From: Olsenella porci
GTDB lineage: Bacteria > Actinomycetota > Coriobacteriia > Coriobacteriales > Atopobiaceae
Assembly (NCBI RefSeq): GCF_009695875.1
Contig: NZ_VUNC01000003.1
Location: forward strand, 62,001-126,000
Reading direction: 5' to 3'
Length of the DNA: 64,000 nt
In this document: in pieces, positions 1 to 64,000 of the stretch
Layout of the letters: each line of letters opens with the position of its first letter
How positions within the stretch are numbered: the stretch's first letter is position 1
The notes under the pieces: generated by a model
Seen by the model: the letters and a program-made list of their open reading frames with translations, nothing else
The model's database searches: none
What the model was told of the DNA's origin: nothing
Program-made: the position numbers and the translations under genes

Positions 1-2
1 AG

Positions 3-1223
3 GCTGCCGCGCCGGCAGGCGGGGAGGCGCCGAGCCGCCTCGACTGCGACGTGGTGATCGTGGGCTGCGGCGTGAGCGGGCTCTACGCGGCGTACAACCT
101 GCCGCGCGCGCTCAGGATCGTGATGCTCTCGAAGGAGGACGTGGCGACCTGCGACTCCATGCTGGCGCAGGGCGGCATCTGCGTGATGCGAGATCGCGAC
201 GACTACGACTCGTGGTTCGAGGACACCATGCGGGCGGGTCACTACGAGAACCGCGCCCAGAGCGTTGACACCATGATCTGGAACTCGCGCGACGTGATCT
301 TCGAGCTCATGCGCCTGGGCGTCCGCTTTGACCGCACCCCGCAGGGCGGGCTCGACTACACCCGCGAGGGGGCGCACTCGCGGCCGCGCATCGTGCACCA
401 CGAGGACGTGACCGGGCGCGAGATCACCACGCACCTTCTCGCCCAGGTCCGTCAGCTGCCCAACGTCACCATACTGGAGAACACGGTGATGGACGACCTG
501 CTGGTGGAGGGAAGCGCGTGTGCCGGGGTGCATGCGGTGCGCCCGGATGGCACGGGCCTCTCGCTTCGCGCCCGCGACACCATCCTGTGCACGGGCGGCA
601 TCGGCGGCACGTACGAGCACAGCACCAACTACCGATGCCTCACGGGGGACGGCTGTCGCATCGCGGCAGCGCATGGGGTGGAGCTGGAGCACATGGACTA
701 CGTGCAGATTCATCCCACCACGCTGTACACCACCAAGCCGGGGCGTTCGTTCCTCCTCAGCGAGTCGTGCCGCGGCGAGGGGGCGATCCTGCTGGACAAC
801 TCGGGCAAGCGCTTCTGCGACGAGCTGCAGCCGCGTGACATCGTGAGCCAGAACATCCTGGCCAAGATGCGCGAGGAGGGCTCAAGGCACGTGTGGCTGA
901 GCTTCCAGAACGTTCCGCGTGACGTCGTCACGGGTCACTTCCACCACATCTACGAGACCTGCCTGGAAGAGGGGTATGACATCCTGAGGGAGCCCGCCCC
1001 CGTGGTTCCCGCCCAACACTACCTGATGGGCGGCATCCACGTGGACCAGAACTCCAAGACCACCATGGACCACCTGTACGCGGCGGGCGAGACCAGCTGC
1101 AACGGGGTCCACGGCAAGAACCGCCTGGCGTCGAACTCGCTGCTCGAGAGCATGGTGTTCGCCCGGCTGGCGGCACGCGACATCGTACGGGGGAGGCACG
1201 CGCAATGGATCCAGTCACGCTGA
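3..1223 (+). CDS. nadB: L-aspartate oxidase (5' end outside window)
   Basis: Flavoprotein that oxidises L-aspartate to iminoaspartate, the first step of de novo NAD synthesis. The reading frame is already open at base 3, before the first GTG at 51, so the true start lies upstream. The FAD-binding glycine motif GCGVSG follows at once, then a substrate-site HPTT and the late motif AAGETSCNGVHGKNRLASN. The protein stops soon after that motif, so it lacks the long C-terminal helical domain of E. coli NadB (about 540 residues) and is a short-form enzyme. It overlaps nadC by 19 bases, indicating translational coupling. nadA probably precedes it, but that is not visible. Confidence 0.93.
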   Translation, partial: AAAPAGGEAPSRLDCDVVIVGCGVSGLYAAYNLPRALRIVMLSKEDVATCDSMLAQGGICVMRDRDDYDSWFEDTMRAGHYENRAQSVDTMIWNSRDVIFELMRLGVRFDRTPQGGLDYTREGAHSRPRIVHHEDVTGREITTHLLAQVRQLPNVTILENTVMDDLLVEGSACAGVHAVRPDGTGLSLRARDTILCTGGIGGTYEHSTNYRCLTGDGCRIAAAHGVELEHMDYVQIHPTTLYTTKPGRSFLLSESCRGEGAILLDNSGKRFCDELQPRDIVSQNILAKMREEGSRHVWLSFQNVPRDVVTGHFHHIYETCLEEGYDILREPAPVVPAQHYLMGGIHVDQNSKTTMDHLYAAGETSCNGVHGKNRLASNSLLESMVFARLAARDIVRGRHAQWIQSR

Positions 1224-2065
1224 GGCTCAAGGCCGAGCCACTCATCCTCATGGCGCTCAACGAGGACATCACGAGCGAGGACGTGTCCACGGCGTCGGTC
1301 GTGGACGCGGACGAGTGGGGGCAGGTGAGCCTGATCGCCAAGGAGGATGGCGTCATCTGCGGGCTCGACGTGTTCGAGCGAACGTTCCAGCTGCTGGATC
1401 CCAAGGCGCACGCGGAGCTCGGCGTGGGCGAGGGCGACGAGGTGACGTCCGGCCAGGTGCTGGGAACCGTCTACGGCCACGTGGCCGCGCTCCTCTCCGG
1501 CGAGCGCGTGGCACTCAACTACCTCCAGCGCATGAGTGGCATAGCCACGCTCACCCGCAGGATGTGCCGCGTGCTCGAGGGCACGAACACCCGGCTGGTG
1601 GACACGCGCAAGACCACGCCCAACATGCGCGTGTTCGAGAAGGAGGCCGTGCGCGTGGGCGGCGGCACCAACCACCGCTACAACCTGAGCGACGCCGTGA
1701 TGCTCAAGGACAACCACATCGACGCCGCCGGAGGCATCGGCCCCGCGGTTGCCGCCGCGCGCTCGCACGCGAGCTTCGTGACGAAGGTGGAGGTCGAGAC
1801 CGAGACGCTCGACCAGGTTGCCGAGGCGCTTGACGCGGGGGCCGACATCATCATGCTGGACAACATGGATCACCAGACCATGGGCAAGGCGGTGTCGATG
1901 ATTGGCGGCCGAGCCGTTACGGAGGCGTCCGGCAACGTGGGACCACAGAACCTCGCCGCTCTGGCCGACCTGGGTGTGGACATCGTGAGCTCCGGGGCCC
2001 TGACCCACTCGGCACCGATCCTGGACCTGAGCCTGAAGCACCTCACGGTCACGGGGAGGGCCTAG
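1205..2065 (+). CDS. nadC: nicotinate-nucleotide diphosphorylase (carboxylating)
   Basis: Quinolinate phosphoribosyltransferase: quinolinate + PRPP gives nicotinate mononucleotide, CO2 and PPi. At 286 residues it has the family's normal length. Visible signature motifs are DTRKTTP (residues 133-139), GGGTNHRYNLSD (152-163) and LKDNH (167-171), which line the PRPP/quinolinate site. The ATG lies inside the end of nadB, and the stop is one base from the next start, so nadB-nadC-niaR form one operon. Assignment is firm from motifs and context. Confidence 0.96.
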   Translation: MDPVTLRLKAEPLILMALNEDITSEDVSTASVVDADEWGQVSLIAKEDGVICGLDVFERTFQLLDPKAHAELGVGEGDEVTSGQVLGTVYGHVAALLSGERVALNYLQRMSGIATLTRRMCRVLEGTNTRLVDTRKTTPNMRVFEKEAVRVGGGTNHRYNLSDAVMLKDNHIDAAGGIGPAVAAARSHASFVTKVEVETETLDQVAEALDAGADIIMLDNMDHQTMGKAVSMIGGRAVTEASGNVGPQNLAALADLGVDIVSSGALTHSAPILDLSLKHLTVTGRA

Positions 2066-2066
2066 C

Positions 2067-2612
2067 ATGGCCGGCGACGGGGAGCGCCGCCGCCAGCGCC
2101 TGGTCGCCGCCCTCGCGCATGCGAAGGGACCGGTCCCGGGCAAGCGACTGGCGGAGGCGCTGGGCGTGAGCCGCCAGGTGATCGTGCAGGACGTGGCGCT
2201 GCTGCGTTCGTCCGGAACCAACGTCGCCTCGACCAACCGCGGCTACGTGCTGGTGGAGGCCCAGGGGCACAGTCGAACGTTCAAGGTGCGCCACACCGCC
2301 GATCAGATAGAGGAGGAGCTTAACCTCTTCGTGGACCTGGGCGGCACGGTGGAGGACGTGGTGGTGAACCACCGCACCTACGGCAGGCTCAAGGCCAAGC
2401 TTGGCATCGCGAGTCGGCGAGACGTGCGACGCTACCTGGACGACATCCGCTCCAGCAAGTCCACGCCCCTCTCCACCATCACCTCGGGCTACCACTTTCA
2501 CCACGTGAGCGCCCCCAGCGAGGACGTGCTGGACGACATCGAGGACGCCCTGAGGGAGCGTGGGTTCCTGGTCGACCGCCTGCCCTACGAGCTGGGCCAG
2601 GACCTGGACTAG
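2067..2612 (+). CDS. niaR: NiaR-type transcriptional repressor of NAD synthesis (HTH + 3H domain)
   Basis: 181 residues. An N-terminal winged helix-turn-helix (about 5-60, containing LAEALGVSRQVIVQDVALLR) is followed by a 3H domain with conserved histidines (H76, H102, H143/145/146). Proteins of this family (YrxA/NiaR) bind nicotinate through a metal held by the 3H domain and repress NAD biosynthesis and niacin uptake genes. Starting two bases after nadC, it very likely autoregulates the nad operon; the operator would be upstream of the window. Family assignment is strong; the ligand is inferred from the family. Confidence 0.9.
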   Translation: MAGDGERRRQRLVAALAHAKGPVPGKRLAEALGVSRQVIVQDVALLRSSGTNVASTNRGYVLVEAQGHSRTFKVRHTADQIEEELNLFVDLGGTVEDVVVNHRTYGRLKAKLGIASRRDVRRYLDDIRSSKSTPLSTITSGYHFHHVSAPSEDVLDDIEDALRERGFLVDRLPYELGQDLD

Positions 2613-2722
2613 CGTCGGGGGGGCCGGGAGGGGGTTCCCGCCGCCGGGAGCGGGTGGAAGTGCGTCCGTGCTCGTCTCCCCCATCTGCCTTATCCAATAC
2701 CTCGTGGGGGCCATGCTTTGCG

Positions 2723-2742
2723 TGTACATTAGTTTCTGTACA
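2723..2742. promoter_or_regulatory. paired TGTACA sites upstream of ilvE (possible operator)
   Basis: Two perfect TGTACA palindromes start 14 bases apart in the 267-bp gap before the aminotransferase gene. They are enclosed by a weaker GCGTGTAC / GTACGCG inverted arrangement ending near 2755. Spacing is a little over one helical turn. No regulator is identified. A short hairpin GTGC/GCAC follows near 2815-2830. The rest of the gap shows nothing clear apart from the ribosome site AAGGAG just before 2880. Confidence 0.35.
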
Positions 2743-2879
2743 TTTTGGGGTACGCGTGATGACTTGTTTCAGAACAGTGACCTCTTAGGGGCCTGATTGG
2801 AGCGGGTAGTACACTGTGCGTCACTGCACACGATAGGTGTCAGAGGGTAAGTTTCGCGTCATCCAGAAGGAGCATTCCA

Positions 2880-3923
2880 ATGGAGAAGAAGGACATCGAT
2901 TGGGGTAGTCTTGGGTTTGCGTACCAGCACACCGACTACAGCTACGTCTCCAACTACAAGGACGGGAAGTGGGACGAGGGCACCCTTACCCCCGACCACA
3001 CGGTCACGCTGTCCGAGTGCGCCGGCCTTCTCCACTACTGCCAGGAGGTCTTCGAGGGCCTCAAGGCATACACCACCAAGGACGGCGACGTGGTGTGCTT
3101 CCGTCCCGACCAGAACGCCGAGCGCATGTACAACTCGGCCCAGCGCCTCTGCATGCCGCCGTTCCCCAAGGACCGCTTTGTGAAGGCGGTCGAGGAGGTC
3201 GTGAAGGCTAACGCCGCGTGGGTGCCGCCCTTTGGCTCTGGCGCAACGCTGTACATCCGCCCGTTCATGTTTGCCACGGGAGACGTGATTGGCGTCAAGC
3301 CCGCGACCGAGTACCAGTTCCGCATCCTGGTCACCCCGGTGGGCCCGTACTACAAGGGCGGCGTGCACCCCGTCAAGCTGCAGGTCTCCAAGTACGATCG
3401 CGCCGCGCCCCACGGCACCGGCAACATCAAGGCCGGCCTCAACTACGCCATGAGCCTGTATCCCAGCGTCGAGGCGCACAGCAAGGGCTATGCCGACAAC
3501 ATGTTCCTGGACCCCCAGACCCGCACCTACGTTGAGGAGTCCGGCGGCGCCAACATCCTGTTTGTGAAGGAGGACGGCACGCTCGTGGTGCCCAAGTCGT
3601 TCACCGACTCAATCCTGCCCTCCGTCACCCGCCGCTCACTGGTGGACGTGGCCACCAAGATGCTCGACATGAAGGTTGAGCAGCGCCCGGTCAAGTTCCA
3701 GGAGATCCTGGATAACGAGTTTGTGGAGGCCGGCATGTGCGGCACCGCTGCGGTCATCTCGCCGGTGGGCGAGGTCGACACCGACGACGTGCACTACGTC
3801 TTCAAGAGTGGCATGGAGAACGTGGGCCCCGTCATGAAGAAGCTGCGCGAAACCCTCACCGGCATCCAGTCCGGCGAGATCGAGGACAAGTTTGGCTGGG
3901 TCCACAAGATCGACGTGGAGTAG
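2880..3923 (+). CDS. ilvE: branched-chain amino acid aminotransferase
   Basis: PLP enzyme (fold type IV) interconverting Leu/Ile/Val and their 2-oxo acids with glutamate/2-oxoglutarate. 347 residues, of the longer eukaryote-like BCAT2 type. Motifs seen: EVFEGLKAY (57-65), FRPDQNAERM (74-83), YIRPFM (125-130), and the PLP lysine K184 in GTGNIKAGLNYA. Later GGANILFV and GTAAVISPVG match the cofactor-phosphate loops. The start follows AAGGAG by 8 bases. It is a stand-alone gene with a hairpin behind it. Confidence 0.95.
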   Translation: MEKKDIDWGSLGFAYQHTDYSYVSNYKDGKWDEGTLTPDHTVTLSECAGLLHYCQEVFEGLKAYTTKDGDVVCFRPDQNAERMYNSAQRLCMPPFPKDRFVKAVEEVVKANAAWVPPFGSGATLYIRPFMFATGDVIGVKPATEYQFRILVTPVGPYYKGGVHPVKLQVSKYDRAAPHGTGNIKAGLNYAMSLYPSVEAHSKGYADNMFLDPQTRTYVEESGGANILFVKEDGTLVVPKSFTDSILPSVTRRSLVDVATKMLDMKVEQRPVKFQEILDNEFVEAGMCGTAAVISPVGEVDTDDVHYVFKSGMENVGPVMKKLRETLTGIQSGEIEDKFGWVHKIDVE

Positions 3924-3949
3924 CCGGTACGACCAAGTGTCACCAGTTG

Positions 3950-3981
3950 GAGGGGCGTCTGCCACGGGGCGGGCGCCCCTC
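3950..3981 (+). terminator. hairpin after ilvE
   Basis: GAGGGGCG (3950-3957) pairs with CGCCCCTC (3974-3981), 27 bases beyond the ilvE stop. There is no long T run behind it, so termination efficiency is uncertain. Confidence 0.55.
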
Positions 3982-4084
3982 TCGCCTTGCCATGGGGCCT
4001 GGCCCAGGGGCGGGGGAGAGGCACGTTCTTAAGCTTCCTCGAAGCGTCGTGCCATGGTGATGGGCTCCGGTGACGGGAGGAAAA

Positions 4085-4145
4085 GGCCCCTCGCGCCCGG
4101 GGAGACTCTTCCCAACGGGACGGCAGGGGCCGTCCCCCGAAGGGA
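4085..4145 (+). promoter_or_regulatory. two mutually exclusive hairpins in the leader of the exported-protein gene
   Basis: GGGACGGC (4117-4124) and GCCGTCCC (4129-4136) form a perfect 8-bp stem with a 4-base loop, ending five bases before the ribosome site GGGAG. Alternatively GGCCCCT (4085-4091) pairs with AGGGGCC (4125-4131), which would destroy that stem. This is the geometry of an RNA switch or attenuator, but no ligand class is recognisable. Confidence 0.35.
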
Positions 4146-4154
4146 GTTGCTCTC

Positions 4155-5402
4155 ATGCAGAACGAAGGTGCGACACAGGGGTTTCGGGACGATCCGCTCG
4201 CCGAGCCGGTGCGTTGGTGGCGCAGGTCTCCCGCAAACACATCCACGCTCTCTAAGGCCGTCTGCGTCATGGCGGCAAGCTTTGCCCTCACGGCGGTCCT
4301 GGGCGGCACCTATCCCACGCACGCACTGGCGGTCGACGAGACGGGCGGCCAAGCGGCTGTGGCGTCGGCTGACTCTGACGGGGCCGACTCGGCGGCGTCG
4401 GCGCACGGCCCTACGGATGTTGGCTCGTCGGGTGAGGGCGCGGTCGGCGCGGCGCATGTGACGACCGCGACCGAGGGTTCGTCGGCGGAATCCGACGACG
4501 GCACGGGCTCCCGGGGCGTGGCGTTCTCCTCCACCGACCAGCGTCGCCAGACAATGGGCGCGACGGTCTCCCAGACGGCTGAGACCCACGTGGAGGCGCT
4601 GCGCGAAGAGGCCGAGACCAGCACGCCCGCGTCCCTTTCGGTTGCCGCGGCATACGTCTCGGAGGAGAGGGACGAGGACTCCGATGACGCGACCGCTCCC
4701 AAGGGGCAGGACGACGGGACCGACTCCAACGCCACCGCCGGCTCCGAGGGCACGAGGCAGATTGCCGACGCCGTGATCACGTCGACCATGGGCAAGAGCC
4801 CGGCGGTCGAGGTCAGTGGGGGAACGAGCCTGGCGGCGGTGCGCTCGACGGTGGTCTCGGTGGCGCCTGGCGACGGGGCCGACGTGGTTGCGGTTGCCGC
4901 GGACGGGGCCTCGTCCGTCTCGCTTGGCGAGGGCTCCACGGCATCGGCGCGCGGCGTCAGGAGCGTGGCGGTGAGCGCAACGGGTTCCGGCACCACTGCG
5001 ACCCTGAGCGATGCGTCAGCGTACGCGTCGGGCAGCGGCTGCGCGGCACTCCAGGCGGCGGATGGCGCGAGCGTGATCATGACCGGCGGCTCGCTCGAGG
5101 CAACGGGTGGCACGGCCCTGCGCGCGGAGGGGGAGGGCTCGAGCATCCGCGTCAGCGGGGCGCAGGTGCTCTCCCACGCGAGCCTTGCAGAGCTTGCAGG
5201 AGATGTGGCGGTCGAGCTGAGCGGCGTCGAGAGCACGAGCGAGCATGCACCTGCCGTCTACGTTGCAGCCGGGGTCCCCACTCTCAGGCTGACCAACGGG
5301 ACGGTCGTGCACGGATCCGTCGTGCTGGCGGGGGAGGCGGACATCGACATCCAAACGGACTCGACCTCGCGGCTGGACGGGTCCATCGTGAGGGTTGCGT
5401 AG
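4155..5402 (+). CDS. exported Ala/Ser/Thr-rich protein of unknown function
   Basis: 415 residues. A long hydrophilic N-terminus (about 33 residues) precedes a hydrophobic segment (SKAVCVMAASFALTAVLGG, about 34-52) and an AxA-like cleavage region near THALA, as in long actinobacterial signal peptides. The mature part is strongly acidic and rich in A, S, G, T and V. From about 190 it contains short Val/Ser/Gly repeats suggestive of a right-handed beta-helix (for example GGSLEATGGTALRAEGEGSS). No LPXTG motif or membrane anchor is visible, so it is probably secreted. The start is fixed by GGGAG seven bases upstream. Function unknown. Confidence 0.7.
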   Translation: MQNEGATQGFRDDPLAEPVRWWRRSPANTSTLSKAVCVMAASFALTAVLGGTYPTHALAVDETGGQAAVASADSDGADSAASAHGPTDVGSSGEGAVGAAHVTTATEGSSAESDDGTGSRGVAFSSTDQRRQTMGATVSQTAETHVEALREEAETSTPASLSVAAAYVSEERDEDSDDATAPKGQDDGTDSNATAGSEGTRQIADAVITSTMGKSPAVEVSGGTSLAAVRSTVVSVAPGDGADVVAVAADGASSVSLGEGSTASARGVRSVAVSATGSGTTATLSDASAYASGSGCAALQAADGASVIMTGGSLEATGGTALRAEGEGSSIRVSGAQVLSHASLAELAGDVAVELSGVESTSEHAPAVYVAAGVPTLRLTNGTVVHGSVVLAGEADIDIQTDSTSRLDGSIVRVA

Positions 5403-5504
5403 CGGCGGCATGCTTCGCGGGCAGGGGAGAGGGGCGTGGCTGCCGGGCCGTCGCTCCCCCTTTGCTCCTGTGGCGGGGGGTGCCCGCTGCGAGTGGGACG
5501 ATAG

Positions 5505-5528
5505 GCCTCGCGTCCCGAGACGCGAGGC
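5505..5528. terminator. hairpin between convergent genes
   Basis: GCCTCGCGT (5505-5513) pairs perfectly with ACGCGAGGC (5520-5528), loop of 6. It sits between the exported-protein gene and the aldo/keto reductase coming from the other side. No T tract on either strand; nothing else is evident in 5403-5633. Confidence 0.45.
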
Positions 5529-5633
5529 ATGGTTGAAGCCTTGGAACACGGCCCCAAGCCGAGCCCCTCGAAGGCTCGCAACTTGGGGGTGCCCCGCCGG
5601 GCGCGAATCGCCAGCAGCTAGTCCTCGCGGGCT

Positions 5634-6491
5634 CTAGCTCAGGGTTCGGGCGAGCATGTCAGCTTCGTCCTGCGGGCTCTCGAAGGTGCGCGGGTCTCCA
5701 CTCAGCCGACGGGAGTCGTCGTGGAGAGCCGAGATCGCGTCCATCTCGGCATTGGTGAGCTCGAAGCCAAAGAGGTCGAGGTTCTCCCTCATGCGCTCGG
5801 GGTGCACGGACTTGGGGATCACCACGCGACCCGACTGCACGTGCCAGCGCAGCACCACCTGCGCACAGGTGACACCGTGTGCCTCCGCCGCCGCGCGGAC
5901 GGGTGCGGACTCGATGTCGCGGCCGCGACCGAGCGGCTGGTAGGCTTCAACCACCACATCGTGCGCCCCGCACCAGGCGCTGACCTCGGGCTGCCAGAAG
6001 CGCGGGTGAGACTCGATCTGATCGACCGCTGGGACCACACCCGTCTCGAGCACCAGCCGCTGGAGGTGCCCCACCAGGAAGTTGGACACGCCGATCTCGC
6101 GCACCGCACCCTCGTCGCGAAGCTCCGCCAGGGCTCGCCAGGTCTGAACGTAGAGGTCGCGCGCCGGGCACGGCCAATGGATGAGGTAGAGGTCGACGAC
6201 GTCCACCCCAAGCCGCTCCCTTGATTCCTCGAACGCACGTAGCGCCTGGTCATGACCCTGGTCGCAATTGCGGAGCTTGGCGGTCACAAACACCTTGCCC
6301 GCCATGCCGGTTGCCCGGAGAGCGGCGCCCACCTCCCTCTCGTTGAGGTATGCCGCGGCACCGTCTATGTGGCGGTAGCCCTGCTCCAGGGCCTGCTCAA
6401 CCGCCTCCTGCGTTCTCTCGCGAGGAATCTTGAAGGTGCCAAACCCCACCTGGGGGATCATCGTGCCGTTTGATAGCTTGAGGCTCTCCAT
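5634..6491 (-). CDS. aldo/keto reductase
   Basis: 285-residue cytosolic NADPH-dependent carbonyl reductase of the AKR superfamily ((alpha/beta)8 barrel). The catalytic tetrad is visible: D43, Y48 (in GAAAYLNE), K72 (VTAKLRN) and H105 (YLIHWPCP). The late IPKSVHPERMREN motif binds the NADPH 2'-phosphate. The frame extends about 100 codons further upstream, but this ATG is chosen because it begins the canonical strand MESLKLSNGTMIPQVGFGTF and is preceded by GAGGGGAG. Natural substrate unknown; 2,5-diketo-gluconate-reductase-like enzymes are typical relatives. Confidence 0.9.
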   Translation of the reverse strand: MESLKLSNGTMIPQVGFGTFKIPRERTQEAVEQALEQGYRHIDGAAAYLNEREVGAALRATGMAGKVFVTAKLRNCDQGHDQALRAFEESRERLGVDVVDLYLIHWPCPARDLYVQTWRALAELRDEGAVREIGVSNFLVGHLQRLVLETGVVPAVDQIESHPRFWQPEVSAWCGAHDVVVEAYQPLGRGRDIESAPVRAAAEAHGVTCAQVVLRWHVQSGRVVIPKSVHPERMRENLDLFGFELTNAEMDAISALHDDSRRLSGDPRTFESPQDEADMLARTLS

Positions 6492-6790
6492 GGTCGCTCC
6501 CCTCTCCCTGGGTCGTCCAGAGGCCAAGCTACCACGTTCGTTGGGGCATGGGGGCGATTCCGCGCTCCTTGGTAACGCATCGGAACCCGTCTCCTTACGA
6601 CGCCGTGGCAAAGATGTCCAGCACGTATCGGGAGGGGAGAGACCCGCTTTCCAAGTTGCAAACTCCGGGCAAACGAAGTCTGTCCCTCGCGCCCGGATGC
6701 TAGCATCGGCATCGGTTGGTCCCCATTGGCCTGCGGATACTGGGGTGGGGAGGGTGCGTGGTCGCCCGTCCCCGCGCAAGGGAGGCACTG

Positions 6791-7879
6791 ATGACAAAGC
6801 GACTCAGGCTCACCGTGGACGGAACGGAGCTGTACGCGGACCTCCTGACCAAGGAGGCGCCCCTCGCCTGCATCGAGATGGAGCGTGCCGGGCGCTTTAG
6901 GACGGTGCTCTTTGCCGCGAACGTGTGCTATGGGGAGATGACCTTCAACACGCCCGTCGCGGACTACTGGGGCGAGCAGAACGTCCAGGCAGAGACCGAG
7001 CCCGGGGATGTGACGTTCTACAACGACTGGAGCTCGGTGTGCGTGTTCACGCGCAGGATGGAGCAGTTTGGGCCGGGGGCAAAGTTCGCGCAGGTGAGGG
7101 AGGAGGACCTCCCTGCCTTCCAGCGGCTTGCCGAGCGCGCGTGGCACGAGCAGCCCATCACGGTGGAGGTCGAGGTCGTGAGCGATGCCCCCGGGGACGA
7201 GCCGTGCGCCCTGCCGGCGCCGGAGCGGCTGTTCCCGCTGCCCGCCCCCAAGACGCTTGAGGTCAGGGTGCTCGAGGACGAGCTCGAGGCCATCTGGCTC
7301 AAGCGACCAGGCGAGATCGACCGCATGGTGGAGCGCAACGCCCAGACGGGGCGCGAGTTTGGGGTGTGGGCGTATGCCTGGGGCGAGGCCGTCACGCTCG
7401 CCGACTTCCTGCGCGTGCTGTTGGGGATGGCATACGAGCGTGAGGGGAGCGTGCGCACGCTGCGGGCGGTCGCTGCCCGGGAGCTGAGGTTCTTCTCGCC
7501 CATCTTCAGGGACTCGGCGCATATGGCGCACGTCTCCGAGCTGCTTGAGGAGGCGGCGGCAGCATACGGCGAGGTCGTGTCGTTTGCCGAGTTCTATGCG
7601 CTCACGCGCGCGGTTCAGCGCTACCTGGTGCAGCTGAGCTTCTGGCTCGACATGGAGCTGCCGTGGGGCGGCGTGAGTGCGCTCGTGCATCGTGCCTGGA
7701 ATCCCGAACTGTCGGACCCCAACCTCCCTGGCGGTGCTGATGGGGTCGCCGAGCGTGACGGCAGGGAGAGCAAGGGCAAGAGGGAAAAGGACAAGTCGAA
7801 GAGCGGCGGCAAGGGCAAGGACCGCAAGAAGGGCAAGGGTCACAAGGGCAAGTCGAAGGGCCACGGCAAGGGGAAGTAG
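6791..7879 (+). CDS. cyclophilin-like (DUF3830-type) protein with Lys/Gly-rich tail
   Basis: 362 residues; the start follows GGAGG at 6781. Residues 1-110 (strands around LTVDGTELYADLL and CYGEMTFNTP, then GDVTFYNDWSS) look like the cyclophilin-fold DUF3830 family; this is a moderate-confidence call. The middle (about 130-310) is mixed helical with no recognised domain. The last about 40 residues are almost only K, G, S, R, D and H (KGKGHKGKSKGHGKGK at the end), a disordered polycationic tail suited to nucleic-acid or polyanion binding. No signal peptide. Stand-alone gene, divergent from the aldo/keto reductase. Function unknown. Confidence 0.65.
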   Translation: MTKRLRLTVDGTELYADLLTKEAPLACIEMERAGRFRTVLFAANVCYGEMTFNTPVADYWGEQNVQAETEPGDVTFYNDWSSVCVFTRRMEQFGPGAKFAQVREEDLPAFQRLAERAWHEQPITVEVEVVSDAPGDEPCALPAPERLFPLPAPKTLEVRVLEDELEAIWLKRPGEIDRMVERNAQTGREFGVWAYAWGEAVTLADFLRVLLGMAYEREGSVRTLRAVAARELRFFSPIFRDSAHMAHVSELLEEAAAAYGEVVSFAEFYALTRAVQRYLVQLSFWLDMELPWGGVSALVHRAWNPELSDPNLPGGADGVAERDGRESKGKREKDKSKSGGKGKDRKKGKGHKGKSKGHGKGK

Positions 7880-7930
7880 GGGGTCGAAAAGCGCCTTGCA
7901 GGTCGCCGGACGGTCCCTTCGGCGAGGGGT

Positions 7931-8157
7931 GCTGAGGAAATGCGACCTGTGGCAATCTAAAGCCGTCTCGACTGGGGAAAGTCGGGCTTTGTCCATGAGC
8001 GCTACCTCGAATCGCTGCCACGGCTCCGTTTTTTCTCAGCGGATATGGCTTGCCAGACCTCACCGATTGCCACAACTCGAGATTCCTCAGTAGGTGTAGT
8101 CCTGAAGGCTCTCGGGGATACCTCCCGAGATTGCCATGGCTCGCTCTTCCGCAGCAG
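7931..8157. repeat. interspersed 30-nt repeat, cluster 1 (four clear copies)
   Basis: Copies: 7931-7957 (+), 8011-8040 (-), 8065-8090 (-) and 8129-8157 (-). In the + sense the family reads CCTGCTGAGRAAA, then three variable bases, then GAGYTGTGGCAATC. The first two copies face each other, so a long imperfect stem could form. Degenerate relatives may lie near 8252-8280. The same family recurs at 16.2-16.4 kb. No open frame, transposase or target duplication accompanies them. Confidence 0.75.
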
Positions 8158-8908
8158 GGGACCACGACTGGGCGATGGGCTGGGCAGCAAACTCCAGAAG
8201 TGAGTGCCTTCCGCGTTTCTCGCCCGTGGATGATCTTGCGTTTCACCGGCTGTCTGACGGAAATGGCTCCAGCAATGGCGGCAAACTCCCGACGTGAGCA
8301 CTCACTACGGGCTCCCGTTGCCATGGAAGGGAGTCAACTGCGGATGGACGTCTGCGCTACCTGGGCAAACGCGCGGACTTTACGGGGGCTCGTCGACGGC
8401 CGTCCTCCCCAGACCGCTCACATCGGGACTTTGCTGCCACTGAGATTGCGCCCCTCGGTCAAGGTGAAGGGGCGGCGGCCACGTGCGTGCCTTCCTCCTT
8501 GACCTTGAAGTACTTCCCTGCACTCATGGGGACGTTTGCCTGACGTCGTTGCCAGGCTGGCCGGGAAGAAGGCGGACTGTCTTCAAAGGATCCCTCTGGC
8601 ATCCCCCGCGAGTCCTTTTCCTCAATTGCCTGACGAGAGTGGTCGCTTGCGAATTGGATAGATACCGGAGGGAGCGTTCGAGGAGCTCCCACACCAAGAA
8701 GGCTTCGGCTGCGGGCGATCAGCACCCTCACCCGCGAGGAGTCCCAAACCCAACCGCGGAGCCCCCACCACCCCGCACGCGCCGCACCGATGTGCGCGAC
8801 GCCAGGCGTATACTGCCCAGCGATGGCCGTGGAAGGCGCTGCGCGACGCGCACCGCTCGTGGCCGCGGCCAAGGGACGCGCTGAAGGCGCGGGAAAGCGA
8901 GACAGAGC
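8158..8908. other. gene-free stretch upstream of hisS
   Basis: About 750 bases without a credible gene: open frames here lack ribosome sites and protein-like composition. A second short similarity (GCAAACTCC, then GTGAG 6-7 bases later) occurs twice, near 8187-8203 and 8281-8298. No T-box or other tRNA-sensing leader is recognisable before hisS. The promoter for hisS should lie here but I cannot place it confidently. Confidence 0.5.
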
Positions 8909-10222
8909 ATGGCACAGAAGATCCAGGGGACCGAGGACCTGTTTGGCGGCTACATGCGCGCATGGCAGCGCATGCAGGACGTGGCGCGCGACCTGTTTGG
9001 CGCGTACGGCTTCGACATGATCGAGACCCCCGCCATCGAGCAGGTGGACACCTTCGTGCACGGCATCGGGGAGTCCACGGACGTCGTTCGCAAGGAGATG
9101 TTCCGCGTGTTCTCGGGTGCCCTGATGGACCGCCTCCTCGAGGCGGGCACCGAGAGTGGCCTCAAGGCAAAGCAGCGAATGGCAATGCGCCCCGAGGGAA
9201 CCGCGGGCGTGGTCCGCGCCGCGGTCGAGAACAACTTCGTCCCCCAGGGTGGTGCGCCGGTCAAGATGTGGTATGCAGAGGCGATGTTCCGCGGGGAGCG
9301 CCCGCAGAAGGGTCGCCTGCGCCAGTTCCACCAGGTGGGCGTCGAGTGGCTGGGCGCACCCGACCCGGCGGCGGACGCCGAGTGCATCATCATGCTCATG
9401 GAGTTCTACAAGCGCATGGGCTTCCCCGCCGACAGGCTGACGCTCCGCATTAACTCGATGGGCGACGCCGCCTGCCGTCCCGCCTACCGCGAGAAGGTCC
9501 GCGACTTCATTCTGGCCCACCGTGACGAGATGTGCGAGGACTGTCTGGAGCGCGCCGAGATCAACCCCCTGCGCTCCTTCGACTGCAAGAACGACCACTG
9601 CCGCGAGGTAATGGCCGACGCGCCGCTCGCAAAGGACAACCTGTGCGACGAATGCGCCGCCCACTACGCCAAGGTCAAGGCTTACCTGGACGAGGCGGGC
9701 ATCTCCTACGTGGAGGATCCCACCCTCGTGCGCGGGCTCGACTACTACACCCGCACGGTCTTTGAGGTCGAGGTCGCCGACGCAGGCGTGGGTGCCATCG
9801 GTGGCGGTGGCCGCTACGACGGTCTGATGGAGCTCGAGGGCGGCAAGCCCACCCCGGGTATCGGCTTCGCGGTCGGCTTCGAGCGCATGTACCTGGCCCT
9901 CAAGAGCCTTGGTGTCGACCTGGACGGCGAGGAGCCGGGATGCGTGTACGTTGCCTGCACCTCCGCGGCGGAGAGGGACGCGGCGTTCTCGGCAACGCTC
10001 GCCCTTCGCCAGGCGGGCATCCGCACCGAGGCCGACTACCAGGGCCGTTCGCTCAAGAGCCAGTTCAAGCAGGCCGACCGCCACAAGGCGCGCCTGTGCG
10101 TGGTCCTGGGGTCCGAGGAGATAGCCTCCGGGGTGGCGACCCTGCGCGACATGCAGACGCACGAGCAGGAGCAGGTTCCCATGGACGGCCTGGTGGATGC
10201 CGTGAGGTCGCGTCTGGCCTAG
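8909..10222 (+). CDS. hisS: histidine--tRNA ligase
   Basis: Class II aminoacyl-tRNA synthetase charging tRNA-His; 437 residues, normal length. Visible: motif 1 region (RDLFGAYGFDMIETPAIE), RPEGTAGVVRA, motif 2 (FRGERPQKGRLRQFHQ), the histidine-specific LVRGLDYYTRTVFE, GGGGRYDGL, and motif 3 (TPGIGFAVGFERM). A C-terminal anticodon-binding domain starts about residue 340. Four cysteines in the insertion (CEDCLE and CDECAAHY) could bind zinc. Essential housekeeping gene. Confidence 0.97.
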   Translation: MAQKIQGTEDLFGGYMRAWQRMQDVARDLFGAYGFDMIETPAIEQVDTFVHGIGESTDVVRKEMFRVFSGALMDRLLEAGTESGLKAKQRMAMRPEGTAGVVRAAVENNFVPQGGAPVKMWYAEAMFRGERPQKGRLRQFHQVGVEWLGAPDPAADAECIIMLMEFYKRMGFPADRLTLRINSMGDAACRPAYREKVRDFILAHRDEMCEDCLERAEINPLRSFDCKNDHCREVMADAPLAKDNLCDECAAHYAKVKAYLDEAGISYVEDPTLVRGLDYYTRTVFEVEVADAGVGAIGGGGRYDGLMELEGGKPTPGIGFAVGFERMYLALKSLGVDLDGEEPGCVYVACTSAAERDAAFSATLALRQAGIRTEADYQGRSLKSQFKQADRHKARLCVVLGSEEIASGVATLRDMQTHEQEQVPMDGLVDAVRSRLA

Positions 10223-10302
10223 GCGACGGCAGGGGAGAGGGACGCCGCCCACGTTGCTGCTCCCCTCTCCGCCGGCATCGAGAGCTCCTCACCCCAAAAA
10301 CG

Positions 10303-10342
10303 ACGAGGCCCGGCCCTCCCATCGGGAGTGGCCGGGCCTCGT
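10303..10342 (-). terminator. strong rho-independent terminator between hisS and the NhaC gene
   Basis: ACGAGGCCCGGCC (10303-10315) pairs perfectly over 13 bp with 10330-10342, and the loop holds a second CTCCC/GGGAG stem. An AAAAA run lies just left of the stem, giving a U tract for minus-strand transcripts. It is therefore best read as the terminator of the NhaC gene, and probably also stops hisS. Confidence 0.85.
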
Positions 10343-10380
10343 GTATTAGGCGACTCGTCCTGGGCTACCCGCGTCGGGCG

Positions 10381-11790
10381 TTATGCCGCCGGGCGGAGCG
10401 GGAGGCTGCTGGTGTGGTCGGGGTGAAAGCGACGGACGTCGTCCCTGGCATCCAGCCCCATGGCGCGGGCGAAGGCGGTGTCCACGAACTCGGGGTGGCG
10501 GTGCTCCCAGGCGGAGAGCGCCAGCGTCCAAAGCGGGATGAGCCAGCACAGGAACGTGAAAAGCACGCTCGACGTGGGCAGGCCGAGGAACGCGATGATC
10601 CCGATGCACGAGGTGGACCAGGGGATGAGCGCCGGGATGATGGCCGCGCTGTTCTCCAGGTCGAGGGCGAGGGCGCTGCCGTCGCGCTCGGTCTGGTCGC
10701 ACAGCTGCGAGGTCAGCATGAGGGCCACGACCTGGTCGCACGCGATGGTGCAGGTGGCGATGCTGGTGGCGAGCACGCTCACGAACGGGGTGAAGTTGCG
10801 AGCCACCTTGTTGACGTAGTCACGCAGCCCCAGCAGGAGTCCGGTCCCCTCGAAGATGCCCGAGTACGTGGAGGCGACGCCTACGATGAGGACGATGTCG
10901 AGCATCGAGACGATGCCGCCCCCGTTGACCATGCGGGCGATCGCCTCGTTGTGGGTGCTGAAGCCAAAGGCCAGCATGTAGGGAATCTGGGCCAGGGGGA
11001 TGTGCTGCACCGTGACGCACAGGACGAGGGCGCAGGCAAGGCTGGCAAGCATGGTCTTCTTCACGCTGACCTTGAGGAGCGAGAGCACCAGCACGATCGC
11101 GATGGGAAGGAACACGTACCACGAGAGGTCGAAGGTGTGGGCAAACAGCGACTCGAAGTCCGGGAGCGCGATGGGGCTTGCCTGCGAGACGCCCAGGACG
11201 GCGTACAGCACGAGGCACAACGCAACGGGGATGAAGGCGCTGCGGAACATGCGCTTGACGTTGTCGAGCACCTGGGTGCGGGTGAGGGTCGCCACGAGCG
11301 CGGCGGCGCTGGAGAGCGGGGAGCAGCGGTCGCCAAAGAAGCAGCCGCTCATGACCGCGCCACCCAGCAGGGCCGGGTTCACGTGCATGGCGGTGCCTAT
11401 GGTCACGCAGATGACGCCGGTGGTCGCGGCGGCGGCAAACGAGCTGCCGGTGATGAACGACATCATGGCGCAGAGCACGAACGAGAGCAGCACGAGCGTT
11501 GGTGGGCTCACGAGCCTGGTGCTCCAGCAGGTGATGGCGGGGATGGTCCCGGCAGCGCGCCACGAGGCGGTTAGCATGCCGATGATCACGAACAGCATGA
11601 GCACCGAGCCGATGGTGCGAAGACCCTCTCCCGCCATGGACAGGACGGAACGCACGGAGTTGCCGCGGTACAGGCCATAGCCCGCAAAGAGGAAGAAGCC
11701 CCCAATCAGGATCGCGAGCAGCGGGATGCCCGCCACGATGCCTATCACCAGCGCCGCCGCAAAGGTGACGAGCACCAACGTCTCTACCAT
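10381..11790 (-). CDS. nhaC: Na+/H+ antiporter, NhaC family
   Basis: 469-residue polytopic membrane protein with about 11-12 hydrophobic segments. The NhaC-type signature GDRCSPLSSAAAL is present (about residues 152-164), as are paired helices such as LVLLSFVLCAMMSFITGSSF. It would exchange sodium (or a carboxylate such as malate/lactate in some relatives) for protons at the cytoplasmic membrane. It is divergent from a LysR regulator, which may control it. Start ATG with AAGGAG about ten bases upstream. The transported ion is inferred from the family. Confidence 0.88.
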   Translation of the reverse strand: MVETLVLVTFAAALVIGIVAGIPLLAILIGGFFLFAGYGLYRGNSVRSVLSMAGEGLRTIGSVLMLFVIIGMLTASWRAAGTIPAITCWSTRLVSPPTLVLLSFVLCAMMSFITGSSFAAAATTGVICVTIGTAMHVNPALLGGAVMSGCFFGDRCSPLSSAAALVATLTRTQVLDNVKRMFRSAFIPVALCLVLYAVLGVSQASPIALPDFESLFAHTFDLSWYVFLPIAIVLVLSLLKVSVKKTMLASLACALVLCVTVQHIPLAQIPYMLAFGFSTHNEAIARMVNGGGIVSMLDIVLIVGVASTYSGIFEGTGLLLGLRDYVNKVARNFTPFVSVLATSIATCTIACDQVVALMLTSQLCDQTERDGSALALDLENSAAIIPALIPWSTSCIGIIAFLGLPTSSVLFTFLCWLIPLWTLALSAWEHRHPEFVDTAFARAMGLDARDDVRRFHPDHTSSLPLRPAA

Positions 11791-12034
11791 GAGTTCCCAG
11801 CTCCTTCCGCACGCCCGTGCGTCGTCTTCCCACCTGGCGGCGCGGGCGCACCCGCGCGCGTACCTCCTTTTGCAGAAAGAAGACTATCCCCCTCAAAACC
11901 TTGAGTCCAACTGTTATATTCGGTATGCGAAACAGTTTGTATTTGTGCTGGAACAATCGGTGTCGCATGTGCATCGGTCGTGCCTCACGCCCTGCGTCGG
12001 GGGCACCGTGACCGTCATGGGGAGAGGGGATGCC

Positions 12035-13039
12035 ATGAACTTCACCACCATGGACTACTTCGTGGCGGTGGCGGAGGAGAGGAGCTTCACCAAGGCCGCC
12101 GAGCGGCTCTCGGTGACGCAGCAGACCCTCTCGGCGCACATTGCCGGGGTGGAGCGAGAGCTGGGCGTGCGCCTGGTCAACCGCAAGGTGCCCCTCACGC
12201 TCACCTACGCGGGCAACGTGTTCCTGGGCTACGCGCGCAGCTTTCAGGCGCAGGAGCGCTCCATGCGCCAGGAGTTCCAGGACATAGCGGGAGACGAGCG
12301 CGGCCTTCTGGGCGTGGGCGTGGCCAGCACGCGCGGGCACATGATCATGCCGCGTGCCGTCGCCGAGTTTCAGGCCGCCCACCCCGGGATCAACGTCCTC
12401 CTGCACGAGGGCGAGAACCGAGAGCTCGTGACCGACCTCAAAGAGGGTCGCATCGACATCGCAATCGCGACGGTGGCGGAAGACGAGCCCGGCCTGGTGG
12501 TCCACCGCCTGTACACCGACAGGGTGGTCCTGCTCCTCTCCAACGAGCTCCTGGCAAGGCTGTACGGCGACCGCGCGGAGGAGGTCGTGGCGTCGGTGGC
12601 CCGCGAGGGGTCGCTCGCCCCGCTCGCATCGTGCCCGTTCATGATGCTGGGGCAGGGCGACGAGCCCGGCGACCTGGCACGACGGCTGCTGGAGCACAGC
12701 GGGGTCAAGCCCTGGGAGCGCGTGCAGTCCTCCAACTCAGAAACCCTGGTCGACCTCGCCATCCGCGGCGTGGGTGCCTGCTTTGTCCCGCTCGACCTCG
12801 CCCAGGCCGCGGCGCGCGAGGAGGGCGGGCAGACCCTGCGCTGCGTCGACTTGGGCCCCCAGGGGTCCATCCCCATCTGCGCCGCCTGGCGCGACTCCAA
12901 GCACGTGTGGAGCGTGGTCGAGGCGTTCTACCGGCTCCTCCTCTCGCAGCTCGCCCGCAGCGAGGAGGGGCCGGCCCCCTGGGGCGAGAGGGTCGTCGCT
13001 CCCGACGCCGGGGCTCGCGAGCAGGGGGGACAAGCATGA
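12035..13039 (+). CDS. LysR-family transcriptional regulator
   Basis: 334 residues. Helix-turn-helix at about 3-60 (FVAVAEERSFTKAAERLSVT, QQTLSAHIAGVERELG) followed by a periplasmic-binding-protein-like effector domain (about 90-300). The frame is open far upstream, but this ATG is chosen because it begins directly at the HTH and follows the ribosome site GGGGAGAGGGG. It is divergent from the NhaC antiporter, the usual arrangement for a LysR regulator and its target. Its stop overlaps the start of the pseudouridine synthase gene (ATGA). Effector unknown. Confidence 0.9.
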   Translation: MNFTTMDYFVAVAEERSFTKAAERLSVTQQTLSAHIAGVERELGVRLVNRKVPLTLTYAGNVFLGYARSFQAQERSMRQEFQDIAGDERGLLGVGVASTRGHMIMPRAVAEFQAAHPGINVLLHEGENRELVTDLKEGRIDIAIATVAEDEPGLVVHRLYTDRVVLLLSNELLARLYGDRAEEVVASVAREGSLAPLASCPFMMLGQGDEPGDLARRLLEHSGVKPWERVQSSNSETLVDLAIRGVGACFVPLDLAQAAAREEGGQTLRCVDLGPQGSIPICAAWRDSKHVWSVVEAFYRLLLSQLARSEEGPAPWGERVVAPDAGAREQGGQA

Positions 13040-13731
13040 GCTCGGTGAGGGTCACCTACCGTGACCGCTGGGTGTTGGCAGCCGACAAGCCGCAGGGTCT
13101 CCTCGTGCACGGCGACGGCACCGGCGCACCAACCCTCACGGACCGCGTCACCGACCTGCTGCGGGGGGAGGGGGATGCAGCCACGCGCCCACAGGCGCTC
13201 CAGCGGCTGGACGTCGATACCTCGGGGCTCGTGCTCCTCTCGCTCGATCCCTCCACGCAGCCCGCCTTCGACGCGCTTGTGGCGGGGCACCAGATGGGCA
13301 AGCGCTACCTTGCAGTGGTGGAGGGGAGACTCCCTCGGGGCACGCGCACCATCTCGCTCCCGTTGGGACGCGACCGCCACGACGCCCGGCTCATGCGGGT
13401 CTCCCGCACCGGCAAGCCGTCGCAGACCGTGGTGACGCCGCTCGCGGTGGCGGGGGGTCAAACGCTCGTGCGCGTTGAGCTTCTCACCGGCCGCCGCCAC
13501 CAGATCAGGGTCCACCTGGCCCACCTGGGGTTCCCCATCGCGGGGGACCGGCTGTACGGCAGGCCCGCACTCAGGGGCCGGCGCGGGCAGACCCTCATGC
13601 TCCACGCCCTTGAGGAGGAGTTCGACCACCCCGTGACCGGCGAGCACCTGCTCGTGCGCACTGAGTTCCCCCAGAGGTTCCTGGATGCGTTCCCAGACTG
13701 CCCGGGCCTGTGGGAGGGAGGGGCCACGTAG
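13036..13731 (+). CDS. RluA-family pseudouridine synthase
   Basis: 231 residues; isomerises uridine to pseudouridine in rRNA or tRNA. Catalytic motif RLDVDTSGL with D59, then GKRYLAVVEG, and the late GRRHQIRVHLAHLGFPIAGDRLYG loop are characteristic. It has no S4 domain, so it is an RluC/RluA-like short form. ATGA overlap with the LysR gene means co-translation. The earlier in-frame open stretch has no ribosome site and runs through the LysR gene, so this start is preferred. Exact target base unknown. Confidence 0.92.
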   Translation: MSSVRVTYRDRWVLAADKPQGLLVHGDGTGAPTLTDRVTDLLRGEGDAATRPQALQRLDVDTSGLVLLSLDPSTQPAFDALVAGHQMGKRYLAVVEGRLPRGTRTISLPLGRDRHDARLMRVSRTGKPSQTVVTPLAVAGGQTLVRVELLTGRRHQIRVHLAHLGFPIAGDRLYGRPALRGRRGQTLMLHALEEEFDHPVTGEHLLVRTEFPQRFLDAFPDCPGLWEGGAT

Positions 13732-13799
13732 GGCCCCACAAGGCTCATACTGTGGGGTGGGTCGGCCATCGGCCGAGGAGAGGATAGGGGAAGCGCGAT

Positions 13800-15428
13800 A
13801 TGTCTGACACCATGCGTGGCGTGTACACCAACCTGACCAAGATCCGTCGTGACGTCTTCAGGGAGGTCGCAAAGGTCTGCTACTCGATGGGAGACGACCC
13901 AACCCAGACCGATGCCGACCTGGACAAGCGGTTTGACGAGCTCCCGTTCAAGATCCTGCCGGGAGACGTCGCCACCTATCGCGAGAGCGTGTTCCTCGAA
14001 AGGGCCATCATCGCCGAGAGGATCCGCCTTGCCATGGGGCTGCCCCTCCAGGGGGTCGACGGGCCCACGCGCATCTCGGAGGGCTTCACCCAGACGGGTG
14101 ACCTCTCGTACTACGAGCCTCCGCTGGTCAACGTAATCAAGTTTGCGTGCAACGCCTGCAAGGACAACGTATACGAGGTCACCAACACCTGTCAGGGATG
14201 TCTGGCCCACCCGTGCCGCGAGATCTGTCCCAAGAAGGCCATCACCTTCGTGGACAAGCACGCCCACATTGACCAGGACCTGTGCATCCACTGCGGTATG
14301 TGCGCAAAGACCTGCCCCTACCAGGCCATCCACCACCACGTGCGCCCCTGCGCGGCTGCCTGCGGCATGCACGCCATCGGCTCCGACGAGCACGGGCGCG
14401 CTCAGATCGACTACGAGAAGTGCGTGAGCTGCGGCCAGTGCCTGGTCAACTGCCCGTTTGGCGCCATAGCCGACAAGAGCCAGATAGCCCAGGTCATCTG
14501 GTCCATCCTGGCGGGCGAGGAGGTCATCGCCGCGGTGGCGCCCGCGTTCGTGGGCCAGTTTGGCGGAAAGGGCAACGTGGGCAAGCTTCGCGAGGCGTTC
14601 AAGGAGCTGGGTTTCTCCGGCGTTGAGGAAGTTGCCCTGGGTGCCGACCTGTGCACGGTGCAGGAGGCGGAGGACTTCTTGGAGGAGGTGCCCGACAAGC
14701 TGCCGTTCATGGGGACGTCGTGCTGCCCTGCCTGGTCGGTCATGGCCAAGAAGGAGTTTCCCAAGTACGCGGACTGCATCAGCATGGCGCTCACGCCCAT
14801 GACGCTCACGGCCCGCATGATCCGCACGCAGCACCCCAAGGCAAAGATCGTGTTCGTGGGGCCCTGCGCCGCCAAGAAGCTCGAGGCCATGCGTCGCAGC
14901 GTTCGCAGCGAGGTCGACTTTGTCCTGACCTTCGAGGAGATGGCGGGCATGATGGATGCCCGCGGCATCGACTACCTTAGCCTGGAGGACGACAACAAGA
15001 GCGACTTCGACGTGGCGAGCGCCGACGGCAGGGGCTTTGCCGTGGCGGGCGGCGTCGCCAACGCGGTGGTCAACGCCATCCACCGGCGCTATCCCGACCG
15101 CGAGGTCAACGTGGCCAACGCCGAGGGGCTCGAGGACTGTCGCAAGATGATGCGCGACGCCACCAAGGGGAAGTACCCCGGCTACCTTCTCGAGGGCATG
15201 GCATGCCCGGGCGGCTGCGTGGCGGGCGCGGGTACCCTCGTCGCCATCAAGAAGTCGGCCGCCGCGGTCAAGCGCTACGCCAAGCGCTCCCCTCGCAACA
15301 ACGCCACCGAGGACTCGTACCGCATGCTCATCCCCATGCTGTCGCAGGGCTTTGGCAAGGGAGACCTGGACCACGAGGTGGAGGAGACCATCGAGGCCTC
15401 GGTCCCTACGGAGCAGCCAAAGGAGTAG
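13800..15428 (+). CDS. monomeric [FeFe] hydrogenase (group B type)
   Basis: 542 residues. The N-terminal region carries an unusual cysteine set (residues 117-144, CNAC...CQGC...C...C). A 2x[4Fe-4S] ferredoxin domain follows (CIHCGMCAKTCP 162-173, CVSCGQCLVNCP 208-219). The H-cluster domain has the three hydrogenase motifs TSCCP (306-310), PCAAKK (355-360) and MACPGGC (467-473), all cysteines kept. Group B assignment follows from the ferredoxin layout and the absence of NuoG-like domains, and is inference. It catalyses reversible proton reduction with ferredoxin. No maturase genes (hydE/F/G) are in this window. Ribosome site GAGGAGAGG lies upstream. Confidence 0.9.
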   Translation: MSDTMRGVYTNLTKIRRDVFREVAKVCYSMGDDPTQTDADLDKRFDELPFKILPGDVATYRESVFLERAIIAERIRLAMGLPLQGVDGPTRISEGFTQTGDLSYYEPPLVNVIKFACNACKDNVYEVTNTCQGCLAHPCREICPKKAITFVDKHAHIDQDLCIHCGMCAKTCPYQAIHHHVRPCAAACGMHAIGSDEHGRAQIDYEKCVSCGQCLVNCPFGAIADKSQIAQVIWSILAGEEVIAAVAPAFVGQFGGKGNVGKLREAFKELGFSGVEEVALGADLCTVQEAEDFLEEVPDKLPFMGTSCCPAWSVMAKKEFPKYADCISMALTPMTLTARMIRTQHPKAKIVFVGPCAAKKLEAMRRSVRSEVDFVLTFEEMAGMMDARGIDYLSLEDDNKSDFDVASADGRGFAVAGGVANAVVNAIHRRYPDREVNVANAEGLEDCRKMMRDATKGKYPGYLLEGMACPGGCVAGAGTLVAIKKSAAAVKRYAKRSPRNNATEDSYRMLIPMLSQGFGKGDLDHEVEETIEASVPTEQPKE

Positions 15429-15528
15429 GGCCCGTGGAGAGGCGCGGGCCGTCTGGGCGGCGGTCCGCGCCATGCCGGCGGGGGTGGTGTCAGAACAGTA
15501 GTCCCGCTCCTCTCGCCCGCGATGGCAA

Positions 15529-15556
15529 GACGGGTCGGGATTGCTCCCGACCCGTC
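15529..15556. terminator. bidirectional hairpin between hydrogenase and small minus-strand gene
   Basis: GACGGGTCGGG (15529-15539) pairs perfectly with CCCGACCCGTC (15546-15556), loop of 6. It lies between two convergent genes. A smaller GGCCCG/CGGGCC stem just after the hydrogenase stop may assist. Confidence 0.65.
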
Positions 15557-15586
15557 CCGAGTCGTCTGCCATGAGATGGGATCGCC

Positions 15587-15895
15587 CTACGGCTCCTTGA
15601 CGCCCTTCATCGAGGGATAGAACGTCGCGTGGTCAAACACATCCTTGATGGTGTGGCCGTTGACAAAGGGGAGCGCGAGGAACTCGTCCACGGTGCTTAC
15701 GAGGTCGCTGCAGTCCACGAAGTGGTTCTTGGAGTTGCGCCGACTGGTGTCCTGGGCGCGCCAGGCCTCAAAGTTCACGTCGGTCAGGTAGTAGACGTCG
15801 TCGTCGACCTTCATGTAGACCGAGTGGTTCTTGTGCAGGTAGTCGGCCAACTCGTCGTAGTTTATCTCGAGTGCCTCGGCCGCTTTCTTTCCCAT
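15587..15895 (-). CDS. conserved small hypothetical protein
   Basis: 102 residues, soluble, mixed charge. Sequence features: MGKKAAEALEINYDELADYL at the start, then a YYLTDVNFEAWR stretch and a C-terminal FVNGHTIKDVFDHATF. No recognised domain, signal peptide or membrane segment. The frame can be extended 14 codons to a TTG, but this ATG is preceded by AAAGGA at proper spacing. It sits alone, followed by the hairpin and preceded by the repeat-rich gap. Function not known. Confidence 0.6.
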   Translation of the reverse strand: MGKKAAEALEINYDELADYLHKNHSVYMKVDDDVYYLTDVNFEAWRAQDTSRRNSKNHFVDCSDLVSTVDEFLALPFVNGHTIKDVFDHATFYPSMKGVKEP

Positions 15896-16180
15896 GTCGC
15901 GTCCTTTCTCGAAGGGCTTGCCTTCCTTGCTGCTCAACGGGAATCTTACCGCCGTCTAACCGGCCACATACAATCGCGGCGTCCCGTTTAGGCAAGCGTA
16001 GCGAACTCCCATGTGGGTGGGGGAGCGCGAGCCATTTGCCGAAACGAGTGAAACCGAGTCGCCAAAAGCGGGAACAGATGCGCCAGGTTCTTGGGCATCG
16101 CGGTCCCTGGGGGAGGGAATCGTGTCCCTTTGGCGCGAGACCGTGGCGCGTCGCGCCGCGATGAGCCGCCCGCCGGGGGA

Positions 16181-16421
16181 CCTGCTGAGAAAAGTGGAGT
16201 TGTGGCAATCCGGGGGCCAATACGACAAGGGACCTGCCGGGAAAACTTGAGTTGTGGCAATCGGAAGCGGGCTGCTGGGCTGCCGGGGCGAGAATCCGCT
16301 GATAAAATGAGACTTGTGGCAAATGGTGGCGAGGGTCGATTGCCACAGGTCGTCTTTTCTCAGCAGGCTTTCTGCGCGAGCCTGTCTGGTCGCCTGCCGC
16401 GGCCGTGATTTCCCTAGCAGG
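16181..16421. repeat. interspersed 30-nt repeat, cluster 2 (five copies) in a gene-free gap
   Basis: Copies: 16181-16210 (+), 16233-16262 (+), 16296-16324 (+), 16338-16367 (-), and a degenerate one at 16392-16421 (-). They share CTGCTGAGAAAA, a variable triplet, and TTGTGGCAATC with the cluster at 7.9-8.2 kb. The third and fourth copies face each other across 13 bases and could pair into a long stem. The surrounding gap 15896-16574 has no credible gene. Confidence 0.78.
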
Positions 16422-16574
16422 GCTCTAGGGCGTTGGCGCCGGTGTCGGTTGGGTTCTAAGCGTGGGCTGAGAGTGGGCGTGCCTGCGGTGGTGCCCCGGG
16501 GCTCCGTGCGGATTTTCGTTGCGCGATGCCTAGCCGCGCTAGTCCAGGCATGGATTACTTTGTCTGGTGCTCGC

Positions 16575-17240
16575 CTAGCGCTGGCCTCCCGCGCCCAGGA
16601 TGGCGGTCCGAAGCTCGTCGGGTGTGCTCACGATGACCTCTGCCCCGTGTTCGCGCAGAAACGGAACGTCGCGGAAGCCCCAGCTCACGATGACGCAGTC
16701 GGTTCCGGCATTCGCCGCGGTCTGCACGTCCACCTCCGAGTCGCCCACGTACACCACGTCCCTGGGCGAGAGGCTAAGCTCGCGCATGACGGCGAGGAGG
16801 GAGTCGGGCGCCGGCTTGCGCCGCACGTCGTCGCGCTGGCCCACGACCGCGTCGAAGAGACCGGGAAAGTATGAGGCGATGAGGGCCTGAACGTCCCCGT
16901 CGGGCTTGTTGGAGACCACGGCTCGGGGCATCCCCGCGTTTCGCAGGTCCCGCACCAGTCCGACGATGCCGGGGTAGGGGGCGGTCGAATCCGCATGGTG
17001 CGCGTTGTAGCGGTGAGTGAACACCTCGAAGGCGCGCTCCTCCGTCGCGGCGTCAGTTCCCTCGGGCACCGAGAGGTGCATGAGCGCGCGGGTGCCGTTG
17101 CCCAGGAAGGCACGGACCTCCTCGCGGCTGCGGGCTGGCATGCCCATCTGGGCCAGGGCGTAGTTGTCTGCCGCGGCGAGGTCGTCCAGGGTGTTGAGGA
17201 GCGTCCCGTCCAAGTCGAAGATCGCAGCCCGGTATGCCAT
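16575..17240 (-). CDS. HAD-superfamily hydrolase (phosphoglycolate phosphatase-like)
   Basis: 221 residues. HAD motif I IFDLDGTLLNT (nucleophile D9, acid D11), motif II VSNKPDG (about 113-119), motif III lysine in RRKPAPD, and motif IV GDSEVDVQTA are all present, with a helical cap between about 18 and 80. Family members hydrolyse 2-phosphoglycolate or related phosphate esters with Mg2+. The start is fixed by GGGGAGAGG just upstream. Divergent from aspS. Substrate not determinable from sequence. Confidence 0.9.
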   Translation of the reverse strand: MAYRAAIFDLDGTLLNTLDDLAAADNYALAQMGMPARSREEVRAFLGNGTRALMHLSVPEGTDAATEERAFEVFTHRYNAHHADSTAPYPGIVGLVRDLRNAGMPRAVVSNKPDGDVQALIASYFPGLFDAVVGQRDDVRRKPAPDSLLAVMRELSLSPRDVVYVGDSEVDVQTAANAGTDCVIVSWGFRDVPFLREHGAEVIVSTPDELRTAILGAGGQR

Positions 17241-17488
17241 GTTCCTCTCCCCTTGCCTCGTCCAGCTGGCGGCGTCATGCCACCAGCCACGAGCCTAGCA
17301 CCACGGCGCACGTCGCCCCACTCGTGTCGGGAAGGTTTCCGCAGTCTGCATATCTCGAGCGCTGCCATCCTAATGTCCCGACGCTGCTATTATGTGAACC
17401 CGCGCGCGCCTCCGCCGTCTACGCAGGCGTGCCGTCATCTGCAGGTCCGCCCGTCACGGCACGGGGCGGAGGAGACGAGAGGAACACT

Positions 17489-19258
17489 ATGGCCCAGCAC
17501 TCCATGCACACCCACACTTGCGGCGAGCTCCGCGAGTCCAACATTGGCGAGGAGGTCACGCTGACCGGCTGGGTGTGGCACCGCCGCGATCACGGTGGCC
17601 TCATCTTCGTCGACCTGCGCGACCGCACCGGCGTGACCCAGCTGGAGTTTGACCCGGAGGTCTGCGACGAGGGCACCTTCCACGAGGCGGAGACCATCCG
17701 CTCCGAGTGGCCCATCCAGGTGAGCGGCACTGTGCGCGAGCGCCCCGAGGGGCAGGACAACGAGAAGCTGGCGACGGGCGCCATCGAGGTGTACGTGACC
17801 AAGATCGTGGTGCTCAACACCAGCAAGACGCCTCCGTTCCAGATCGAGGACCACCTGGACACTGCCGAGGACGTGCGCCTGCGCTATCGCTACCTCGACC
17901 TGCGTCGCCCCAAGATGGCCCAGAACCTCAAGATGCGCTCCGACTTCACCTTCGCCCTGCGCGAGGCGTTCCACAAGCGCGCCTTCATGGAGGTCGAGAC
18001 CCCCTCGCTCTTCAAGAGCACGCCCGAGGGCGCCCGCGACTTCCTGGTTCCCAGCCGCATGCAGCCCGGTCACTTCTACGCGCTCCCGCAGTCGCCCCAG
18101 CTCCTGAAGGAGCTTCTCATGGTGGGCGGCGTCGAGCGCTACTACCAGGTTGCCAAGTGCTTCCGCGACGAGGACCTGCGCAAGGACCGCCAGCCCGAGT
18201 TCACCCAGGTGGACGTGGAGATGAGCTTCGTCTCGCAGGACGACGTCATGGGCGAGCTGGAGGAGGTGCTTGCCGACGCCTTCGCCAAGATGGGCGTGAA
18301 GCTCGAGCTTCCCCTGCGCCGCATCAACTACTGGGACGCCATGGACACCTATGGCATCGACAAGCCTGACACCCGGTATGGCATGACCCTGCACGACGTG
18401 ACGTCGATCTTCTCAAACTCCAAGTTCAAGCTGTTCGCGAGCGCTGCCGCCACCGAGGGCCAGTACGTCAAGGCCATTAACGCCAAGGGTGCAGGCAAGT
18501 GGCCCCGCGCCAAGATCGACCGCCTTGCCGACGTCGCCGCCGAGTTTGGCGCCAAGGGCCTGGCCTACATCGCCTTCCGCGAGGATGGTTCCGTGACCAG
18601 CCCCATCGTCAAGTTCTTCTCCGACGACGAGATGGCCGCCCTGCGCTCCGAGATGGAGGTCGAACCCGGCGACCTTGTCATGTTCGCCGTCGCCGACCGC
18701 CTGCAGGCGGACCAGATCCTGGGTGGCATGCGCTGCCACATGGCAGATGCGCTCGATGTCCCGCGTCAGGGCCACGACTTCCTTTGGGTCGTCAACTTCC
18801 CGCTGTTCCACTGGGACGAGGATCGCAAGTGCCTGGACTCCGAGCACCAGCCCTTCACCCAGCCCAACGAGGACCAGCTGGACCTCCTGGAAGCCGACCC
18901 CCTCGCCATGGGTTCCCACACCTACGACTTCGTGATGGACGGCTACGAGGCGGGCGGCGGCGGCATGCGCATCCACGATGCCAAGCTGCAGGAGAAGATT
19001 CTGGAGAAGCTGGGCTTCACCCCCGAGCGTGCGCACGCCCAGTTTGGCTTCCTCATGGATGCCCTGGAGTTTGGCGCTCCTCCCATGGGCGGCTTCGCGC
19101 TTGGGCTCGACCGCGTGTGTATGCTGCTGGCCGGCGCGGACAACATCCGCGAGGTCATGGCGTTCCCCAAGACCAGCTCTGGCTCCGACCTCATGAGCGA
19201 CGCACCCAGCGAGGTCTCGGGCAAGCAGCTCAAGGAGGTCTCGCTCAGGCTCCTGTAG
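17489..19258 (+). CDS. aspS: aspartate--tRNA ligase
   Basis: 589 residues, full-length bacterial type. An N-terminal OB-fold anticodon domain (GWVWHRRDHGGLIFVDLRD, about 25-43) is followed by the class II catalytic core with YRYLDLRRP, motif 2 FRDEDLRKDRQPEFTQ and motif 3 GFALGLDRVCMLL. A GAD insertion domain lies between about 310 and 420. The start ATG follows GAGAGGA; the frame is open further upstream but without protein-like sequence. Housekeeping gene; whether it is discriminating (Asp only) or charges Asn too cannot be told here. Confidence 0.97.
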   Translation: MAQHSMHTHTCGELRESNIGEEVTLTGWVWHRRDHGGLIFVDLRDRTGVTQLEFDPEVCDEGTFHEAETIRSEWPIQVSGTVRERPEGQDNEKLATGAIEVYVTKIVVLNTSKTPPFQIEDHLDTAEDVRLRYRYLDLRRPKMAQNLKMRSDFTFALREAFHKRAFMEVETPSLFKSTPEGARDFLVPSRMQPGHFYALPQSPQLLKELLMVGGVERYYQVAKCFRDEDLRKDRQPEFTQVDVEMSFVSQDDVMGELEEVLADAFAKMGVKLELPLRRINYWDAMDTYGIDKPDTRYGMTLHDVTSIFSNSKFKLFASAAATEGQYVKAINAKGAGKWPRAKIDRLADVAAEFGAKGLAYIAFREDGSVTSPIVKFFSDDEMAALRSEMEVEPGDLVMFAVADRLQADQILGGMRCHMADALDVPRQGHDFLWVVNFPLFHWDEDRKCLDSEHQPFTQPNEDQLDLLEADPLAMGSHTYDFVMDGYEAGGGGMRIHDAKLQEKILEKLGFTPERAHAQFGFLMDALEFGAPPMGGFALGLDRVCMLLAGADNIREVMAFPKTSSGSDLMSDAPSEVSGKQLKEVSLRLL

Positions 19259-19361
19259 GTGGGGGAGAGAAGAGCGGTGTTCAGGGAGGGGGTCGTCCCA
19301 CGGGCGGCCCCCTCGCCTTGTCGTGCTCGCCGGTCCCAGCGTTTGCCGGCAATGTGGGGGG

Positions 19362-19446
19362 GCGATTTGCGTAACGTTGCAACCCGTCGCAGCGGCTTCG
19401 GACGCATACGGGCCCCTAAGCGTCCGAAGTTGCTAAGGGAAATCGC
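19362..19446. other. long imperfect stem-loop after aspS
   Basis: Outer arms GCGATTT (19362-19368) and AAATCGC (19440-19446) enclose a perfect 10-bp inner stem CTTCGGACGC (19396-19405) / GCGTCCGAAG (19420-19429), with AGC/GCT pairing between. It could end aspS transcripts. The right arm (TTGCTAAGGGAAA) resembles the first half of the 30-nt interspersed repeat. Confidence 0.5.
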
Positions 19447-19468
19447 TCGGGTCTTATGAGGACGGCAC

Positions 19469-19669
19469 CTAGAATGACCCGTCGTACCACTCGTACTCAA
19501 TGGGCGTGTTGCGTACCAGGCCACCGTCTGCGCTTGCCGTCGCGAGCGCGCACACCCGATGCGAGGAGAGAAACCCCTCTATCCGCTCGCGTAGCACCTT
19601 CGCTGGCATACGCCTCGCATCGTGCTCGCGGTCGGTTCAGTGCCTTGCCGCAGCCTCGTAGTCGATCAT
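19469..19669 (-). pseudogene. remnant of an FMN-binding split-barrel (pyridoxamine-phosphate-oxidase-like) protein
   Basis: Reading from the ATG at 19669 gives MIDYEAAARH, then TGA (19637-19639) where the family expects Trp, then in the same frame DREHDARRMPAKVLRERIEG, ...HRVCALATASADGG and NTPIEYEWYDGSF, then TAG. The HRVCALATA and TPIEYEW segments are typical of the N-terminal FMN-binding barrel of about 130-residue proteins, so this is an N-terminal third. Both stops fall at Trp positions. An internal ATG at 19609 could still make a 46-residue peptide, but without a good ribosome site. Confidence 0.7.
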
Positions 19670-19709
19670 CGTGTCCACCGTTCCCTGCCCACCTTCTTGC
19701 GCGACCCCG

Positions 19710-20216
19710 TTACGCTAGCAGCAGAGCAACAAACAACGTGAGCTGTCCGACTGCGTTTACGCCCTGTTCGGCCCAGTTTGCCCGGGCGTCGAGCTGGTCG
19801 CGCCTGCGTGCGAACCGCACCATGAGCAGCATGCAGCCCAGCCACGCCACCACAAGGGCCAGGCTGGGCATGCGTCCCAGTGAGCTAAGAAGGTCCAGAG
19901 TTCCTGCGGCATCCAATGTGGCACCCACAACCATCAGGGCGAAACCCACCGGCATCACGTAGCGCATCTGCCTGCTCAGGGCCGGCACGTTCTTGTGCGC
20001 CAGTGCCATCAAAAATTTCCAGGCGACCTTCCCCACACCGCCAGCGGTGACGAGGATTGCCCCAAGTGCCCAGGCAGGACTAGCGATGCTCCCTGCCGCA
20101 ACAAACGCCGAGGAGGCAAAGAGCGCTACGGGTACCACATCTGCCAAAGCCAGAGAGAGCGAGAAGCCCTCTGGCACCTCGCCCTTCTCGCCCTGTTCAT
20201 GCCGATCCCCTGACAT
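19710..20216 (-). CDS. four-TM membrane protein of unknown function
   Basis: 168 residues. After a polar N-terminus (about 22 residues) there are four hydrophobic segments: about 25-45 (DVVPVALFASSAFVAAGSIA), 48-68, 83-105 and 120-140, plus a hydrophobic C-terminal end (QLTLFVALLLA). The chosen ATG has AGGAG five bases upstream; an upstream ATG 17 codons earlier is less well placed. No family recognised with confidence. It lies on the opposite strand to the following DUF1295 gene. Confidence 0.6.
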   Translation of the reverse strand: MSGDRHEQGEKGEVPEGFSLSLALADVVPVALFASSAFVAAGSIASPAWALGAILVTAGGVGKVAWKFLMALAHKNVPALSRQMRYVMPVGFALMVVGATLDAAGTLDLLSSLGRMPSLALVVAWLGCMLLMVRFARRRDQLDARANWAEQGVNAVGQLTLFVALLLA

Positions 20217-20351
20217 GTCACTCCTGCCTTCGCGTGCCGTGCCTCGTACGTTCCCGATGTCTGGCACTCACGTTACCGCAACCGTATCATTGGGCGGAGA
20301 GAGACGTGCGCCGTCGGTGCGAGGCGCCAAGTTGCTGGGTGGGGGAATGTC

Positions 20352-21152
20352 ATGGGGTTCTTGGTCATGTTCTGCATAGCACTCGCCGTCAGTGCGATTG
20401 GCTTCCACAAGTTCGTGTGGTTCATCTCGCTGGGATACGGATTCTCGATGGTTGCCATCGGCGTGGCACTGCTCGTGATGTTTGCCCCCGGTGCCAGCGC
20501 TGATGCGACGGTCCCGCTCGTCATGAGCGCCCTGCTCGTGGCGTACGGGCTCAGGCTGGGCGGGTACCTGCTCGTGCGCGAGCGTCGCAGCGCGGCGTAC
20601 AACAAGGTCATGAAGACGCAGGTTAACGATGGGTCGGGCTTGGGGCTTCCTGTGCAGATACTCGTGTGGGGGTCGTGCGCGCTGTTGTATGCGTGCGAAG
20701 CCGCGCCAATCTACTTCCGACTTGCCAACGGGACACCCGCAGACGCCTGCGCCGTCGTGGGCGCCTTCATCATGGTAGGTGGCATCGTGCTGGAGTCCGC
20801 GGCTGACCTCCAAAAGACGGCGCAGAAGCGCCGCAACCCGCACCGCTTCTGTGACGAGGGCCTTTTCTCGTTCGTTCGGTGCCCCAACTACCTGGGTGAG
20901 GTCCTCACGTGGACCGGCGTCCTCGTGTCTGGCCTCACGGCACTCGCGGGTCCGTGGCAGTGGCTTGCGGCCATTGGTGGGTACGTGGCGATTGTGTACG
21001 TGATGTTTGGCGGCGCGCGCCGACTGGAGCTCCGCCAGAACCGCAATTATGGCTCGGACCCGGAGTACCAGGCCTATGTGCGTCGCACGCCCATTCTGCT
21101 GCCGTTCGTGCCTCTGTACTCCGTGGCGGACTGCACCTGGCTCAAGGGATAG
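20352..21152 (+). CDS. DUF1295 / steroid 5-alpha-reductase-like membrane protein
   Basis: 266 residues with about 6-7 transmembrane segments. The C-terminal half carries the hallmark of the isoprenylcysteine methyltransferase / 5-alpha-reductase superfamily: NPHRFCDEGLFSFVRCPNYLGE, then RRLELRQNRNYGSDPEYQAY. Relatives use NAD(P)H or SAM on lipid-like substrates in the membrane; the substrate here is unknown. Start ATG; the upstream GGGGGAATGTC gives a moderate ribosome site. Single gene, convergent with the cas2 gene. Confidence 0.8.
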   Translation: MGFLVMFCIALAVSAIGFHKFVWFISLGYGFSMVAIGVALLVMFAPGASADATVPLVMSALLVAYGLRLGGYLLVRERRSAAYNKVMKTQVNDGSGLGLPVQILVWGSCALLYACEAAPIYFRLANGTPADACAVVGAFIMVGGIVLESAADLQKTAQKRRNPHRFCDEGLFSFVRCPNYLGEVLTWTGVLVSGLTALAGPWQWLAAIGGYVAIVYVMFGGARRLELRQNRNYGSDPEYQAYVRRTPILLPFVPLYSVADCTWLKG

Positions 21153-21220
21153 GCGGGTCTCCGCGCTCCAGGGCTTCTGGGCTCACGCGAATGGCGGAGG
21201 CGAATTCTTCTGTCAGACCG

Positions 21221-21526
21221 CTACAGCTCGACCATCGTTCGAACGCCGACGCGCTCCTCCTGGTAGTCCCTCCCGCCCACTAGGTACCTCACACCTGCAA
21301 ATTGACGCTCCGTCATGCAGAAGGCGCAGATGGAGCCCGTTGTGGGAACGTGCTCCTCGAGATCGCGAAGGCAGCGTGCCGCCGTCTTCCTGCTGGGGAC
21401 GGCGCGTATGCAGACCTCGGGCTGCACGAGCGAGTATCCCAGCGTGACGAGCCGCTTCCTATAGGCGGTGTACTCGGTTTTCGTCCCCCGACGGTTTGTG
21501 GGGCGGAGCATGACCACTATGCGCAT
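21221..21526 (-). CDS. cas2: CRISPR-associated endoribonuclease Cas2 (type II-like)
   Basis: 101 residues, ferredoxin-like Cas2 fold. Family hallmarks are YTAYRKRLVTLGYSLVQPEV, then AVPSRKTAARCLRDLEEHVP and GSICAFCMTERQFA. In the first strand the usual catalytic Asp (VxxDxP) is replaced: it reads MRIVVMLRPTNRR. Cas2 is the structural bridge of the Cas1-Cas2 integrase. It overlaps the end of cas1 by 10 bases. No csn2 or repeat array follows. Likely non-functional because its partner is frameshifted. Confidence 0.85.
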   Translation of the reverse strand: MRIVVMLRPTNRRGTKTEYTAYRKRLVTLGYSLVQPEVCIRAVPSRKTAARCLRDLEEHVPTTGSICAFCMTERQFAGVRYLVGGRDYQEERVGVRTMVEL

Positions 21527-22421
21527 TGCGTCTCAGTTCCTTGCGCCAAAATTGTCGGAGTGAGCATGAGGCTCGCGTCTTCGCATGTGGTGGCGCCGCG
21601 CAGTGACTCTCCCATCCTGTTGGTCGCTCGGAGCACCGTCATCTTCTGGTTCTCCAGACATACGGTGCGCAGAAGCACACCGCGAAGCTTGCTGCGCTGC
21701 TGCCGGGAGAGCTCGCACGAGGATTCGACCACCTCCAAGGCGAGAATGTCGACCACCGGCCTGAGCGGCTCCATGATGTCGTCGGCAAGGTTAAAGGCGT
21801 TGAGCTGCGAATGATGGTGAATCCCCAGCGCGGGAACAAACCCCGCGACCACGAGTGACCGTGCTACCGCTGCCTGCACGATGGCAGCACCGTAGTTGAG
21901 CGCACTGTTCAGGGGATCCCTGCAACGTCTGTTGAGATCGGGCTGCAGATGTTGGAAGTAGCATCGGGCGGCGACGCCCTCTCGGTTGTCCGGGTCACCA
22001 GGGCAAACGCCAAGCGAGAAGCTCCACACCTCCTCTGCGCCGTCTAGCCCAAGGATGGATAGCGCCCTCGCCTGGTTCTCGATCTTCGAGACAACCACCC
22101 TCTTCCACAGAGTGGGGCCTTGAACGCTTCGGGCATGGCGGCCTGCCGAGCCGTGAGGCGGGACTGTCGTGCGTTGGCAACCATCGGGATGGTTAGGGTG
22201 CAGGGGAGATGGTTTCTCCCCATCGTGACAAGCATGATGCGATGGGCAGAAAGCTCGCCAAGGCACGTGGTTGAAAGCCTGATGTTAGGGGCATCAGCGA
22301 TGAGCATTGCGATGTCCTCTAGCGGAATGGAGGCCGTCCCCTGGTCTTGAATAACCTGGAGCTGTCCGGAGCGAGCGTGAACCTCTGCCGGGTGTTCGAT
22401 GGTAACGACTCTGAAGGCCAT
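21517..22421 (-). pseudogene. cas1: cas1 (type II CRISPR integrase), frameshifted
   Basis: Residues 1-105 run from the ATG at 22421 (MAFRVVTIEHPAEVHARSG ... MPEAFKAPL). The frame is then lost near 22105-22115 and resumes in another frame as WKRVVVSKIENQARAL to the stop at 21517. A two-base tandem gain (CTCTGTGG where CTGTGG or CTCTGG would keep frame) or a one-base loss explains it. Beyond the break the active-site motifs survive: NREGVAARCYF (Glu), GIHHHSQLNAFN (His) and DDIMEPLRPVVD (Glu/Asp), which match type II Cas1. No cas9 is found upstream. Confidence 0.88.
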
Positions 22422-22515
22422 GGCTTCCCGTTCCTGTACGACTGGGTGCGTTGAGTGAGATTGTCGTACGATGGCCGAGAACGGATGGACAATTGCGGCA
22501 AGCGCAGGAATATTC

Positions 22516-22552
22516 GTTCAACGGGGGGACAAAACTGTCCCCCCCGCTGAAC
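22516..22552. repeat. G-rich palindrome, left copy
   Basis: GTTCA-A-CGGGGGGACA pairs with TGTCCCCCCG-C-TGAAC around an AAAC loop, with one mismatch. The same palindrome recurs, perfect, at 24032-24065. It sits between the cas remnant and a truncated reading frame, with no cas9 beyond it. Confidence 0.8.
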
Positions 22553-22655
22553 GGACGGCTACGAGGACATCGTGCTCAGGGAGGAGGACGGCCCCGTGAC
22601 CGTGATCGGGACGGTCGTGTGGGTCCAGTCCGCCGACGAGATGCGCGAGGGGTAG
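22551..22655 (+). pseudogene. C-terminal remnant of an unidentified gene
   Basis: From the palindrome onward an open frame reads TDGYEDIVLREEDGP, then VTVIGTVVWVQSADEMREG and TAG (22653-22655). It has no start codon or ribosome site, ends 9 bases before the exonuclease gene, and looks like the last strands of a small domain, possibly the end of a LexA/S24-like repressor (weak guess). Its 5' part appears to have been lost at the palindrome. Confidence 0.4.
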
Positions 22656-22664
22656 GGAGCGACG

Positions 22665-23933
22665 ATGGATACGACCGACATATGCTCGCTTTTGCTGGGC
22701 GTACCCCTCGACAGGGTCGTGGTGTTCGACACGGAGACAACTGGCCTTAGGCCGGGATTGGACGAGCTGCTCCAGGTGTCCATCGTCGACGCCTTCGGGA
22801 ACAGGCTGATGGACAGCCTCGTCAGGCCGACGCGAAGGAAGTCGTGGCCAGACGCCGAGCGCATCCACGGAATCTCCCCGAGGGACGTCAGGAGGGCCCC
22901 GACCATCGACAGGCTGGCTCCCCAGATCAGGGAGATCTTCGGAGGGGACAGGCTCCTGGTCGCCTACAACATGAAGTTCGACATGGGGTTCCTGAGGGCT
23001 GCCGGGATATTCGGAAGCGAATGGAGCCCAGACCAAACCTTCGACGTGATGCTCGAGTACTTAAGGGTTCGCGGGGCTTCCTCCTGGAGCGACAGCGGAA
23101 GGTACAGGTACTCAAAGCTAACCGACTGCGCGAAGTTCTACGGGTACTCCTTCTCCGCGCACGACTCCCTCGAGGACGCTAGGGCCACGGCATGGTGCTT
23201 CCGCTCGCTCCTCTGCGACCCCGAGTACCTCAGCCTCGTGACCGAGCCCTACCCGTCCGCCAGGCAGATATCGGCGACCCAGTCCAAGTCGACGAGGGAG
23301 GCGGCATCCGACCTGCTGCCGGGACAGACGACGAGCCTGACGGGGAGCGGCGAGCTGACCCTGGGCGAGTTTGCGAGCGGCAAGTCGAAGGGCATGCCCC
23401 GCTACTTCGTGCGACTCAACGGGAGGGAGGTCGGTGCCTGCACGGCACGCGCAACCGAGAAGGTGCGCAAATTCATGCAGCTCGGACCGGAAGACGACCT
23501 TCCGGGGTCGGTGGCATGCGAGGTCGCCCTGGGCAAAGCCGACTCCGGGTCGATTCGCTGCTCGGTCACGATCTCCGAGGGGTCACCGCTAGCCAAGAAG
23601 GCGGCGGAGCTCGCCGAGAGGGACAGGCCCAAGCTACGAGAGCTCGAAGCGAACGATGCCGCCGCCAATCGGAGCATGGAGGTCAATACGGTCGCGGAGG
23701 CAAAGCCAGCAGGCCATATGCGCACTTCGCCTGAAGTGGAGCGCCACGTTGCCGGGCGGGGGCAAGCAATCATTAGGAAGCTGGTTCTCTGGTCCATCGG
23801 AGTATCACTCGCGATCCCGGGAGCCTTCGCGCTCATGTATGTGCCGTTCGGCGGCGGCCTGGCATCCCTCATCGTCGCCGTGATTCTGCTATTGCCCGCA
23901 GCGAGACTAATCGGGAAGGCCAAGAAGAGCTGA
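22665..23933 (+). CDS. DEDDh 3'-5' exonuclease domain protein with C-terminal membrane segments
   Basis: 422 residues. The N-terminal about 185 residues form a DnaQ/RNase T-type exonuclease: Exo I VVFDTETTGLRP (D, E), Exo II YNMKFDMGFL (D), Exo III HDSLEDARAT (H, D). A middle region (about 225-310) is a small beta-rich unit (RYFVRLNGREVGACTA ... VACEVALGKA), perhaps HIRAN-like. Two hydrophobic stretches near the end (about 368-418: LVLWSIGVSLAIPGAFALMY and GGGLASLIVAVILLLPAA) would anchor it in the membrane, unusual for this family. Start fixed by GGGAG. It lies beside the cas remnant between two palindromes; role unknown. Confidence 0.8.
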   Translation: MDTTDICSLLLGVPLDRVVVFDTETTGLRPGLDELLQVSIVDAFGNRLMDSLVRPTRRKSWPDAERIHGISPRDVRRAPTIDRLAPQIREIFGGDRLLVAYNMKFDMGFLRAAGIFGSEWSPDQTFDVMLEYLRVRGASSWSDSGRYRYSKLTDCAKFYGYSFSAHDSLEDARATAWCFRSLLCDPEYLSLVTEPYPSARQISATQSKSTREAASDLLPGQTTSLTGSGELTLGEFASGKSKGMPRYFVRLNGREVGACTARATEKVRKFMQLGPEDDLPGSVACEVALGKADSGSIRCSVTISEGSPLAKKAAELAERDRPKLRELEANDAAANRSMEVNTVAEAKPAGHMRTSPEVERHVAGRGQAIIRKLVLWSIGVSLAIPGAFALMYVPFGGGLASLIVAVILLLPAARLIGKAKKS

Positions 23934-24031
23934 CAGGGCGTCAATACAGACGACAAGGGCCTGGATTGCGGTAGAAAGTAGCCGCTGACGCGACCCGCGG
24001 CGCATTTCTAAGACGGACTTACCTGGGGCGG

Positions 24032-24065
24032 TTGAACGGGGGGACAAAATTGTCCCCCCGTTCAA
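24032..24065. repeat. G-rich palindrome, right copy (perfect)
   Basis: TTGAACGGGGGGACAA (24032-24047) pairs perfectly with TTGTCCCCCCGTTCAA (24050-24065), leaving a 2-base loop. Same element as at 22516-22552, 1.5 kb away. It abuts the truncated cupin gene exactly. Confidence 0.85.
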
Positions 24066-24066
24066 T

Positions 24067-24333
24067 CCGGGCTGCCGCAACAACTGGCACATTCACCACA
24101 GGGGTGGCCAGGTGCTCATCTGCATCGCCGGTCGCGGCTGGTACCAGGAGTGGGGCAAGCCCGCGCAGGAGCTGAAGCCAGGCGACGTGGTGAGCATCCA
24201 GCCCGAGGTCAAGCACTGGCACGGCGCCGCGGCGGACTCGTGGTTCCAGCACATCGCTCTGGCCGTGACCGCTGAGGGCGCCAGCGCCGAGTGGCTGGAG
24301 CCCGTCGACGCCCAGGCGTACGAGCAGCTGTAA
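24067..24333 (+). pseudogene. cupin-domain protein, 5'-truncated at the palindrome
   Basis: The open frame runs from the palindrome: PGCRNNWHIHHRGGQVLIC, then GRGWYQEWGKPAQELKPGDVV and KHWHGAA, to TAA. This is the core and end of a cupin-2 beta-barrel (metal-binding WHIHH and KHWHGA histidines kept) of the kind often paired with carboxymuconolactone-decarboxylase-like proteins in redox clusters. The start codon and first strands are missing; an internal CTC/ATG start has no good ribosome site. It ends just before a 25-bp repeat. Confidence 0.75.
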
Positions 24334-24335
24334 CG

Positions 24336-24360
24336 TGAACGGGGGACGGAGGTTTGTTCA
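24336..24360 (+). repeat. 25-bp TGAAC...GTTCA element
   Basis: TGAAC-GGGGGACGGAGGTTT-GTTCA, with 5-bp terminal inverted repeats. It starts three bases after the cupin stop. Same length and core (GGGACGGAGG) as the elements at 25854-25878 and 39780-39804. A shorter cousin of the palindromes at 22.5 and 24.0 kb. Confidence 0.75.
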
Positions 24361-24473
24361 TGCTCATGTGTGCTCCCCGCCGAACGTGCCCGTAGCTGAG
24401 CACGCCTCCAATCGAGTGCACCCTAGTCGAATGCCCCTCCACCCCAAACATGCAAGCAGTTAGGAGTACCAAC

Positions 24474-25157
24474 ATGCAGGGGAACATGCGCAAGGGCATG
24501 AAGGTCCTGGTCGACGTGGCCATGCTCCTGGACCTGGCATTCCTTGTGGCGCGCTCGCTCACGGGATTCGCCATCCACGAGTGGCTGGGCATCGGCTTCT
24601 TCGTGCTCGTCATCGCACACAACCTCCTGAACCGCCCCTGGTGGAAGACGCTTCGCAGGGGACGGTGGACGCCGCTCAGGGTGGTGGTTGCCGTCCCCAT
24701 CCTTCTGCTTGCGGGCATGGGCGTGGTACTGCTGCTGACGATTGGGCCGCTCACGACGGCGCTGCCCCTGCGCCTGCCGAGCCCTCTGGGCGTCTGGACG
24801 TCGCGTTCCGTACACGCGGGACTCGCATGCTGGATATACGTGCTGGCGCAATTCCACGTGGGGACGCATTGCGGTCGCGGCCTGCGGGGCTGGTGGAGAA
24901 GTGCAAAGGGCTCGGCGCGCCTGCTCTCTGTTGTGGTCTGCCTTGCACTTCTTGCCCTGGGCAGCTACGACTTCGTGGTCATGGGATTCCCCGTGCACCT
25001 GGCGTTTGCGTACGGATTCACAGGCGTCGCCGTCGACGCGCCCGTTGCCTATGGGGTGCTTGAGGTGCTGTTGGCGGGCTCTCCGTTTGTGTTCCTGGGT
25101 GCGTTGGCTCGCATGTTGTCAGGTCGCGGTGCTCGCTCGGGTGCCGGTGCTGCATGA
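24474..25157 (+). CDS. multi-TM membrane protein, DUF4405/cytochrome-b-like
   Basis: 227 residues with about five to six hydrophobic helices. Histidines placed in helices (FAIHEWLGIGFFVLVIAHNLL, RSVHAGLACWIYVLAQFHVG) resemble di-haem cytochrome-b-like DUF4405 proteins, which would pass electrons across the membrane. The ATG is preceded by AGGAG; an ATG eight codons earlier lacks one. Its stop overlaps an upstream start of the flavodoxin-lipoprotein gene, so the pair may work together as membrane electron carrier and exported flavoprotein. Haem binding is inference. Confidence 0.65.
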   Translation: MQGNMRKGMKVLVDVAMLLDLAFLVARSLTGFAIHEWLGIGFFVLVIAHNLLNRPWWKTLRRGRWTPLRVVVAVPILLLAGMGVVLLLTIGPLTTALPLRLPSPLGVWTSRSVHAGLACWIYVLAQFHVGTHCGRGLRGWWRSAKGSARLLSVVVCLALLALGSYDFVVMGFPVHLAFAYGFTGVAVDAPVAYGVLEVLLAGSPFVFLGALARMLSGRGARSGAGAA

Positions 25158-25174
25158 CAGAATTGGAGAAGGTC

Positions 25175-25771
25175 ATGGGGAACCATGAGGACATCACTCG
25201 CAGGATGTTTGTCACGGGGGCGTTTGCGATTGCTGCCGGGCCAGGCCTTTCAGCATGCGGATCCACTTCGACGGGCAGCTCGAGCTCCTCGCAGGCTTCC
25301 TCCCAATCTGCGACTGCCGCATCAGACTCCAACGACGGCGCCACGGGAGAAAGCGACTCCCGCAAGGTCCTGGTGGCGTACTTCTCGGCCCAGGGCCACA
25401 CCAGGCGCGTCGCAGAGCGCATCGCCCAGGACGCCGGTGGCAACACGTTCGAGGTCCTGCCCACCCAGGCCTACTCGGATGACGACCTGGGCTACAACGA
25501 TGACACCAGCAGCGTCAGCAAGGAATACCAGGACCAGAACCTTCGCGACGTGTCCCTGCGGCAGACGACCCCGGATGGTTGGGCCGACTACGACACCGTC
25601 TTTGTGGGGTACCCCATCTGGTGGGGCGACTACGCGTCGCCCATCACTCACTTCGCCAGCGATAACGACTTCACGGGCAAGAGGGTCATCCCGTTCTGCA
25701 CGTCTATCTCCTCCGGCCTGGGTAGTTCCGCAAAGAACTTGGCCACTGTTGCGGGTACCGGTGACTGGTAG
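25175..25771 (+). CDS. Tat-exported flavodoxin-like lipoprotein, shortened by a stop codon
   Basis: 198 residues from this ATG (GGAG six bases upstream; a start at 25154 is possible). Signal: TRRMFVTGAF with RR at 9-10, then lipobox LSAC with Cys28, a Ser/Thr-rich linker, and a flavodoxin fold with FMN phosphate loop YFSAQGHTRR, then GYPIWWGDYASPITHF. It is closely similar to the intact paralogue at 37150. That protein continues past GDW with about 22 more residues; here GDW is followed by TAG (25769-25771), and the expected tail is still readable in frame (RFRENPSESDVDSW) to TGA at 25835-25837. CAG to TAG is the simplest change. Lost last helix, so function is doubtful. Confidence 0.82.
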   Translation: MGNHEDITRRMFVTGAFAIAAGPGLSACGSTSTGSSSSSQASSQSATAASDSNDGATGESDSRKVLVAYFSAQGHTRRVAERIAQDAGGNTFEVLPTQAYSDDDLGYNDDTSSVSKEYQDQNLRDVSLRQTTPDGWADYDTVFVGYPIWWGDYASPITHFASDNDFTGKRVIPFCTSISSGLGSSAKNLATVAGTGDW

Positions 25772-25853
25772 GCTTGCCAGCGCTTTAGGGAGAACCCGAG
25801 CGAAAGCGATGTCGACAGCTGGGTCAGAGAAGGATGAACATGGGACGAAGGGA

Positions 25854-25878
25854 TGAACGGTCCTCCGTCCCTTGTTCA
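25854..25878 (-). repeat. 25-bp TGAAC...GTTCA element, inverted, with a partial direct copy
   Basis: On the minus strand it reads TGAAC-AAGGGACGGAGGACC-GTTCA. Immediately left, 25835-25853 carries a degenerate direct copy (TGAACATGGGACGAAGGGA). It lies between the flavodoxin and the LysR gene, right at the former's original stop. Confidence 0.75.
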
Positions 25879-25886
25879 TGTGTGGC

Positions 25887-26726
25887 CTATTCCTCAAAGA
25901 GGTCGAGCACTCGGCGTACCTGGTCGCTCGAGTCGTTCAGGCATACCGCGAAGTACGTGGCGCTGGCGCCGGTGCCCCAGATGGGGATGCGCACGCGTCC
26001 CGTGGTGGGGTGCGAGAACGCCGACGCATCAGTCACGAAGTTCAGCAGGTCGGACGAGGCTATCAGCTGCGTAAAGACCTGCGGGTCCTGCTGCACGATA
26101 ATCTGCGAGTCGGGCAGGTTGTCGTGCACGACGTCCATCCAGAATCCGATGGACTCCAGCACCAAAAACGGCCTGCCGTTGAGGTCGTTCCAGGTCACGT
26201 GATCCATGCCAGCGAGGTCGCTGTTGGGTGGCATTTCCACCGACAGGTTCTCGGTAAGCAGGCGGCGGGAGCTGACGGTGGGGAGGGCCAGCGGGTGCAT
26301 CAGGATGGCCAGATCTACCGTCCTGTCAAGGAGGCCCTTTTCCAGATCCTGCTCATCCATGTACTCGGTCGAGAAGATCGTGCCGGGATGGGCGGCCACC
26401 GTTCGCTCGGTGAGAAGCCACATGGGGGCGGGGGCCACGGTGCCCAGCCTGATGGTCCGCATGCGCTTTGCATGCTCGTCCAGGTCGCCGCGCATCGTCT
26501 GCACATCCGCCAGCACCTTGCGTGCCCCATCGACGGCAATGGCTCCGGCGTCGTTCAAAATCACGCTGTTGCGCGTGTGAGTAAACAGGTCCTGTCCCAG
26601 CTCGTGCTCCAGCGCGCGGACGCTCCTGCTGATGGACGGCTGTGATATGTGCAGCTGCTCGGCCGCCTTTGACATGGTTCCGTATTCTGCGATGGCTACC
26701 AGTTGTCGCAGTTGCTCGAGTTCCAT
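25887..26726 (-). CDS. LysR-family transcriptional regulator
   Basis: 279 residues. HTH at about 3-60 (LVAIAEYGTMSKAAEQLHIS, QPSISRSVRALEHELG) and a compact effector domain. Divergent from the MFS exporter gene; the shared 147-bp gap holds the TTGTAC-type promoter, so this protein is a candidate controller of the MFS gene and perhaps of the other units with the same promoter. It is the only intact LysR gene inside the redox cluster, since the second at 29.5-30.2 kb is frameshifted. Inducer unknown. Confidence 0.92.
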   Translation of the reverse strand: MELEQLRQLVAIAEYGTMSKAAEQLHISQPSISRSVRALEHELGQDLFTHTRNSVILNDAGAIAVDGARKVLADVQTMRGDLDEHAKRMRTIRLGTVAPAPMWLLTERTVAAHPGTIFSTEYMDEQDLEKGLLDRTVDLAILMHPLALPTVSSRRLLTENLSVEMPPNSDLAGMDHVTWNDLNGRPFLVLESIGFWMDVVHDNLPDSQIIVQQDPQVFTQLIASSDLLNFVTDASAFSHPTTGRVRIPIWGTGASATYFAVCLNDSSDQVRRVLDLFEE

Positions 26727-26778
26727 TGAAGCCTCCTAACGCTATGCATCTGAGGAATAGATATAACCCAATCTAACA

Positions 26779-26808
26779 TTGTACTTCACTCACAGCGATT
26801 AGTAGATT
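26779..26808 (+). promoter_or_regulatory. cluster promoter 1 (MFS exporter)
   Basis: CA-TTGTAC (26779-26784), 18 bases, TAGATT (26803-26808), 65 bases before the ATG. One of five units in the cluster with this arrangement. Confidence 0.6.
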
Positions 26809-26873
26809 GAATACAGACAAAGAAACGACGAGCCGGCCTCCGCAGGTTGGACAGAAGGGAGGCCTGTGCAGCA

Positions 26874-28241
26874 ATGGCCGAACAGACAAAGCAGAGATTC
26901 GGGGCGGTGCTCCCCATAGTTCTATTGGGGTACTTCCTCATATTGATGGACAACTCGGTGGTGTTCTCCAGCAGCCTCAGCATCGCACGCGAACTGGGCA
27001 TGGACAGCGTTGCCGTCTCATGGGTCAGCACGGCATACGCCCTGACTTTTGGCGGGTTCCTTCTTTTGGGCGGTAGGCTGGGCGACATCATTGGCCGTCG
27101 CAGGATTTTCCTGGCGGGTCTGGCAGTCTTTACGGCCGCGTCATTTATGGTGGGCTCTGCCACTAGCGGAAACATGCTGGTGGCGATGCGCGCCCTCCAG
27201 GGCATGGGCTCTTCCATGCTGGCGCCGTCCACCCTGGCTCTTCTGATAGACAACTACGAGGGCCAGATGCGCACACGTTCCATCGCGGCGTATGGCACGG
27301 TGGCAGGCATCGGCAGCAGCGTGGGCATGGTTCTGGGTGGCTTCATCACTGCCTATGCATCCTGGCGCTACGCCTTCTATATCGACGTGCCCGTCGGAAT
27401 CCTGCTGATAGTCCTCACGCTGCGCTTCATCCCCAGCAAGAGTGGTTCCAGCGGCTCGAACGTCGACTGGGCGGGCGCCATCCTTTCGGTCATCGGATTT
27501 GCCTGCCTTATCTATGGCATCGACGGCCGCGTTGGTCGTGAGGTCTCGATCGTCATCGCCGTCGTCGCCCTGGTGGCTCTGGTGCTGCGCGAGCGTCGCG
27601 CCAAGGTGCCCCTGATGCCGCTGCGCCTCTTTGGCGACCTTGGTCGTAGCGCCGCCTACGTGGGCCGCTTCCTAATGATGGGCGCCAGCATGTCGTACTT
27701 CTTCCTCATGCCTACGGCGCTTCAGCAGGTATATGGCTTCACTCCGCTCGTGGCGGCAGTTGGCTTCCTGCCTCTAACGGTCACGCAGTTCTTCTCGTCC
27801 CTCACGGTCCCCGCGCTGACCCGCAAGTTCTCGAACGCCCGCGTGCTCATCCTGGGCTGCGTCATTGATGCCCTGGGTCTGTTCTTGGGCTGGGCCGTTG
27901 GCGTCCAGGCAGGTTATCTGCTGGGGGTTGCCATCCCCATGGTGCTCATCGGCATGGGTCAGGCTCTTATCGTGAGCCCCCTTACCGTGGCGGGTGTCGC
28001 GGGTGCTAGCGAGGACATCTCCGGCGCTGCCTCGGGCGTGGTGAACGTGTTCCACCAGGTGGGTGCAGCGGTTGGCCTGGCCGCCGTCTCCATGGCCGTG
28101 TCTGGCATGCAGGAGGTGGCCGCCATCGACGCGGCCCAGGGCATGATGCTCCTGATGATCGTGCTGACTGGTGTGTGCGGATTCCTGGTGCTGGCGAGCG
28201 AGCAGCGTTGTCTGGTGCAGGCGCTGAGCGACGTTGAGTAG
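26874..28241 (+). CDS. MFS drug-efflux transporter, DHA2 (14-TM) type
   Basis: 455 residues from this ATG, with about 14 hydrophobic helices. Motif A-like GGRLGDIIGRRRIF follows helix 2; the helix-1 DNSVV acidic motif (LILMDNSVVFSS) and GSSVGMVLGGFI (motif C) are typical of proton-driven multidrug exporters. GGGAGG lies 11 bases upstream; an in-frame TTG at 26847 is an alternative start. It precedes the alcohol dehydrogenase gene by 57 bases and probably shares its transcript. Exported compound unknown. Confidence 0.88.
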   Translation: MAEQTKQRFGAVLPIVLLGYFLILMDNSVVFSSSLSIARELGMDSVAVSWVSTAYALTFGGFLLLGGRLGDIIGRRRIFLAGLAVFTAASFMVGSATSGNMLVAMRALQGMGSSMLAPSTLALLIDNYEGQMRTRSIAAYGTVAGIGSSVGMVLGGFITAYASWRYAFYIDVPVGILLIVLTLRFIPSKSGSSGSNVDWAGAILSVIGFACLIYGIDGRVGREVSIVIAVVALVALVLRERRAKVPLMPLRLFGDLGRSAAYVGRFLMMGASMSYFFLMPTALQQVYGFTPLVAAVGFLPLTVTQFFSSLTVPALTRKFSNARVLILGCVIDALGLFLGWAVGVQAGYLLGVAIPMVLIGMGQALIVSPLTVAGVAGASEDISGAASGVVNVFHQVGAAVGLAAVSMAVSGMQEVAAIDAAQGMMLLMIVLTGVCGFLVLASEQRCLVQALSDVE

Positions 28242-28298
28242 CAGTGTACATAGAACGTATCCAAGGCATTGTTTCATCGAACGAGAGGCGGTTTCACC

Positions 28299-29459
28299 AT
28301 GGAAAGCTTTGTGTATGACTACCCCGTAAAGAACTACTTTGGCAAGGGTTCCCTCGACCGTGCGCTCCAGGCCGAGCTTCCCCAGATGGGTGACGTGGTC
28401 ATGCTGGCGTATGGCGGTGGCTCGCTGAAGCGTAGCGGCCTATACGACACCCTGGTGTCCGAGTTCAAGGCCGCGGGCAAGAAGGTCGTGGACTTTGGTG
28501 GCATCATGAGCAACCCCACCTACGAGAAGGTGCAGGAGGGTGCTCGCCTGGCGCGTCAGGAGGACGTCGACTTCATTCTGGCGGCAGGTGGCGGATCGGT
28601 CTTCGACTGCTGCAAGGTCATCTCGGCTCAGGCCTGGCTGGACCAGGACATCGACGAGTTCGAACACGTCCAGCATAAGGTGCCGAACGAGTTCATCCCC
28701 ATGGGCTGTGTCGTCACGGTGTTTGGCACGGGTGCCGAGCAGAACAACGGCGCCGTCATCACCAACGAGGAGACGCACGTGAAGGGTCCCTTCCTGGGGG
28801 CCCTGCCCAAGTGGGCCGTCCTGGATCCTGCGTTCACCCTCACAGTGCCCCACGACCAGCTGATTAGCGGTGCCTTCGACACGCTGAGCCACTGCATGGA
28901 GACCTACTTCGGTACCCCGCGTCAGGACAACGTGTCGGATGACATGAACTTTGCTGTCCAGCGCAACATCATCCGCAACATGCGCGCCCTCGTGGAGGAT
29001 TCCGGCAACATGCAGGCTCGCTCCGAGTTGGAGTACGACTCCGCGATGGCGGAGAATGGCGTGCTGAAGGTCGGCAAGGTCACTGACTTCCAGTGCCACA
29101 TGATTCAGCACCAGTACGGTGCCTACACCCACACGAACCATGGGAAGGGCCTCGCAGTGATACATCCGCACGTGTACCGTCACCTGGCCTCCAGTGCCCC
29201 GACGCAGTTCGCGCGCTGGGCAAGGGAGGTCTGGAACGTCCAGGAGGGTGAGACCGATTTGGACACCGCCTACCGCGGCATCGACGCGTTGGCTGCCTTC
29301 ATCAAGGAGATGGGCCTTCCGACCACCTTCGCTGAGCTGGGTGGAGATGCATCGGACCAGACTCTGAGCGCAGTTGCCGACACCGCCATTCTGACTGCCG
29401 GCTGCGCAAAGAAACTCTCCAGCGACGAGCTGTTTGACATCCTGGCCGAGTGCCGCTAG
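28299..29459 (+). CDS. iron-containing alcohol dehydrogenase (YqhD/BdhA type)
   Basis: 386 residues, group III metal-dependent dehydrogenase. N-terminal nucleotide domain with YGGGSLKRSGLYDTL and the GGGSVFDCCKVI loop; metal ligands D and H in the C-terminal half (FDTLSHCMETYF, HMIQHQYGAYTHTNHGKGLAV). The extended GGGS and NADPH-type loop suggest an NADPH-dependent aldehyde/ketone reductase such as YqhD. It reduces toxic aldehydes to alcohols. Ribosome site GAGAGGCGG. Followed by a strong terminator, so the MFS-ADH unit ends here. Confidence 0.93.
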   Translation: MESFVYDYPVKNYFGKGSLDRALQAELPQMGDVVMLAYGGGSLKRSGLYDTLVSEFKAAGKKVVDFGGIMSNPTYEKVQEGARLARQEDVDFILAAGGGSVFDCCKVISAQAWLDQDIDEFEHVQHKVPNEFIPMGCVVTVFGTGAEQNNGAVITNEETHVKGPFLGALPKWAVLDPAFTLTVPHDQLISGAFDTLSHCMETYFGTPRQDNVSDDMNFAVQRNIIRNMRALVEDSGNMQARSELEYDSAMAENGVLKVGKVTDFQCHMIQHQYGAYTHTNHGKGLAVIHPHVYRHLASSAPTQFARWAREVWNVQEGETDLDTAYRGIDALAAFIKEMGLPTTFAELGGDASDQTLSAVADTAILTAGCAKKLSSDELFDILAECR

Positions 29460-29484
29460 CACCCCATGGGCTAGATGCAACTGA

Positions 29485-29521
29485 CGCCCGCCTGCCAACC
29501 GGGCAGGCGGGCGCCGTTTTT
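29485..29521 (+). terminator. rho-independent terminator of the alcohol dehydrogenase unit
   Basis: CGCCCGCCTGCC (29485-29496) pairs over 12 bp with GGCAGGCGGGCG (29502-29513), loop of 5, followed by CCGTTTTT. Strong classical terminator for the plus strand. Confidence 0.93.
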
Positions 29522-29539
29522 ACATCGATGAATGAGGGG

Positions 29540-30209
29540 CTATTGCATCGACCCCGAGTGCCTTTGCTCGGCAGCGGACTGCAGCAGGTCCACGAATTCC
29601 TGCACTCCCTCGCTGGGCGTGCGGGAGTACAGCATTCCTACTGATGCCCAGAGGTCCCAGTCGGTGGGAACGGTCCTCATCTTGGGGTGGACGTCCTTCC
29701 ACAGGGGCAGCGTTGCCAGCGCTACCCCTTCTTGGACGCATCTGTTGAACACCTGGGCGTCAAAGTAGGGAAAGCCCACAATGCGGATGCTCGGGTGGTT
29801 CAGCTGTATGGCCTCTGGTCCGTTCGAGAAGGGCATCACGCGTATGCTCAGACGTGGGTTTTCCTGGTGCACGTGCGCAAGGAGCCTCTTGAAGGATGCG
29901 GAAGGCGTCAGAGGCGAGATGCCCACGCGGATGGTTTCGCCATCGGAGCGACTTATGGCCTGCGCGCGGGCAATCGCGTCCTTCGAGTAGCTGATGATGT
30001 GCCGCGAGTCCTGCAGAAAGCTCTGACCCGCGCGGGTCAGCGTGAGCCCCGCGTGTGACCTGTGGAACAGCTTTGCCCCCCAGGTGCGCCTCCAGGAGAT
30101 TCATCTGCTTTGCGACCGCCGCGGGAGAGATGTACAGCTTCCGTGCGGCGCGCATGAAGCTGCCCGACTCCGCCACGTATACGAAGGTGTCCAGCTGATG
30201 GTTGTACAT
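29540..30209 (-). pseudogene. LysR-family regulator, frameshifted
   Basis: Starts at the ATG at 30209 (MYNHQLDTFVYVAESGSF, then a normal HTH ending LLEAHLG). The frame breaks in a run of six Cs (30076-30081 on the plus strand) and continues one frame over as AKLFHRSHAGLTLTR, then the effector domain to the stop at 29540. Removing one base from the run restores an about 222-residue protein. Homopolymer runs are also where sequencing errors or phase switching occur. If real, the upstream fragment is a 46-residue HTH plus out-of-frame tail. Confidence 0.85.
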
Positions 30210-30306
30210 AGAACCATCCTCCCAGAGTGATGGTCGGGAACGGTATAGGGTCAACATGCGGGGACAACTGATGGCCCGCCGCTACTGAGGGGTGGCCACG
30301 GCAGGG

Positions 30307-30462
30307 CTACGAAGAGCAATCCATGACTGTGTTGTGGTTTTGCGAGTCGTAGGCGTCCCAGGCTAGACCGTCGATCGACGGATTACCCGTTCGCGCGAAT
30401 GCGGTGCCGGCCGCTCCCACTCCCATGGTTTGTAGCAGTCTTCTTCTTGTGATGGTCCTCAT
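30307..30462 (-). pseudogene. orphan twin-arginine leader (truncated exported protein)
   Basis: 51 codons: MRTITRRRLLQTMGVGAAGT, then AFARTGNPSIDG and a short tail to TAG. The TRRRLLQ motif followed by a hydrophobic stretch is a textbook Tat signal, and GGAAGG precedes the start. Nothing after it forms a mature domain, so it is most likely the stub of a deleted exported oxidoreductase. It may still be translated. Confidence 0.5.
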
Positions 30463-30804
30463 GTCCAACGTTTCCTTCCCTTGATTGCCAGGAGCGGGTC
30501 TCCCGGGTTACGCATAGTAGATATATGAGATTAACGAATACATGATTAATAGCTGAAATATAAAAACCTCCCCTTGGCACCATGCGGCGCTACGGGTGAC
30601 AACCCGTGCATGCCGGCTCTTAGGTAATGCCTCGAGGAGGAGTAACAAGCCGCGTGAACAGCAGATATATTTAATGCGTAAAGCAATGATATGCCGCTCG
30701 ATAATAACTGTGAAGTGATGACTGGTCGTGTCGACCAAACCCTAAGGTTACATCGCATCACATTATGCTATGCAGTTACCTAATACTAAGATACCTACTG
30801 GATA
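30463..30804. other. AT-rich gene-free stretch
   Basis: Markedly richer in A+T than its surroundings (for example 30510-30575 and 30655-30800), no credible gene. Contains a GGGTTGTC-like stem near 30593-30610 (CTACGGGTGACAACCCGTG) and leads into the promoter at 30805. It may be a horizontally acquired or regulatory segment; nothing more can be said. Confidence 0.4.
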
Positions 30805-30834
30805 TTGTACTTGGGCACTTTCGTTCCGCATACT
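30805..30834 (+). promoter_or_regulatory. cluster promoter 2 (hydrolase operon)
   Basis: TA-TTGTAC (30805-30810), 18 bases, CATACT (30829-30834), 40 bases before the ATG of the first hydrolase gene. The -10 is the weakest of the five. Confidence 0.5.
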
Positions 30835-30874
30835 GAGACTCGAAGACGTCATGCGACAGCCAAGGTGAAGCCCA

Positions 30875-31966
30875 ATGTCAGTCAACGATCGCCGTTTCCC
30901 TCGCGCGGCAAACCAGCTTCGTCACTCGTTCACCAGAAGAAGCGCGCTATCCCTTCTGGTGGGAGGGGCAGGCGTCCTTGCGGTGGCGGGTCTTTCTGCC
31001 TGTGCGGGTTCTGGTGGGGCGACGGTAAGTACATCAACGAATGGAGCACGGATGTCCAACGGTGGCTCTGCCCAGACGCAGGGTGGCTCGACCAACCTGC
31101 AGCCCTTCTCGCAGAACACGAACATAGATGACGTGCGTAACGATCCCGCGTTCGGCAGCTGGGGCAGGTTGCTGTTTCCCGTAGACGAGGGCTACATGAG
31201 CGGCAGTACGCTCGGAAGCATGAATCTGGCGTGGTACAGCTGCATAGACCCCGACAAGACGGTCGAGATCTGCAACTACTTCTACGAGAAGGCCAGCTCG
31301 GGTCAGCAGGTGTTCTATGACATCTACTCCGACCAGGAGAAGGCGGATGACCCCGCAAAGCAGGACACAGGCCTGTTCTTCTTTAGGGGAGACGCCGGCA
31401 ATCCGTTCGCGGTGTGGAGTGCCGGTGGCGGCTTTGCCTACGTTGCAGCCATGCACGACAGCTTTCCCCATGCCCTCGAGTTGTCGAAGCGCGGATACAA
31501 CGCCTTTGCCGTCATCTACAGGCCTGGGGCCCAGACCGCTTGCGAGGACCTCTCACGGGCCATCTCGTTCATCTGGGATCATGCCGACGAGCTGGGCGTC
31601 CAGACCGACGGTTACCTTCTGGGTGGAGGCTCTGCAGGAGCGCGCATGTCCGCCTGGGTTGGCGGCTATGGCACGGCGTCGTTCGGGCAGAGGGATTTGC
31701 CCCAGCCTGCCGCGGTGGTGACCCAGTACACGGGGCTCTCGGACTGGTCGCAGACCGACCCTCCCACCTACGCCAACGTGGGGACCTCCGATGGCATCGC
31801 CAACTGGCGCGTGATGCAGGCGCGGCTGGGCCAGATGTCTGCGGCGGGCATTCCGACCGAATTCCACGTTTACGACGGGCTCAGGCACGGTTTTGGCCTG
31901 GGTGCAGGCACCGTGGCCGACGGATGGCTGGACCAGGCCGTTTCGTTCTGGGAGGCAAATAGGTGA
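30875..31966 (+). CDS. Tat-exported alpha/beta-hydrolase lipoprotein
   Basis: 363 residues. Signal: FTRRSALSLLVGGAGVLAVA with RR at 21-22 and lipobox LSAC (Cys43), then a Ser/Gly/Asn-rich linker. Mature domain about 95-363: an alpha/beta-hydrolase with nucleophile elbow GGGSAGAR and a C-terminal GLRHGFGLG histidine, as in hormone-sensitive-lipase/acetylesterase-like enzymes. It would act outside the membrane on an ester or similar bond. Its stop overlaps the next gene's GTG, and it heads a four-gene operon (two hydrolases, SDR, FMN reductase). Substrate unknown. Confidence 0.85.
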   Translation: MSVNDRRFPRAANQLRHSFTRRSALSLLVGGAGVLAVAGLSACAGSGGATVSTSTNGARMSNGGSAQTQGGSTNLQPFSQNTNIDDVRNDPAFGSWGRLLFPVDEGYMSGSTLGSMNLAWYSCIDPDKTVEICNYFYEKASSGQQVFYDIYSDQEKADDPAKQDTGLFFFRGDAGNPFAVWSAGGGFAYVAAMHDSFPHALELSKRGYNAFAVIYRPGAQTACEDLSRAISFIWDHADELGVQTDGYLLGGGSAGARMSAWVGGYGTASFGQRDLPQPAAVVTQYTGLSDWSQTDPPTYANVGTSDGIANWRVMQARLGQMSAAGIPTEFHVYDGLRHGFGLGAGTVADGWLDQAVSFWEANR

Positions 31967-33081
31967 AGAAGAGCAAAAGGCGGCAGCTCGCCGTATGGGG
32001 TGGCATAGGCGCCATCGTCATTTTTGCACTGGCGATGCTATATGAGGCGAGATCGGTATGGCTGGGTGCCCTGGCGGGTGACCAAGGCGTCCAGGCATCG
32101 GACAGCTCGCAGGTGCAGACCGACGTGGCGTCGGCGTCCAGGATGAATCAGAGCGCATTGGGGGAGGACTATATGCCCACGAGTAGCAACATACGGCCTT
32201 ACATTCCATCCGATCAGGAGGGGCGGGACTTCGAGTCCATCCCGCGGGAGGACTTTACCGACCACGTGATTCCTGACCTGTCTTTGGTCGCAGGCAGCGT
32301 GTCAGAACCGCAGAACTTGGATTCCGGCACCCAGCAGGTGTTCTACCTCTGGGACGAGGACAACGTCCCGGGTGGTGGTAGGGCCCTAGGTGCCGACAGC
32401 GCTGGTTTCCGGGCCGCCGTCACCACCTTCCCGGTGCCCCAGGGGGTCACGGTCAAGGGGGCGGTGCTCTTGGAGGCTGGTGGCGCCTTCATGTATCGTG
32501 GCGCACGTGGCGATGCATATCCGACGGCTCGCAGGCTGGCTGATCGCGGCTACCAGTGTTTCGTCGTGGATTATCGTCTGAGCCGTGACCTGGGCGCCAT
32601 TGACCTGGCACGTGCGGTTAGGTTCGTGCAGCGTCACTGGCAAGACTACGCACTGCCAAAGCGCGACGCGGTGGCGGTCATGGGTTTCTCGGCGGGAGGC
32701 ATAGCCGCAGGCCAGATGCTGCTGGACTGGGATGGCACCAGGAGCCCTCGCGACTACGATGCCACGTACGTGCCCGACGACCTGGACGGGGAGCCCGTGG
32801 ACGTATCTGCGGACGGGATGATCTACTCGTTCTACGGGAGGCTCTCCGTTGCCAGCAAGGACGTGGACCAACTGCGCGCTGGCGACCTGCCGCCCACCTA
32901 CTTCGTGTATGGGTCGCGCGACCCGTTCGTTCATGAGTTTGAGGCAAACATACAGACGCTCGAGCAGGCCGGCGTCGAAGTCCAGGGTGTCGCTCTGCGC
33001 GGTTGGCCACACGGCTTTGGTGCCGTGGGTGGCTGGATCGACGGATATGATGCGTTCCTCCAGCAGGCGTTCGCCGCGTGA
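31963..33081 (+). CDS. membrane-anchored alpha/beta hydrolase
   Basis: 372 residues; GTG start overlapping the preceding stop (GTGA). One N-terminal membrane helix (LAVWGGIGAIVIFALAMLYE, about 9-28) leaves the rest outside. The hydrolase domain has VLLEAGGAFMYRG in the oxyanion region, nucleophile GFSAGGIAAGQ, and a late LRGWPHGFG histidine. Similar in plan to the lipoprotein hydrolase before it; the two probably process related extracellular substrates. No lipobox or Tat motif. Confidence 0.83.
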   Translation: MKKSKRRQLAVWGGIGAIVIFALAMLYEARSVWLGALAGDQGVQASDSSQVQTDVASASRMNQSALGEDYMPTSSNIRPYIPSDQEGRDFESIPREDFTDHVIPDLSLVAGSVSEPQNLDSGTQQVFYLWDEDNVPGGGRALGADSAGFRAAVTTFPVPQGVTVKGAVLLEAGGAFMYRGARGDAYPTARRLADRGYQCFVVDYRLSRDLGAIDLARAVRFVQRHWQDYALPKRDAVAVMGFSAGGIAAGQMLLDWDGTRSPRDYDATYVPDDLDGEPVDVSADGMIYSFYGRLSVASKDVDQLRAGDLPPTYFVYGSRDPFVHEFEANIQTLEQAGVEVQGVALRGWPHGFGAVGGWIDGYDAFLQQAFAA

Positions 33082-33132
33082 GCTTGAACGGCTGGTCCTT
33101 AGAACGGATGTCCACCAAGCGAAAGGTTATTT

Positions 33133-33966
33133 ATGAGCACAATGACTTGGCTGATTACGGGTGCGTCTTCGGGACTGGGCAGAGGCATCGCAAGGGCGGC
33201 TCTGCTTCACGGTGACCGGGTGGCGGTCACCGCCAGGGACCCGCACAAGCTAGAAGACCTGGCAGACCAGTTTGGCGACCGGGTGTTACCGCTGCCTATG
33301 GAGGTTACCGACCCTGCGCAAAGGCATGCCGTGGCGGCTCGGACGATTCAGGAGTTCGGTGGAATCGACGTACTGGTGAACAACGCTGGAAAGGGACACT
33401 TCGGCTCTGTAGAGGACAGCACGTCGGAGGACATTAGCCTACTGTTCCAGACGAACTTCTTTGGCCCCGTAGGAATGATTCGTGAGGTCCTGCCCCACAT
33501 GCGCAAGGCAGGCAAGGGGATGATCGTGAACACCTCCTCCATGGGGGTCATGTTCGAAGGTGCCACGGGCAACGCCTACTACGTCGCGTCCAAGGCCGCC
33601 CTCGAGATGCTGAGCGACGTGCTGGGCAACGAGGTCGAGCCACTGGGAATCCACGTGATGATTCTGGAACCCGGCGCCTTCCGGACCGAGTTCAGGGCCG
33701 CCGCCATACAGAGTCCGGACACCCAATCGGAGGCTTACGAAAAGACTGCCACCGCATCCATGAAATACCTGAGTGAGAACCCCTACAACCAACCAGGGGA
33801 TCCTGCGAAGGCGGGGGAGGCCCTGTACGTCGCCGTGCATATGAATCAACCTCCCAAGGTTCTGATTCTGGGGAGGGGGATGATCGAGGTGGCGACGAAG
33901 ACCTTGGACGACCGCAAGGCTGAAATTAGCAAGTGGCGCCATATCGCCGAGAGCACGGACTACTAA
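33133..33966 (+). CDS. short-chain dehydrogenase/reductase
   Basis: 277 residues, classical SDR. Cofactor loop TGASSGLG (9-16), NNAG (83-86), catalytic Ser136 and YxxxK (Y150, K154 in YYVASK). The basic residue in VTARDPHK suggests NADPH. It is a cytosolic carbonyl/alcohol oxidoreductase. Third gene of the operon; 10 bases before the FMN reductase gene. Ribosome site AAAGG. Confidence 0.92.
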   Translation: MSTMTWLITGASSGLGRGIARAALLHGDRVAVTARDPHKLEDLADQFGDRVLPLPMEVTDPAQRHAVAARTIQEFGGIDVLVNNAGKGHFGSVEDSTSEDISLLFQTNFFGPVGMIREVLPHMRKAGKGMIVNTSSMGVMFEGATGNAYYVASKAALEMLSDVLGNEVEPLGIHVMILEPGAFRTEFRAAAIQSPDTQSEAYEKTATASMKYLSENPYNQPGDPAKAGEALYVAVHMNQPPKVLILGRGMIEVATKTLDDRKAEISKWRHIAESTDY

Positions 33967-33976
33967 GGAGCCGGCC

Positions 33977-34594
33977 ATGAAGGTGCTTATGATCAACGGA
34001 AGCCCCGACCCAAAGGGGTGCATCCACACCGCCATGTCCGAGGTCGCGAAGATTTTCGATCAGCAGGGGGTGCAGTCGGAGGAGATCCTCATTGGCAGTA
34101 AGGACATCCGCGGATGTACGGGATGCCGCTACTGCAAGACCACGGGCAAATGCGTGTTCAACGACCTGGTGAACCAGACGCTCCCAAAGCTGGAGGAAGC
34201 CGATGGCATCATCCTGGGCTCACCGGTGTACTACGGAAATCCCAACGGCACGCTCCTCAGCTTTGCGCAGCGGCTGTTCTACAGCAGCGAGGCGGACCTC
34301 ACGATGAAGGTGGGCGCTTCCATAGTGTCCTGCAGACGTGGGGGCAACAGTGCCTCTTACCAGGCGCTGAACCAGTTCTTCAGCATCTCGGGCATGCCCA
34401 TTGCCCCTTCGCTCTACTGGAACGACGTCCATGGCTATACGGCGGAGGACGTGTACGAGGACGAGGAGGGCGTTCAGACCATGCGGAACCTGGCGAACTC
34501 CATGGTCTTCATGATGCGGTCTCTGGCCGATGGCCGCGAGCGCTACGGCTCGCCGGAGCTCAGCAAGACCCACTTCACGAACTTCGTGAGGTAG
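33977..34594 (+). CDS. NAD(P)H-dependent FMN reductase / flavodoxin-fold oxidoreductase
   Basis: 205 residues. N-terminal flavin phosphate loop MINGSPDPKGCIHTAM, then a GCTGCRYCKTTGKC cysteine cluster (about 47-60) typical of the NADPH-dependent FMN-reductase/iron-sulfur-flavoprotein family, and LGSPVYYGNPNG. It would reduce flavin, quinones or nitro compounds in the cytosol. The four cysteines could hold a metal cluster, which is not proven by sequence. Last gene of the operon and followed by a hairpin. Confidence 0.88.
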   Translation: MKVLMINGSPDPKGCIHTAMSEVAKIFDQQGVQSEEILIGSKDIRGCTGCRYCKTTGKCVFNDLVNQTLPKLEEADGIILGSPVYYGNPNGTLLSFAQRLFYSSEADLTMKVGASIVSCRRGGNSASYQALNQFFSISGMPIAPSLYWNDVHGYTAEDVYEDEEGVQTMRNLANSMVFMMRSLADGRERYGSPELSKTHFTNFVR

Positions 34595-34661
34595 CGGCTG
34601 GAACGGACGCGATCGCAATCCAGAAGTTCGGGACGTTCTTCTCGCAGGGGCTCTAGCGACG

Positions 34662-34697
34662 GAGCGGGACGGCAGGCAATCGCCAGTCGTCCCGCTC
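34662..34697. terminator. bidirectional terminator
   Basis: GAGCGGGACG (34662-34671) pairs with CGTCCCGCTC (34688-34697), followed by GATTTCT. Between the FMN reductase and the convergent TMEM175-like gene. Confidence 0.7.
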
Positions 34698-34721
34698 GAT
34701 TTCTCATGGATGTCCGAGCCG

Positions 34722-35300
34722 CTAGGCCTCCTGGCGCGACCACCTGAAGCGCATCACGAAGAAGTACGCGGCTGCGACGAGAACGCCCACCATTGTGGCT
34801 GGCGGCCAAATAAGGAGCGATAGCATGAGGGCACCCACCTTTATCGCGATGTCAGGGCCAAGGACCTTCCGGTACCTGCGTGAGGTCTCGATGAGTTCGG
34901 GAACGTCCGCGTTCGGCCTCTCGAGCGTCCGATGCAGCATCCAGTTGGCGCCTGTCATCAGCAGGACCACAAGGCCATAACCGCACTGCACGATGCGGCT
35001 CTCGAAGTAATAGCTCACGAGATCGGTCGCGTAGGGAATCAGGGACGCAAGAAACAGCAGGACGAGCGTCCATAGGACCGTGGCGTTGTCTATGTGCCGC
35101 GCACCGTCCCACACCTCGTTGAGGCCCATCCAAAGCGATCCCAACCAGAAGAACGAAAGCGCATAGGCCAGGTAGCTGTTCCGTAGCGCCCAGAATGCCT
35201 GTAGGGTTGGCTCGCTGGGTCGCTCTAGGGCCAGTACGAGGATGGTCATGATGATTGCCAGGATGGCATCGGTAAACGCCACCAGACGCTCTTTGTTCAT
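34722..35300 (-). CDS. TMEM175-family (DUF1211) potassium-channel-like protein
   Basis: 192 residues with about five to six membrane helices. First helix carries the family signature as RLVAFTDAILAIIMTILVLA (variant of R..FSD..FAI..T.L.L). Prokaryotic TMEM175 proteins form tetrameric K+-leak channels. Here Thr replaces Ser in the FSD motif. Only monocistronic gene in this part of the cluster on the minus strand, with no visible link to redox metabolism. Confidence 0.82.
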   Translation of the reverse strand: MNKERLVAFTDAILAIIMTILVLALERPSEPTLQAFWALRNSYLAYALSFFWLGSLWMGLNEVWDGARHIDNATVLWTLVLLFLASLIPYATDLVSYYFESRIVQCGYGLVVLLMTGANWMLHRTLERPNADVPELIETSRRYRKVLGPDIAIKVGALMLSLLIWPPATMVGVLVAAAYFFVMRFRWSRQEA

Positions 35301-35465
35301 AGGGCCTCCAATGCTGCACGAAGGGCTACGCCGCAGAGCAGTCCTTCTTTGACTATGCTATACAAACACTGTCAGATACAAAGTATATAGTTAATTATGA
35401 GGTATGACGGCACATTTACAGCGCAATGGTATGCGTGTTACAAATACCGACTTCTAACCTGGACA

Positions 35466-35495
35466 TTGTACTTCCGTGCGAGGCGCGCCTAGTCT
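35466..35495 (+). promoter_or_regulatory. cluster promoter 3 (flavin oxidoreductase)
   Basis: CA-TTGTAC (35466-35471), 18 bases, TAGTCT (35490-35495), 54 bases before the ATG. Confidence 0.6.
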
Positions 35496-35549
35496 TGAAG
35501 GCGTCCAAAGGAAGGTGCGAGTTGCACCCACGGAAAGGAAGTCTCACCC

Positions 35550-36002
35550 ATGAGCAAGATTCTCTTTGTGAACGCTAGCCCCAACCACGATGGGAACACC
35601 GCAGCCCTCGCTAAGGCAATGCTGGCCGGTCGCGATTATGAACAGCTGGACCTGGTCGACTACAAGATCTACGCGTACGGACAGCGCTTTGACGACGACC
35701 AGTTCGACGAGGTGCTCCAGAAGATCCAACAGGCCCAGGTGGTGGTCATGGGGTCTCCCATGTACTGGCACAACATCTGTGGTCTGATGCGCAACCTGCT
35801 GGACCGCTTCTACGGGCCGGTGGGGTCGGGGAGCCTTGCGGGCAGGAGGCTGTATCTCGTCTTCCAGGGCGCCTCTCCCGAGAAGTGGATGCTCGACGCG
35901 GGCGAGTTCACCATGAGCCGCTTCGCCGGTCTGTACGGCATGGACTGGGGCGGCATGGCCACGACCCCTTCCGAGGCAAAGAAGCTGGGGCAGACAATCT
36001 AA
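35550..36002 (+). CDS. small NAD(P)H:flavin oxidoreductase (flavodoxin fold)
   Basis: 150 residues. FMN phosphate loop VNASPNHDGNTAAL at the start; VVVMGSPMYWHNICGLMRNLLDR is the typical GSPxYW...GxxKxxxDR loop of NADPH-dependent FMN reductases, with Met-Arg in place of the usual Lys. Cytosolic. Monocistronic between a TTGTAC-type promoter and a strong hairpin. Distinct from the 205-residue enzyme at 33977 and lacks its cysteine cluster. Confidence 0.88.
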   Translation: MSKILFVNASPNHDGNTAALAKAMLAGRDYEQLDLVDYKIYAYGQRFDDDQFDEVLQKIQQAQVVVMGSPMYWHNICGLMRNLLDRFYGPVGSGSLAGRRLYLVFQGASPEKWMLDAGEFTMSRFAGLYGMDWGGMATTPSEAKKLGQTI

Positions 36003-36025
36003 CGCTTCTGAGTGCGTTTGCCTTG

Positions 36026-36081
36026 GGGCCGCAGCGGACTTCGCACGTGGCTGTGCCACGGCGGGGTTTCCGCTGCGGCCC
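36026..36081 (+). terminator. terminator after the flavin oxidoreductase
   Basis: A perfect 13-bp stem, GGGCCGCAGCGGA (36026-36038) with 36069-36081, encloses a smaller CGTGGC/GCCACG hairpin; TTT follows. The structure ends 35 bases before the next gene. Confidence 0.75.
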
Positions 36082-36116
36082 TTTCCAACAACTGATTACT
36101 TCATAGGAGGTCGTTC

Positions 36117-37019
36117 ATGGAATATCCCTTCAGCCGTCGAAGGTTCCTGGGCGCTCTGATGGGCATGAGCGTCGGGACGATTCTGTCGGGTTGCTCGCGT
36201 GCACCTGCAGATGGGGGAGCGAACGTCTCCCAGCTGGATGGTGGTGCCCAGGGCCCCGCATCCTCGGCGGGCATCGCGACCGAGGCCAAGTTCACTCAAG
36301 GTAGTAGAGTGGACCGCGGCTTCGTTGTGGATGACTCCCTCGATGTCGGTGGCCGCACCCTGCACTTCAGCCTGCACGTGCCGGACGGCTACGACGGGTC
36401 GGCCGCCTACAGGCTGTACGTCTCGTGCCCCGGCTGGGAGGGTCTCTACTTCCAGGGGGTGGGCGCCAACCTGGTGGAGGACTTCCCCTTCGTGGCAAAC
36501 GACTACATCCCAAACATGATTGTGGCTTCGCCACAGCTGGACGACTGGGGCCAGCAGTCCGCTGACGATGTGGTGGCGCTGACCGAGTGGCTGCTGGCCA
36601 CGTACAACATAGACGCGGGCCACGTGTACCTTTCGGGGAACTCCGGTGGCGGCGAGACCATTTCGCTGGTGCTGGGGCAAAGGCCGGACCTGTATCGTCG
36701 CGCCCTGCACACCATATCCCGGTGGGACGGCAACCTGGACGTTCTGACCGATGCACAGGTGCCGGTTTACATGGCCATCGGCCTGCACGACGACTACTAC
36801 GGCTCAGATCCTGATCGCGCGACCTACCAGCAGATTTGCGACGCATATCGTCAGAAGGGGCTAACCGACGCCCAGATATCTGAACTGGTGGTCCTGGACG
36901 TGAAGCCAGACTCGTACTTCACGGACCATGGCCGCAGCGCTGGCGCCAGCCAGCATGCGGGTGGCGGCGCGCTGTTCCCCCACGACTCGGACATCATGGG
37001 CTGGCTCTTCCGTGACTAG
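36117..37019 (+). CDS. Tat-exported esterase-like lipoprotein
   Basis: 300 residues. FSRRRFLGALMGMSVG with twin arginines at 7-9 and lipobox LSGC (Cys26). Mature alpha/beta-hydrolase: nucleophile GNSGGGE, acid in GLHDDYYG, histidine in SQHAGGGALFPHD. Similar to phospholipase/carboxylesterase and prolyl-oligopeptidase-like esterases. Third exported hydrolase of the cluster. Ribosome site AGGAGG. The terminator before it and the short gap suggest readthrough or a weak internal promoter. Confidence 0.83.
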   Translation: MEYPFSRRRFLGALMGMSVGTILSGCSRAPADGGANVSQLDGGAQGPASSAGIATEAKFTQGSRVDRGFVVDDSLDVGGRTLHFSLHVPDGYDGSAAYRLYVSCPGWEGLYFQGVGANLVEDFPFVANDYIPNMIVASPQLDDWGQQSADDVVALTEWLLATYNIDAGHVYLSGNSGGGETISLVLGQRPDLYRRALHTISRWDGNLDVLTDAQVPVYMAIGLHDDYYGSDPDRATYQQICDAYRQKGLTDAQISELVVLDVKPDSYFTDHGRSAGASQHAGGGALFPHDSDIMGWLFRD

Positions 37020-37067
37020 AGGTGTCACGCTATGCAAATAGTGAATCGCAATTTGACACAATAGGCA

Positions 37068-37097
37068 TTGTACGTCGTGTTTTATCAAACCTAGACT
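37068..37097 (+). promoter_or_regulatory. cluster promoter 4 (flavodoxin lipoprotein)
   Basis: CA-TTGTAC (37068-37073), 18 bases, TAGACT (37092-37097), 52 bases before the ATG. Confidence 0.62.
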
Positions 37098-37149
37098 TTT
37101 AGATAGCGCAAGCATCGCAACTCAAGAACGAAAATTGAGAGGAAGGGCC

Positions 37150-37821
37150 ATGTCGTTCCAGAACATCATCAGCCGCAGGTCGTTTATCGCAGGCACCTTT
37201 GCCACCATCGCTGGACTGGGGCTCTCCGCCTGCGCGTCGGGCGGTAGCTCGTCTAGCTCTGGTAGTTCTGCGTCCACGAGTTCCTCCAGCTCCACCGGCG
37301 GTGCGAGCTCCGGTTCTGCCGTTTCTAACAGTGGATCCCACAAGGTGCTCGTTGCGTACTTCTCGGCCACGGGGAACACCAGGCGCGTGGGGCAACGCAT
37401 CGCCCAGGACCTGGGTGCCGATACGTTCGAGATCACTCCCGCGCAGCCTTACAGCAACGACGACCTGAACTTCAACGACAGCTCCAGCCGCGTGGTCAGG
37501 GAGTACCAGGACCAGAGCCAGCGCGACATTCCCCTGAGCGTGACCACTCCCGACAACTGGGCGGACTACGACGTTGTCTTCGTTGGCTATCCCATCTGGT
37601 GGATGAACTACGCCTGGCCCATCGCCCACTTTGCCAGTGACAACGACTTCACGGGCAAGACGGTCTACCCGTTCTGCACCTCCATGTCCTCCGGACTGGG
37701 CAACTCCGGCCGCGATTTGGCCAACCTGGCGGGGAGTGGTGACTGGCAGGATGGCCACCGCTTCGGCGAAAGCGCCAGCAACGACGACGTTGACAGCTGG
37801 GTCTCGAGCCTGGGTCTGTAA
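37150..37821 (+). CDS. Tat-exported flavodoxin-like lipoprotein
   Basis: 223 residues. SRRSFIAGTF with RR at 9-10, lipobox LSAC (Cys28), long Ser-rich linker, then the flavodoxin domain with YFSATGNTRR (FMN phosphate loop) and GYPIWWMNYAWPIAHF. Intact version of the shortened paralogue at 25175; signal peptides align residue for residue. A flavodoxin outside the membrane is unusual: it would need electrons from a membrane donor. ATG chosen over an upstream GTG because GGAAGGG precedes it. Confidence 0.88.
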   Translation: MSFQNIISRRSFIAGTFATIAGLGLSACASGGSSSSSGSSASTSSSSSTGGASSGSAVSNSGSHKVLVAYFSATGNTRRVGQRIAQDLGADTFEITPAQPYSNDDLNFNDSSSRVVREYQDQSQRDIPLSVTTPDNWADYDVVFVGYPIWWMNYAWPIAHFASDNDFTGKTVYPFCTSMSSGLGNSGRDLANLAGSGDWQDGHRFGESASNDDVDSWVSSLGL

Positions 37822-37851
37822 CGGATCGTCGCTGCGTCAACGTAGTAAGGG

Positions 37852-37876
37852 CAGCCGCGACTCAGCGGCTGTTTTT
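37852..37876 (+). terminator. rho-independent terminator after the flavodoxin lipoprotein
   Basis: CAGCCGC (37852-37858) pairs with GCGGCTG (37865-37871), followed by TTTTTA. Confidence 0.85.
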
Positions 37877-37932
37877 ATGGCGACGCTAGCAAATGCTATG
37901 AGATGAATGCATAGCAACTAGGAAATTGCGCA

Positions 37933-37962
37933 TTGTACATGCAGGTCAGTTGTCCATACGAT
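37933..37962 (+). promoter_or_regulatory. cluster promoter 5 (aldo/keto reductases)
   Basis: CA-TTGTAC (37933-37938), 18 bases, TACGAT (37957-37962), 55 bases before the ATG. Confidence 0.62.
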
Positions 37963-38017
37963 GTATACAGAACGACAGAAGGAGCAACCCCTTGGGGGAC
38001 AAGGATTAGGAGAGACC

Positions 38018-38878
38018 ATGGAGTACAAGGAGCTTTACAACGGAGTCCAGATGCCCATGCTGGGCTACGGCGTGTTCCAGATCGACAACGCGCAGACGGA
38101 GCGCTGCGTGAAGGACGCTATCGATACCGGCTACCGCCTGATTGACACGGCGCAGGCCTATCACAACGAGGAGGGCGTGGGTGCCGCCTTAGCCAAGGCC
38201 GGCGTGCCGCGTGACCAGCTGTTCGTCACGAGCAAGGTCTGGGTGACCAACTACGGCGAGGGCAACACCATGCGCTCCATCGATGAGTCCCTGAAGCGTT
38301 TGGGTACCGACTACCTGGATCTGATGCTGCTGCACCAGGCCTACGGCGACTACTACGGAGCTTATCGCGACCTCGAGAAGGCCTACGACCAGGGCAAGGT
38401 TCGCGCCATCGGCGTCAGCAACTTCGACGTGAACCGCATCCTGGACATCAGCACGTTCGCGCGCATCAAGCCCATGGTGAACCAGGTCGAGACCCACGTG
38501 TACTGGCAGCAGAGGCAGAACCATCAGGTAATGGACCAGCTGGGAATCGCCCATGAGGCCTGGGGTCCCTTCGCCGAGGGCGCCAACGGCTTCTTCAGCG
38601 ACCCCATGCTGTCAGCCATCGGCCTGATGCACGGCAAGGGCGTCGGACAGGTGGCGCTGCGCTACCTCATGGACCTGGGTGTCATCGTAATTCCCAAGTC
38701 CACGCACAAGGAGCGTATGGCCCAGAACATCGACGTGTTCGACTTCCAGCTGTCGAAGGAGGACCGTTCGCTGATTGCCTCCATGGACGCAAACAAGTCC
38801 ATCATCTTTGACCATCGCGATCCCAAGGTGGTCGCCGGCTTCATGAAGTGGTTCGAGAACGCTCCGAAGCAGGCGTAG
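38018..38878 (+). CDS. aldo/keto reductase
   Basis: 286 residues, NADPH-dependent carbonyl reductase. Catalytic D43, Y48 (TAQAYHNE), K73 (TSKVW) and H106 (LLHQAYGDYYG); IPKSTHKERM binds the cofactor 2'-phosphate. Close paralogue of the next gene, 48 bases downstream, and more distant from the one at 5.6 kb. ATG after TAGGAG. Likely reduces aldehydes or ketones generated by, or imported with, the cluster's substrates. Confidence 0.93.
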   Translation: MEYKELYNGVQMPMLGYGVFQIDNAQTERCVKDAIDTGYRLIDTAQAYHNEEGVGAALAKAGVPRDQLFVTSKVWVTNYGEGNTMRSIDESLKRLGTDYLDLMLLHQAYGDYYGAYRDLEKAYDQGKVRAIGVSNFDVNRILDISTFARIKPMVNQVETHVYWQQRQNHQVMDQLGIAHEAWGPFAEGANGFFSDPMLSAIGLMHGKGVGQVALRYLMDLGVIVIPKSTHKERMAQNIDVFDFQLSKEDRSLIASMDANKSIIFDHRDPKVVAGFMKWFENAPKQA

Positions 38879-38926
38879 AGCGCAAGTTCGCCTAGTACCC
38901 AATCCACAACGAAAGGAAGCAATACC

Positions 38927-39775
38927 ATGCAGTACCTGACCATGAACGACGGCAACAAGATTCCCCAGCTCGGCTATGGCGTGTTCCAGATGAGCTCAGC
39001 TGACGTCGAGAAGCACCTGCCCGAGGCCATTGCCGCCGGCTACACCCACATCGACACCGCGAACGCCTACTACAACGAGGTGGCCGTGGGCAAGGCCATC
39101 AAGGCCTCAGGCACCAGGCGCGAGGACCTCTTTGTGACGTCCAAGCTGTTCCCCCAGGATTATCCGTACCAGAAGTGCAAGGCTGCCATCGACGCGACTC
39201 TGGAGCGTCTGGACATGGACTACCTCGACCTTCTCCTCTTCCACCAGCCCTATGGCGAGTACGTTGACGGCTGGCGCGCCATGGAGGAGGCCGTAAAGGA
39301 GGGCAAGGTCCGCTCCATCGGTCTGTCCAACTTCAACGAGCACAAGATTCGCCAGATCCTGGACGTGGCCACCATCAAGCCTGCCGTCATCCAGGTCCAG
39401 ATGAACCCCCGCTGGAACCAGCATCCGCTCAAGGCCGCCCTTGCCGACGAGCACTTTGTGTGGGAGGGTTGGTATCCGCTGGGCCACGGCGACAAGGCGC
39501 TGCTGAGCCTGCCCGTCTTTAAGGAGCTGGCCCAGAAGTACGGCAAGTCCGTGCCGCAAATCGTCCTGCGCTGGCACATGCAAGAGGGCAACGTCGTCTT
39601 CCCGAAGACCACCAACCCCGCGCACATGGCATCCAACGCTGACATCTTCGGCTTCGAGCTCACGGACGACGAGATGGCGCGGATTAACGCCATCCCCCAG
39701 CGCACCTACTACAACGTCCCCGAGGAGGCACCCGCCTGGGTCTGGGGCCCCAACGACTACTCCAAGCAGGCGTAG
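38927..39775 (+). CDS. aldo/keto reductase
   Basis: 282 residues. D43, Y48 (TANAYYNE), K73 (TSKLF) and H106 (LFHQPYGEY) are intact; FPKTTNPAHM replaces the usual IPKS cofactor motif. Ends with a Trp/Pro/Asn-rich tail (EEAPAWVWGPNDYSKQA). Second gene of the AKR pair, followed at once by a 25-bp repeat. AAAGGAAG precedes the start. Confidence 0.93.
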   Translation: MQYLTMNDGNKIPQLGYGVFQMSSADVEKHLPEAIAAGYTHIDTANAYYNEVAVGKAIKASGTRREDLFVTSKLFPQDYPYQKCKAAIDATLERLDMDYLDLLLFHQPYGEYVDGWRAMEEAVKEGKVRSIGLSNFNEHKIRQILDVATIKPAVIQVQMNPRWNQHPLKAALADEHFVWEGWYPLGHGDKALLSLPVFKELAQKYGKSVPQIVLRWHMQEGNVVFPKTTNPAHMASNADIFGFELTDDEMARINAIPQRTYYNVPEEAPAWVWGPNDYSKQA

Positions 39776-39779
39776 CGCG

Positions 39780-39804
39780 TGAACAAGGGACGGAGGCTCG
39801 TTCA
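39780..39804 (+). repeat. 25-bp TGAAC...GTTCA element
   Basis: TGAAC-AAGGGACGGAGGCTC-GTTCA, five bases after the aldo/keto reductase stop; same family as 24336-24360 and 25854-25878. Confidence 0.75.
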
Positions 39805-39895
39805 TCTGCCGGGTGCTCTTCTTTCCGAATGAAGAAGGACGTCGCCGACGTATGGCGATGCCACATTTGCGCGATGGTACCAGGTAGAGAATGAT

Positions 39896-39929
39896 GGGGC
39901 CGCCCGCAAACGCGGGTGGTCCCGTTTTT
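39896..39929 (+). terminator. terminator/attenuator directly ahead of the MATE gene
   Basis: GGGGCCGCCCGC (39896-39907) pairs with GCGGGTGGTCCC (39912-39923) over 12 bp with two G-U pairs, then GTTTTT. It ends 12 bases before the MATE start and overlaps any possible ATG start there, leaving no room for a promoter between them. Confidence 0.8.
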
Positions 39930-39941
39930 GGAAGGAGCGTT

Positions 39942-41315
39942 TTGACGCGACAACATCACGAAATACAATTCCTGTCCGGCAACCTCTGGACGAACGTCCT
40001 GCGGTTCGCCATTCCGGTGGCGCTGACCAGCATCCTGGAGCAGCTCAGCAGCCTGATCGACACCGTGATGATCGGTCGCCTGATGGGGCCCGAGGGCACG
40101 GTGGGCATGGCGGCCGTCGGCGCAAACACGCAGCTGACCAGCCTAATCATCGTGCTGTTCGTGGGCATCTCGCTGGGTACCAACGTCACGGTCGCCAGCG
40201 CTCTGGGCGCTGGCGACCACGAGGCGGCGTCGAGGGCGGCGCACACCTCCATCCTGATGGCGCTGGCGGGCCTCGCGGTCATCGCGCTGGGCGAGCTGGT
40301 GGCACAGCCGGTGCTGGTGCTTTTGCAGGTGCCGCCCGAGACGCTGCCCGACGCGGTGCTGTTCCTGCGCGTGTTCCTTCTGGGCATGCCGTCCGTCCTG
40401 CTGTACAACTTCGAGGCGGCCATCCTTCGCGCCGACGGAGACGCCCAGTTCCCCATGCAGGCGCTGTGCCTCTCGGCCGTGATGAACGTGGTGCTGGACC
40501 TGCTGTTCATTGGCGTGTTCGGTTGGGGCGTGGTCGGCTCGGCAATCGCCACCGACCTGTGCTACACCACCATCGCGGTGCTTTTGTTCGTGCGCCTGCT
40601 GCGCCTGGACTCGCCGGTGCGCATCGACCCGCACCGCCTGCATGTGGACCGGAAGAGCCTGCGTACCATCGTGCAGATAGGTCTGCCCGCCGGCATCCAG
40701 AGTGCCGTGTTCTCCATCGCCAACATCGTGATCCAGGGCGCCATCAACAGCCTGGGCACCGAGGTCATGGCAGCCTCCAGCGCCGGCATGAACATCGAGT
40801 TCGTGTGCTACAGCCTGCTGAACTCGTTCAGCCAGGCATGCACCACATTTGTTGGCCAGAACCATGGCGCGCGCAACCTTGACCGCTGCAAGCGTGTGCT
40901 TGCCGTGTGCGCGGCGGAGGGGGCCGTGGCGACCGCTCTTCTCATCCTGTTTGCCGTGTTCTTGGGGCGCCAGGTGCTGGGGCTCATCAACCCGGACCCC
41001 GCCGTGGTCAAGTACGGCTACATGCGCCTGTGCACCATCTTCCCGGCGTACGCGTTCAGCATGTTCTACGAGGTCATAAGCGGCTACCTGCGCGGCTTTG
41101 GCATGTCCACGCCGCCTGCGCTGACCACCATGATCGTAATTTGTGGTCTGCGCTTCTTCTGGATTGCGGTCGTCTTCCCCGCCAGCCACACGTTCCAGAC
41201 CATCATGAACATCTATCCCATCAGCCTTGGGCTTAACTGCGTGTGCCTGATCGCGCTGCTGCTGATACTGCATCCCGTGAGGACGCTGACCAAGAAGCGC
41301 GTGCAGGGGGCGTAG
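39942..41315 (+). CDS. MATE-family multidrug exporter
   Basis: 457 residues from a TTG start that follows AAGGAG; an ATG 51 bases upstream lies inside the terminator hairpin and is unlikely. About 12 membrane helices. N-terminal FAIPVALTSILEQLSSLIDTVMIGRLMG and GVGSAIATDL-like (GWGVVGSAIATDL) loops are typical of MatE domains of the NorM/DinF branch, driven by Na+ or H+. Last member of the redox/export cluster. Transported compound unknown. Confidence 0.88.
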   Translation: MTRQHHEIQFLSGNLWTNVLRFAIPVALTSILEQLSSLIDTVMIGRLMGPEGTVGMAAVGANTQLTSLIIVLFVGISLGTNVTVASALGAGDHEAASRAAHTSILMALAGLAVIALGELVAQPVLVLLQVPPETLPDAVLFLRVFLLGMPSVLLYNFEAAILRADGDAQFPMQALCLSAVMNVVLDLLFIGVFGWGVVGSAIATDLCYTTIAVLLFVRLLRLDSPVRIDPHRLHVDRKSLRTIVQIGLPAGIQSAVFSIANIVIQGAINSLGTEVMAASSAGMNIEFVCYSLLNSFSQACTTFVGQNHGARNLDRCKRVLAVCAAEGAVATALLILFAVFLGRQVLGLINPDPAVVKYGYMRLCTIFPAYAFSMFYEVISGYLRGFGMSTPPALTTMIVICGLRFFWIAVVFPASHTFQTIMNIYPISLGLNCVCLIALLLILHPVRTLTKKRVQGA

Positions 41316-41440
41316 CGGTCTTCGACCAGGTGTGGAACGGTGCTTGCGGAAAATCCATCAGTAGTGACGGTGAAAATCGTGTAGTAGAGATTGGAAAAAT
41401 CGTTCAGTAGGAGAAGAAAAAATATCACCACCGCAGCCCC

Positions 41441-41477
41441 CTCCTCTGCCGAACGCAGTTCGGCAGAGGAGTTTCTT
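41441..41477 (+). terminator. terminator of the MATE gene
   Basis: CTCCTCTGCCGAAC (41441-41454) pairs perfectly with GTTCGGCAGAGGAG (41458-41471) around GCA, followed by TTTCTT. Confidence 0.9.
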
Positions 41478-42019
41478 AAGCCTCAGGAAGCCTTTCAAAG
41501 CTGTTGAGCCAGGACTCCTGCTATTTGCTGCCAGGCAAGTTGCGCTTGCCCGTTATGACGTCGAGCGTGTATCGTTGCCGCCGATGGGGACGTGGAGCAT
41601 GAGCAGAAGCGCTACGAGTCCCAAAGGCTTGCTGGAGTCCGCTCGCTTTGCACTGGAGCGACATCGAAGGTTTGTTGCGCAGGCTCCGATCAAAAACGTA
41701 ACACCTGGCATTGTGTGGACAGCATCAGGGATGCGTCATTAGGGTGTTCTTCGCCTGGTTGCAAATCCGCTTTGCATCCAGGCCAGAGCCACGCTACAAT
41801 GCTCGACGACAATTCATCGGCGGGGCCTTTGGCAAGCGCCGCTTCGAGTTAGGTCAGGTTAGATGAAGAACTAGCGATGCCCATTTCGGGCGCCCCATAC
41901 GACCATTCTGCCAATCCGGTCGCGCTTCAGGGTGCCGCATCGCTTCAGTATCTTCTTGTTTCAAGTTCATGCATCGCGTGCCTGACCCTTTGCGCGACCT
42001 CCCCTCGAAGGAGCTCGCC
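41478..42019. other. gene-free stretch before the ABC-F gene
   Basis: Lower coding quality than the surroundings; no recognisable protein. The longest plausible short frame (ATG 41599, about 47 codons, MSRSATSPKGLLESARFALE...) lacks a family match and a clear ribosome site. A palindrome-like pair TGGATGCAAAGC / GCATCCAGG-like segments near 41765-41785 was noted. No macrolide-type leader peptide could be established upstream of the ABC-F gene. Confidence 0.4.
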
Positions 42020-43513
42020 ATGCAACTGAATCTCAATCACATCAGCTATACCTACCCTGGTACGGTATCGGCCGCCATCGATGATGTCAGCGTCGCGTTT
42101 CCGTCGGGATGGACGGGCATCATCGGCGATAACGGATGCGGGAAGAGCACGCTTGCCCGTATCGCCGCGCACTCCATCGTGCCAGATTCCGGAACGGTGA
42201 GCCCGAAGCTGTTCTCGGCGTACTGCCAGCAGGATTCGACCCAGGAACCGGACCATCTCTTCGACCTCGCATCGGACTGGGGCAAGGAGGCGCAACGAGC
42301 AAGGGCTTTGCTTCGCGTCGAAGACGACTGGTTCTGGCGCTATGGCACTCTCTCCGGCGGTCAGCAGAAGCGGCTCCAGATCGCATGCGCGCTCTATGCG
42401 CGACCGGAAGTCCTTATCATGGACGAGCCGACAAACGACCTCGACATCGTGACACGCGACATCGTGAGGGAAGCCCTCGCTTCATTCGGCGGCATCGGAA
42501 TTCTCATCTCGCACGACAGGGCTCTGCTGGATAGCCTTGTGAGCCAGAGCCTGATGTGCGAGGGGGTGCGTTGGACCATGCGACCCGGAGGGTACACGAA
42601 GGCGAGTGTCCAAGCGGCCATTGAGCGCTCTGCTGCAATCAGGGACCGCGAGAAGGCTGCCCGCGAAGCGAAGCGCTTGAAGGCGGAAGTCCAGCGCAGA
42701 AGCGAGGAGGCGGCGCGTCAGAAGGGCAGGCGCAGCAAGCGCAACCTGGACAAGCACGACAGTGACGCACGGGAGAGGATTGGACGTGCCATAGTCTCAG
42801 GAAAGGACGGCGTGGCTGGCAGGCTCTCGTCCAATATGAGTGAACGGCTGGCAAAGGCCGAGGGAGAGCTCTCGAAGAGAGTCGTCTCGAAGCGATACGA
42901 CCATACTATCGGCGCGTTCGGCATTGCCGCGCGTTCGAGCTGCGTGGTGCACCTAGAGGCGACGCGGCTGTCCGCTGGTGATTTCTCGATAGACGTGCCA
43001 GAGCTCTGGATCTCGCCAATGGATCACGTGGTGCTGACTGGCGCGAACGGAACGGGAAAGAGCCTGGTGGTACGAAGCGTCATTGAATCTGTTCCCGATA
43101 CCGTCAAAGTGGCGTACGTCCCCCAGAACGTTGGACCGGAAGAACGCAGGCGGGCCCTGAGACGACTACTAGGTCAGGACCAAGAGACGAAGGGCCGCAT
43201 CCTCTCGATCGTGGCACGGTTGAATTCCGACCCCGATAAACTGCTCGATGGAGACGATTTGAGCCCTGGAGAGCTCCGCAAGCTCATGCTCGCGCAGCAG
43301 CTTGTTGCGAATCCCAGCCTCCTCGTGCTCGATGAACCGACGAATCATCTCGATGTGGGCTCCATCGAAGCGCTTCAAGGTATGCTGATTGGTTTTCCTG
43401 GCGCGTTCCTGCTGGTCACGCATGATGGGCAGCTGTCGGAGGCGGTCACGCAGATTGGGTGGGAGACGAGGCGAGACGAGAATGGGATGAGACTACAAGT
43501 CGCCGATGAATAA
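42020..43513 (+). CDS. ABC-F family ATPase (ribosome-protection type)
   Basis: 497 residues, two ABC domains in one chain, no membrane segment. Domain 1: Walker A GDNGCGKST, signature LSGGQQKRL, Walker B LIMDEPTNDLD. Domain 2: GANGTGKSL, LSPGELRKL, LVLDEPTNHLD. Between them (about 200-270) a charged linker rich in K/R/E. ABC-F proteins bind the ribosomal E site and displace stalled states or antibiotics; the degenerate second Walker A (ends SL) and signature resemble Vga/Lsa/Msr-like resistance factors, but this cannot be proven. Start at ATG after AAGGAG. Confidence 0.88.
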   Translation: MQLNLNHISYTYPGTVSAAIDDVSVAFPSGWTGIIGDNGCGKSTLARIAAHSIVPDSGTVSPKLFSAYCQQDSTQEPDHLFDLASDWGKEAQRARALLRVEDDWFWRYGTLSGGQQKRLQIACALYARPEVLIMDEPTNDLDIVTRDIVREALASFGGIGILISHDRALLDSLVSQSLMCEGVRWTMRPGGYTKASVQAAIERSAAIRDREKAAREAKRLKAEVQRRSEEAARQKGRRSKRNLDKHDSDARERIGRAIVSGKDGVAGRLSSNMSERLAKAEGELSKRVVSKRYDHTIGAFGIAARSSCVVHLEATRLSAGDFSIDVPELWISPMDHVVLTGANGTGKSLVVRSVIESVPDTVKVAYVPQNVGPEERRRALRRLLGQDQETKGRILSIVARLNSDPDKLLDGDDLSPGELRKLMLAQQLVANPSLLVLDEPTNHLDVGSIEALQGMLIGFPGAFLLVTHDGQLSEAVTQIGWETRRDENGMRLQVADE

Positions 43514-43736
43514 GTTTTGTTCGCCTTCGGCCGATGCGGATACCTCTGTACGCAGGCCGACGCTGGTCTATTTCCACGGCGGCGGCTTTTCGGGGGGAAG
43601 CAAGAGCATAGGTGGTCCGCTGGCCGAGCGTGGCCTTAAGATGCCGCATTGCTTTGTGGCCTCCGAGCGCACGGACAAGGTCGCACGGGATGCATTCGAG
43701 CGGATGCTGGCCTTCCTCGTCGGCCAGATGGACTAG
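43506..43736 (+). pseudogene. alpha/beta hydrolase with internal deletion
   Basis: 76 codons overlapping the ABC-F stop. The first part (RRPTLVYFHGGGFSGGSKS) is the oxyanion-hole strand of an esterase; it then jumps directly to what looks like the C-terminal end (PHCFVASERTDKVARDAFER). The nucleophile, acid and histidine regions, about 150 residues, are missing. A translated product would be inactive. Confidence 0.6.
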
Positions 43737-43812
43737 ATGAAATACCTTATGACGCAGCGGGAGAAGTCGGGGTGGGGGAATGGATGCCTTGACGCCTAGA
43801 TGGCGCGCAGCA

Positions 43813-44772
43813 TTACTTGCTTCCTGTTTCTCGCAGGAGGTCCTCAACAAGGTAAGGGTTATTGAAGCGACGGTACATGGAGGCGCCGCGTCGCATTAGC
43901 TCGGCATTGGCACGATAGCATGCTTCGAGGGCATTTTGCTTGTGTAGTAGGCGGTCGGCTTCCTTGAGCGTGTCGAAGTAAAGCCCGATGGCGTTCGGCA
44001 GCGTTCCGTAGTCTTGCCTGTAACGTTTTCTCCATTTGGGGAGCATCCCGCCTTCTGGTTGCTTGACATTCACGAAGCCGAATGGTCCGGGATTGTCTGG
44101 CTCGCCCTTCAAGATAACGAGAGTCTCAGCGTTCTGGCAGGATATAGTGCAAAGGCGCGACCCCCCGCTCGTGGTGGGGAGGGCCGTGGCGGTCCAGAGG
44201 GTGCCTGCGGTGTCCTCCGGAGCCGGTATTGTCTCTCTGATGTAGTAGCGCAGCAGGGCTGCTAGCTCTGCGTAGCAATTCATATTCTTCAGCTTTTCGA
44301 AACGATTCCGTTTCTCCTCGTCGGGCTGGTACTTGAATGGGCGCGCGCTCTTCGGAAGGTTCTCTCGTTCCCAGGGGATGGGCACGCCCCAGCCTGCTCC
44401 GGTATCGACTACGATACTCATTTCCCCGCGAGGTCTTCCGGTCTTCATGGTGTTGAGAAGCGGATATCCTCTTTGCTCGAACCAGGCAATGGCCTGTGTT
44501 TCGGCGTAGTCGAGCTGTCTCTCGTTGCCGTGTACCTCTGCCCACAGCATTCTCTTCGGGATACGGGCTGGGCATTCATGGCGGTAATCATGCATGTGCT
44601 GTACATGTCGCGCCTTCACGTTTTTTGACTTGCCGACGTACCACATGCCGTCGGTAAACTCGTAAACATATATTCCAGACGCTTGTTCGTCGGTGAGGTC
44701 GGTAGATATGGAAGCTCTTCCATCGAGTTCGAGTTGTTTGAAGCGCAGCCCATGAATCATTGGCGTTGGCAT
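43813..44772 (-). CDS. GIY-YIG nuclease-domain protein
   Basis: 319 residues. The GIY-YIG fold is near the N-terminus: GIYVYEFTDGMWYVGKSKNV (about 33-52), with the following Arg/His (KARHVQHMHDY) and Glu further on. The C-terminal two thirds (from about 115) are of unknown type, basic and aromatic-rich, perhaps DNA-binding. Such proteins occur in homing endonucleases, repair proteins and mobile elements. No partner gene is evident; it sits between two decayed genes. Role unknown. Confidence 0.75.
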   Translation of the reverse strand: MPTPMIHGLRFKQLELDGRASISTDLTDEQASGIYVYEFTDGMWYVGKSKNVKARHVQHMHDYRHECPARIPKRMLWAEVHGNERQLDYAETQAIAWFEQRGYPLLNTMKTGRPRGEMSIVVDTGAGWGVPIPWERENLPKSARPFKYQPDEEKRNRFEKLKNMNCYAELAALLRYYIRETIPAPEDTAGTLWTATALPTTSGGSRLCTISCQNAETLVILKGEPDNPGPFGFVNVKQPEGGMLPKWRKRYRQDYGTLPNAIGLYFDTLKEADRLLHKQNALEACYRANAELMRRGASMYRRFNNPYLVEDLLRETGSK

Positions 44773-44872
44773 TGATGCTCCCGATTGGAATTGAGATACA
44801 TCAACTCCTACTCTACCAGTTGTTAGCTTGCCAGGGTGTGGAGGGTGGTCAAGACGAGCGAGGGGAGCATCC

Positions 44873-45609
44873 GTGAGAACCGTGCATGAAGTCAGCGAGC
44901 TTGCGCACGTGAGCGTGCGGACGTTGCATCACTGCGAAAAGATAGGCCTGCTCAAGCCAAGTGCCCGCAGTGAGGCAGGCTACAGGCTGTATGGCGACAA
45001 GGATCTGGCGCGGCTGCAGCAGATCATGCTCTTTCGGGAGCTGGAGTTCTCGCTTGCCGACATAGGGGCAATTCTCGACAGCCCGGACTTTGACCTGCGG
45101 AAGGCGCTCGACCACCAGATCGAGCTTCTGGAACTTCGTCGGGAGCACATCGGCAGCCTGATAGACATGGCAAAGGCCCTAAGGGGCGAAGAGGGGAGCA
45201 TCTTGGAATTCGAGCGTTCGACACGAGCAAGCTGGACGAATACGCCGAGCAGGCGAAGGCTTCGTGGGGAAAGACCCCGCAATGGAAGGAATATGAGGAC
45301 AAGTGGGTCGGAAGGCCAAAGGAGGAGCAGGTCGCGATGGGCAAGAGCCTGATGGAGCTCTTCGTGCCGTTTGGGCGGATGTCCGCCGAAGGGGCCGACC
45401 CTTCGTGCGAGGAGGCGCTGGCTCAGGTTGCAAAGATTCAGGCATTCATCACCGAGAACTACTACGACTGCACCAACGAGATCCTGGCGGGGCTTGGCCA
45501 GGCATACGGCAGCGGTGGCGACTTCACGCGAAACATGAACGCGGCGGCCGGTCCTGGTGCCGCCGAGTCTGCCGCCGCCGCGGTGGGAGCGTACTGCGAG
45601 CGAGCGTAG
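44873..45609 (+). pseudogene. MerR-family regulator with TipAS antibiotic-binding domain, frameshifted
   Basis: GTG start after GGGGAG. Residues 1-110: MerR HTH (HEVSELAHVSVRTLHHCEKI, GYRLYGDKDLARLQQI) and coiled coil. The frame is lost at about 45211-45216: one missing G in TTCGAGCG (GAGGCG expected) turns LEFEAFDTSKLDEY out of frame. The TipAS domain continues one frame over (EQAKASWGKTPQWKEYEDKW, then the FVPFGRMS helix) to TAG at 45607-45609. Intact relatives are activated by thiopeptides or other drugs. The first fragment alone could bind DNA without responding to ligand. Confidence 0.85.
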
Positions 45610-45707
45610 TTTTTGCGAGACGTCGGCCCGTCGCCAAGGTAACTCGGCCCGTGGTCCCGAGGTGTGGGATGATGTTTGGGACTCAATAGAGCAACGAGGG
45701 CGGGGGC

Positions 45708-46490
45708 ATGCCAGCCATGAGGCAGTACATCGTGGACGCCTTTACCAACCAACTCTTCAGCGGGAACCAGGCTGCCGTCTGCGTCGTCGACGAATGGCCC
45801 CCTGACCAGCTGATGCAGGACATCGCCAAGGAGAACCGGTTCTCGGAGACGGCGTTTGTCGCGCACGAGCCGGAGGGATGGCACCTCCGCTGGTTCACGC
45901 CGGGTGGCGAGATCGACTTCTGCGGTCACGCGACCCTCGGCACCGCATTCGTTCTCTTCCACTTCTATTGTCCGGATGCCGGGTCCATTACCTTCGACAC
46001 GCAGGTGGGCAAGTGTTCCGTCGAGCGGCAGGGAGACCTCCTTGTGATGGACTTTCCGTCCTACACCTGCACGGCCGTACCCGTCACCGATGCCATGGAG
46101 GCGGCGATTGGCGTGCGGCCGGAGGAGGCCTACCTCGACCGCGACCTTCTGCTCGTGCTTCCCTCTGAGGAGGACGTCCGCGACCTTCATCCCGACCAGG
46201 GACGCATGAAGGAGCTGGACGGGCTCCTTGTGGCAGTGACGGCGAAGGGCGAGAAGTACGACTGTGTCTCAAGGGTCTTTGCACCCAAGCTCGCGATCGA
46301 CGAGGATCCCGTAACCGGCAGCACGCACTGCATGATCGCGCCGTACTGGTGCGCGAGGCTGGGCAAGACGGAACTCAGCTGCTATCAGGCGTCCGAGCGG
46401 GGAGGCGAGCTCCGTGCCACCCTGTCAGGCAACCGCGTGAAGATTGCCGGCAAGGCGGTCCTGTTTGCGAGTGCGGAGCTGAGCGTCTAG
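45708..46490 (+). CDS. PhzF-family isomerase
   Basis: 260 residues, diaminopimelate-epimerase-like fold with two halves. Signature motifs NQLFSGNQAAVC (17-28), IDFCGHATLGTAF and the late DPVTGSTHCMIAPYW. PhzF proteins isomerise small hydroxylated acids; the physiological substrate of most members is unknown. The catalytic Glu corresponding to E45 lies in ENRFSETAF. Stand-alone gene, convergent with the Rrf2 gene. A second in-frame ATG three codons later is possible. Confidence 0.92.
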   Translation: MPAMRQYIVDAFTNQLFSGNQAAVCVVDEWPPDQLMQDIAKENRFSETAFVAHEPEGWHLRWFTPGGEIDFCGHATLGTAFVLFHFYCPDAGSITFDTQVGKCSVERQGDLLVMDFPSYTCTAVPVTDAMEAAIGVRPEEAYLDRDLLLVLPSEEDVRDLHPDQGRMKELDGLLVAVTAKGEKYDCVSRVFAPKLAIDEDPVTGSTHCMIAPYWCARLGKTELSCYQASERGGELRATLSGNRVKIAGKAVLFASAELSV

Positions 46491-46564
46491 CCGCCGAGCC
46501 GAGACCTCGCCTTCAAGCGCGTTTGGCCAGCTGCCGCCATGATCGCAAGCCCGCCCGGCAAAGC

Positions 46565-46999
46565 CTAGCTGGCGGCGATCAGGCGGATGTCCTTCTCGAC
46601 GTCCGCCATGGTGGTACGCCGCAGCTGGTCCTCGAGCGCCTGCTGGGCGGCCTCCAGGCGATCGTCAAGCGCTGCATGGATGTTGCCGCCCACGGGGCAC
46701 TGTGGGCAGGGGTTCTCGTGAAAGTGGAAGAGCGAGTCCGCGTCGCTCTGGTCCACGGCGCGCCACAGGTCTAACAGGGTTATCTGCTCCAGCGGGCGCG
46801 CCAGGGTGATGCCGGTCTTGCCCTTGCTGGAGTTAATGATGCCCGCCTGCTTGAGCATGCCCATGATCGTGCGGACCATGACGGGGCTCGTGCCGATGCT
46901 GCCTGCGAGGAAGGTGCTGGTGACGGGCCTGGTGCCGCCAAAGTAGTCTATGGCGCACACCATATGCGCCGCCATCGTGAGCTTGCTGGTTATCTGCAT
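46565..46999 (-). CDS. Rrf2-family transcriptional regulator
   Basis: 144 residues. Winged helix at about 2-70 (LTMAAHMVCAIDYFGGTRPV, PVMVRTIMGMLKQAGIINS); the segment NPCPQCPVGGNIHAA carries two closely spaced cysteines that could bind a [2Fe-2S] or [4Fe-4S] cluster or act as a thiol switch, as in IscR/NsrR relatives. Last gene of a four-gene minus-strand operon, so it probably controls it, perhaps through the repeats at 50072-50122. The ATG is chosen since upstream frame is antisense-like. Confidence 0.88.
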   Translation of the reverse strand: MQITSKLTMAAHMVCAIDYFGGTRPVTSTFLAGSIGTSPVMVRTIMGMLKQAGIINSSKGKTGITLARPLEQITLLDLWRAVDQSDADSLFHFHENPCPQCPVGGNIHAALDDRLEAAQQALEDQLRRTTMADVEKDIRLIAAS

Positions 47000-47063
47000 G
47001 TGCGTACCTATTCCGTAACTACTACCTTGCCGAAGTATTATCTCTGCCTTTGGTGCGAGAGTA

Positions 47064-47897
47064 CTACTTCGCGGCGAGCGCCGCCCTTGCGCGGGCCGCT
47101 CCGCTGTGATTGCAGGCACACAACTGATCTTCCGGCAGGTCGCAGGCGTGGCGCTGGCGCAAGACCAGCTGCTCGACGAACGCCGTTGCGGGGCGCGCCA
47201 GAATCTCCTCGGGCGCACTGTATTGCTGTACCTTACCTGCGTCAAGCACGAGCACGCGCGTGCCCAGCCGCAGCGCCTCGGCGATGTCGTGGGTCACGAA
47301 CATCACGGTGATGCCGGTCTTGCGGTGGATGCGGGCAATCTCGGCCTGCAACTGCCCGCGGGTGATCTCGTCCACGGCACCGAACGGCTCGTCCATCAGA
47401 AGGATGTCCGGCGACGCTGCAAGGGCACGCGCGATGCCCACGCGCTGCTGCTGTCCGCCCGAGAGCTCGGACGGGTAGCGCTCCAGGAGGTCGTCGGGGA
47501 GCCCCACGATGTCCATCCACTTGCGCACCGCCTTGCGTGTGCGCTCGTGGTCGCGCTTGTTCAGCAGGTTGGGTACGTAGGAGATGTTGTCCTCCACCGT
47601 CATGTGGGGAAACAGCACGCTGCCCTGGATGGCGTAGCCGATGTTGCGACGCAGCTGGATGGGGTCCACGTCACGGACGTTGCGCCCATCGACCAGCACG
47701 TCTCCCGAAGTGGGCTCGATCAGCCGGTTGACCATCTTGAGCGCCGTGGTCTTGCCGCTGCCGGAGGATCCGATCATGGTGACGAACTCGCCCCTGGGAA
47801 TCTTGAGGTCCAGGTGCTCAAGCACGCTCTTCTCGCCATAGGACTTGCAGATGTCGCGATACTCGATGGCGACGTTGCTGGTCGTCGTGGTGTTCAT
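47064..47897 (-). CDS. opuCA: glycine-betaine/carnitine-type ABC transporter ATPase
   Basis: 277 residues. Walker A GSSGSGKTT, Q-loop IQGSVLFPHMTV, signature LSGGQQQRVGIARAL, Walker B ILLMDEPFGAVD, and a switch histidine in FVTHDIAEAL: a full ATP-binding subunit. It lacks the C-terminal CBS domains of OpuCA, ending in an Ala/Arg tail. With the fused permease/binding protein, translationally coupled (stop/start overlap at 47897), it makes a quaternary-amine or osmoprotectant importer. Substrate not certain. Confidence 0.9.
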   Translation of the reverse strand: MNTTTTSNVAIEYRDICKSYGEKSVLEHLDLKIPRGEFVTMIGSSGSGKTTALKMVNRLIEPTSGDVLVDGRNVRDVDPIQLRRNIGYAIQGSVLFPHMTVEDNISYVPNLLNKRDHERTRKAVRKWMDIVGLPDDLLERYPSELSGGQQQRVGIARALAASPDILLMDEPFGAVDEITRGQLQAEIARIHRKTGITVMFVTHDIAEALRLGTRVLVLDAGKVQQYSAPEEILARPATAFVEQLVLRQRHACDLPEDQLCACNHSGAARARAALAAK

Positions 47898-49438
47898 CAG
47901 ATCAGTCCCTTCGAGCTGAGAAACTCCTTGGCTACGGTCTTGGGGTCCTTGCCCCTCTCTTCCACCTCATAGTTCATGCGTGCCATATCCTGCTCGGAGA
48001 TGGTGCCCTGAAGCTTCTTCAGAACGCCACGCAGCTCGGGGTGCTGACGCAACACCTGGTCGCGCACGACGTTGCCGCACTGGTAGGAGGGGAAGAAGCC
48101 CTTGTTATCGGTGAGGACCGTTGCGTCTGCGGTGCTCAGCTTGCCATCGGTGGTAAAGATCACGATGGCGTCGACTCTGCCCTGGGCCAGTGCGTCGTAC
48201 TTGAGGCCGATATCCATCTGTATGGTGTTGCCAAAGTTCATGCCATAGGTGTTGCAGAGGGCATCGTAGCCGTCCTCCCGCTCGAAGAAGTCCGCCTCGG
48301 CGCCTAAGGTCAGCTTGTCTGCCACACGGGCCAGGTCCGAGTAGGTCTTGAGGTTGTACTTCTCCGCGACATCTTTGCGCACGGCAATGCCGTATGTGTT
48401 GCCAAAGCCGTACATCCCCACCCAGCTCATGCCAAGCTTCTGGTAGCCCGACCGCAGCTGGTCGAACTCATCCTCGGAGTAGGTGCCCTTTTTCTTGAGG
48501 ACCATCGCCCAGCCGGTGCCCGTGTACTCCGGATACAGGTCGAACTGGCCGGACTCCATGGCGGGCTCGATGTTGGAGGTGCCACCACCTACGCCCTCGG
48601 TGAGCTCCACCTTGAGGTTGGTGTCGTGCTCGATGAGCATCTTGAGGGCCTCGCCCATCACGTACTGCTCGGTCATGGGCTTGGTGGCCACGTGGATGGT
48701 GCCGCCTGCTCCGGCGAGCATGCCCGGTGCGGTCACTCCCAGTGCCACGGCCGCACATGCCGCGGCGGCACCAATGGCCAGCCTGCGGTTGGTGCGCCGC
48801 GCCTTGGCACCGCGCATCTGTACGCGCTTCTCTACAAAGCCCAGAACAGCATCAACTACCAGGGCAAGCACGGCAATAAGAAGGCTGCCCACGATGGTCA
48901 TTGCGGCGTTGTTGGTGGTGATGCCTCGGTAGATGGCCACGCCCAGGCCGCCCGCGCCGATGAACGACGCGATGCCGCCAAGCGCGATGGTCATGGTGAC
49001 CATGTTGCGGATGCCGCTCATGATGACGGGCAGGGCAAGCGGCAGCTGCACACGCACGAGCGTCTGCATGCGCGTGCCGCCCATGCCCTCGGCGGCCTCC
49101 ATGACGGTGGGGTCCACGTTGGTCATGCCCGTGTAGGTGGAACGCACCATGGGCAACAACGCATAGACGGTAAGCGCGATGATGGCGGTTGCGTCTCCCA
49201 CGCCGCTGAAGGGGATGAGAAAGCCCAGCATGCTGATGGACGGGATGGTGTACAGGAAGTTTACGACGGCCAGCGTGGGCTTGGCCGCCTTCTGGTACTC
49301 GGCAATGAGGATGCCGGCGATGCCGCCAAACACGATGGCGATAAGGACGGCGACCAGGCATATCTCCACGTGCTCCAGGAGCAGGCCCGAGAAGAAGCCC
49401 CAGCGTTGGACGAGCAGGTTCCAAGTCTGCGCAAGCAT
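47897..49438 (-). CDS. fused permease/substrate-binding protein of an Opu-type importer
   Basis: 513 residues. Residues 1-205: five-six membrane helices with the ABC permease EAA motif (EAAEGMGGTRMQTLVRVQLPL). A further helix near 222-245 then leads to an external OpuAC-type binding domain (IHVATKPMTEQYVMGEALKM to the end). Fused permease-binding subunits are known for OpuFB/EgtU-like systems. Aromatic residues (for example in DLYPEYTGTGWAM) fit a quaternary-ammonium or thioether ligand such as ergothioneine; this is not resolvable here. Its ATG directly follows the upstream gene's stop. Confidence 0.9.
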   Translation of the reverse strand: MLAQTWNLLVQRWGFFSGLLLEHVEICLVAVLIAIVFGGIAGILIAEYQKAAKPTLAVVNFLYTIPSISMLGFLIPFSGVGDATAIIALTVYALLPMVRSTYTGMTNVDPTVMEAAEGMGGTRMQTLVRVQLPLALPVIMSGIRNMVTMTIALGGIASFIGAGGLGVAIYRGITTNNAAMTIVGSLLIAVLALVVDAVLGFVEKRVQMRGAKARRTNRRLAIGAAAACAAVALGVTAPGMLAGAGGTIHVATKPMTEQYVMGEALKMLIEHDTNLKVELTEGVGGGTSNIEPAMESGQFDLYPEYTGTGWAMVLKKKGTYSEDEFDQLRSGYQKLGMSWVGMYGFGNTYGIAVRKDVAEKYNLKTYSDLARVADKLTLGAEADFFEREDGYDALCNTYGMNFGNTIQMDIGLKYDALAQGRVDAIVIFTTDGKLSTADATVLTDNKGFFPSYQCGNVVRDQVLRQHPELRGVLKKLQGTISEQDMARMNYEVEERGKDPKTVAKEFLSSKGLI

Positions 49439-50050
49439 CTATCCCCTTTTCTCTATGGCCTGGACGGGGCAGTTCTCGTAGCACAGCCCGCAGTGCAGGC
49501 AGTGCTCCTGGGCTATGGCGAAGGGCTTGCCCGGGGTGATGCACTGCTGCGGGCAGTTGCGTGCGCACGTGCCGCAGCCTATGCAGGCGTCGGTTATCTG
49601 GAAGCCCTGCAGGTGCGTGGGTGCGCCCCCCAGCGAGAAGGTCTGACGATAGATGGGGGAGACCCCCAGGTCGAAGATCTCGACGCAGCCGTTGTCGATC
49701 ACGAACGGGTCCAGCACGTAGCGCGACCTGCCAGGGTACACGTCGTCCATCGACGGGTTCTGCTCGAAGATGCGGTCGATCCAGGCGTGGGGGTCGTCGG
49801 TGACAAAGCGCACCTCGCCGGCAAGACGCACCATCTTGAAGTCGTGCGTCATGCCCACGATGGCCACGTGCGGGTCGCGCATAAGCTGCGCGTGGAAGTC
49901 CTTTCCGCGCGAGGTGCAAAAGTACAGCGCGCCATCTCTCACCAGCATCACGTCGATGATGCGAATCTGGGGGTGACCCTCCTGATCCACCGTGGCAAAC
50001 GACACGTCTTTGATATCGCGAAGCGTCTGTAAACAGTCCTGTGCGTTCAT
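49439..50050 (-). CDS. fusion of FMN split-barrel domain and 2[4Fe-4S] ferredoxin
   Basis: 203 residues. Residues 1-130: pyridoxamine-phosphate-oxidase-like FMN barrel (FATVDQEGHPQIRIIDVML, ALYFCTSRGKDFHAQLM). Residues 150-203: two classic clusters CIGCGTCARNCP and CLHCGLCYENCP. It may pass electrons from ferredoxin to a flavin-bound substrate. First gene of the operon with the Opu-type transporter and Rrf2 regulator, pointing to redox-sensing coupled to uptake of a small sulfur or nitrogen compound (inference). ATG after GGAGAGG. Confidence 0.88.
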   Translation of the reverse strand: MNAQDCLQTLRDIKDVSFATVDQEGHPQIRIIDVMLVRDGALYFCTSRGKDFHAQLMRDPHVAIVGMTHDFKMVRLAGEVRFVTDDPHAWIDRIFEQNPSMDDVYPGRSRYVLDPFVIDNGCVEIFDLGVSPIYRQTFSLGGAPTHLQGFQITDACIGCGTCARNCPQQCITPGKPFAIAQEHCLHCGLCYENCPVQAIEKRG

Positions 50051-50071
50051 GGGGCTCCTCTCCTGTGGCTT

Positions 50072-50122
50072 ACGTGTAATATATGTTGTGACACGTAACA
50101 TGTCAAGAAAAACTTGACACGT
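50072..50122 (-). promoter_or_regulatory. promoter and operator of the ferredoxin-transporter-Rrf2 operon
   Basis: On the minus strand: TTGACA (complement of 50101-50106), a 17-base spacer, TATATT (complement of 50078-50083): a near-consensus promoter. Overlapping it are repeated ACGTGT/ACACGT/TGTCA half sites: ACGTGT 50072-50077, TGACA 50089-50093 paired with TGTCA 50101-50105 (7 bases apart), and TTGACACGT 50114-50122. They would suit a dimeric regulator such as the operon's Rrf2 protein. Confidence 0.75.
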
Positions 50123-50196
50123 TTGCTACTATTGCGCCGGCAAACACGAGCGTCCCATGCGAGCGTTCTCGCCCGCGAGGGAGGAAGGGACACCAC

Positions 50197-51006
50197 ATGG
50201 CGGAGAAGGACATGACGCAGGACGAGCGCAGGCTCTGGCTCATCCGTGCGCTCGAGGAGGAGAGAAGGGCCTGGGGTGGCGACACCCCCGACATGCCAGA
50301 CGACGCGGAGGGCCAGCGGCTGCTGCTGAGGGCCCTCGTGAACGTGCGCCCGCCCGAGCCGGCCGACCCCGAGCTGCTGCGCGTGCAGGATGCGTACCTG
50401 CGGGGACGCCTGGCCGAGCGCGGTGGTGCCGTGGGCGAGAAGGACGTGTCCTTCTCGCCTGACGGCATTGCCGTGTGGCGCGGCGACATCACCCGGCTTG
50501 CGGCGGACGGCATCGTCAACGCGGCAAACAGCCAGATGCTGGGCTGCTTTGTGCCCAACCACCGCTGCATCGACAACGCCATACAGACGTACGCGGGCAT
50601 CCAGCTGCGGCTGGAGTGCGCGCGCCAGATGGCCGCGCAGGGACACGAGGAGCCCACGGGTCGGGCAAAGGTGACGCCCGGCTACAACCTGCCGGCCGCG
50701 TACGTGCTGCACACGGTGGGCCCCGTCGTGGGCGGCGCCATGCCCTCGCGGCGTGACCGTGCTCTGCTTGAGAGCTGCTACACGTCCTGCCTGGAGCTGG
50801 CGCACGAGCGGGGGCTGGCCAGCCTGGCGTTCTGCTGCATATCGACGGGAGAGTTTGGCTACCCCAATCGCGAGGCCGCGCAGGTGGCCGTGGCCACGGT
50901 GCGCGACTGGAAGAATAAGACCAACAGCAAGATGAAGGTGATCTTTGATGTTTTCAAGCCAGTTGATAACGACATCTACCGGGAGCTTCTCGGAGTGCGT
51001 GGATAG
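50197..51006 (+). CDS. zinc-dependent macrodomain ADP-ribosyl hydrolase
   Basis: 269 residues. A helical N-terminal part (about 1-75) precedes the macrodomain. Ligand loops ADGIVNAANSQMLGC and CCISTGEFGYP are clear, and the zinc-type motif GCFVPNHRCIDNAIQ is present. Such macrodomains remove ADP-ribose placed by the partner sirtuin, classically on the lipoyl carrier GcvH-L. The next gene is that sirtuin, overlapping by 8 bases (choosing GTG 50999). Neither GcvH-L nor LplA2 is in this window. Divergent from the ferredoxin-transporter operon. Confidence 0.92.
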   Translation: MAEKDMTQDERRLWLIRALEEERRAWGGDTPDMPDDAEGQRLLLRALVNVRPPEPADPELLRVQDAYLRGRLAERGGAVGEKDVSFSPDGIAVWRGDITRLAADGIVNAANSQMLGCFVPNHRCIDNAIQTYAGIQLRLECARQMAAQGHEEPTGRAKVTPGYNLPAAYVLHTVGPVVGGAMPSRRDRALLESCYTSCLELAHERGLASLAFCCISTGEFGYPNREAAQVAVATVRDWKNKTNSKMKVIFDVFKPVDNDIYRELLGVRG

Positions 51007-51829
51007 GATTGCAGACGCGATTCGCGATGCAGACGCCATCTTGGTGGGCGCGGGCGCGGGGCTTTCGACCGCTGCGGGCTTTGCCTACGCGGGAAAGCGC
51101 TTTGACGACAACTTTGCGGACTTCCGCGACGCATATGGCATAACGGACATGTACTCCGGCGGGTTCTATCCCTTTCCGGACGAGGAGTCGCTCTGGGCAT
51201 GGTGGAGCCGCTCGATCCTGCTCAACCGCTACGACTGCCCTGTGGGCCAGCCGTACCTGGACCTGCTCCACATGCTGCGTGGCCGCGACTACTTTGTGCT
51301 GACCACGAACGTGGACCACCAGTTCCAGCGCGCGGGCATCGACCACGACCGGCTGTTCTATACGCAGGGCGACTACGGCTTGCTGCAGTGCTCCAAGCCC
51401 TGCCACAAAGCCACCTACGACAACGAGGGCCTAATACGGCACATGGTGGCCGAGCAGAGCGACCTGCGCGTTCCCAGGGAACTGGTACCGCACTGTTCGC
51501 GTTGCGGCGCGCCCATGTCCCTCAACCTGCGCTGCGACGACACATTTGTGGAGGACGAGGGCTGGCATGCGGCGGCAAAGCGCTACGACGACTTCCTGCG
51601 CGAGCATCGCCACGACCGCATCGTGCTTCTGGAGGTGGGCGTGGGCGGCAACACGCCGGGCATCATCAAGTACCCGTTCTGGCGCATGGCGGCCCAGAAC
51701 CGCCACGCCACCTACGTGCAGCTCAACAAGGGAGAGGTGCTGGCGCCCTCGCAGCTGGAGCGACAGAGCGTCATCCTGGACTGCGACGCCGCGAAGGCCC
51801 TTTCCTCCGTGCGCGTGCGGCTGGGCTAG
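50999..51829 (+). CDS. class M sirtuin (SirTM) protein ADP-ribosyltransferase
   Basis: 276 residues with GTG start (short 8-base overlap); an ATG at 50948 with AAGGTG ahead would add 17 residues. NAD loop ILVGAGAGLSTAAGFAYAG, TTNVDHQF, YTQGDYGLLQC where canonical sirtuins have the catalytic His (Gln here, as in SirTM), and zinc ligands C-x4-C...CSRCG. SirTM enzymes mono-ADP-ribosylate lipoylated GcvH-L in response to oxidative stress rather than deacetylate. Forms an operon with the macrodomain gene. Confidence 0.9.
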   Translation: MDRIADAIRDADAILVGAGAGLSTAAGFAYAGKRFDDNFADFRDAYGITDMYSGGFYPFPDEESLWAWWSRSILLNRYDCPVGQPYLDLLHMLRGRDYFVLTTNVDHQFQRAGIDHDRLFYTQGDYGLLQCSKPCHKATYDNEGLIRHMVAEQSDLRVPRELVPHCSRCGAPMSLNLRCDDTFVEDEGWHAAAKRYDDFLREHRHDRIVLLEVGVGGNTPGIIKYPFWRMAAQNRHATYVQLNKGEVLAPSQLERQSVILDCDAAKALSSVRVRLG

Positions 51830-51976
51830 GGTCTCCAGGACATCTATATCATGAGGAAGGGGCTCGCGAGGGGGCGTGCACGAGTTGGCCTACATGGGCG
51901 GGCGGCGGGTTCCTCGGATGGTCCTTCAGCAGCCGCATCCGCCCGAGACCGCAGGGGGGTGGCCACAAGCCGGGGC

Positions 51977-52001
51977 GGTGGCGGTGCGCGCCACCGCCAC
52001 C
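51977..52001. terminator. hairpin between sirtuin and glycerol dehydrogenase genes
   Basis: GGTGGCGGTG (51977-51986) pairs with CACCGCCACC (51992-52001), loop of 5; no T tract. It separates the macro-sirtuin pair from gldA. Confidence 0.5.
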
Positions 52002-52093
52002 CTCGCATTGGCAACCTTGCGCGCGATCTCCTGACATGCCGCAGGAGGGGTATAAGAGTTCGTGGCCTTGCAGTTCAAGGGAAGGATGGTTCC

Positions 52094-53194
52094 ATGGCAC
52101 GCATCTTCATCAGCCCCAGCAAGTACATCCAGGGTCCGGGCGAGCTCGACAACCTTGGCGACTATGCCAAGGCGTATGGCACCAAGCCGCTCGTGATCAT
52201 CTCGGCGGGAGGCGTCCGTCGCTTTGGTGACCGCGTGAGGGCGAGCCTGACCTCCGCTGGGCTGACTCCCGTCTTTGAGGAGTTCAACGGCGAGTGCTCG
52301 CAGGACGAGATCGACCGGCTCTCCACGCTGGCCAAGCAGAGCGAGGCGGACGTTGTGGTCGGTCTTGGCGGGGGCAAGATCTTTGACACCGCGAAGGCGG
52401 TTGCCAACTCCGTCGACACATCCGTCGTAATCGTTCCCACGATCGCCGCAACCGATGCGCCCTGCTCCGCGCTCTCGGTCATCTACACGCCCGAGGGCCA
52501 GTTTAAGGAATACCAGTTCTTCAAGCACAACCCCAACCTCGTGCTCATGGACTCGGAGGTCATCGCAAAGAGTCCGCTGCGTCTGACGGTCTCTGGCATG
52601 GGAGACGCGCTGGCAACCTACTTCGAGGCCCGCGCCTGCAAACGTTCCGACGCCACGACCTGCGCGGGCGGGCACGTGACCAATGCCGCCATGGCGCTCG
52701 CCAGGCTGTGCTTTGACACGCTCATGTCCGATGGCGCGAAGGCCAAGTGCGCCCTCGAGGCGGGTGCCCTGAGCGAGTCTGTTGAGAAGATCATCGAAGC
52801 CAATACGCTGCTCTCTGGCCTTGGCTTTGAGTCCGCCGGCCTTGCGGGCGCCCATGCCATCCACAACGGCATGACGGCGATGCCCGAGACCCACAAGATG
52901 TACCACGGCGAGAAGGTCGCCTTTGGCACAATCTCGCAGCTGGTGCTGGAGGACGCGCCCGAGCTCGACGAGGTCTTGCTGTTCTGCGTGGAGGTCGGGC
53001 TACCCGTCACCTTCAGGCAGCTTGGCGTGGAGGATGCCTCCTTCGAGCGTGTGCTCGAGGTCGCGAAGCTTGCCTGTGCGGATAACGACACCTTGCACAA
53101 CATGCCGTTTGAGGTAACGCCCGAGAAGGTCGCGCATGCCATGCTCGCCGCCGACGCCCTTGGCAAGAAGGCGTTGGCCGACTGGAGCGACTAG
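52094..53194 (+). CDS. gldA: glycerol dehydrogenase
   Basis: 366 residues, iron/zinc-type group III dehydrogenase. NAD site GLGGGKIFDTAKAVA (about 94-108), substrate region TIAATDAPCSALSVIY, metal ligands D in SGMGDALATYFE and His in AGAHAIHNGM and HGEKVAFGT. Converts glycerol to dihydroxyacetone with NAD. The ATG is selected because it begins the canonical RIFISPSKYIQGPGEL; the open frame upstream has no protein-like sequence. A GAAGGA site precedes. Confidence 0.94.
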   Translation: MARIFISPSKYIQGPGELDNLGDYAKAYGTKPLVIISAGGVRRFGDRVRASLTSAGLTPVFEEFNGECSQDEIDRLSTLAKQSEADVVVGLGGGKIFDTAKAVANSVDTSVVIVPTIAATDAPCSALSVIYTPEGQFKEYQFFKHNPNLVLMDSEVIAKSPLRLTVSGMGDALATYFEARACKRSDATTCAGGHVTNAAMALARLCFDTLMSDGAKAKCALEAGALSESVEKIIEANTLLSGLGFESAGLAGAHAIHNGMTAMPETHKMYHGEKVAFGTISQLVLEDAPELDEVLLFCVEVGLPVTFRQLGVEDASFERVLEVAKLACADNDTLHNMPFEVTPEKVAHAMLAADALGKKALADWSD

Positions 53195-53334
53195 CGACCT
53201 GCTGCGGCGACGTCACCTTTGGCAGGCACAGACGTACGGATGGTTCCTATGTTGCGCTGGGGGTGACGGGTCGAGACCATTGGCGGGGAGTCGGGCAGCC
53301 GACTACGGGGTTTGGCGCGAGGAAGGGAGCAACC

Positions 53335-53796
53335 ATGCGCATTGCGATGGCAAACGACCATGCGGGAACTGACCTCAAGAACCAGATCAAGGGGTGGCTG
53401 GAGTCACAGGGTCACGAGGTGAAGGACTTCGGCACGTACGACCACGAGTCGTGCGACCTCTCCGACTTCGTGCTGCCAGCCGCGCTCAGCGTGGCAAAGG
53501 GGGAGTGTGACCGCGGGATCTTCGTGGACGGCGTGGGCTACGGCAGCGCCATGATTGCGAACAAGGTGCGCGGCATCTTTGCCTGTGTATGCCAGGACCC
53601 TGTGTGTGCCGAACTGGCCCGCAAGCACAACGACGCCAACGTCCTGTGCCTGGGGGGAAAGATCATCGGTCCCGTGCTGGCGATGGCAATCGCTCAGACC
53701 TGGATGGCGACCGAGCCCCTAACCGCTGCCAAGTACGTGCGTCGCCGCGACAAGGTGGCGCAAATCGACAAGGAGTACACGCGGTCCCTGACATAG
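53335..53796 (+). CDS. RpiB/LacAB-family sugar-phosphate isomerase
   Basis: 153 residues. The N-terminal MRIAMANDHAGTDLKNQI and the catalytic-Cys region (GIFVDGVGYGSAMIANKV, normally GCGTGI/GxGS) mark the family; in place of the usual active-site Cys-Gly-Thr-Gly there is VDGVGYGS, so the catalytic cysteine is missing here and the role may differ from ribose-5-phosphate isomerase. The later CLGGKIIGP and HNDANVL motifs are kept. Start after AAGGGAG. Located after gldA with a 140-base gap. Confidence 0.85.
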   Translation: MRIAMANDHAGTDLKNQIKGWLESQGHEVKDFGTYDHESCDLSDFVLPAALSVAKGECDRGIFVDGVGYGSAMIANKVRGIFACVCQDPVCAELARKHNDANVLCLGGKIIGPVLAMAIAQTWMATEPLTAAKYVRRRDKVAQIDKEYTRSLT

Positions 53797-53866
53797 CGTT
53801 GTCAGCAAAAGCGCCCTCGTCTCTCCTCCGCAGAGATGGCTGAGGGCTTGGGGCAACAAGCAGACG

Positions 53867-53909
53867 AGCCGTAGGCTTTGGAGGATCATTCCCCTACAGG
53901 CCTACGGCT
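53867..53909 (+). terminator. hairpin after the sugar-phosphate isomerase
   Basis: AGCCGTAGGC (53867-53876) pairs with GCCTACGGCT (53900-53909); flanking GACG/CGTC extends it with a bulge. An imperfect GCCCTC/GAGGGC stem lies just upstream (53811-53848). The remainder of 53797-54131 shows no gene. Confidence 0.5.
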
Positions 53910-54131
53910 TCGTCGTGCGGGCGGCACTACCCTAGGGGAGAGAGGCCAGTTCAATCATTCGGACCACGCGCCATGGGTGCCCGAGGGGAGATCGCCCCGC
54001 GCGTGTTGGCTCCGTTTCCATCGACTTCTGAAATGCTGCGTCTGCGGGATTCCGCTGTGGTAAGGCTGGGCTTAGGCTAAACTCATCGGAGGTGGGAAAA
54101 CCAGCTTGGCGTCGAAGGCGTATTTGAGAAT

Positions 54132-55334
54132 ATGATGAATTGCATGTTCGCTTCAAAAGCTGTTCACGTAGCGAGCGTCCCCTACGGTGTGCTCCTCTAC
54201 ATTGAGGTTGCGCTCATCTGCCTTGCCCTCATTTTCGTCATGCTCTTTCAGATTAGGCGAGACCACCTCTCGAAGTTCGAGGAAGTCGTCTTCACCACCG
54301 CCCTTAGGATGACGGCGCTCTATGTGTTGAGCGATGCGTTGTGGTTTGCTGCGGACAAGTCCTTGCTGCCAAGAACCTATTGGGTTCTTGCGGCTCCCAA
54401 GTACGTGAATTTCTTTAGTGGTGTCTTGATGTGCTCCATGTGGGCGCTGTTCTTCGAGAGCAGGCGGGTGCATGCACCTGCGAGCAAGCGGCTCATCATT
54501 CTCTTCACAGTCGTCCCAATTGTCGCAGAGGCCGTGCTCCTCCTCGTTAACTCGCAGACCGGGTTGGTGTTCTTCTTCGACAGCACCCTCAGCTACGTGA
54601 GGGGACCCTTGTTCCTGGTGCAGTACTGCATCTGCTACTGCCTAATTGGGCCTGAGTGGCTTTCGGCGCTGCTTCGCGTGTTTCAGGACAAGTATTATTC
54701 GGAGAGGGAAACCTATCTCTCCATCGCGACGTTCCCGATCCTGCCCATGGCATGCGGCGCCTTGGACGTTTTGTTTCCATCGCTGCCCTGCATGGGCCCC
54801 GGTGTGGTCATCTCTGCTTGCGTCATCTATTCCACCACGCTTCAGGAGCTTGTCTCACGTGATCCCCTCACCGGTCTCAACAACCACCGGCAGATACTTC
54901 GGGACCTCGAATCCGCCCTCAAGGTGCATGGGCAGGACGGCATGATCTGGCTGCTCATGATTGACATTGACCACTTCAAGTCCATTAACGACACCTACGG
55001 TCACCTGGAGGGGGACCGGGCGCTCATCGAGACCGCCACGGTTCTGAAGAGGGCGGTCAACACCACGGGGGCACGAAATGTCCTCGCGAGGACTGGAGGG
55101 GACGAGTTCCTCGTTCTTATGCCTCTGGCAACCAGGTGGAATGCCGAGCAGCTGAAGGAGAACATCCTCAGGGCGATCGAGTGCTATAACGAGTCCGGCA
55201 AGAGCGAATACAGGATTGGCCTGAGCGTCGGCCTCTCGAACAACGGGACGACAACCTCCATCCCAGAGATGCTGTCTGCGGCAGACGAGCGGATGTACTC
55301 AGTCAAAGAGGCTCACCACCGGTTCACTCACTAG
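54132..55334 (+). CDS. membrane-bound diguanylate cyclase (multi-TM + GGDEF)
   Basis: 400 residues. About seven membrane helices in 15-240 form an MASE-like sensor, then a GGDEF domain (about 240-400) with DPLTGLNNHRQ, DIDHFKSINDTYGH and an intact active loop RTGGDEF (about 320-326). It should make cyclic di-GMP from GTP. No RxxD inhibitory site before the loop. Weak ribosome site at the start; ATG 54135 is equally possible. First of four c-di-GMP genes in this region. Confidence 0.9.
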   Translation: MMNCMFASKAVHVASVPYGVLLYIEVALICLALIFVMLFQIRRDHLSKFEEVVFTTALRMTALYVLSDALWFAADKSLLPRTYWVLAAPKYVNFFSGVLMCSMWALFFESRRVHAPASKRLIILFTVVPIVAEAVLLLVNSQTGLVFFFDSTLSYVRGPLFLVQYCICYCLIGPEWLSALLRVFQDKYYSERETYLSIATFPILPMACGALDVLFPSLPCMGPGVVISACVIYSTTLQELVSRDPLTGLNNHRQILRDLESALKVHGQDGMIWLLMIDIDHFKSINDTYGHLEGDRALIETATVLKRAVNTTGARNVLARTGGDEFLVLMPLATRWNAEQLKENILRAIECYNESGKSEYRIGLSVGLSNNGTTTSIPEMLSAADERMYSVKEAHHRFTH

Positions 55335-55858
55335 CGGCTGGGACTCGTTGCGACGTAGGCGTACGCGCTGTACACGCGCCAACGCAGCGTTCTTGTTGGG
55401 CCTGGACCGGAAGGTCCTTGCGCGGGGGATGCACCGGCAGATCGTTCGTAGGTAACAATGCTGGGAAATTTGGGCCCATGTCGACCTGCCTGTTCGAATG
55501 AAAAAAATAGTATGCCGTACGATAACGGAGAGGTTGGCGGCGGTGCCGTTGCAAGTGGGGGACATCGCACTGGTCCTCGTGCGAATCTCGTCTTGCCCAG
55601 AGCCGCCTTTTTCCGGAAGGCAAGTGGAGGGGGCTATTGGTGACGGGAAGGCAGATACCCACTCGCATGGCCTTGGTCAGGTGCGTGCGCGTCATGGGGT
55701 CCTCTTGGCAACGTGCCGTTGCCTTGGCGCCGTGTGGTTGTGGCTGGCTGCAAAGACGCGTCACTCGCTCGCTAGGTTGTTACCGACGTATGACCTGCTG
55801 AGCCAATGCCCATCGTGTTACCCGTGATTTGAAGGACCCAGTCGAAAACTCCACGCCT
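55335..55858. other. gap between two c-di-GMP genes
   Basis: About 520 bases with no supported gene. A frame from ATG 55498 (about 109 codons) has no ribosome site and no family character, and I do not call it. A small GGACC/GGTCC hairpin sits near 55405-55420. The promoter of the next gene should lie here. Confidence 0.4.
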
Positions 55859-57697
55859 ATGAAAACGACAAGCCTCGATAAGAGCATCAACTCATACGAG
55901 AAGCTCACTCGCAAAAATCGAATCCTATTGGTCGTTGTCGGCATCGCGCTTGCCCTGGGCGTCGTGTTTGGGGTGGGCTGGATTCATTCGTTCGAGATTC
56001 AAAACAAGAAGGCCCGGGTGGAGGACGTCACCAAGGCGTACTCAGAAGAGCTGTGCCGAGACCTCCAAAACGCCATCGACAAGAGCGAGGCGCTTGAGGC
56101 CGCGATCGTTCAGAGCCAGGGCGATCTGGAGGACTTTAAGCTCGCCGCAAGGATGTTGATGACAAGCGACGTCAGCCTTATCGAGCTTGCCCCAAACGGC
56201 GTCATCACGCAGAGCTACCCCGAGCCATCCCAATTCTCACCGATTGACCTGAACAAGAACAAGGATGCCCTCGTCGTCTTGGACTATGCAAAGGAGAAGG
56301 ACGAGCCCGTCTTGTATGGGCCGCTCTCCATCCCGGCAGTCGGGGAGTGCATTGCGATAACGGACCCCGTCTATCTCGGCGACGGGAACGGTGCCAAGAC
56401 GTTTTGGGGCTACGTTATCCTTACCGTTCGCGTTCCCGCAGTGTACGAAAACACCCTGGGTGCCCTCGGCTCGCTTGGCTACGACTACAACCTCAGTAGC
56501 ACCGTCTCACCCTTGTCGAGCGGCTCCGTCCTCGTCTCCTCTTCGCTAAACAACGGGGGGTCTCTGGACGATCCAGTTGGACACTCATTCACGATTGGTG
56601 ACTGCATCTGGACGCTCAGCGTCGAGCCAAGGGGAGGATGGCGGTTCAACGGAAGTGTGCCCTTCATAGTCTTGGGCGTGCTGCTCGTCGCTGCGATCGA
56701 AAGCCTACTGTACCTGACCCTAAAGACGCGGCAACAGGAGCACACGCTCCACAGGCTCGCATACCAAGACGCCTTGACTGGCCTTCTCAGTCGCGGTGGG
56801 TTCATGCAAAAGCTCGACATGCAGATTCAGCAGAACCCTGAGGTTCCCGTGACCGCTGCATTCCTGGATCTGGACGACTTCAAAGTCATCAACGACGTTC
56901 ACGGCCACATAGCGGGCGACGAGGCCCTCATCCATATGGGCAGGTTCCTTGAGGAGTCGTTTCCCGCCGACAGCATCATTGGTCGCACGGGTGGTGACGA
57001 GATTTGCGTGGCCATCACAAACCAGACGCCCGAGCAGTGTTCCGCCCTCATCGAGGGGGTCATCGCAAAGGAGCAGGAGATCACGTACAGGGGGAAGACC
57101 ATTCGCTTCTCGCTCTCTGCGGGGTACTCCGACTATCCCTCCCAGGCCAGGGATCGCTCCGAGCTCATAGTCTTGGCGGACGAGGCCCTGTACGCTGCCA
57201 AGATTGGCGGAAAGCACGAGGCTCGCCATTACGCACCCTTTATGGCGCACATCAAGCGAGAGAGGCTCGGGTTCAGTGCCAAGGCCCTTGCCTCGGGCAT
57301 CCCGGGGGCCTTCCTCATCTACAAGGCAGACCCGGCAAGTGAGGAGATTCTCTTTGCCAACGACTCGCTGATCCACCTTCTTGGCTGCGACGACTTCGAT
57401 GATTTCTGCCGGTACACCAAGTTGAGGTTCCAGAGCTTCATCTATCCCGAGGACCGCGCTGCCGTGGAGGAGTCCATCTGGAATCAGATAGAATCGCAGC
57501 AAAAGACGGAGGAAAGCAGGCAATACCTCGAAGACTACGTTGAGTACCGTGTTGTCACCAAGGATGGCCGCGTGATACCCGTAATAGACGTTGGCCGCCT
57601 CATCCACGACGAGTTTCATGGGGACATCTTCTTCGTCTTCATTCACGAGCGAAGCTTGATTGATGGAGTCAGCTCGGGGCAGAATACGTCACACTAG
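55859..57697 (+). CDS. CHASE-GGDEF-PAS signalling protein
   Basis: 612 residues from this ATG; a TTG ten codons upstream is possible, and no start has a good ribosome site. Helix 1 about 23-43, an extracellular CHASE-like sensor (about 50-255, LIELAPNGVITQSYP then AVGECIAITDPVY), helix 2 about 268-290, GGDEF domain about 300-470 with LDLDDFKVINDVHGH and loop RTGGDEICVA (GGDEI, conservative change, may be active), then a C-terminal PAS domain. Senses an external cue and adjusts c-di-GMP. Followed by the large EAL protein at 55 bases. Confidence 0.85.
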   Translation: MKTTSLDKSINSYEKLTRKNRILLVVVGIALALGVVFGVGWIHSFEIQNKKARVEDVTKAYSEELCRDLQNAIDKSEALEAAIVQSQGDLEDFKLAARMLMTSDVSLIELAPNGVITQSYPEPSQFSPIDLNKNKDALVVLDYAKEKDEPVLYGPLSIPAVGECIAITDPVYLGDGNGAKTFWGYVILTVRVPAVYENTLGALGSLGYDYNLSSTVSPLSSGSVLVSSSLNNGGSLDDPVGHSFTIGDCIWTLSVEPRGGWRFNGSVPFIVLGVLLVAAIESLLYLTLKTRQQEHTLHRLAYQDALTGLLSRGGFMQKLDMQIQQNPEVPVTAAFLDLDDFKVINDVHGHIAGDEALIHMGRFLEESFPADSIIGRTGGDEICVAITNQTPEQCSALIEGVIAKEQEITYRGKTIRFSLSAGYSDYPSQARDRSELIVLADEALYAAKIGGKHEARHYAPFMAHIKRERLGFSAKALASGIPGAFLIYKADPASEEILFANDSLIHLLGCDDFDDFCRYTKLRFQSFIYPEDRAAVEESIWNQIESQQKTEESRQYLEDYVEYRVVTKDGRVIPVIDVGRLIHDEFHGDIFFVFIHERSLIDGVSSGQNTSH

Positions 57698-57751
57698 GCA
57701 TACAATGCGGCGGCAATCAACGCCGGCGCGTCGTCAGGAGACATTCGGAAT

Positions 57752-60748
57752 ATGGAAGGCAAGTCATCGGGCCTTTACCTCATCGATGAGGATTACAACG
57801 TCATCGCTGTCAACCAGACCATCCAAGAGCTATACCCATCGCTCAAGGTTGGCGAGAAGTGCTACAAATGCCTCATGAACCAGGAGGAACCCTGTGCCGT
57901 CTGCCCCGTGGCAAACCACGTGCAAGGACCACAGACCTACATTGACCCCATCCGAGGGATTGGCGAGACGGTAGATGCCGTGGAGGTCAACCTCCCAAGC
58001 GGGGGTCTTGGTCACGCCTTGGTTCTGAGCACCGTTGGGGAGAGCGCAACGATTGCGGCGAGGCTCCCCCGAGATAAAAACGAGCTGAAGAAGCTCCTGG
58101 AGCAGGAGTACTTCGACAGCCTCACGGGCGGGTGCACGCGCAAGGGCTTCATCCACCAGAGCGAGCGCGTGCTCTCCAGGTCCAACATGACCGACTACGC
58201 CATGATCTTGTTCGACATCCGCAACTTCAAGGCGATCAACGACACCTTTGGAGTCGAGGATGGCGACTCCGTGCTCAAGTTTGTCTTCGAGACCCTGAAG
58301 GACAGCTATCTCAAGCCAATCGTCTCCGCACGCATCGAGTCTGACTGGTTCCTGTTTCTCGTGCGGAGGGGTCGCATCGACAGGGACCAGCTTGAGCCCC
58401 TGCTCAACCTCGAATGGGCGAAGGATAACCATAACGTGCACCTGCATCTGCGTTGTGGCATCTACTATCTGGAGGATAGCCAGGCGTCCACCTCTCGCAT
58501 GATCGAGTGGACCATCATGGCAGAGCAGCTCGCCGGCAGGGAGGACCACGGTAACGTCGTGGTGTTCGATGCGAGCATGCGCGAGAGGTACATCGACCAG
58601 GCGGAGATACTCACCAGCTTCTCGGATAGCATCACCAACAAGGACTTCAAGGTCTACTATCAGCCGGTCGTCGAGGCCGCCTCGGGGAAGATCATCGGTG
58701 CCGAGGCGCTGGTGCGCTGGATACACCCCACGCGTGGCCTCATAGGGCCAAATCGCTTCATTCCGGCGTTGGAGACGAATGGGTTCATCACGCAGCTCGA
58801 CTACTATGTGCTCCAGCAGGTGTACACGTTTCAGCAGTCCTTGCAAACGGGGGGGATGCCCTTCGTTCCCATCTCGGTCAACCTCTCTCGGCAGGACTTC
58901 TATGATGACTCGTTCATAAGCCATGTGTTGAACCTGGCACAGGAGAGCTCACTGCCCACAGATAGCATCAACTACGAGGTGACGGAGACGGCCGTCGCCC
59001 TCCTCAAGGAGAACTGCAGGTACCTGCTCCAGCAGGTTCGCCTGGGCGGGGCAAAGGTCTTGCTCGACGACTTCGGCAGCGGGTTCTCCTCGCTGGGAAT
59101 GGTTGGCGACTATTCGTTTGACGTTGTGAAGATCGACAAGTCGTTCATCGACCAGATCGATGCCGAGCCTACGGTCAGGACCGTCATCAAATCAACGATA
59201 GACATGTGCCACGGCATCGGGCTGAGGGTCATTGCCGAGGGCGTCGAGGGCGCAAGTCAGTTGGAGTTCCTCAAGGGATGCGGCTGTGACTACATCCAGG
59301 GGTTCTACTTCTCGCGCCCCCTTTCCGAGGGGGACTTCTGCGCCTACCTGTCCAAGGCCCAGATAGGCACGCAGAGCGATGCCGTGGTGCTTACCCCTCG
59401 CGATAGCCAGCCGTTCGACCTGAGGGACATGCTTGACCTCGTCGACCACTCCGGCTTGTTTATTCAGGTGTGCCACCCTGAGGACTACAGCATGGTGTAT
59501 GCCAACGCCATGACAAGAAATATCTCCGGCCATCCCGAGCGACCCTACGAAGGGGAAAAGTGCTACCGGTACATGCTGGGGTTTGATGCCCCGTGTGGGC
59601 ATTGCCCCATGAAGCTCATGGGCGACGAGGACGAGAGGGAGCTCGAGGTGGACGATGGGTCCCACGTCTTCGCCCTCAAGGCTCGATATGCGAACCTGCA
59701 TGGTAGGAGGGTCTTCATCGAGTATGGCCACGATATAACGGGCACGAAGCTTGCGCAGCAGCGCTACACCGACCAGATTCGCTCCATCCTGGAGACCATC
59801 CCTGACGGTCAGGGGGTCTTCCACGTGGATCTTACGGCAGACGTCTGGATCAGCTCGGGCGGCAATGCGCAGAACGCCCGTGACATGCAGAATCTAGAGG
59901 ACGTGGATTCGCTCATCCGTCGCATCGGCTCCTTCGTTCCAGACGAGAAGGGCGAAGAACGGTTCTTCGATACCTTCTGTCGGGACGCCCAGCTTCAGGC
60001 ATATGCAGACGGCAGGCGAGAGGTCGTCCTCGAGACGGAGTCCTACTACGACGACCGCTCGATTCGCTGGTCGCGCATCACGGCTCACCTGATTGACAAT
60101 CCCAGCACCGGCAACGTCGAGAGCATCATCTATGGCGTCGACATCTCGCAAGAGAGGGAGCGGATCAAAGAGATCGAGCGCGAGAAGGGGCTAGCGGATG
60201 GGGGAAACGACCAGCTGCCCTTCAGTGCCGACGATGCATCGGAGCCGCTTGGACGGGCAGACCTCGATAGGCGCTACGACCTTCTTACGGGCCTTGGCAG
60301 CCGTCTCGACCTTACCGACTCCTTCCGTCGCATGAGGCGAGGGGAAAAGGAGCGTGTGTTTGCCGCCATGATGATTGACGTCGACGACTTCAAGGGCCTC
60401 AACGAATCACTTGGCTTTGAGGCTGGCGACGAGTGCCTGTGCGCGCTCGGGGCAATGCTCGGGGAGTATGGGAAGCGAGAGGGTGTCACGTTCTATCGGT
60501 ATGGGGGAGAGGAGTTCGTCGGCTTGGTTCGCACCAACACCAAGGCGCTGGACGAGAAATGCCAGCGGCTTCTTGATGAGGTGGGGGGAAGGAGGATCTC
60601 CCTCTCAAACGGAGACGAGGCCTCCCTCACCGTCTCGCTGGGCTACACCACGCACGTTGACGACTACCTAGAGATGATCGCCCGGTGCGACCGTGCCTTG
60701 TATGCTGCAAAAAAGCGGGGGAAAAACCGCTTCGTCTGTCTCGATTGA
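57752..60748 (+). CDS. PAS-GGDEF(degenerate)-EAL-PAS-PAS-GGDEF signalling protein
   Basis: 998 residues. PAS 1 (about 1-100) with a cysteine set GEKCYKC...PCAVCP; degenerate GGDEF (about 120-270, active loop absent, reads RIESDWFLFL); EAL phosphodiesterase (about 285-530) with EALVRW near 317, NYEVTET and DDFGSGFSSLGM near 438 and EGVE; PAS 2 (about 560-665) with the same cysteine pattern GEKCYRY...PCGHCP; PAS 3 (about 670-800); C-terminal GGDEF with YGGEEFVGLV near 917. It can in principle both make and degrade c-di-GMP. No membrane segment. Confidence 0.88.
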   Translation: MEGKSSGLYLIDEDYNVIAVNQTIQELYPSLKVGEKCYKCLMNQEEPCAVCPVANHVQGPQTYIDPIRGIGETVDAVEVNLPSGGLGHALVLSTVGESATIAARLPRDKNELKKLLEQEYFDSLTGGCTRKGFIHQSERVLSRSNMTDYAMILFDIRNFKAINDTFGVEDGDSVLKFVFETLKDSYLKPIVSARIESDWFLFLVRRGRIDRDQLEPLLNLEWAKDNHNVHLHLRCGIYYLEDSQASTSRMIEWTIMAEQLAGREDHGNVVVFDASMRERYIDQAEILTSFSDSITNKDFKVYYQPVVEAASGKIIGAEALVRWIHPTRGLIGPNRFIPALETNGFITQLDYYVLQQVYTFQQSLQTGGMPFVPISVNLSRQDFYDDSFISHVLNLAQESSLPTDSINYEVTETAVALLKENCRYLLQQVRLGGAKVLLDDFGSGFSSLGMVGDYSFDVVKIDKSFIDQIDAEPTVRTVIKSTIDMCHGIGLRVIAEGVEGASQLEFLKGCGCDYIQGFYFSRPLSEGDFCAYLSKAQIGTQSDAVVLTPRDSQPFDLRDMLDLVDHSGLFIQVCHPEDYSMVYANAMTRNISGHPERPYEGEKCYRYMLGFDAPCGHCPMKLMGDEDERELEVDDGSHVFALKARYANLHGRRVFIEYGHDITGTKLAQQRYTDQIRSILETIPDGQGVFHVDLTADVWISSGGNAQNARDMQNLEDVDSLIRRIGSFVPDEKGEERFFDTFCRDAQLQAYADGRREVVLETESYYDDRSIRWSRITAHLIDNPSTGNVESIIYGVDISQERERIKEIEREKGLADGGNDQLPFSADDASEPLGRADLDRRYDLLTGLGSRLDLTDSFRRMRRGEKERVFAAMMIDVDDFKGLNESLGFEAGDECLCALGAMLGEYGKREGVTFYRYGGEEFVGLVRTNTKALDEKCQRLLDEVGGRRISLSNGDEASLTVSLGYTTHVDDYLEMIARCDRALYAAKKRGKNRFVCLD

Positions 60749-60784
60749 CGAGGCCAGGCGCGACCGCCGGCAGGGCCAGGTCCC

Positions 60785-62134
60785 CTAGTTCCGTCGGCGG
60801 TCGTGATGGGCGTAATAGCGTCTCTTGCACTCGTACATTCGCTGGTCCGCAAGCTGAATGACCGCCTGGATGTTGACTCCGTCGGCATCCCAGGCGCATC
60901 CGGTGGCAATGACGTAGTCGCGCTGTTCGGCAAAACGACCTTTAAGCCGCCTCGTCAGCGCCATAAACTCCTCGCGTTCGATGCCGGGGAGAAGCGCGAC
61001 GAATTCGTCCCCGCCCTCGCGATACACATGGGTCTGGCCGAGGACCTCTGTCATTGTCCTCGCCACGTGGCAGATGACGTCATCTCCTGCGCCGTGCCCC
61101 CGTCTGTCGTTAATCTGCTTAAGACCATCCACGTCGGCGTAGATCACTCCGATGCTCTCGCCGCTCGCCTTGCCCCTCTCGCAGAACTCTATGCGGGCGT
61201 TCCTGTTCTTTGCCCCCGTCAGCATGTCGTAGCGGCTCAGATGGTCTAGCTTCACCAGAAGCCGCTGGTTGAGGACCTTTGCGCCAATGAAGAACGAGAC
61301 CATCTCGAGGAGTCTCTGGGTGTTGATGGCGTCGTTTTCCTCATAGTTGTCTACGCAGAGGTAGCCAATGAGCTGGCTGCTCTGGAAGAAGGGGGCTGCG
61401 ATGAGGCGCTCGATTCCCTGCCGCCTGAGGATCTCGTAACACTTTGGGTTCCTCTCCCACAGAACCCTGATGTCGGGCATGATGACCGTGGTGCCGTTGT
61501 TGGTAAAGGACTCCCAGTCTTTGAGGAACTCCTCGTATCCCAGGTCTTGGAGGGTGTCGATTTCCGAAGAGACGCCAGGGGCGCACCATTCGAAGGTGTT
61601 GGTGAAGGTGATGCGATCGGTTTCGAGGATGTAGATGCGGTCGGGATGCATGACCTTCGAGAGCTCCTTGAGGACGCGGTTCATGCTGTCCTCGTAGCTC
61701 ATCTCGCTGCTGAGGATCCTTGACATGCGAAGGATGAGCTGACCCGTCTGGTGGTCTCTCTTCTCGGTTTTTAGGAGCTCCTGCTCTCGGTCAATCTCCC
61801 TGAACGTGAAGGCAACGTAGCCAGGCTTCGAGACGGGGGCGACGGTGAATTCCAGCCAATGCTGAATGACGGGCTCGAAGGTGCGGCCGTGGACGGTCTC
61901 TCGCCTCACCCCCGCCTGATAGCAGTAGCTGAACCAGTGGTTGTCGGCGTCGGGATAGACCTCCTTGTACGTCTTGCCCAAGATATCAGCGCGCCGCATG
62001 CCTGCCATCTGGCAGTACCTGGCATTGACGAAGGCATAACGTGAATTCAATACGCGACTTCCGTCGTCGCTCAAAATGATTTCGAAGACGGCGTAGGGAA
62101 GCGGAATCTCGTTGAAGTCATCTACTTGGTACAT
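60785..62134 (-). CDS. PAS-GAF-GGDEF diguanylate cyclase
   Basis: 449 residues. PAS domain (about 5-115, YAVFEIILSDDGSRVLNSRY), GAF domain (about 140-290, RLIAAPFFQSSQLIGYLCVD), then GGDEF (about 295-449) with DMLTGAKNRNARIEF, YADVDGLKQINDRRGH and an intact REGGDEFVAL loop. Cytosolic. Chosen ATG begins the PAS domain; the upstream frame contains a GGGGG site just before it. Convergent with the preceding large protein (36-base gap) and divergent from the anchored protein at 62591. Confidence 0.88.
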   Translation of the reverse strand: MYQVDDFNEIPLPYAVFEIILSDDGSRVLNSRYAFVNARYCQMAGMRRADILGKTYKEVYPDADNHWFSYCYQAGVRRETVHGRTFEPVIQHWLEFTVAPVSKPGYVAFTFREIDREQELLKTEKRDHQTGQLILRMSRILSSEMSYEDSMNRVLKELSKVMHPDRIYILETDRITFTNTFEWCAPGVSSEIDTLQDLGYEEFLKDWESFTNNGTTVIMPDIRVLWERNPKCYEILRRQGIERLIAAPFFQSSQLIGYLCVDNYEENDAINTQRLLEMVSFFIGAKVLNQRLLVKLDHLSRYDMLTGAKNRNARIEFCERGKASGESIGVIYADVDGLKQINDRRGHGAGDDVICHVARTMTEVLGQTHVYREGGDEFVALLPGIEREEFMALTRRLKGRFAEQRDYVIATGCAWDADGVNIQAVIQLADQRMYECKRRYYAHHDRRRN

Positions 62135-62590
62135 CGACAGGCCCCCAAAGAAGCCTTGGGTTCTGTTGGCAGTTCGTCTCTCCGTAACAATATAGTCAAT
62201 AGAACCCAAGCTCCGGGGTGGAAGTGGCTGCGGGTCAATGCAGCCTCGGCCCGTCTCCGGAAGCGCCTGCCGTACCCGTCGCGGCGCAACCGGGTCCGCC
62301 GCAACCTTGGGAAGCCACGGGACGGCATGTATCCGAGGTTGCTTGGTGGTGGAGCATCGCCCGCTTTGACGTGTATTCAGGCGTTGGAATTTTGCTTCCG
62401 TTCCCGATTCGGTCTCGTTTGTACGAGACGCACGTGTTTGAACGACCCTTGGGAAGTGGTAAGTCTTACGATAGATATGTGAAGAGACGTTGAATGTCGA
62501 GCATCCGTTTTTGCCTGACATTGGGCAGAGACGGATTACGGCAGGCGGATGGACGGAGGCACCGTTGGCAGATGACAGGAAGGTGGCGTG
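62135..62590. other. divergent promoter region
   Basis: 456 bases without a gene between the GGDEF gene and the anchored extracellular protein. A TTACGATAGATATG stretch (about 62467-62480) is a candidate -10 for the plus strand. No GEMM-type c-di-GMP riboswitch is recognisable. Its frames are not protein-like. Confidence 0.4.
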
Positions 62591-64000
62591 ATGGCGATGA
62601 TCACGCGCAGGATGTTCCTGACCATGTCCTCGATGTTTGCCACCGTGTTAGTGCTCTTTTTGGGAACGACCGAAGCCCATGACCTTCAGGTGAGCTCGGG
62701 CGAGAGGGTGCCCCCCAAGGGCCCTGGCTCTGCCGGTAGCGATTTTGATGTACGCGAGGTCGACGACATCGCGGAGCTCTCGGAGCGGGACGTGGTGTTC
62801 GTGGGTAGGTCCCAGGTCCTGGAGCGCACTGCCGAGGAGTGGTGCCGCCTTGGTCGCAGGCACCTCGTGAGTGCGCTGCGCGCAGAGGACCTGCAGGGAA
62901 AGAGCATCGCTGCCATGGTGCTCGTGCAGGGATCGGGGCTGTCCGAGAACGGGGTAGACGCCCTTTGCAGCCTTGCCGACAGGGGAAACACCATCGTGTT
63001 CATGGACCTTCCCCCCGCCTCGTTCGTCGAGTCCCAGTGGAGGCTCTCCGGCCTCCTGGGAGTGCGCGAGGTGCGTGACAACAGCGTCAGGATCGAAGGC
63101 TATCACCTGTTCTCCGGCTTTCTCCTGGGTGGCGAGACCATCTATGGGACAACGGCTCGGGAGGAGAGGCTGCAGGACCTGAGCCTCTCCATCCCCTGGT
63201 ATGTCACGCTGGACGGCTGCGAGACCTACATGGTCGGCATGATGGGGGAGAACTTCGATGACGAGGACCAGAACCAGTACCTTCCGGCGGTGATCTGGCG
63301 CTGCGGGCTGCGCAAGGGCAACGTGTTCGCCGTCAACGGGGACTTCATGCAGGATGACCTTGCGGGCATGGGCATCCTGTCGGCCATGCAGTATGCGGGC
63401 AGCGACTACGTGGTTCAACCCGTCGTCAACGCGCAGGTGTTCTCCGTTCTGGACTTCCCCGGATCGGAGGATGGCAACGAGAGGAGGATGAGCGAGGTCT
63501 ACGGTCGCTCCCAGACGGGCGTTCAGCAGAAGATCATGTATCCGTCACTCTCCACTCTGATGGCGGACACCGATACCGTCATGACCGACCTCTGGTCTGG
63601 GGACGATAGCTCGCAGCTCTATCGGGATTCCCTGCGTGAGTTGGGGGAGACGAGCGGCGAGATGGGCATCTCCTTCAGGCAGGGCACGTCTAGCGTGCAT
63701 CACGACTTCCTGACGGCATACGCGCCGGACTCCTCGCCGCTGCCCCAGAGCGTTCGAACGAGGGTCCTTCCCCAGGCATCGGGGGAGGACGTCGTCTCAT
63801 ACGTAAGCGATGACGTCACGGGACAGCGGGTCACCTCGGTTCCCTCGGAGTTCACCTATAGCGCCGACCTCGCGCTCAAGGGCAGCGAGACGATGCTTGC
63901 CTATGCCGGGGCGATGCTCGACGGTCACAAGCCGCTCTGGCCTAAGACCACGGACGACGAGTGGCAGAACTACTTCCGTCGCGTCTCGGCAAACTACGCA
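62591..64000 (+). CDS. membrane-anchored extracellular protein, DUF2194/Pel-locus-like (3' end outside window)
   Basis: 470 codons open to the window end. ATG after GGAAGGTGG. One N-terminal helix (MFLTMSSMFATVLVLFLGT) with no cleavage motif, then extracellular. Characteristic stretches: VIWRCGLRKGNVFAVNGDFM, GMGILSAMQYAGSDYVVQPV, VNAQVFSVLDFPG, and later YAGAMLDGHKPLWP. These resemble DUF2194 proteins, which are found in Gram-positive Pel-type exopolysaccharide loci beside polysaccharide synthase genes. Recognition is from memory of the family and moderate. Its position after four c-di-GMP genes fits a c-di-GMP-controlled exopolysaccharide cluster continuing to the right. Confidence 0.7.
   Translation, partial: MAMITRRMFLTMSSMFATVLVLFLGTTEAHDLQVSSGERVPPKGPGSAGSDFDVREVDDIAELSERDVVFVGRSQVLERTAEEWCRLGRRHLVSALRAEDLQGKSIAAMVLVQGSGLSENGVDALCSLADRGNTIVFMDLPPASFVESQWRLSGLLGVREVRDNSVRIEGYHLFSGFLLGGETIYGTTAREERLQDLSLSIPWYVTLDGCETYMVGMMGENFDDEDQNQYLPAVIWRCGLRKGNVFAVNGDFMQDDLAGMGILSAMQYAGSDYVVQPVVNAQVFSVLDFPGSEDGNERRMSEVYGRSQTGVQQKIMYPSLSTLMADTDTVMTDLWSGDDSSQLYRDSLRELGETSGEMGISFRQGTSSVHHDFLTAYAPDSSPLPQSVRTRVLPQASGEDVVSYVSDDVTGQRVTSVPSEFTYSADLALKGSETMLAYAGAMLDGHKPLWPKTTDDEWQNYFRRVSANYA

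Follow-up and report, generated by a model that had tools for sequence, protein, structure and literature searches.

The locus examined here raises the question of why an intact exonuclease gene should lie between two nearly identical palindromes, each placed where a neighbouring gene is broken off. The first-pass annotation of this 64,000-nucleotide stretch of the Olsenella porci genome (hereafter the window) had proposed an inserted or recombined cassette that uses the palindromes as its joints. The comparisons described below suggest instead a scar left by rearrangement and not a functioning machine, with orphan REP-like palindromes at deletion joints around the remnant of a lysogeny module, a reading to which we assign a probability of about 0.55.

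Results

Two palindromes with a copy number of two

The matching palindromes that had been described as framing the exonuclease gene were recovered at 22516–22552 (left; 37 nt, GTTCAACGGGGGGACAAAACTGTCCCCCCCGCTGAAC, with an imperfect stem) and at 24031–24066 (right; 36 nt, GTTGAACGGGGGGACAAAATTGTCCCCCCGTTCAAT, with a perfect stem of 15 bp), neither having an assigned strand, and 27 of the 29 positions of their common core are identical. Both fold as DNA with a stability that none of 200 shuffles equalled (z = −5.25 for the left and −7.08 for the right palindrome). With up to three mismatches allowed, the core gave four strand matches within the window, none of them outside the two palindromes, against 0.22 expected, and none of 100 shuffles reached four. 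In the whole 2.36-Mb genome, the scan for the stem that the first-pass annotation had recommended returned GGGGNACANNNNTGTNCCCC at two places only, namely the two framing palindromes. A shorter core with two mismatches allowed hit 19 additional places, all carrying two core mismatches, compared with 8 for the reversed pattern used as the control; no further palindrome of this kind was found in the genome by these pattern searches. One weak promoter-like match lies immediately upstream of the left palindrome.

Broken genes at both palindromes

The frame reported to begin without a start at the left palindrome is indeed present and corresponds to the 3′ end of an XRE-S24 (CI-like) repressor gene (22553–22655, plus strand), consisting of the last 33 codons and the stop; positions 22554–22655 translate as DGYEDIVLREEDGPVTVIGTVVWVQSADEMREG followed by the stop codon. 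The fragment by itself has no Pfam match, and its assignment comes from alignment with the C-termini of the repressors at two related loci, L028 and L034 (none of 1000 shuffles equal for each), and, more weakly, with that of L029 (9 of 1000 shuffles equal), HTH_3 and Peptidase_S24 domains being present in the repressors of the aligned relatives. The distance from the repressor stop to the exonuclease start is 9 nt here, 9 nt in L028 and 13 nt in L034. Compared with the relatives, about 180 repressor codons are missing to the right of the left palindrome, a joint that is defined from its right side only, the DNA on its left side not being alignable to relatives beyond the start of cas1.

That left-side DNA contains a type II-like cas1 on the minus strand (21517–22421), split into two overlapping frames (22421–22044 and 22266–21517) that match Pfam Cas_Cas1 with 18.9 bits (below the cut-off) and 52.4 bits, respectively, and of which both match NCBIfam cas1_NMENI. 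It is followed by a type II-like cas2 in an open frame (21221–21526, minus strand), recognized by NCBIfam TIGR01573 (28 bits; cut-off 24.5) and by PADLOC as Cas2_II, with no Pfam match at 0.001. No CRISPR-like direct-repeat array was found in 19200–21300, and the cas1–cas2 pair is a decayed, type II-like one. In the relatives of cas1 (L225, with 67% DNA identity, and L226–L228), the match extends no further than about the cas1 start, and less far in L228 and L227. A deletion of cas9 at the left palindrome was considered and dropped because no Cas9-sized frame was seen upstream of cas1 in L225, L226 and L227, viewed over 1.2 kb, to base 7000 and over 0.9 kb, respectively. Elsewhere in the window, an aspS leader RNA (17404–17483; Rfam RF02930, 75.3 bits) lies near the start of an aspartyl-tRNA synthetase-like frame, the gene being named by eye.

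At the right joint, the cupin frame of the window (P0001, 100 aa from 24031) opens inside the palindrome, which encodes its residues 1–9, and the match to P0001 starts at residue 10 in every one of the 11 relatives for which loci were returned, in agreement with the claim that the palindrome cuts this gene at its first preserved codon. What remains is a 3′ remnant of a CMD-cupin gene (24061–24333, plus strand) that has lost its start and retains about 90 of about 250 codons. The frames of the relatives comprise 250–267 codons in eight of the 11 cases and 155, 150 and 110 codons in the other three, the 110-codon frame being located at a contig start; one relative (L079) was shown by Pfam to have both CMD and Cupin_2 domains. 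The DNA of five relatives runs continuously across the site with the palindrome absent. Compared with the relatives, about 160 codons (the CMD half) are missing to the right of the right palindrome. The trinucleotide TTC is shared by both sides of this joint. The order of genes downstream is conserved in another genome of the comparison (G120): cupin, an unassigned gene, flavodoxin, LysR, MFS and Fe-ADH.

Because coding sequence is missing to the right of both palindromes, the pattern is one of deletion and not of a clean insertion; given the repressor tail at the left and the replaced 5′ part of the cupin gene at the right, the palindromes may therefore be regarded as deletion joints. The cassette proposal is thus supported in part: the palindromes do lie exactly at gene breaks when compared with the relatives, but no sign was found that palindrome, exonuclease gene and palindrome moved as a single unit.

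The exonuclease and its module in relatives

The gene between the palindromes (22665–23933, plus strand) is intact and encodes a predicted DEDDh 3′–5′ exonuclease of 422 residues (Pfam RNase_T, 68.3 bits; PHROG 192; alignment). Residues D22, E24, D106, H166 and D171, which we take to be the DEDDh positions, are present and invariant in five aligned relatives, and the domain match together with these five expected catalytic residues supports the initial assignment as a DEDDh exonuclease at the level of sequence. Among solved structures, a PolC-type exonuclease domain (2p1j) is the nearest chain in sequence. Compared with DnaQ-like DEDDh exonucleases (2p1j; ExoX, 4fzx), the sequence matches across the exonuclease domain but contains in addition a central part of unknown fold and ends in a hydrophobic C-terminal stretch, the latter judged by eye. 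No relative was found with the exonuclease as query in the genome contig collection, and distant matches were obtained in 33 records of the phage collection and 2427 records of the plasmid collection, none with at least 80% query coverage. A second, shorter DEDDh exonuclease of the own genome (197 aa) lies on contig C8 (L036:6094–7467), near a sequence whose translation, SAPRIRGDDP, presumably resembles type I-E CRISPR repeats.

In five of the ten family loci (L027–L036), the exonuclease stands between a repressor or HTH gene and a recombinase (L027:4530–7345, L028:5005–8206, L029:4186–7361, L033:3773–6787 and L034:5185–7690), an order not seen in L030, L031, L032, L035 and L036, the last being the second copy of the own genome. 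The same order occurs in two of the three viral loci viewed out of 80 fetched (L145:4563–7460 and L146:4704–7445; not in L147). The recurring module is composed of an HTH or S24 repressor, a DEDDh exonuclease and then a tyrosine-type integrase or a serine recombinase; the recombinase of L028 has a PHROG integrase match and no Pfam match. Downstream of the window exonuclease there is no integrase or recombinase, only 97 nt without a listed frame and then the right palindrome. The likeness to prophage lysogeny modules (S24/CI repressor, accessory gene, recombinase) lies in the repressor tail just upstream of the exonuclease, whereas the window differs from them in having a truncated repressor and no recombinase. 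Because of the repressor tail and the module order in some of the relatives, the interior is best read as a probable remnant of a lysogeny module of a prophage or integrative element, lacking the recombinase as well as the front of the repressor.

The palindrome in another family

Scanning 395 genomes of the order revealed the palindrome with full arms in G244 and G277, which belong to a different family of this order; it is identical to the right palindrome in 34 of 36 positions. G244 has a second copy, with no right arm, whose end lies in a C-run at the start of a duplication of about 800 bp, so that one copy in that family also sits at a joint. The two G244 palindromes are 2.6 kb apart and frame a VWA-domain gene (L118:1792–4432), most of the framed segment being 96% identical with G277, a genome of another genus; the shared segment reaches past the palindrome (L118:842–4020) and holds an IS110-type transposase sequence. 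Pfam confirmed the labels CMD, VWA, IS110, aldo/keto reductase and MatE.

A family-wide scan for the palindrome core gave matches in three of 140 genomes, the own included; those in G115 and G116 were set aside as coincidence, lying inside a 268-aa reading frame with the arms absent. A looser scan of the order gave 27 of 395 genomes, the own included, and among the places whose flanks were viewed (at least one per genome, and some of the places in G176 and G363), full arms occurred only in the own genome, G244 and G277. The 21 matches in G176 were rejected as a different repeat, judging from the five matches listed. Viral contigs gave two matches for the core, both without arms.

A 25-nt repeat clustered nearby

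A second REP-like element, 25 nt long, occurs in three copies within 15.5 kb to the right of the palindromes and nowhere else in the genome with up to two mismatches. The copies lie at 24336–24360 (plus strand), adjoining the end of the cupin frame, at the place of the last codon and stop of the gene in G120; at 25854–25878 (minus strand), after a flavodoxin-like gene and with a degenerate neighbour at 25836; and at 39780–39804 (plus strand), immediately past the stop codon of an aldo/keto reductase gene. All three are thus at gene ends, and the syntenic relatives used for comparison (L086; L088 and L089) do not have them there. The repeat shares with the palindrome arms the motif TGAAC-G-run-GAC, and on the basis of this one short shared arm the two elements may be kin. 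The two palindromes and the three repeats all fall inside 17.3 kb, for which p is about 1e-8 if the five elements are placed independently at random, an independence that may not hold.

The copy between the flavodoxin and LysR genes sits where G120 alone has about 700 bp; it was not counted as a deletion here because these 700 bp may be an insertion in G120. Read by eye, they resemble a toxin–antitoxin pair. The flavodoxin-like gene of the window (25154–25895) has a premature TAG relative to G120.

Among named genomes, 23 contigs proved to carry the 25-nt repeat, in a total of 26 stretches; their labels are Coriobacteriia families, Coriobacteriales or actinobacterium, with the exception of one Bacteroidales-labelled bin. 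Viral contigs gave no exact match. An inverted partner lies at most 125 nt downstream of 22 of the 37 copies in the other genomes (14 of 26 loci; three of the 37 are too close to a contig end for this test), compared with 0 in the shuffled control. The gaps of these 22 inverted doublets measure 29–45 nt in 17 cases, 4–8 nt in four and 70 nt in one. By the same test, the three copies in the window are singlets (0 of 3 with a partner).

Possible relation to REP elements and RAYT genes

REP/REPIN elements have mostly been studied as high-copy passengers in proteobacteria, and a literature search found nothing on REP or RAYT in Coriobacteriia, Eggerthella or Actinobacteria, nor on the letters of the repeat. 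The resemblance to REP/REPIN systems with a RAYT (TnpA-REP) lies in the short, G+C-rich palindromes, in the 25-nt repeats at gene ends, which often form inverted doublets in other Coriobacteriia, and in the similar repeats that flank some RAYT-like genes. The length and hairpin folding of the palindromes agree with the size of about 20–50 nt given for REP palindromes in one source (PMC8266576). However, instead of many dispersed intergenic copies there are two, located at gene breaks; the GT[AG]G tetranucleotide, as read from the sequence, is missing at the palindrome foot, as it is from some REP classes according to another source (PMC6006769); and a Y1 gene is lacking. Because of the copy number, the Y1 gene and the foot motif, the palindromes are REP-like and not REP elements proper.

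The search for a Y1/RAYT transposase that had been proposed with the cassette came back empty: PF01797 has no match at E 0.001 in the own genome, which is 98.95% complete in 15 contigs. The same model matched nine of ten genomes picked for such repeats (G244 being the one without) and also five of 14 controls, a trial from which related repeat-free genomes were absent save the own genome. At three of the 12 Y1 loci viewed there are look-alike repeats, which flank the RAYT-like gene in L126 (UBA5906) and L124 (G277) and stand beside it in L133 (G176; GGGGACATTTTGTCCCC); in none of these 12 loci was the 36-nt palindrome as such found next to a Y1 gene. The other nine have no flanking repeats by the same test, including L127–L130 with the RAYT-like genes of UBA3686, RUG440, RUG11770 and RUG14206, though these genomes carry the 25-nt repeat. 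Eight of the 12 Y1 proteins were tested: the best match of seven is the NCBIfam REP-associated tyrosine transposase, with 49.6–61.4 bits (below the cut-off of 80), and the L123 protein is an IS200 transposase; the match tested in Senegalimassilia (G395) is an IS200 transposase and not a RAYT. Because look-alike repeats flank Y1/RAYT-like genes at these three loci, a REP/RAYT-type connection of the palindromes has some support.

Discussion

The results described above can be accommodated in the following course of events. A temperate phage or an integrative element would have carried a lysogeny module of S24 repressor, DEDDh exonuclease and recombinase, of which the complete exonuclease gene and the end of the repressor gene would now remain. 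On the right side of each palindrome, coding DNA (about 180 repressor codons and the CMD half, respectively) would have been deleted up to the palindrome edge. The palindromes are possibly collapsed REP doublets, that is, ‘double-foot’ REPs, which, according to one source, could come from an inverted REP dimer by central deletion (PMC6006769), and a RAYT-type enzyme of a donor or an ancestor may have spread them in trans. They would then have caused the deletions rather than arrived later, either through cleavage of single-stranded DNA or through breaks that the hairpins provoked and that were repaired at short homologies, for instance TTC or C-runs. In the choice between a cause of the deletions and merely their edges, we favour the causal role because both breaks here and one in G244 coincide with a palindrome. 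The module order is observed in some of the relatives and the unbroken cupin gene in relatives as well, and a Y1 gene is absent here.

It is conceivable, although unlikely, that the palindromes are fragile sites only. Extruded as hairpins or cruciforms, they would be cut, or would be skipped during replication, and end-joining would leave deletions at their edges, no transposase having brought these copies here. The stability of both hairpins and the short homologies at the joints (TTC at the cupin gene, the C-run in G244) would be expected from such a process, which nevertheless leaves unexplained the presence of a near-identical 36-nt palindrome in two families and the clustering of related repeats nearby.

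A composite cassette, in which palindrome, exonuclease gene and palindrome form one mobile unit whose ends are recognized by a Y1-type (RAYT/IS200-like) enzyme in trans, would account for the near-identical hairpins 1.5 kb apart and would have a counterpart in the bracketed VWA-domain gene of G244, in a segment mostly common to another genus. We consider it quite improbable. The hairpins at both ends recall non-autonomous elements of the IS200/IS605 type, from which the window differs in lacking a Y1 gene, in the sequence lost at both right edges and in the lack of an observed empty site, the genus being represented in the comparison set by the own genome alone. Moreover, the segment shared by G244 and G277 exceeds the palindrome, and its movement is explicable because the IS110-type transposase sequence lies within it.

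That the palindromes are ordinary regulatory or terminator hairpins, to which the breaks are unrelated, would fit their position at gene edges, and common terminators had been named at the outset as a reason to abandon the cassette. Terminator-like sites are absent from 22300–24500, however, as is a T-run after the stems, and because of this and of the two genome copies the palindromes are unlike common terminators; as both also coincide with gene breaks, such an origin has very little to recommend it. Finally, that the exonuclease serves the adjoining cas1–cas2 pair as a DEDDh adaptation nuclease is hardly credible, for although the PADLOC CRISPR-associated DEDDh model matches it with 106.1 bits, generic DnaQ-type models match as well, this kinship looks incidental, and the gene lies on the opposite strand beyond a palindrome from a cas1 in two frames with no array found beside it, while several of its relatives belong to repressor–exonuclease–recombinase modules and largely lack a nearby cas1.

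Returning to the palindromes as deletion joints, a bolder extension, which we regard as a long shot, would make collapsed REPINs a recombination tool: low-copy hairpins of the form GTTGAACGGGGGGACA-NNNN-TGTCCCCCCGTTCAAC, distributed across families of Coriobacteriia, would join captured pieces of foreign genes, with RAYT-like enzymes driving the process in trans. If this were true, single genes would be left framed by two hairpins, as are the exonuclease gene here and that of the VWA-domain protein in G244. The comparison also draws attention to a recurring module, a DEDDh exonuclease with a phage-type repressor on one side and a recombinase on the other. With a low-copy REP-like palindrome found at joints in two families of Coriobacteriia, a possible role of REP-type hairpins in gene loss and gene capture would become directly testable.
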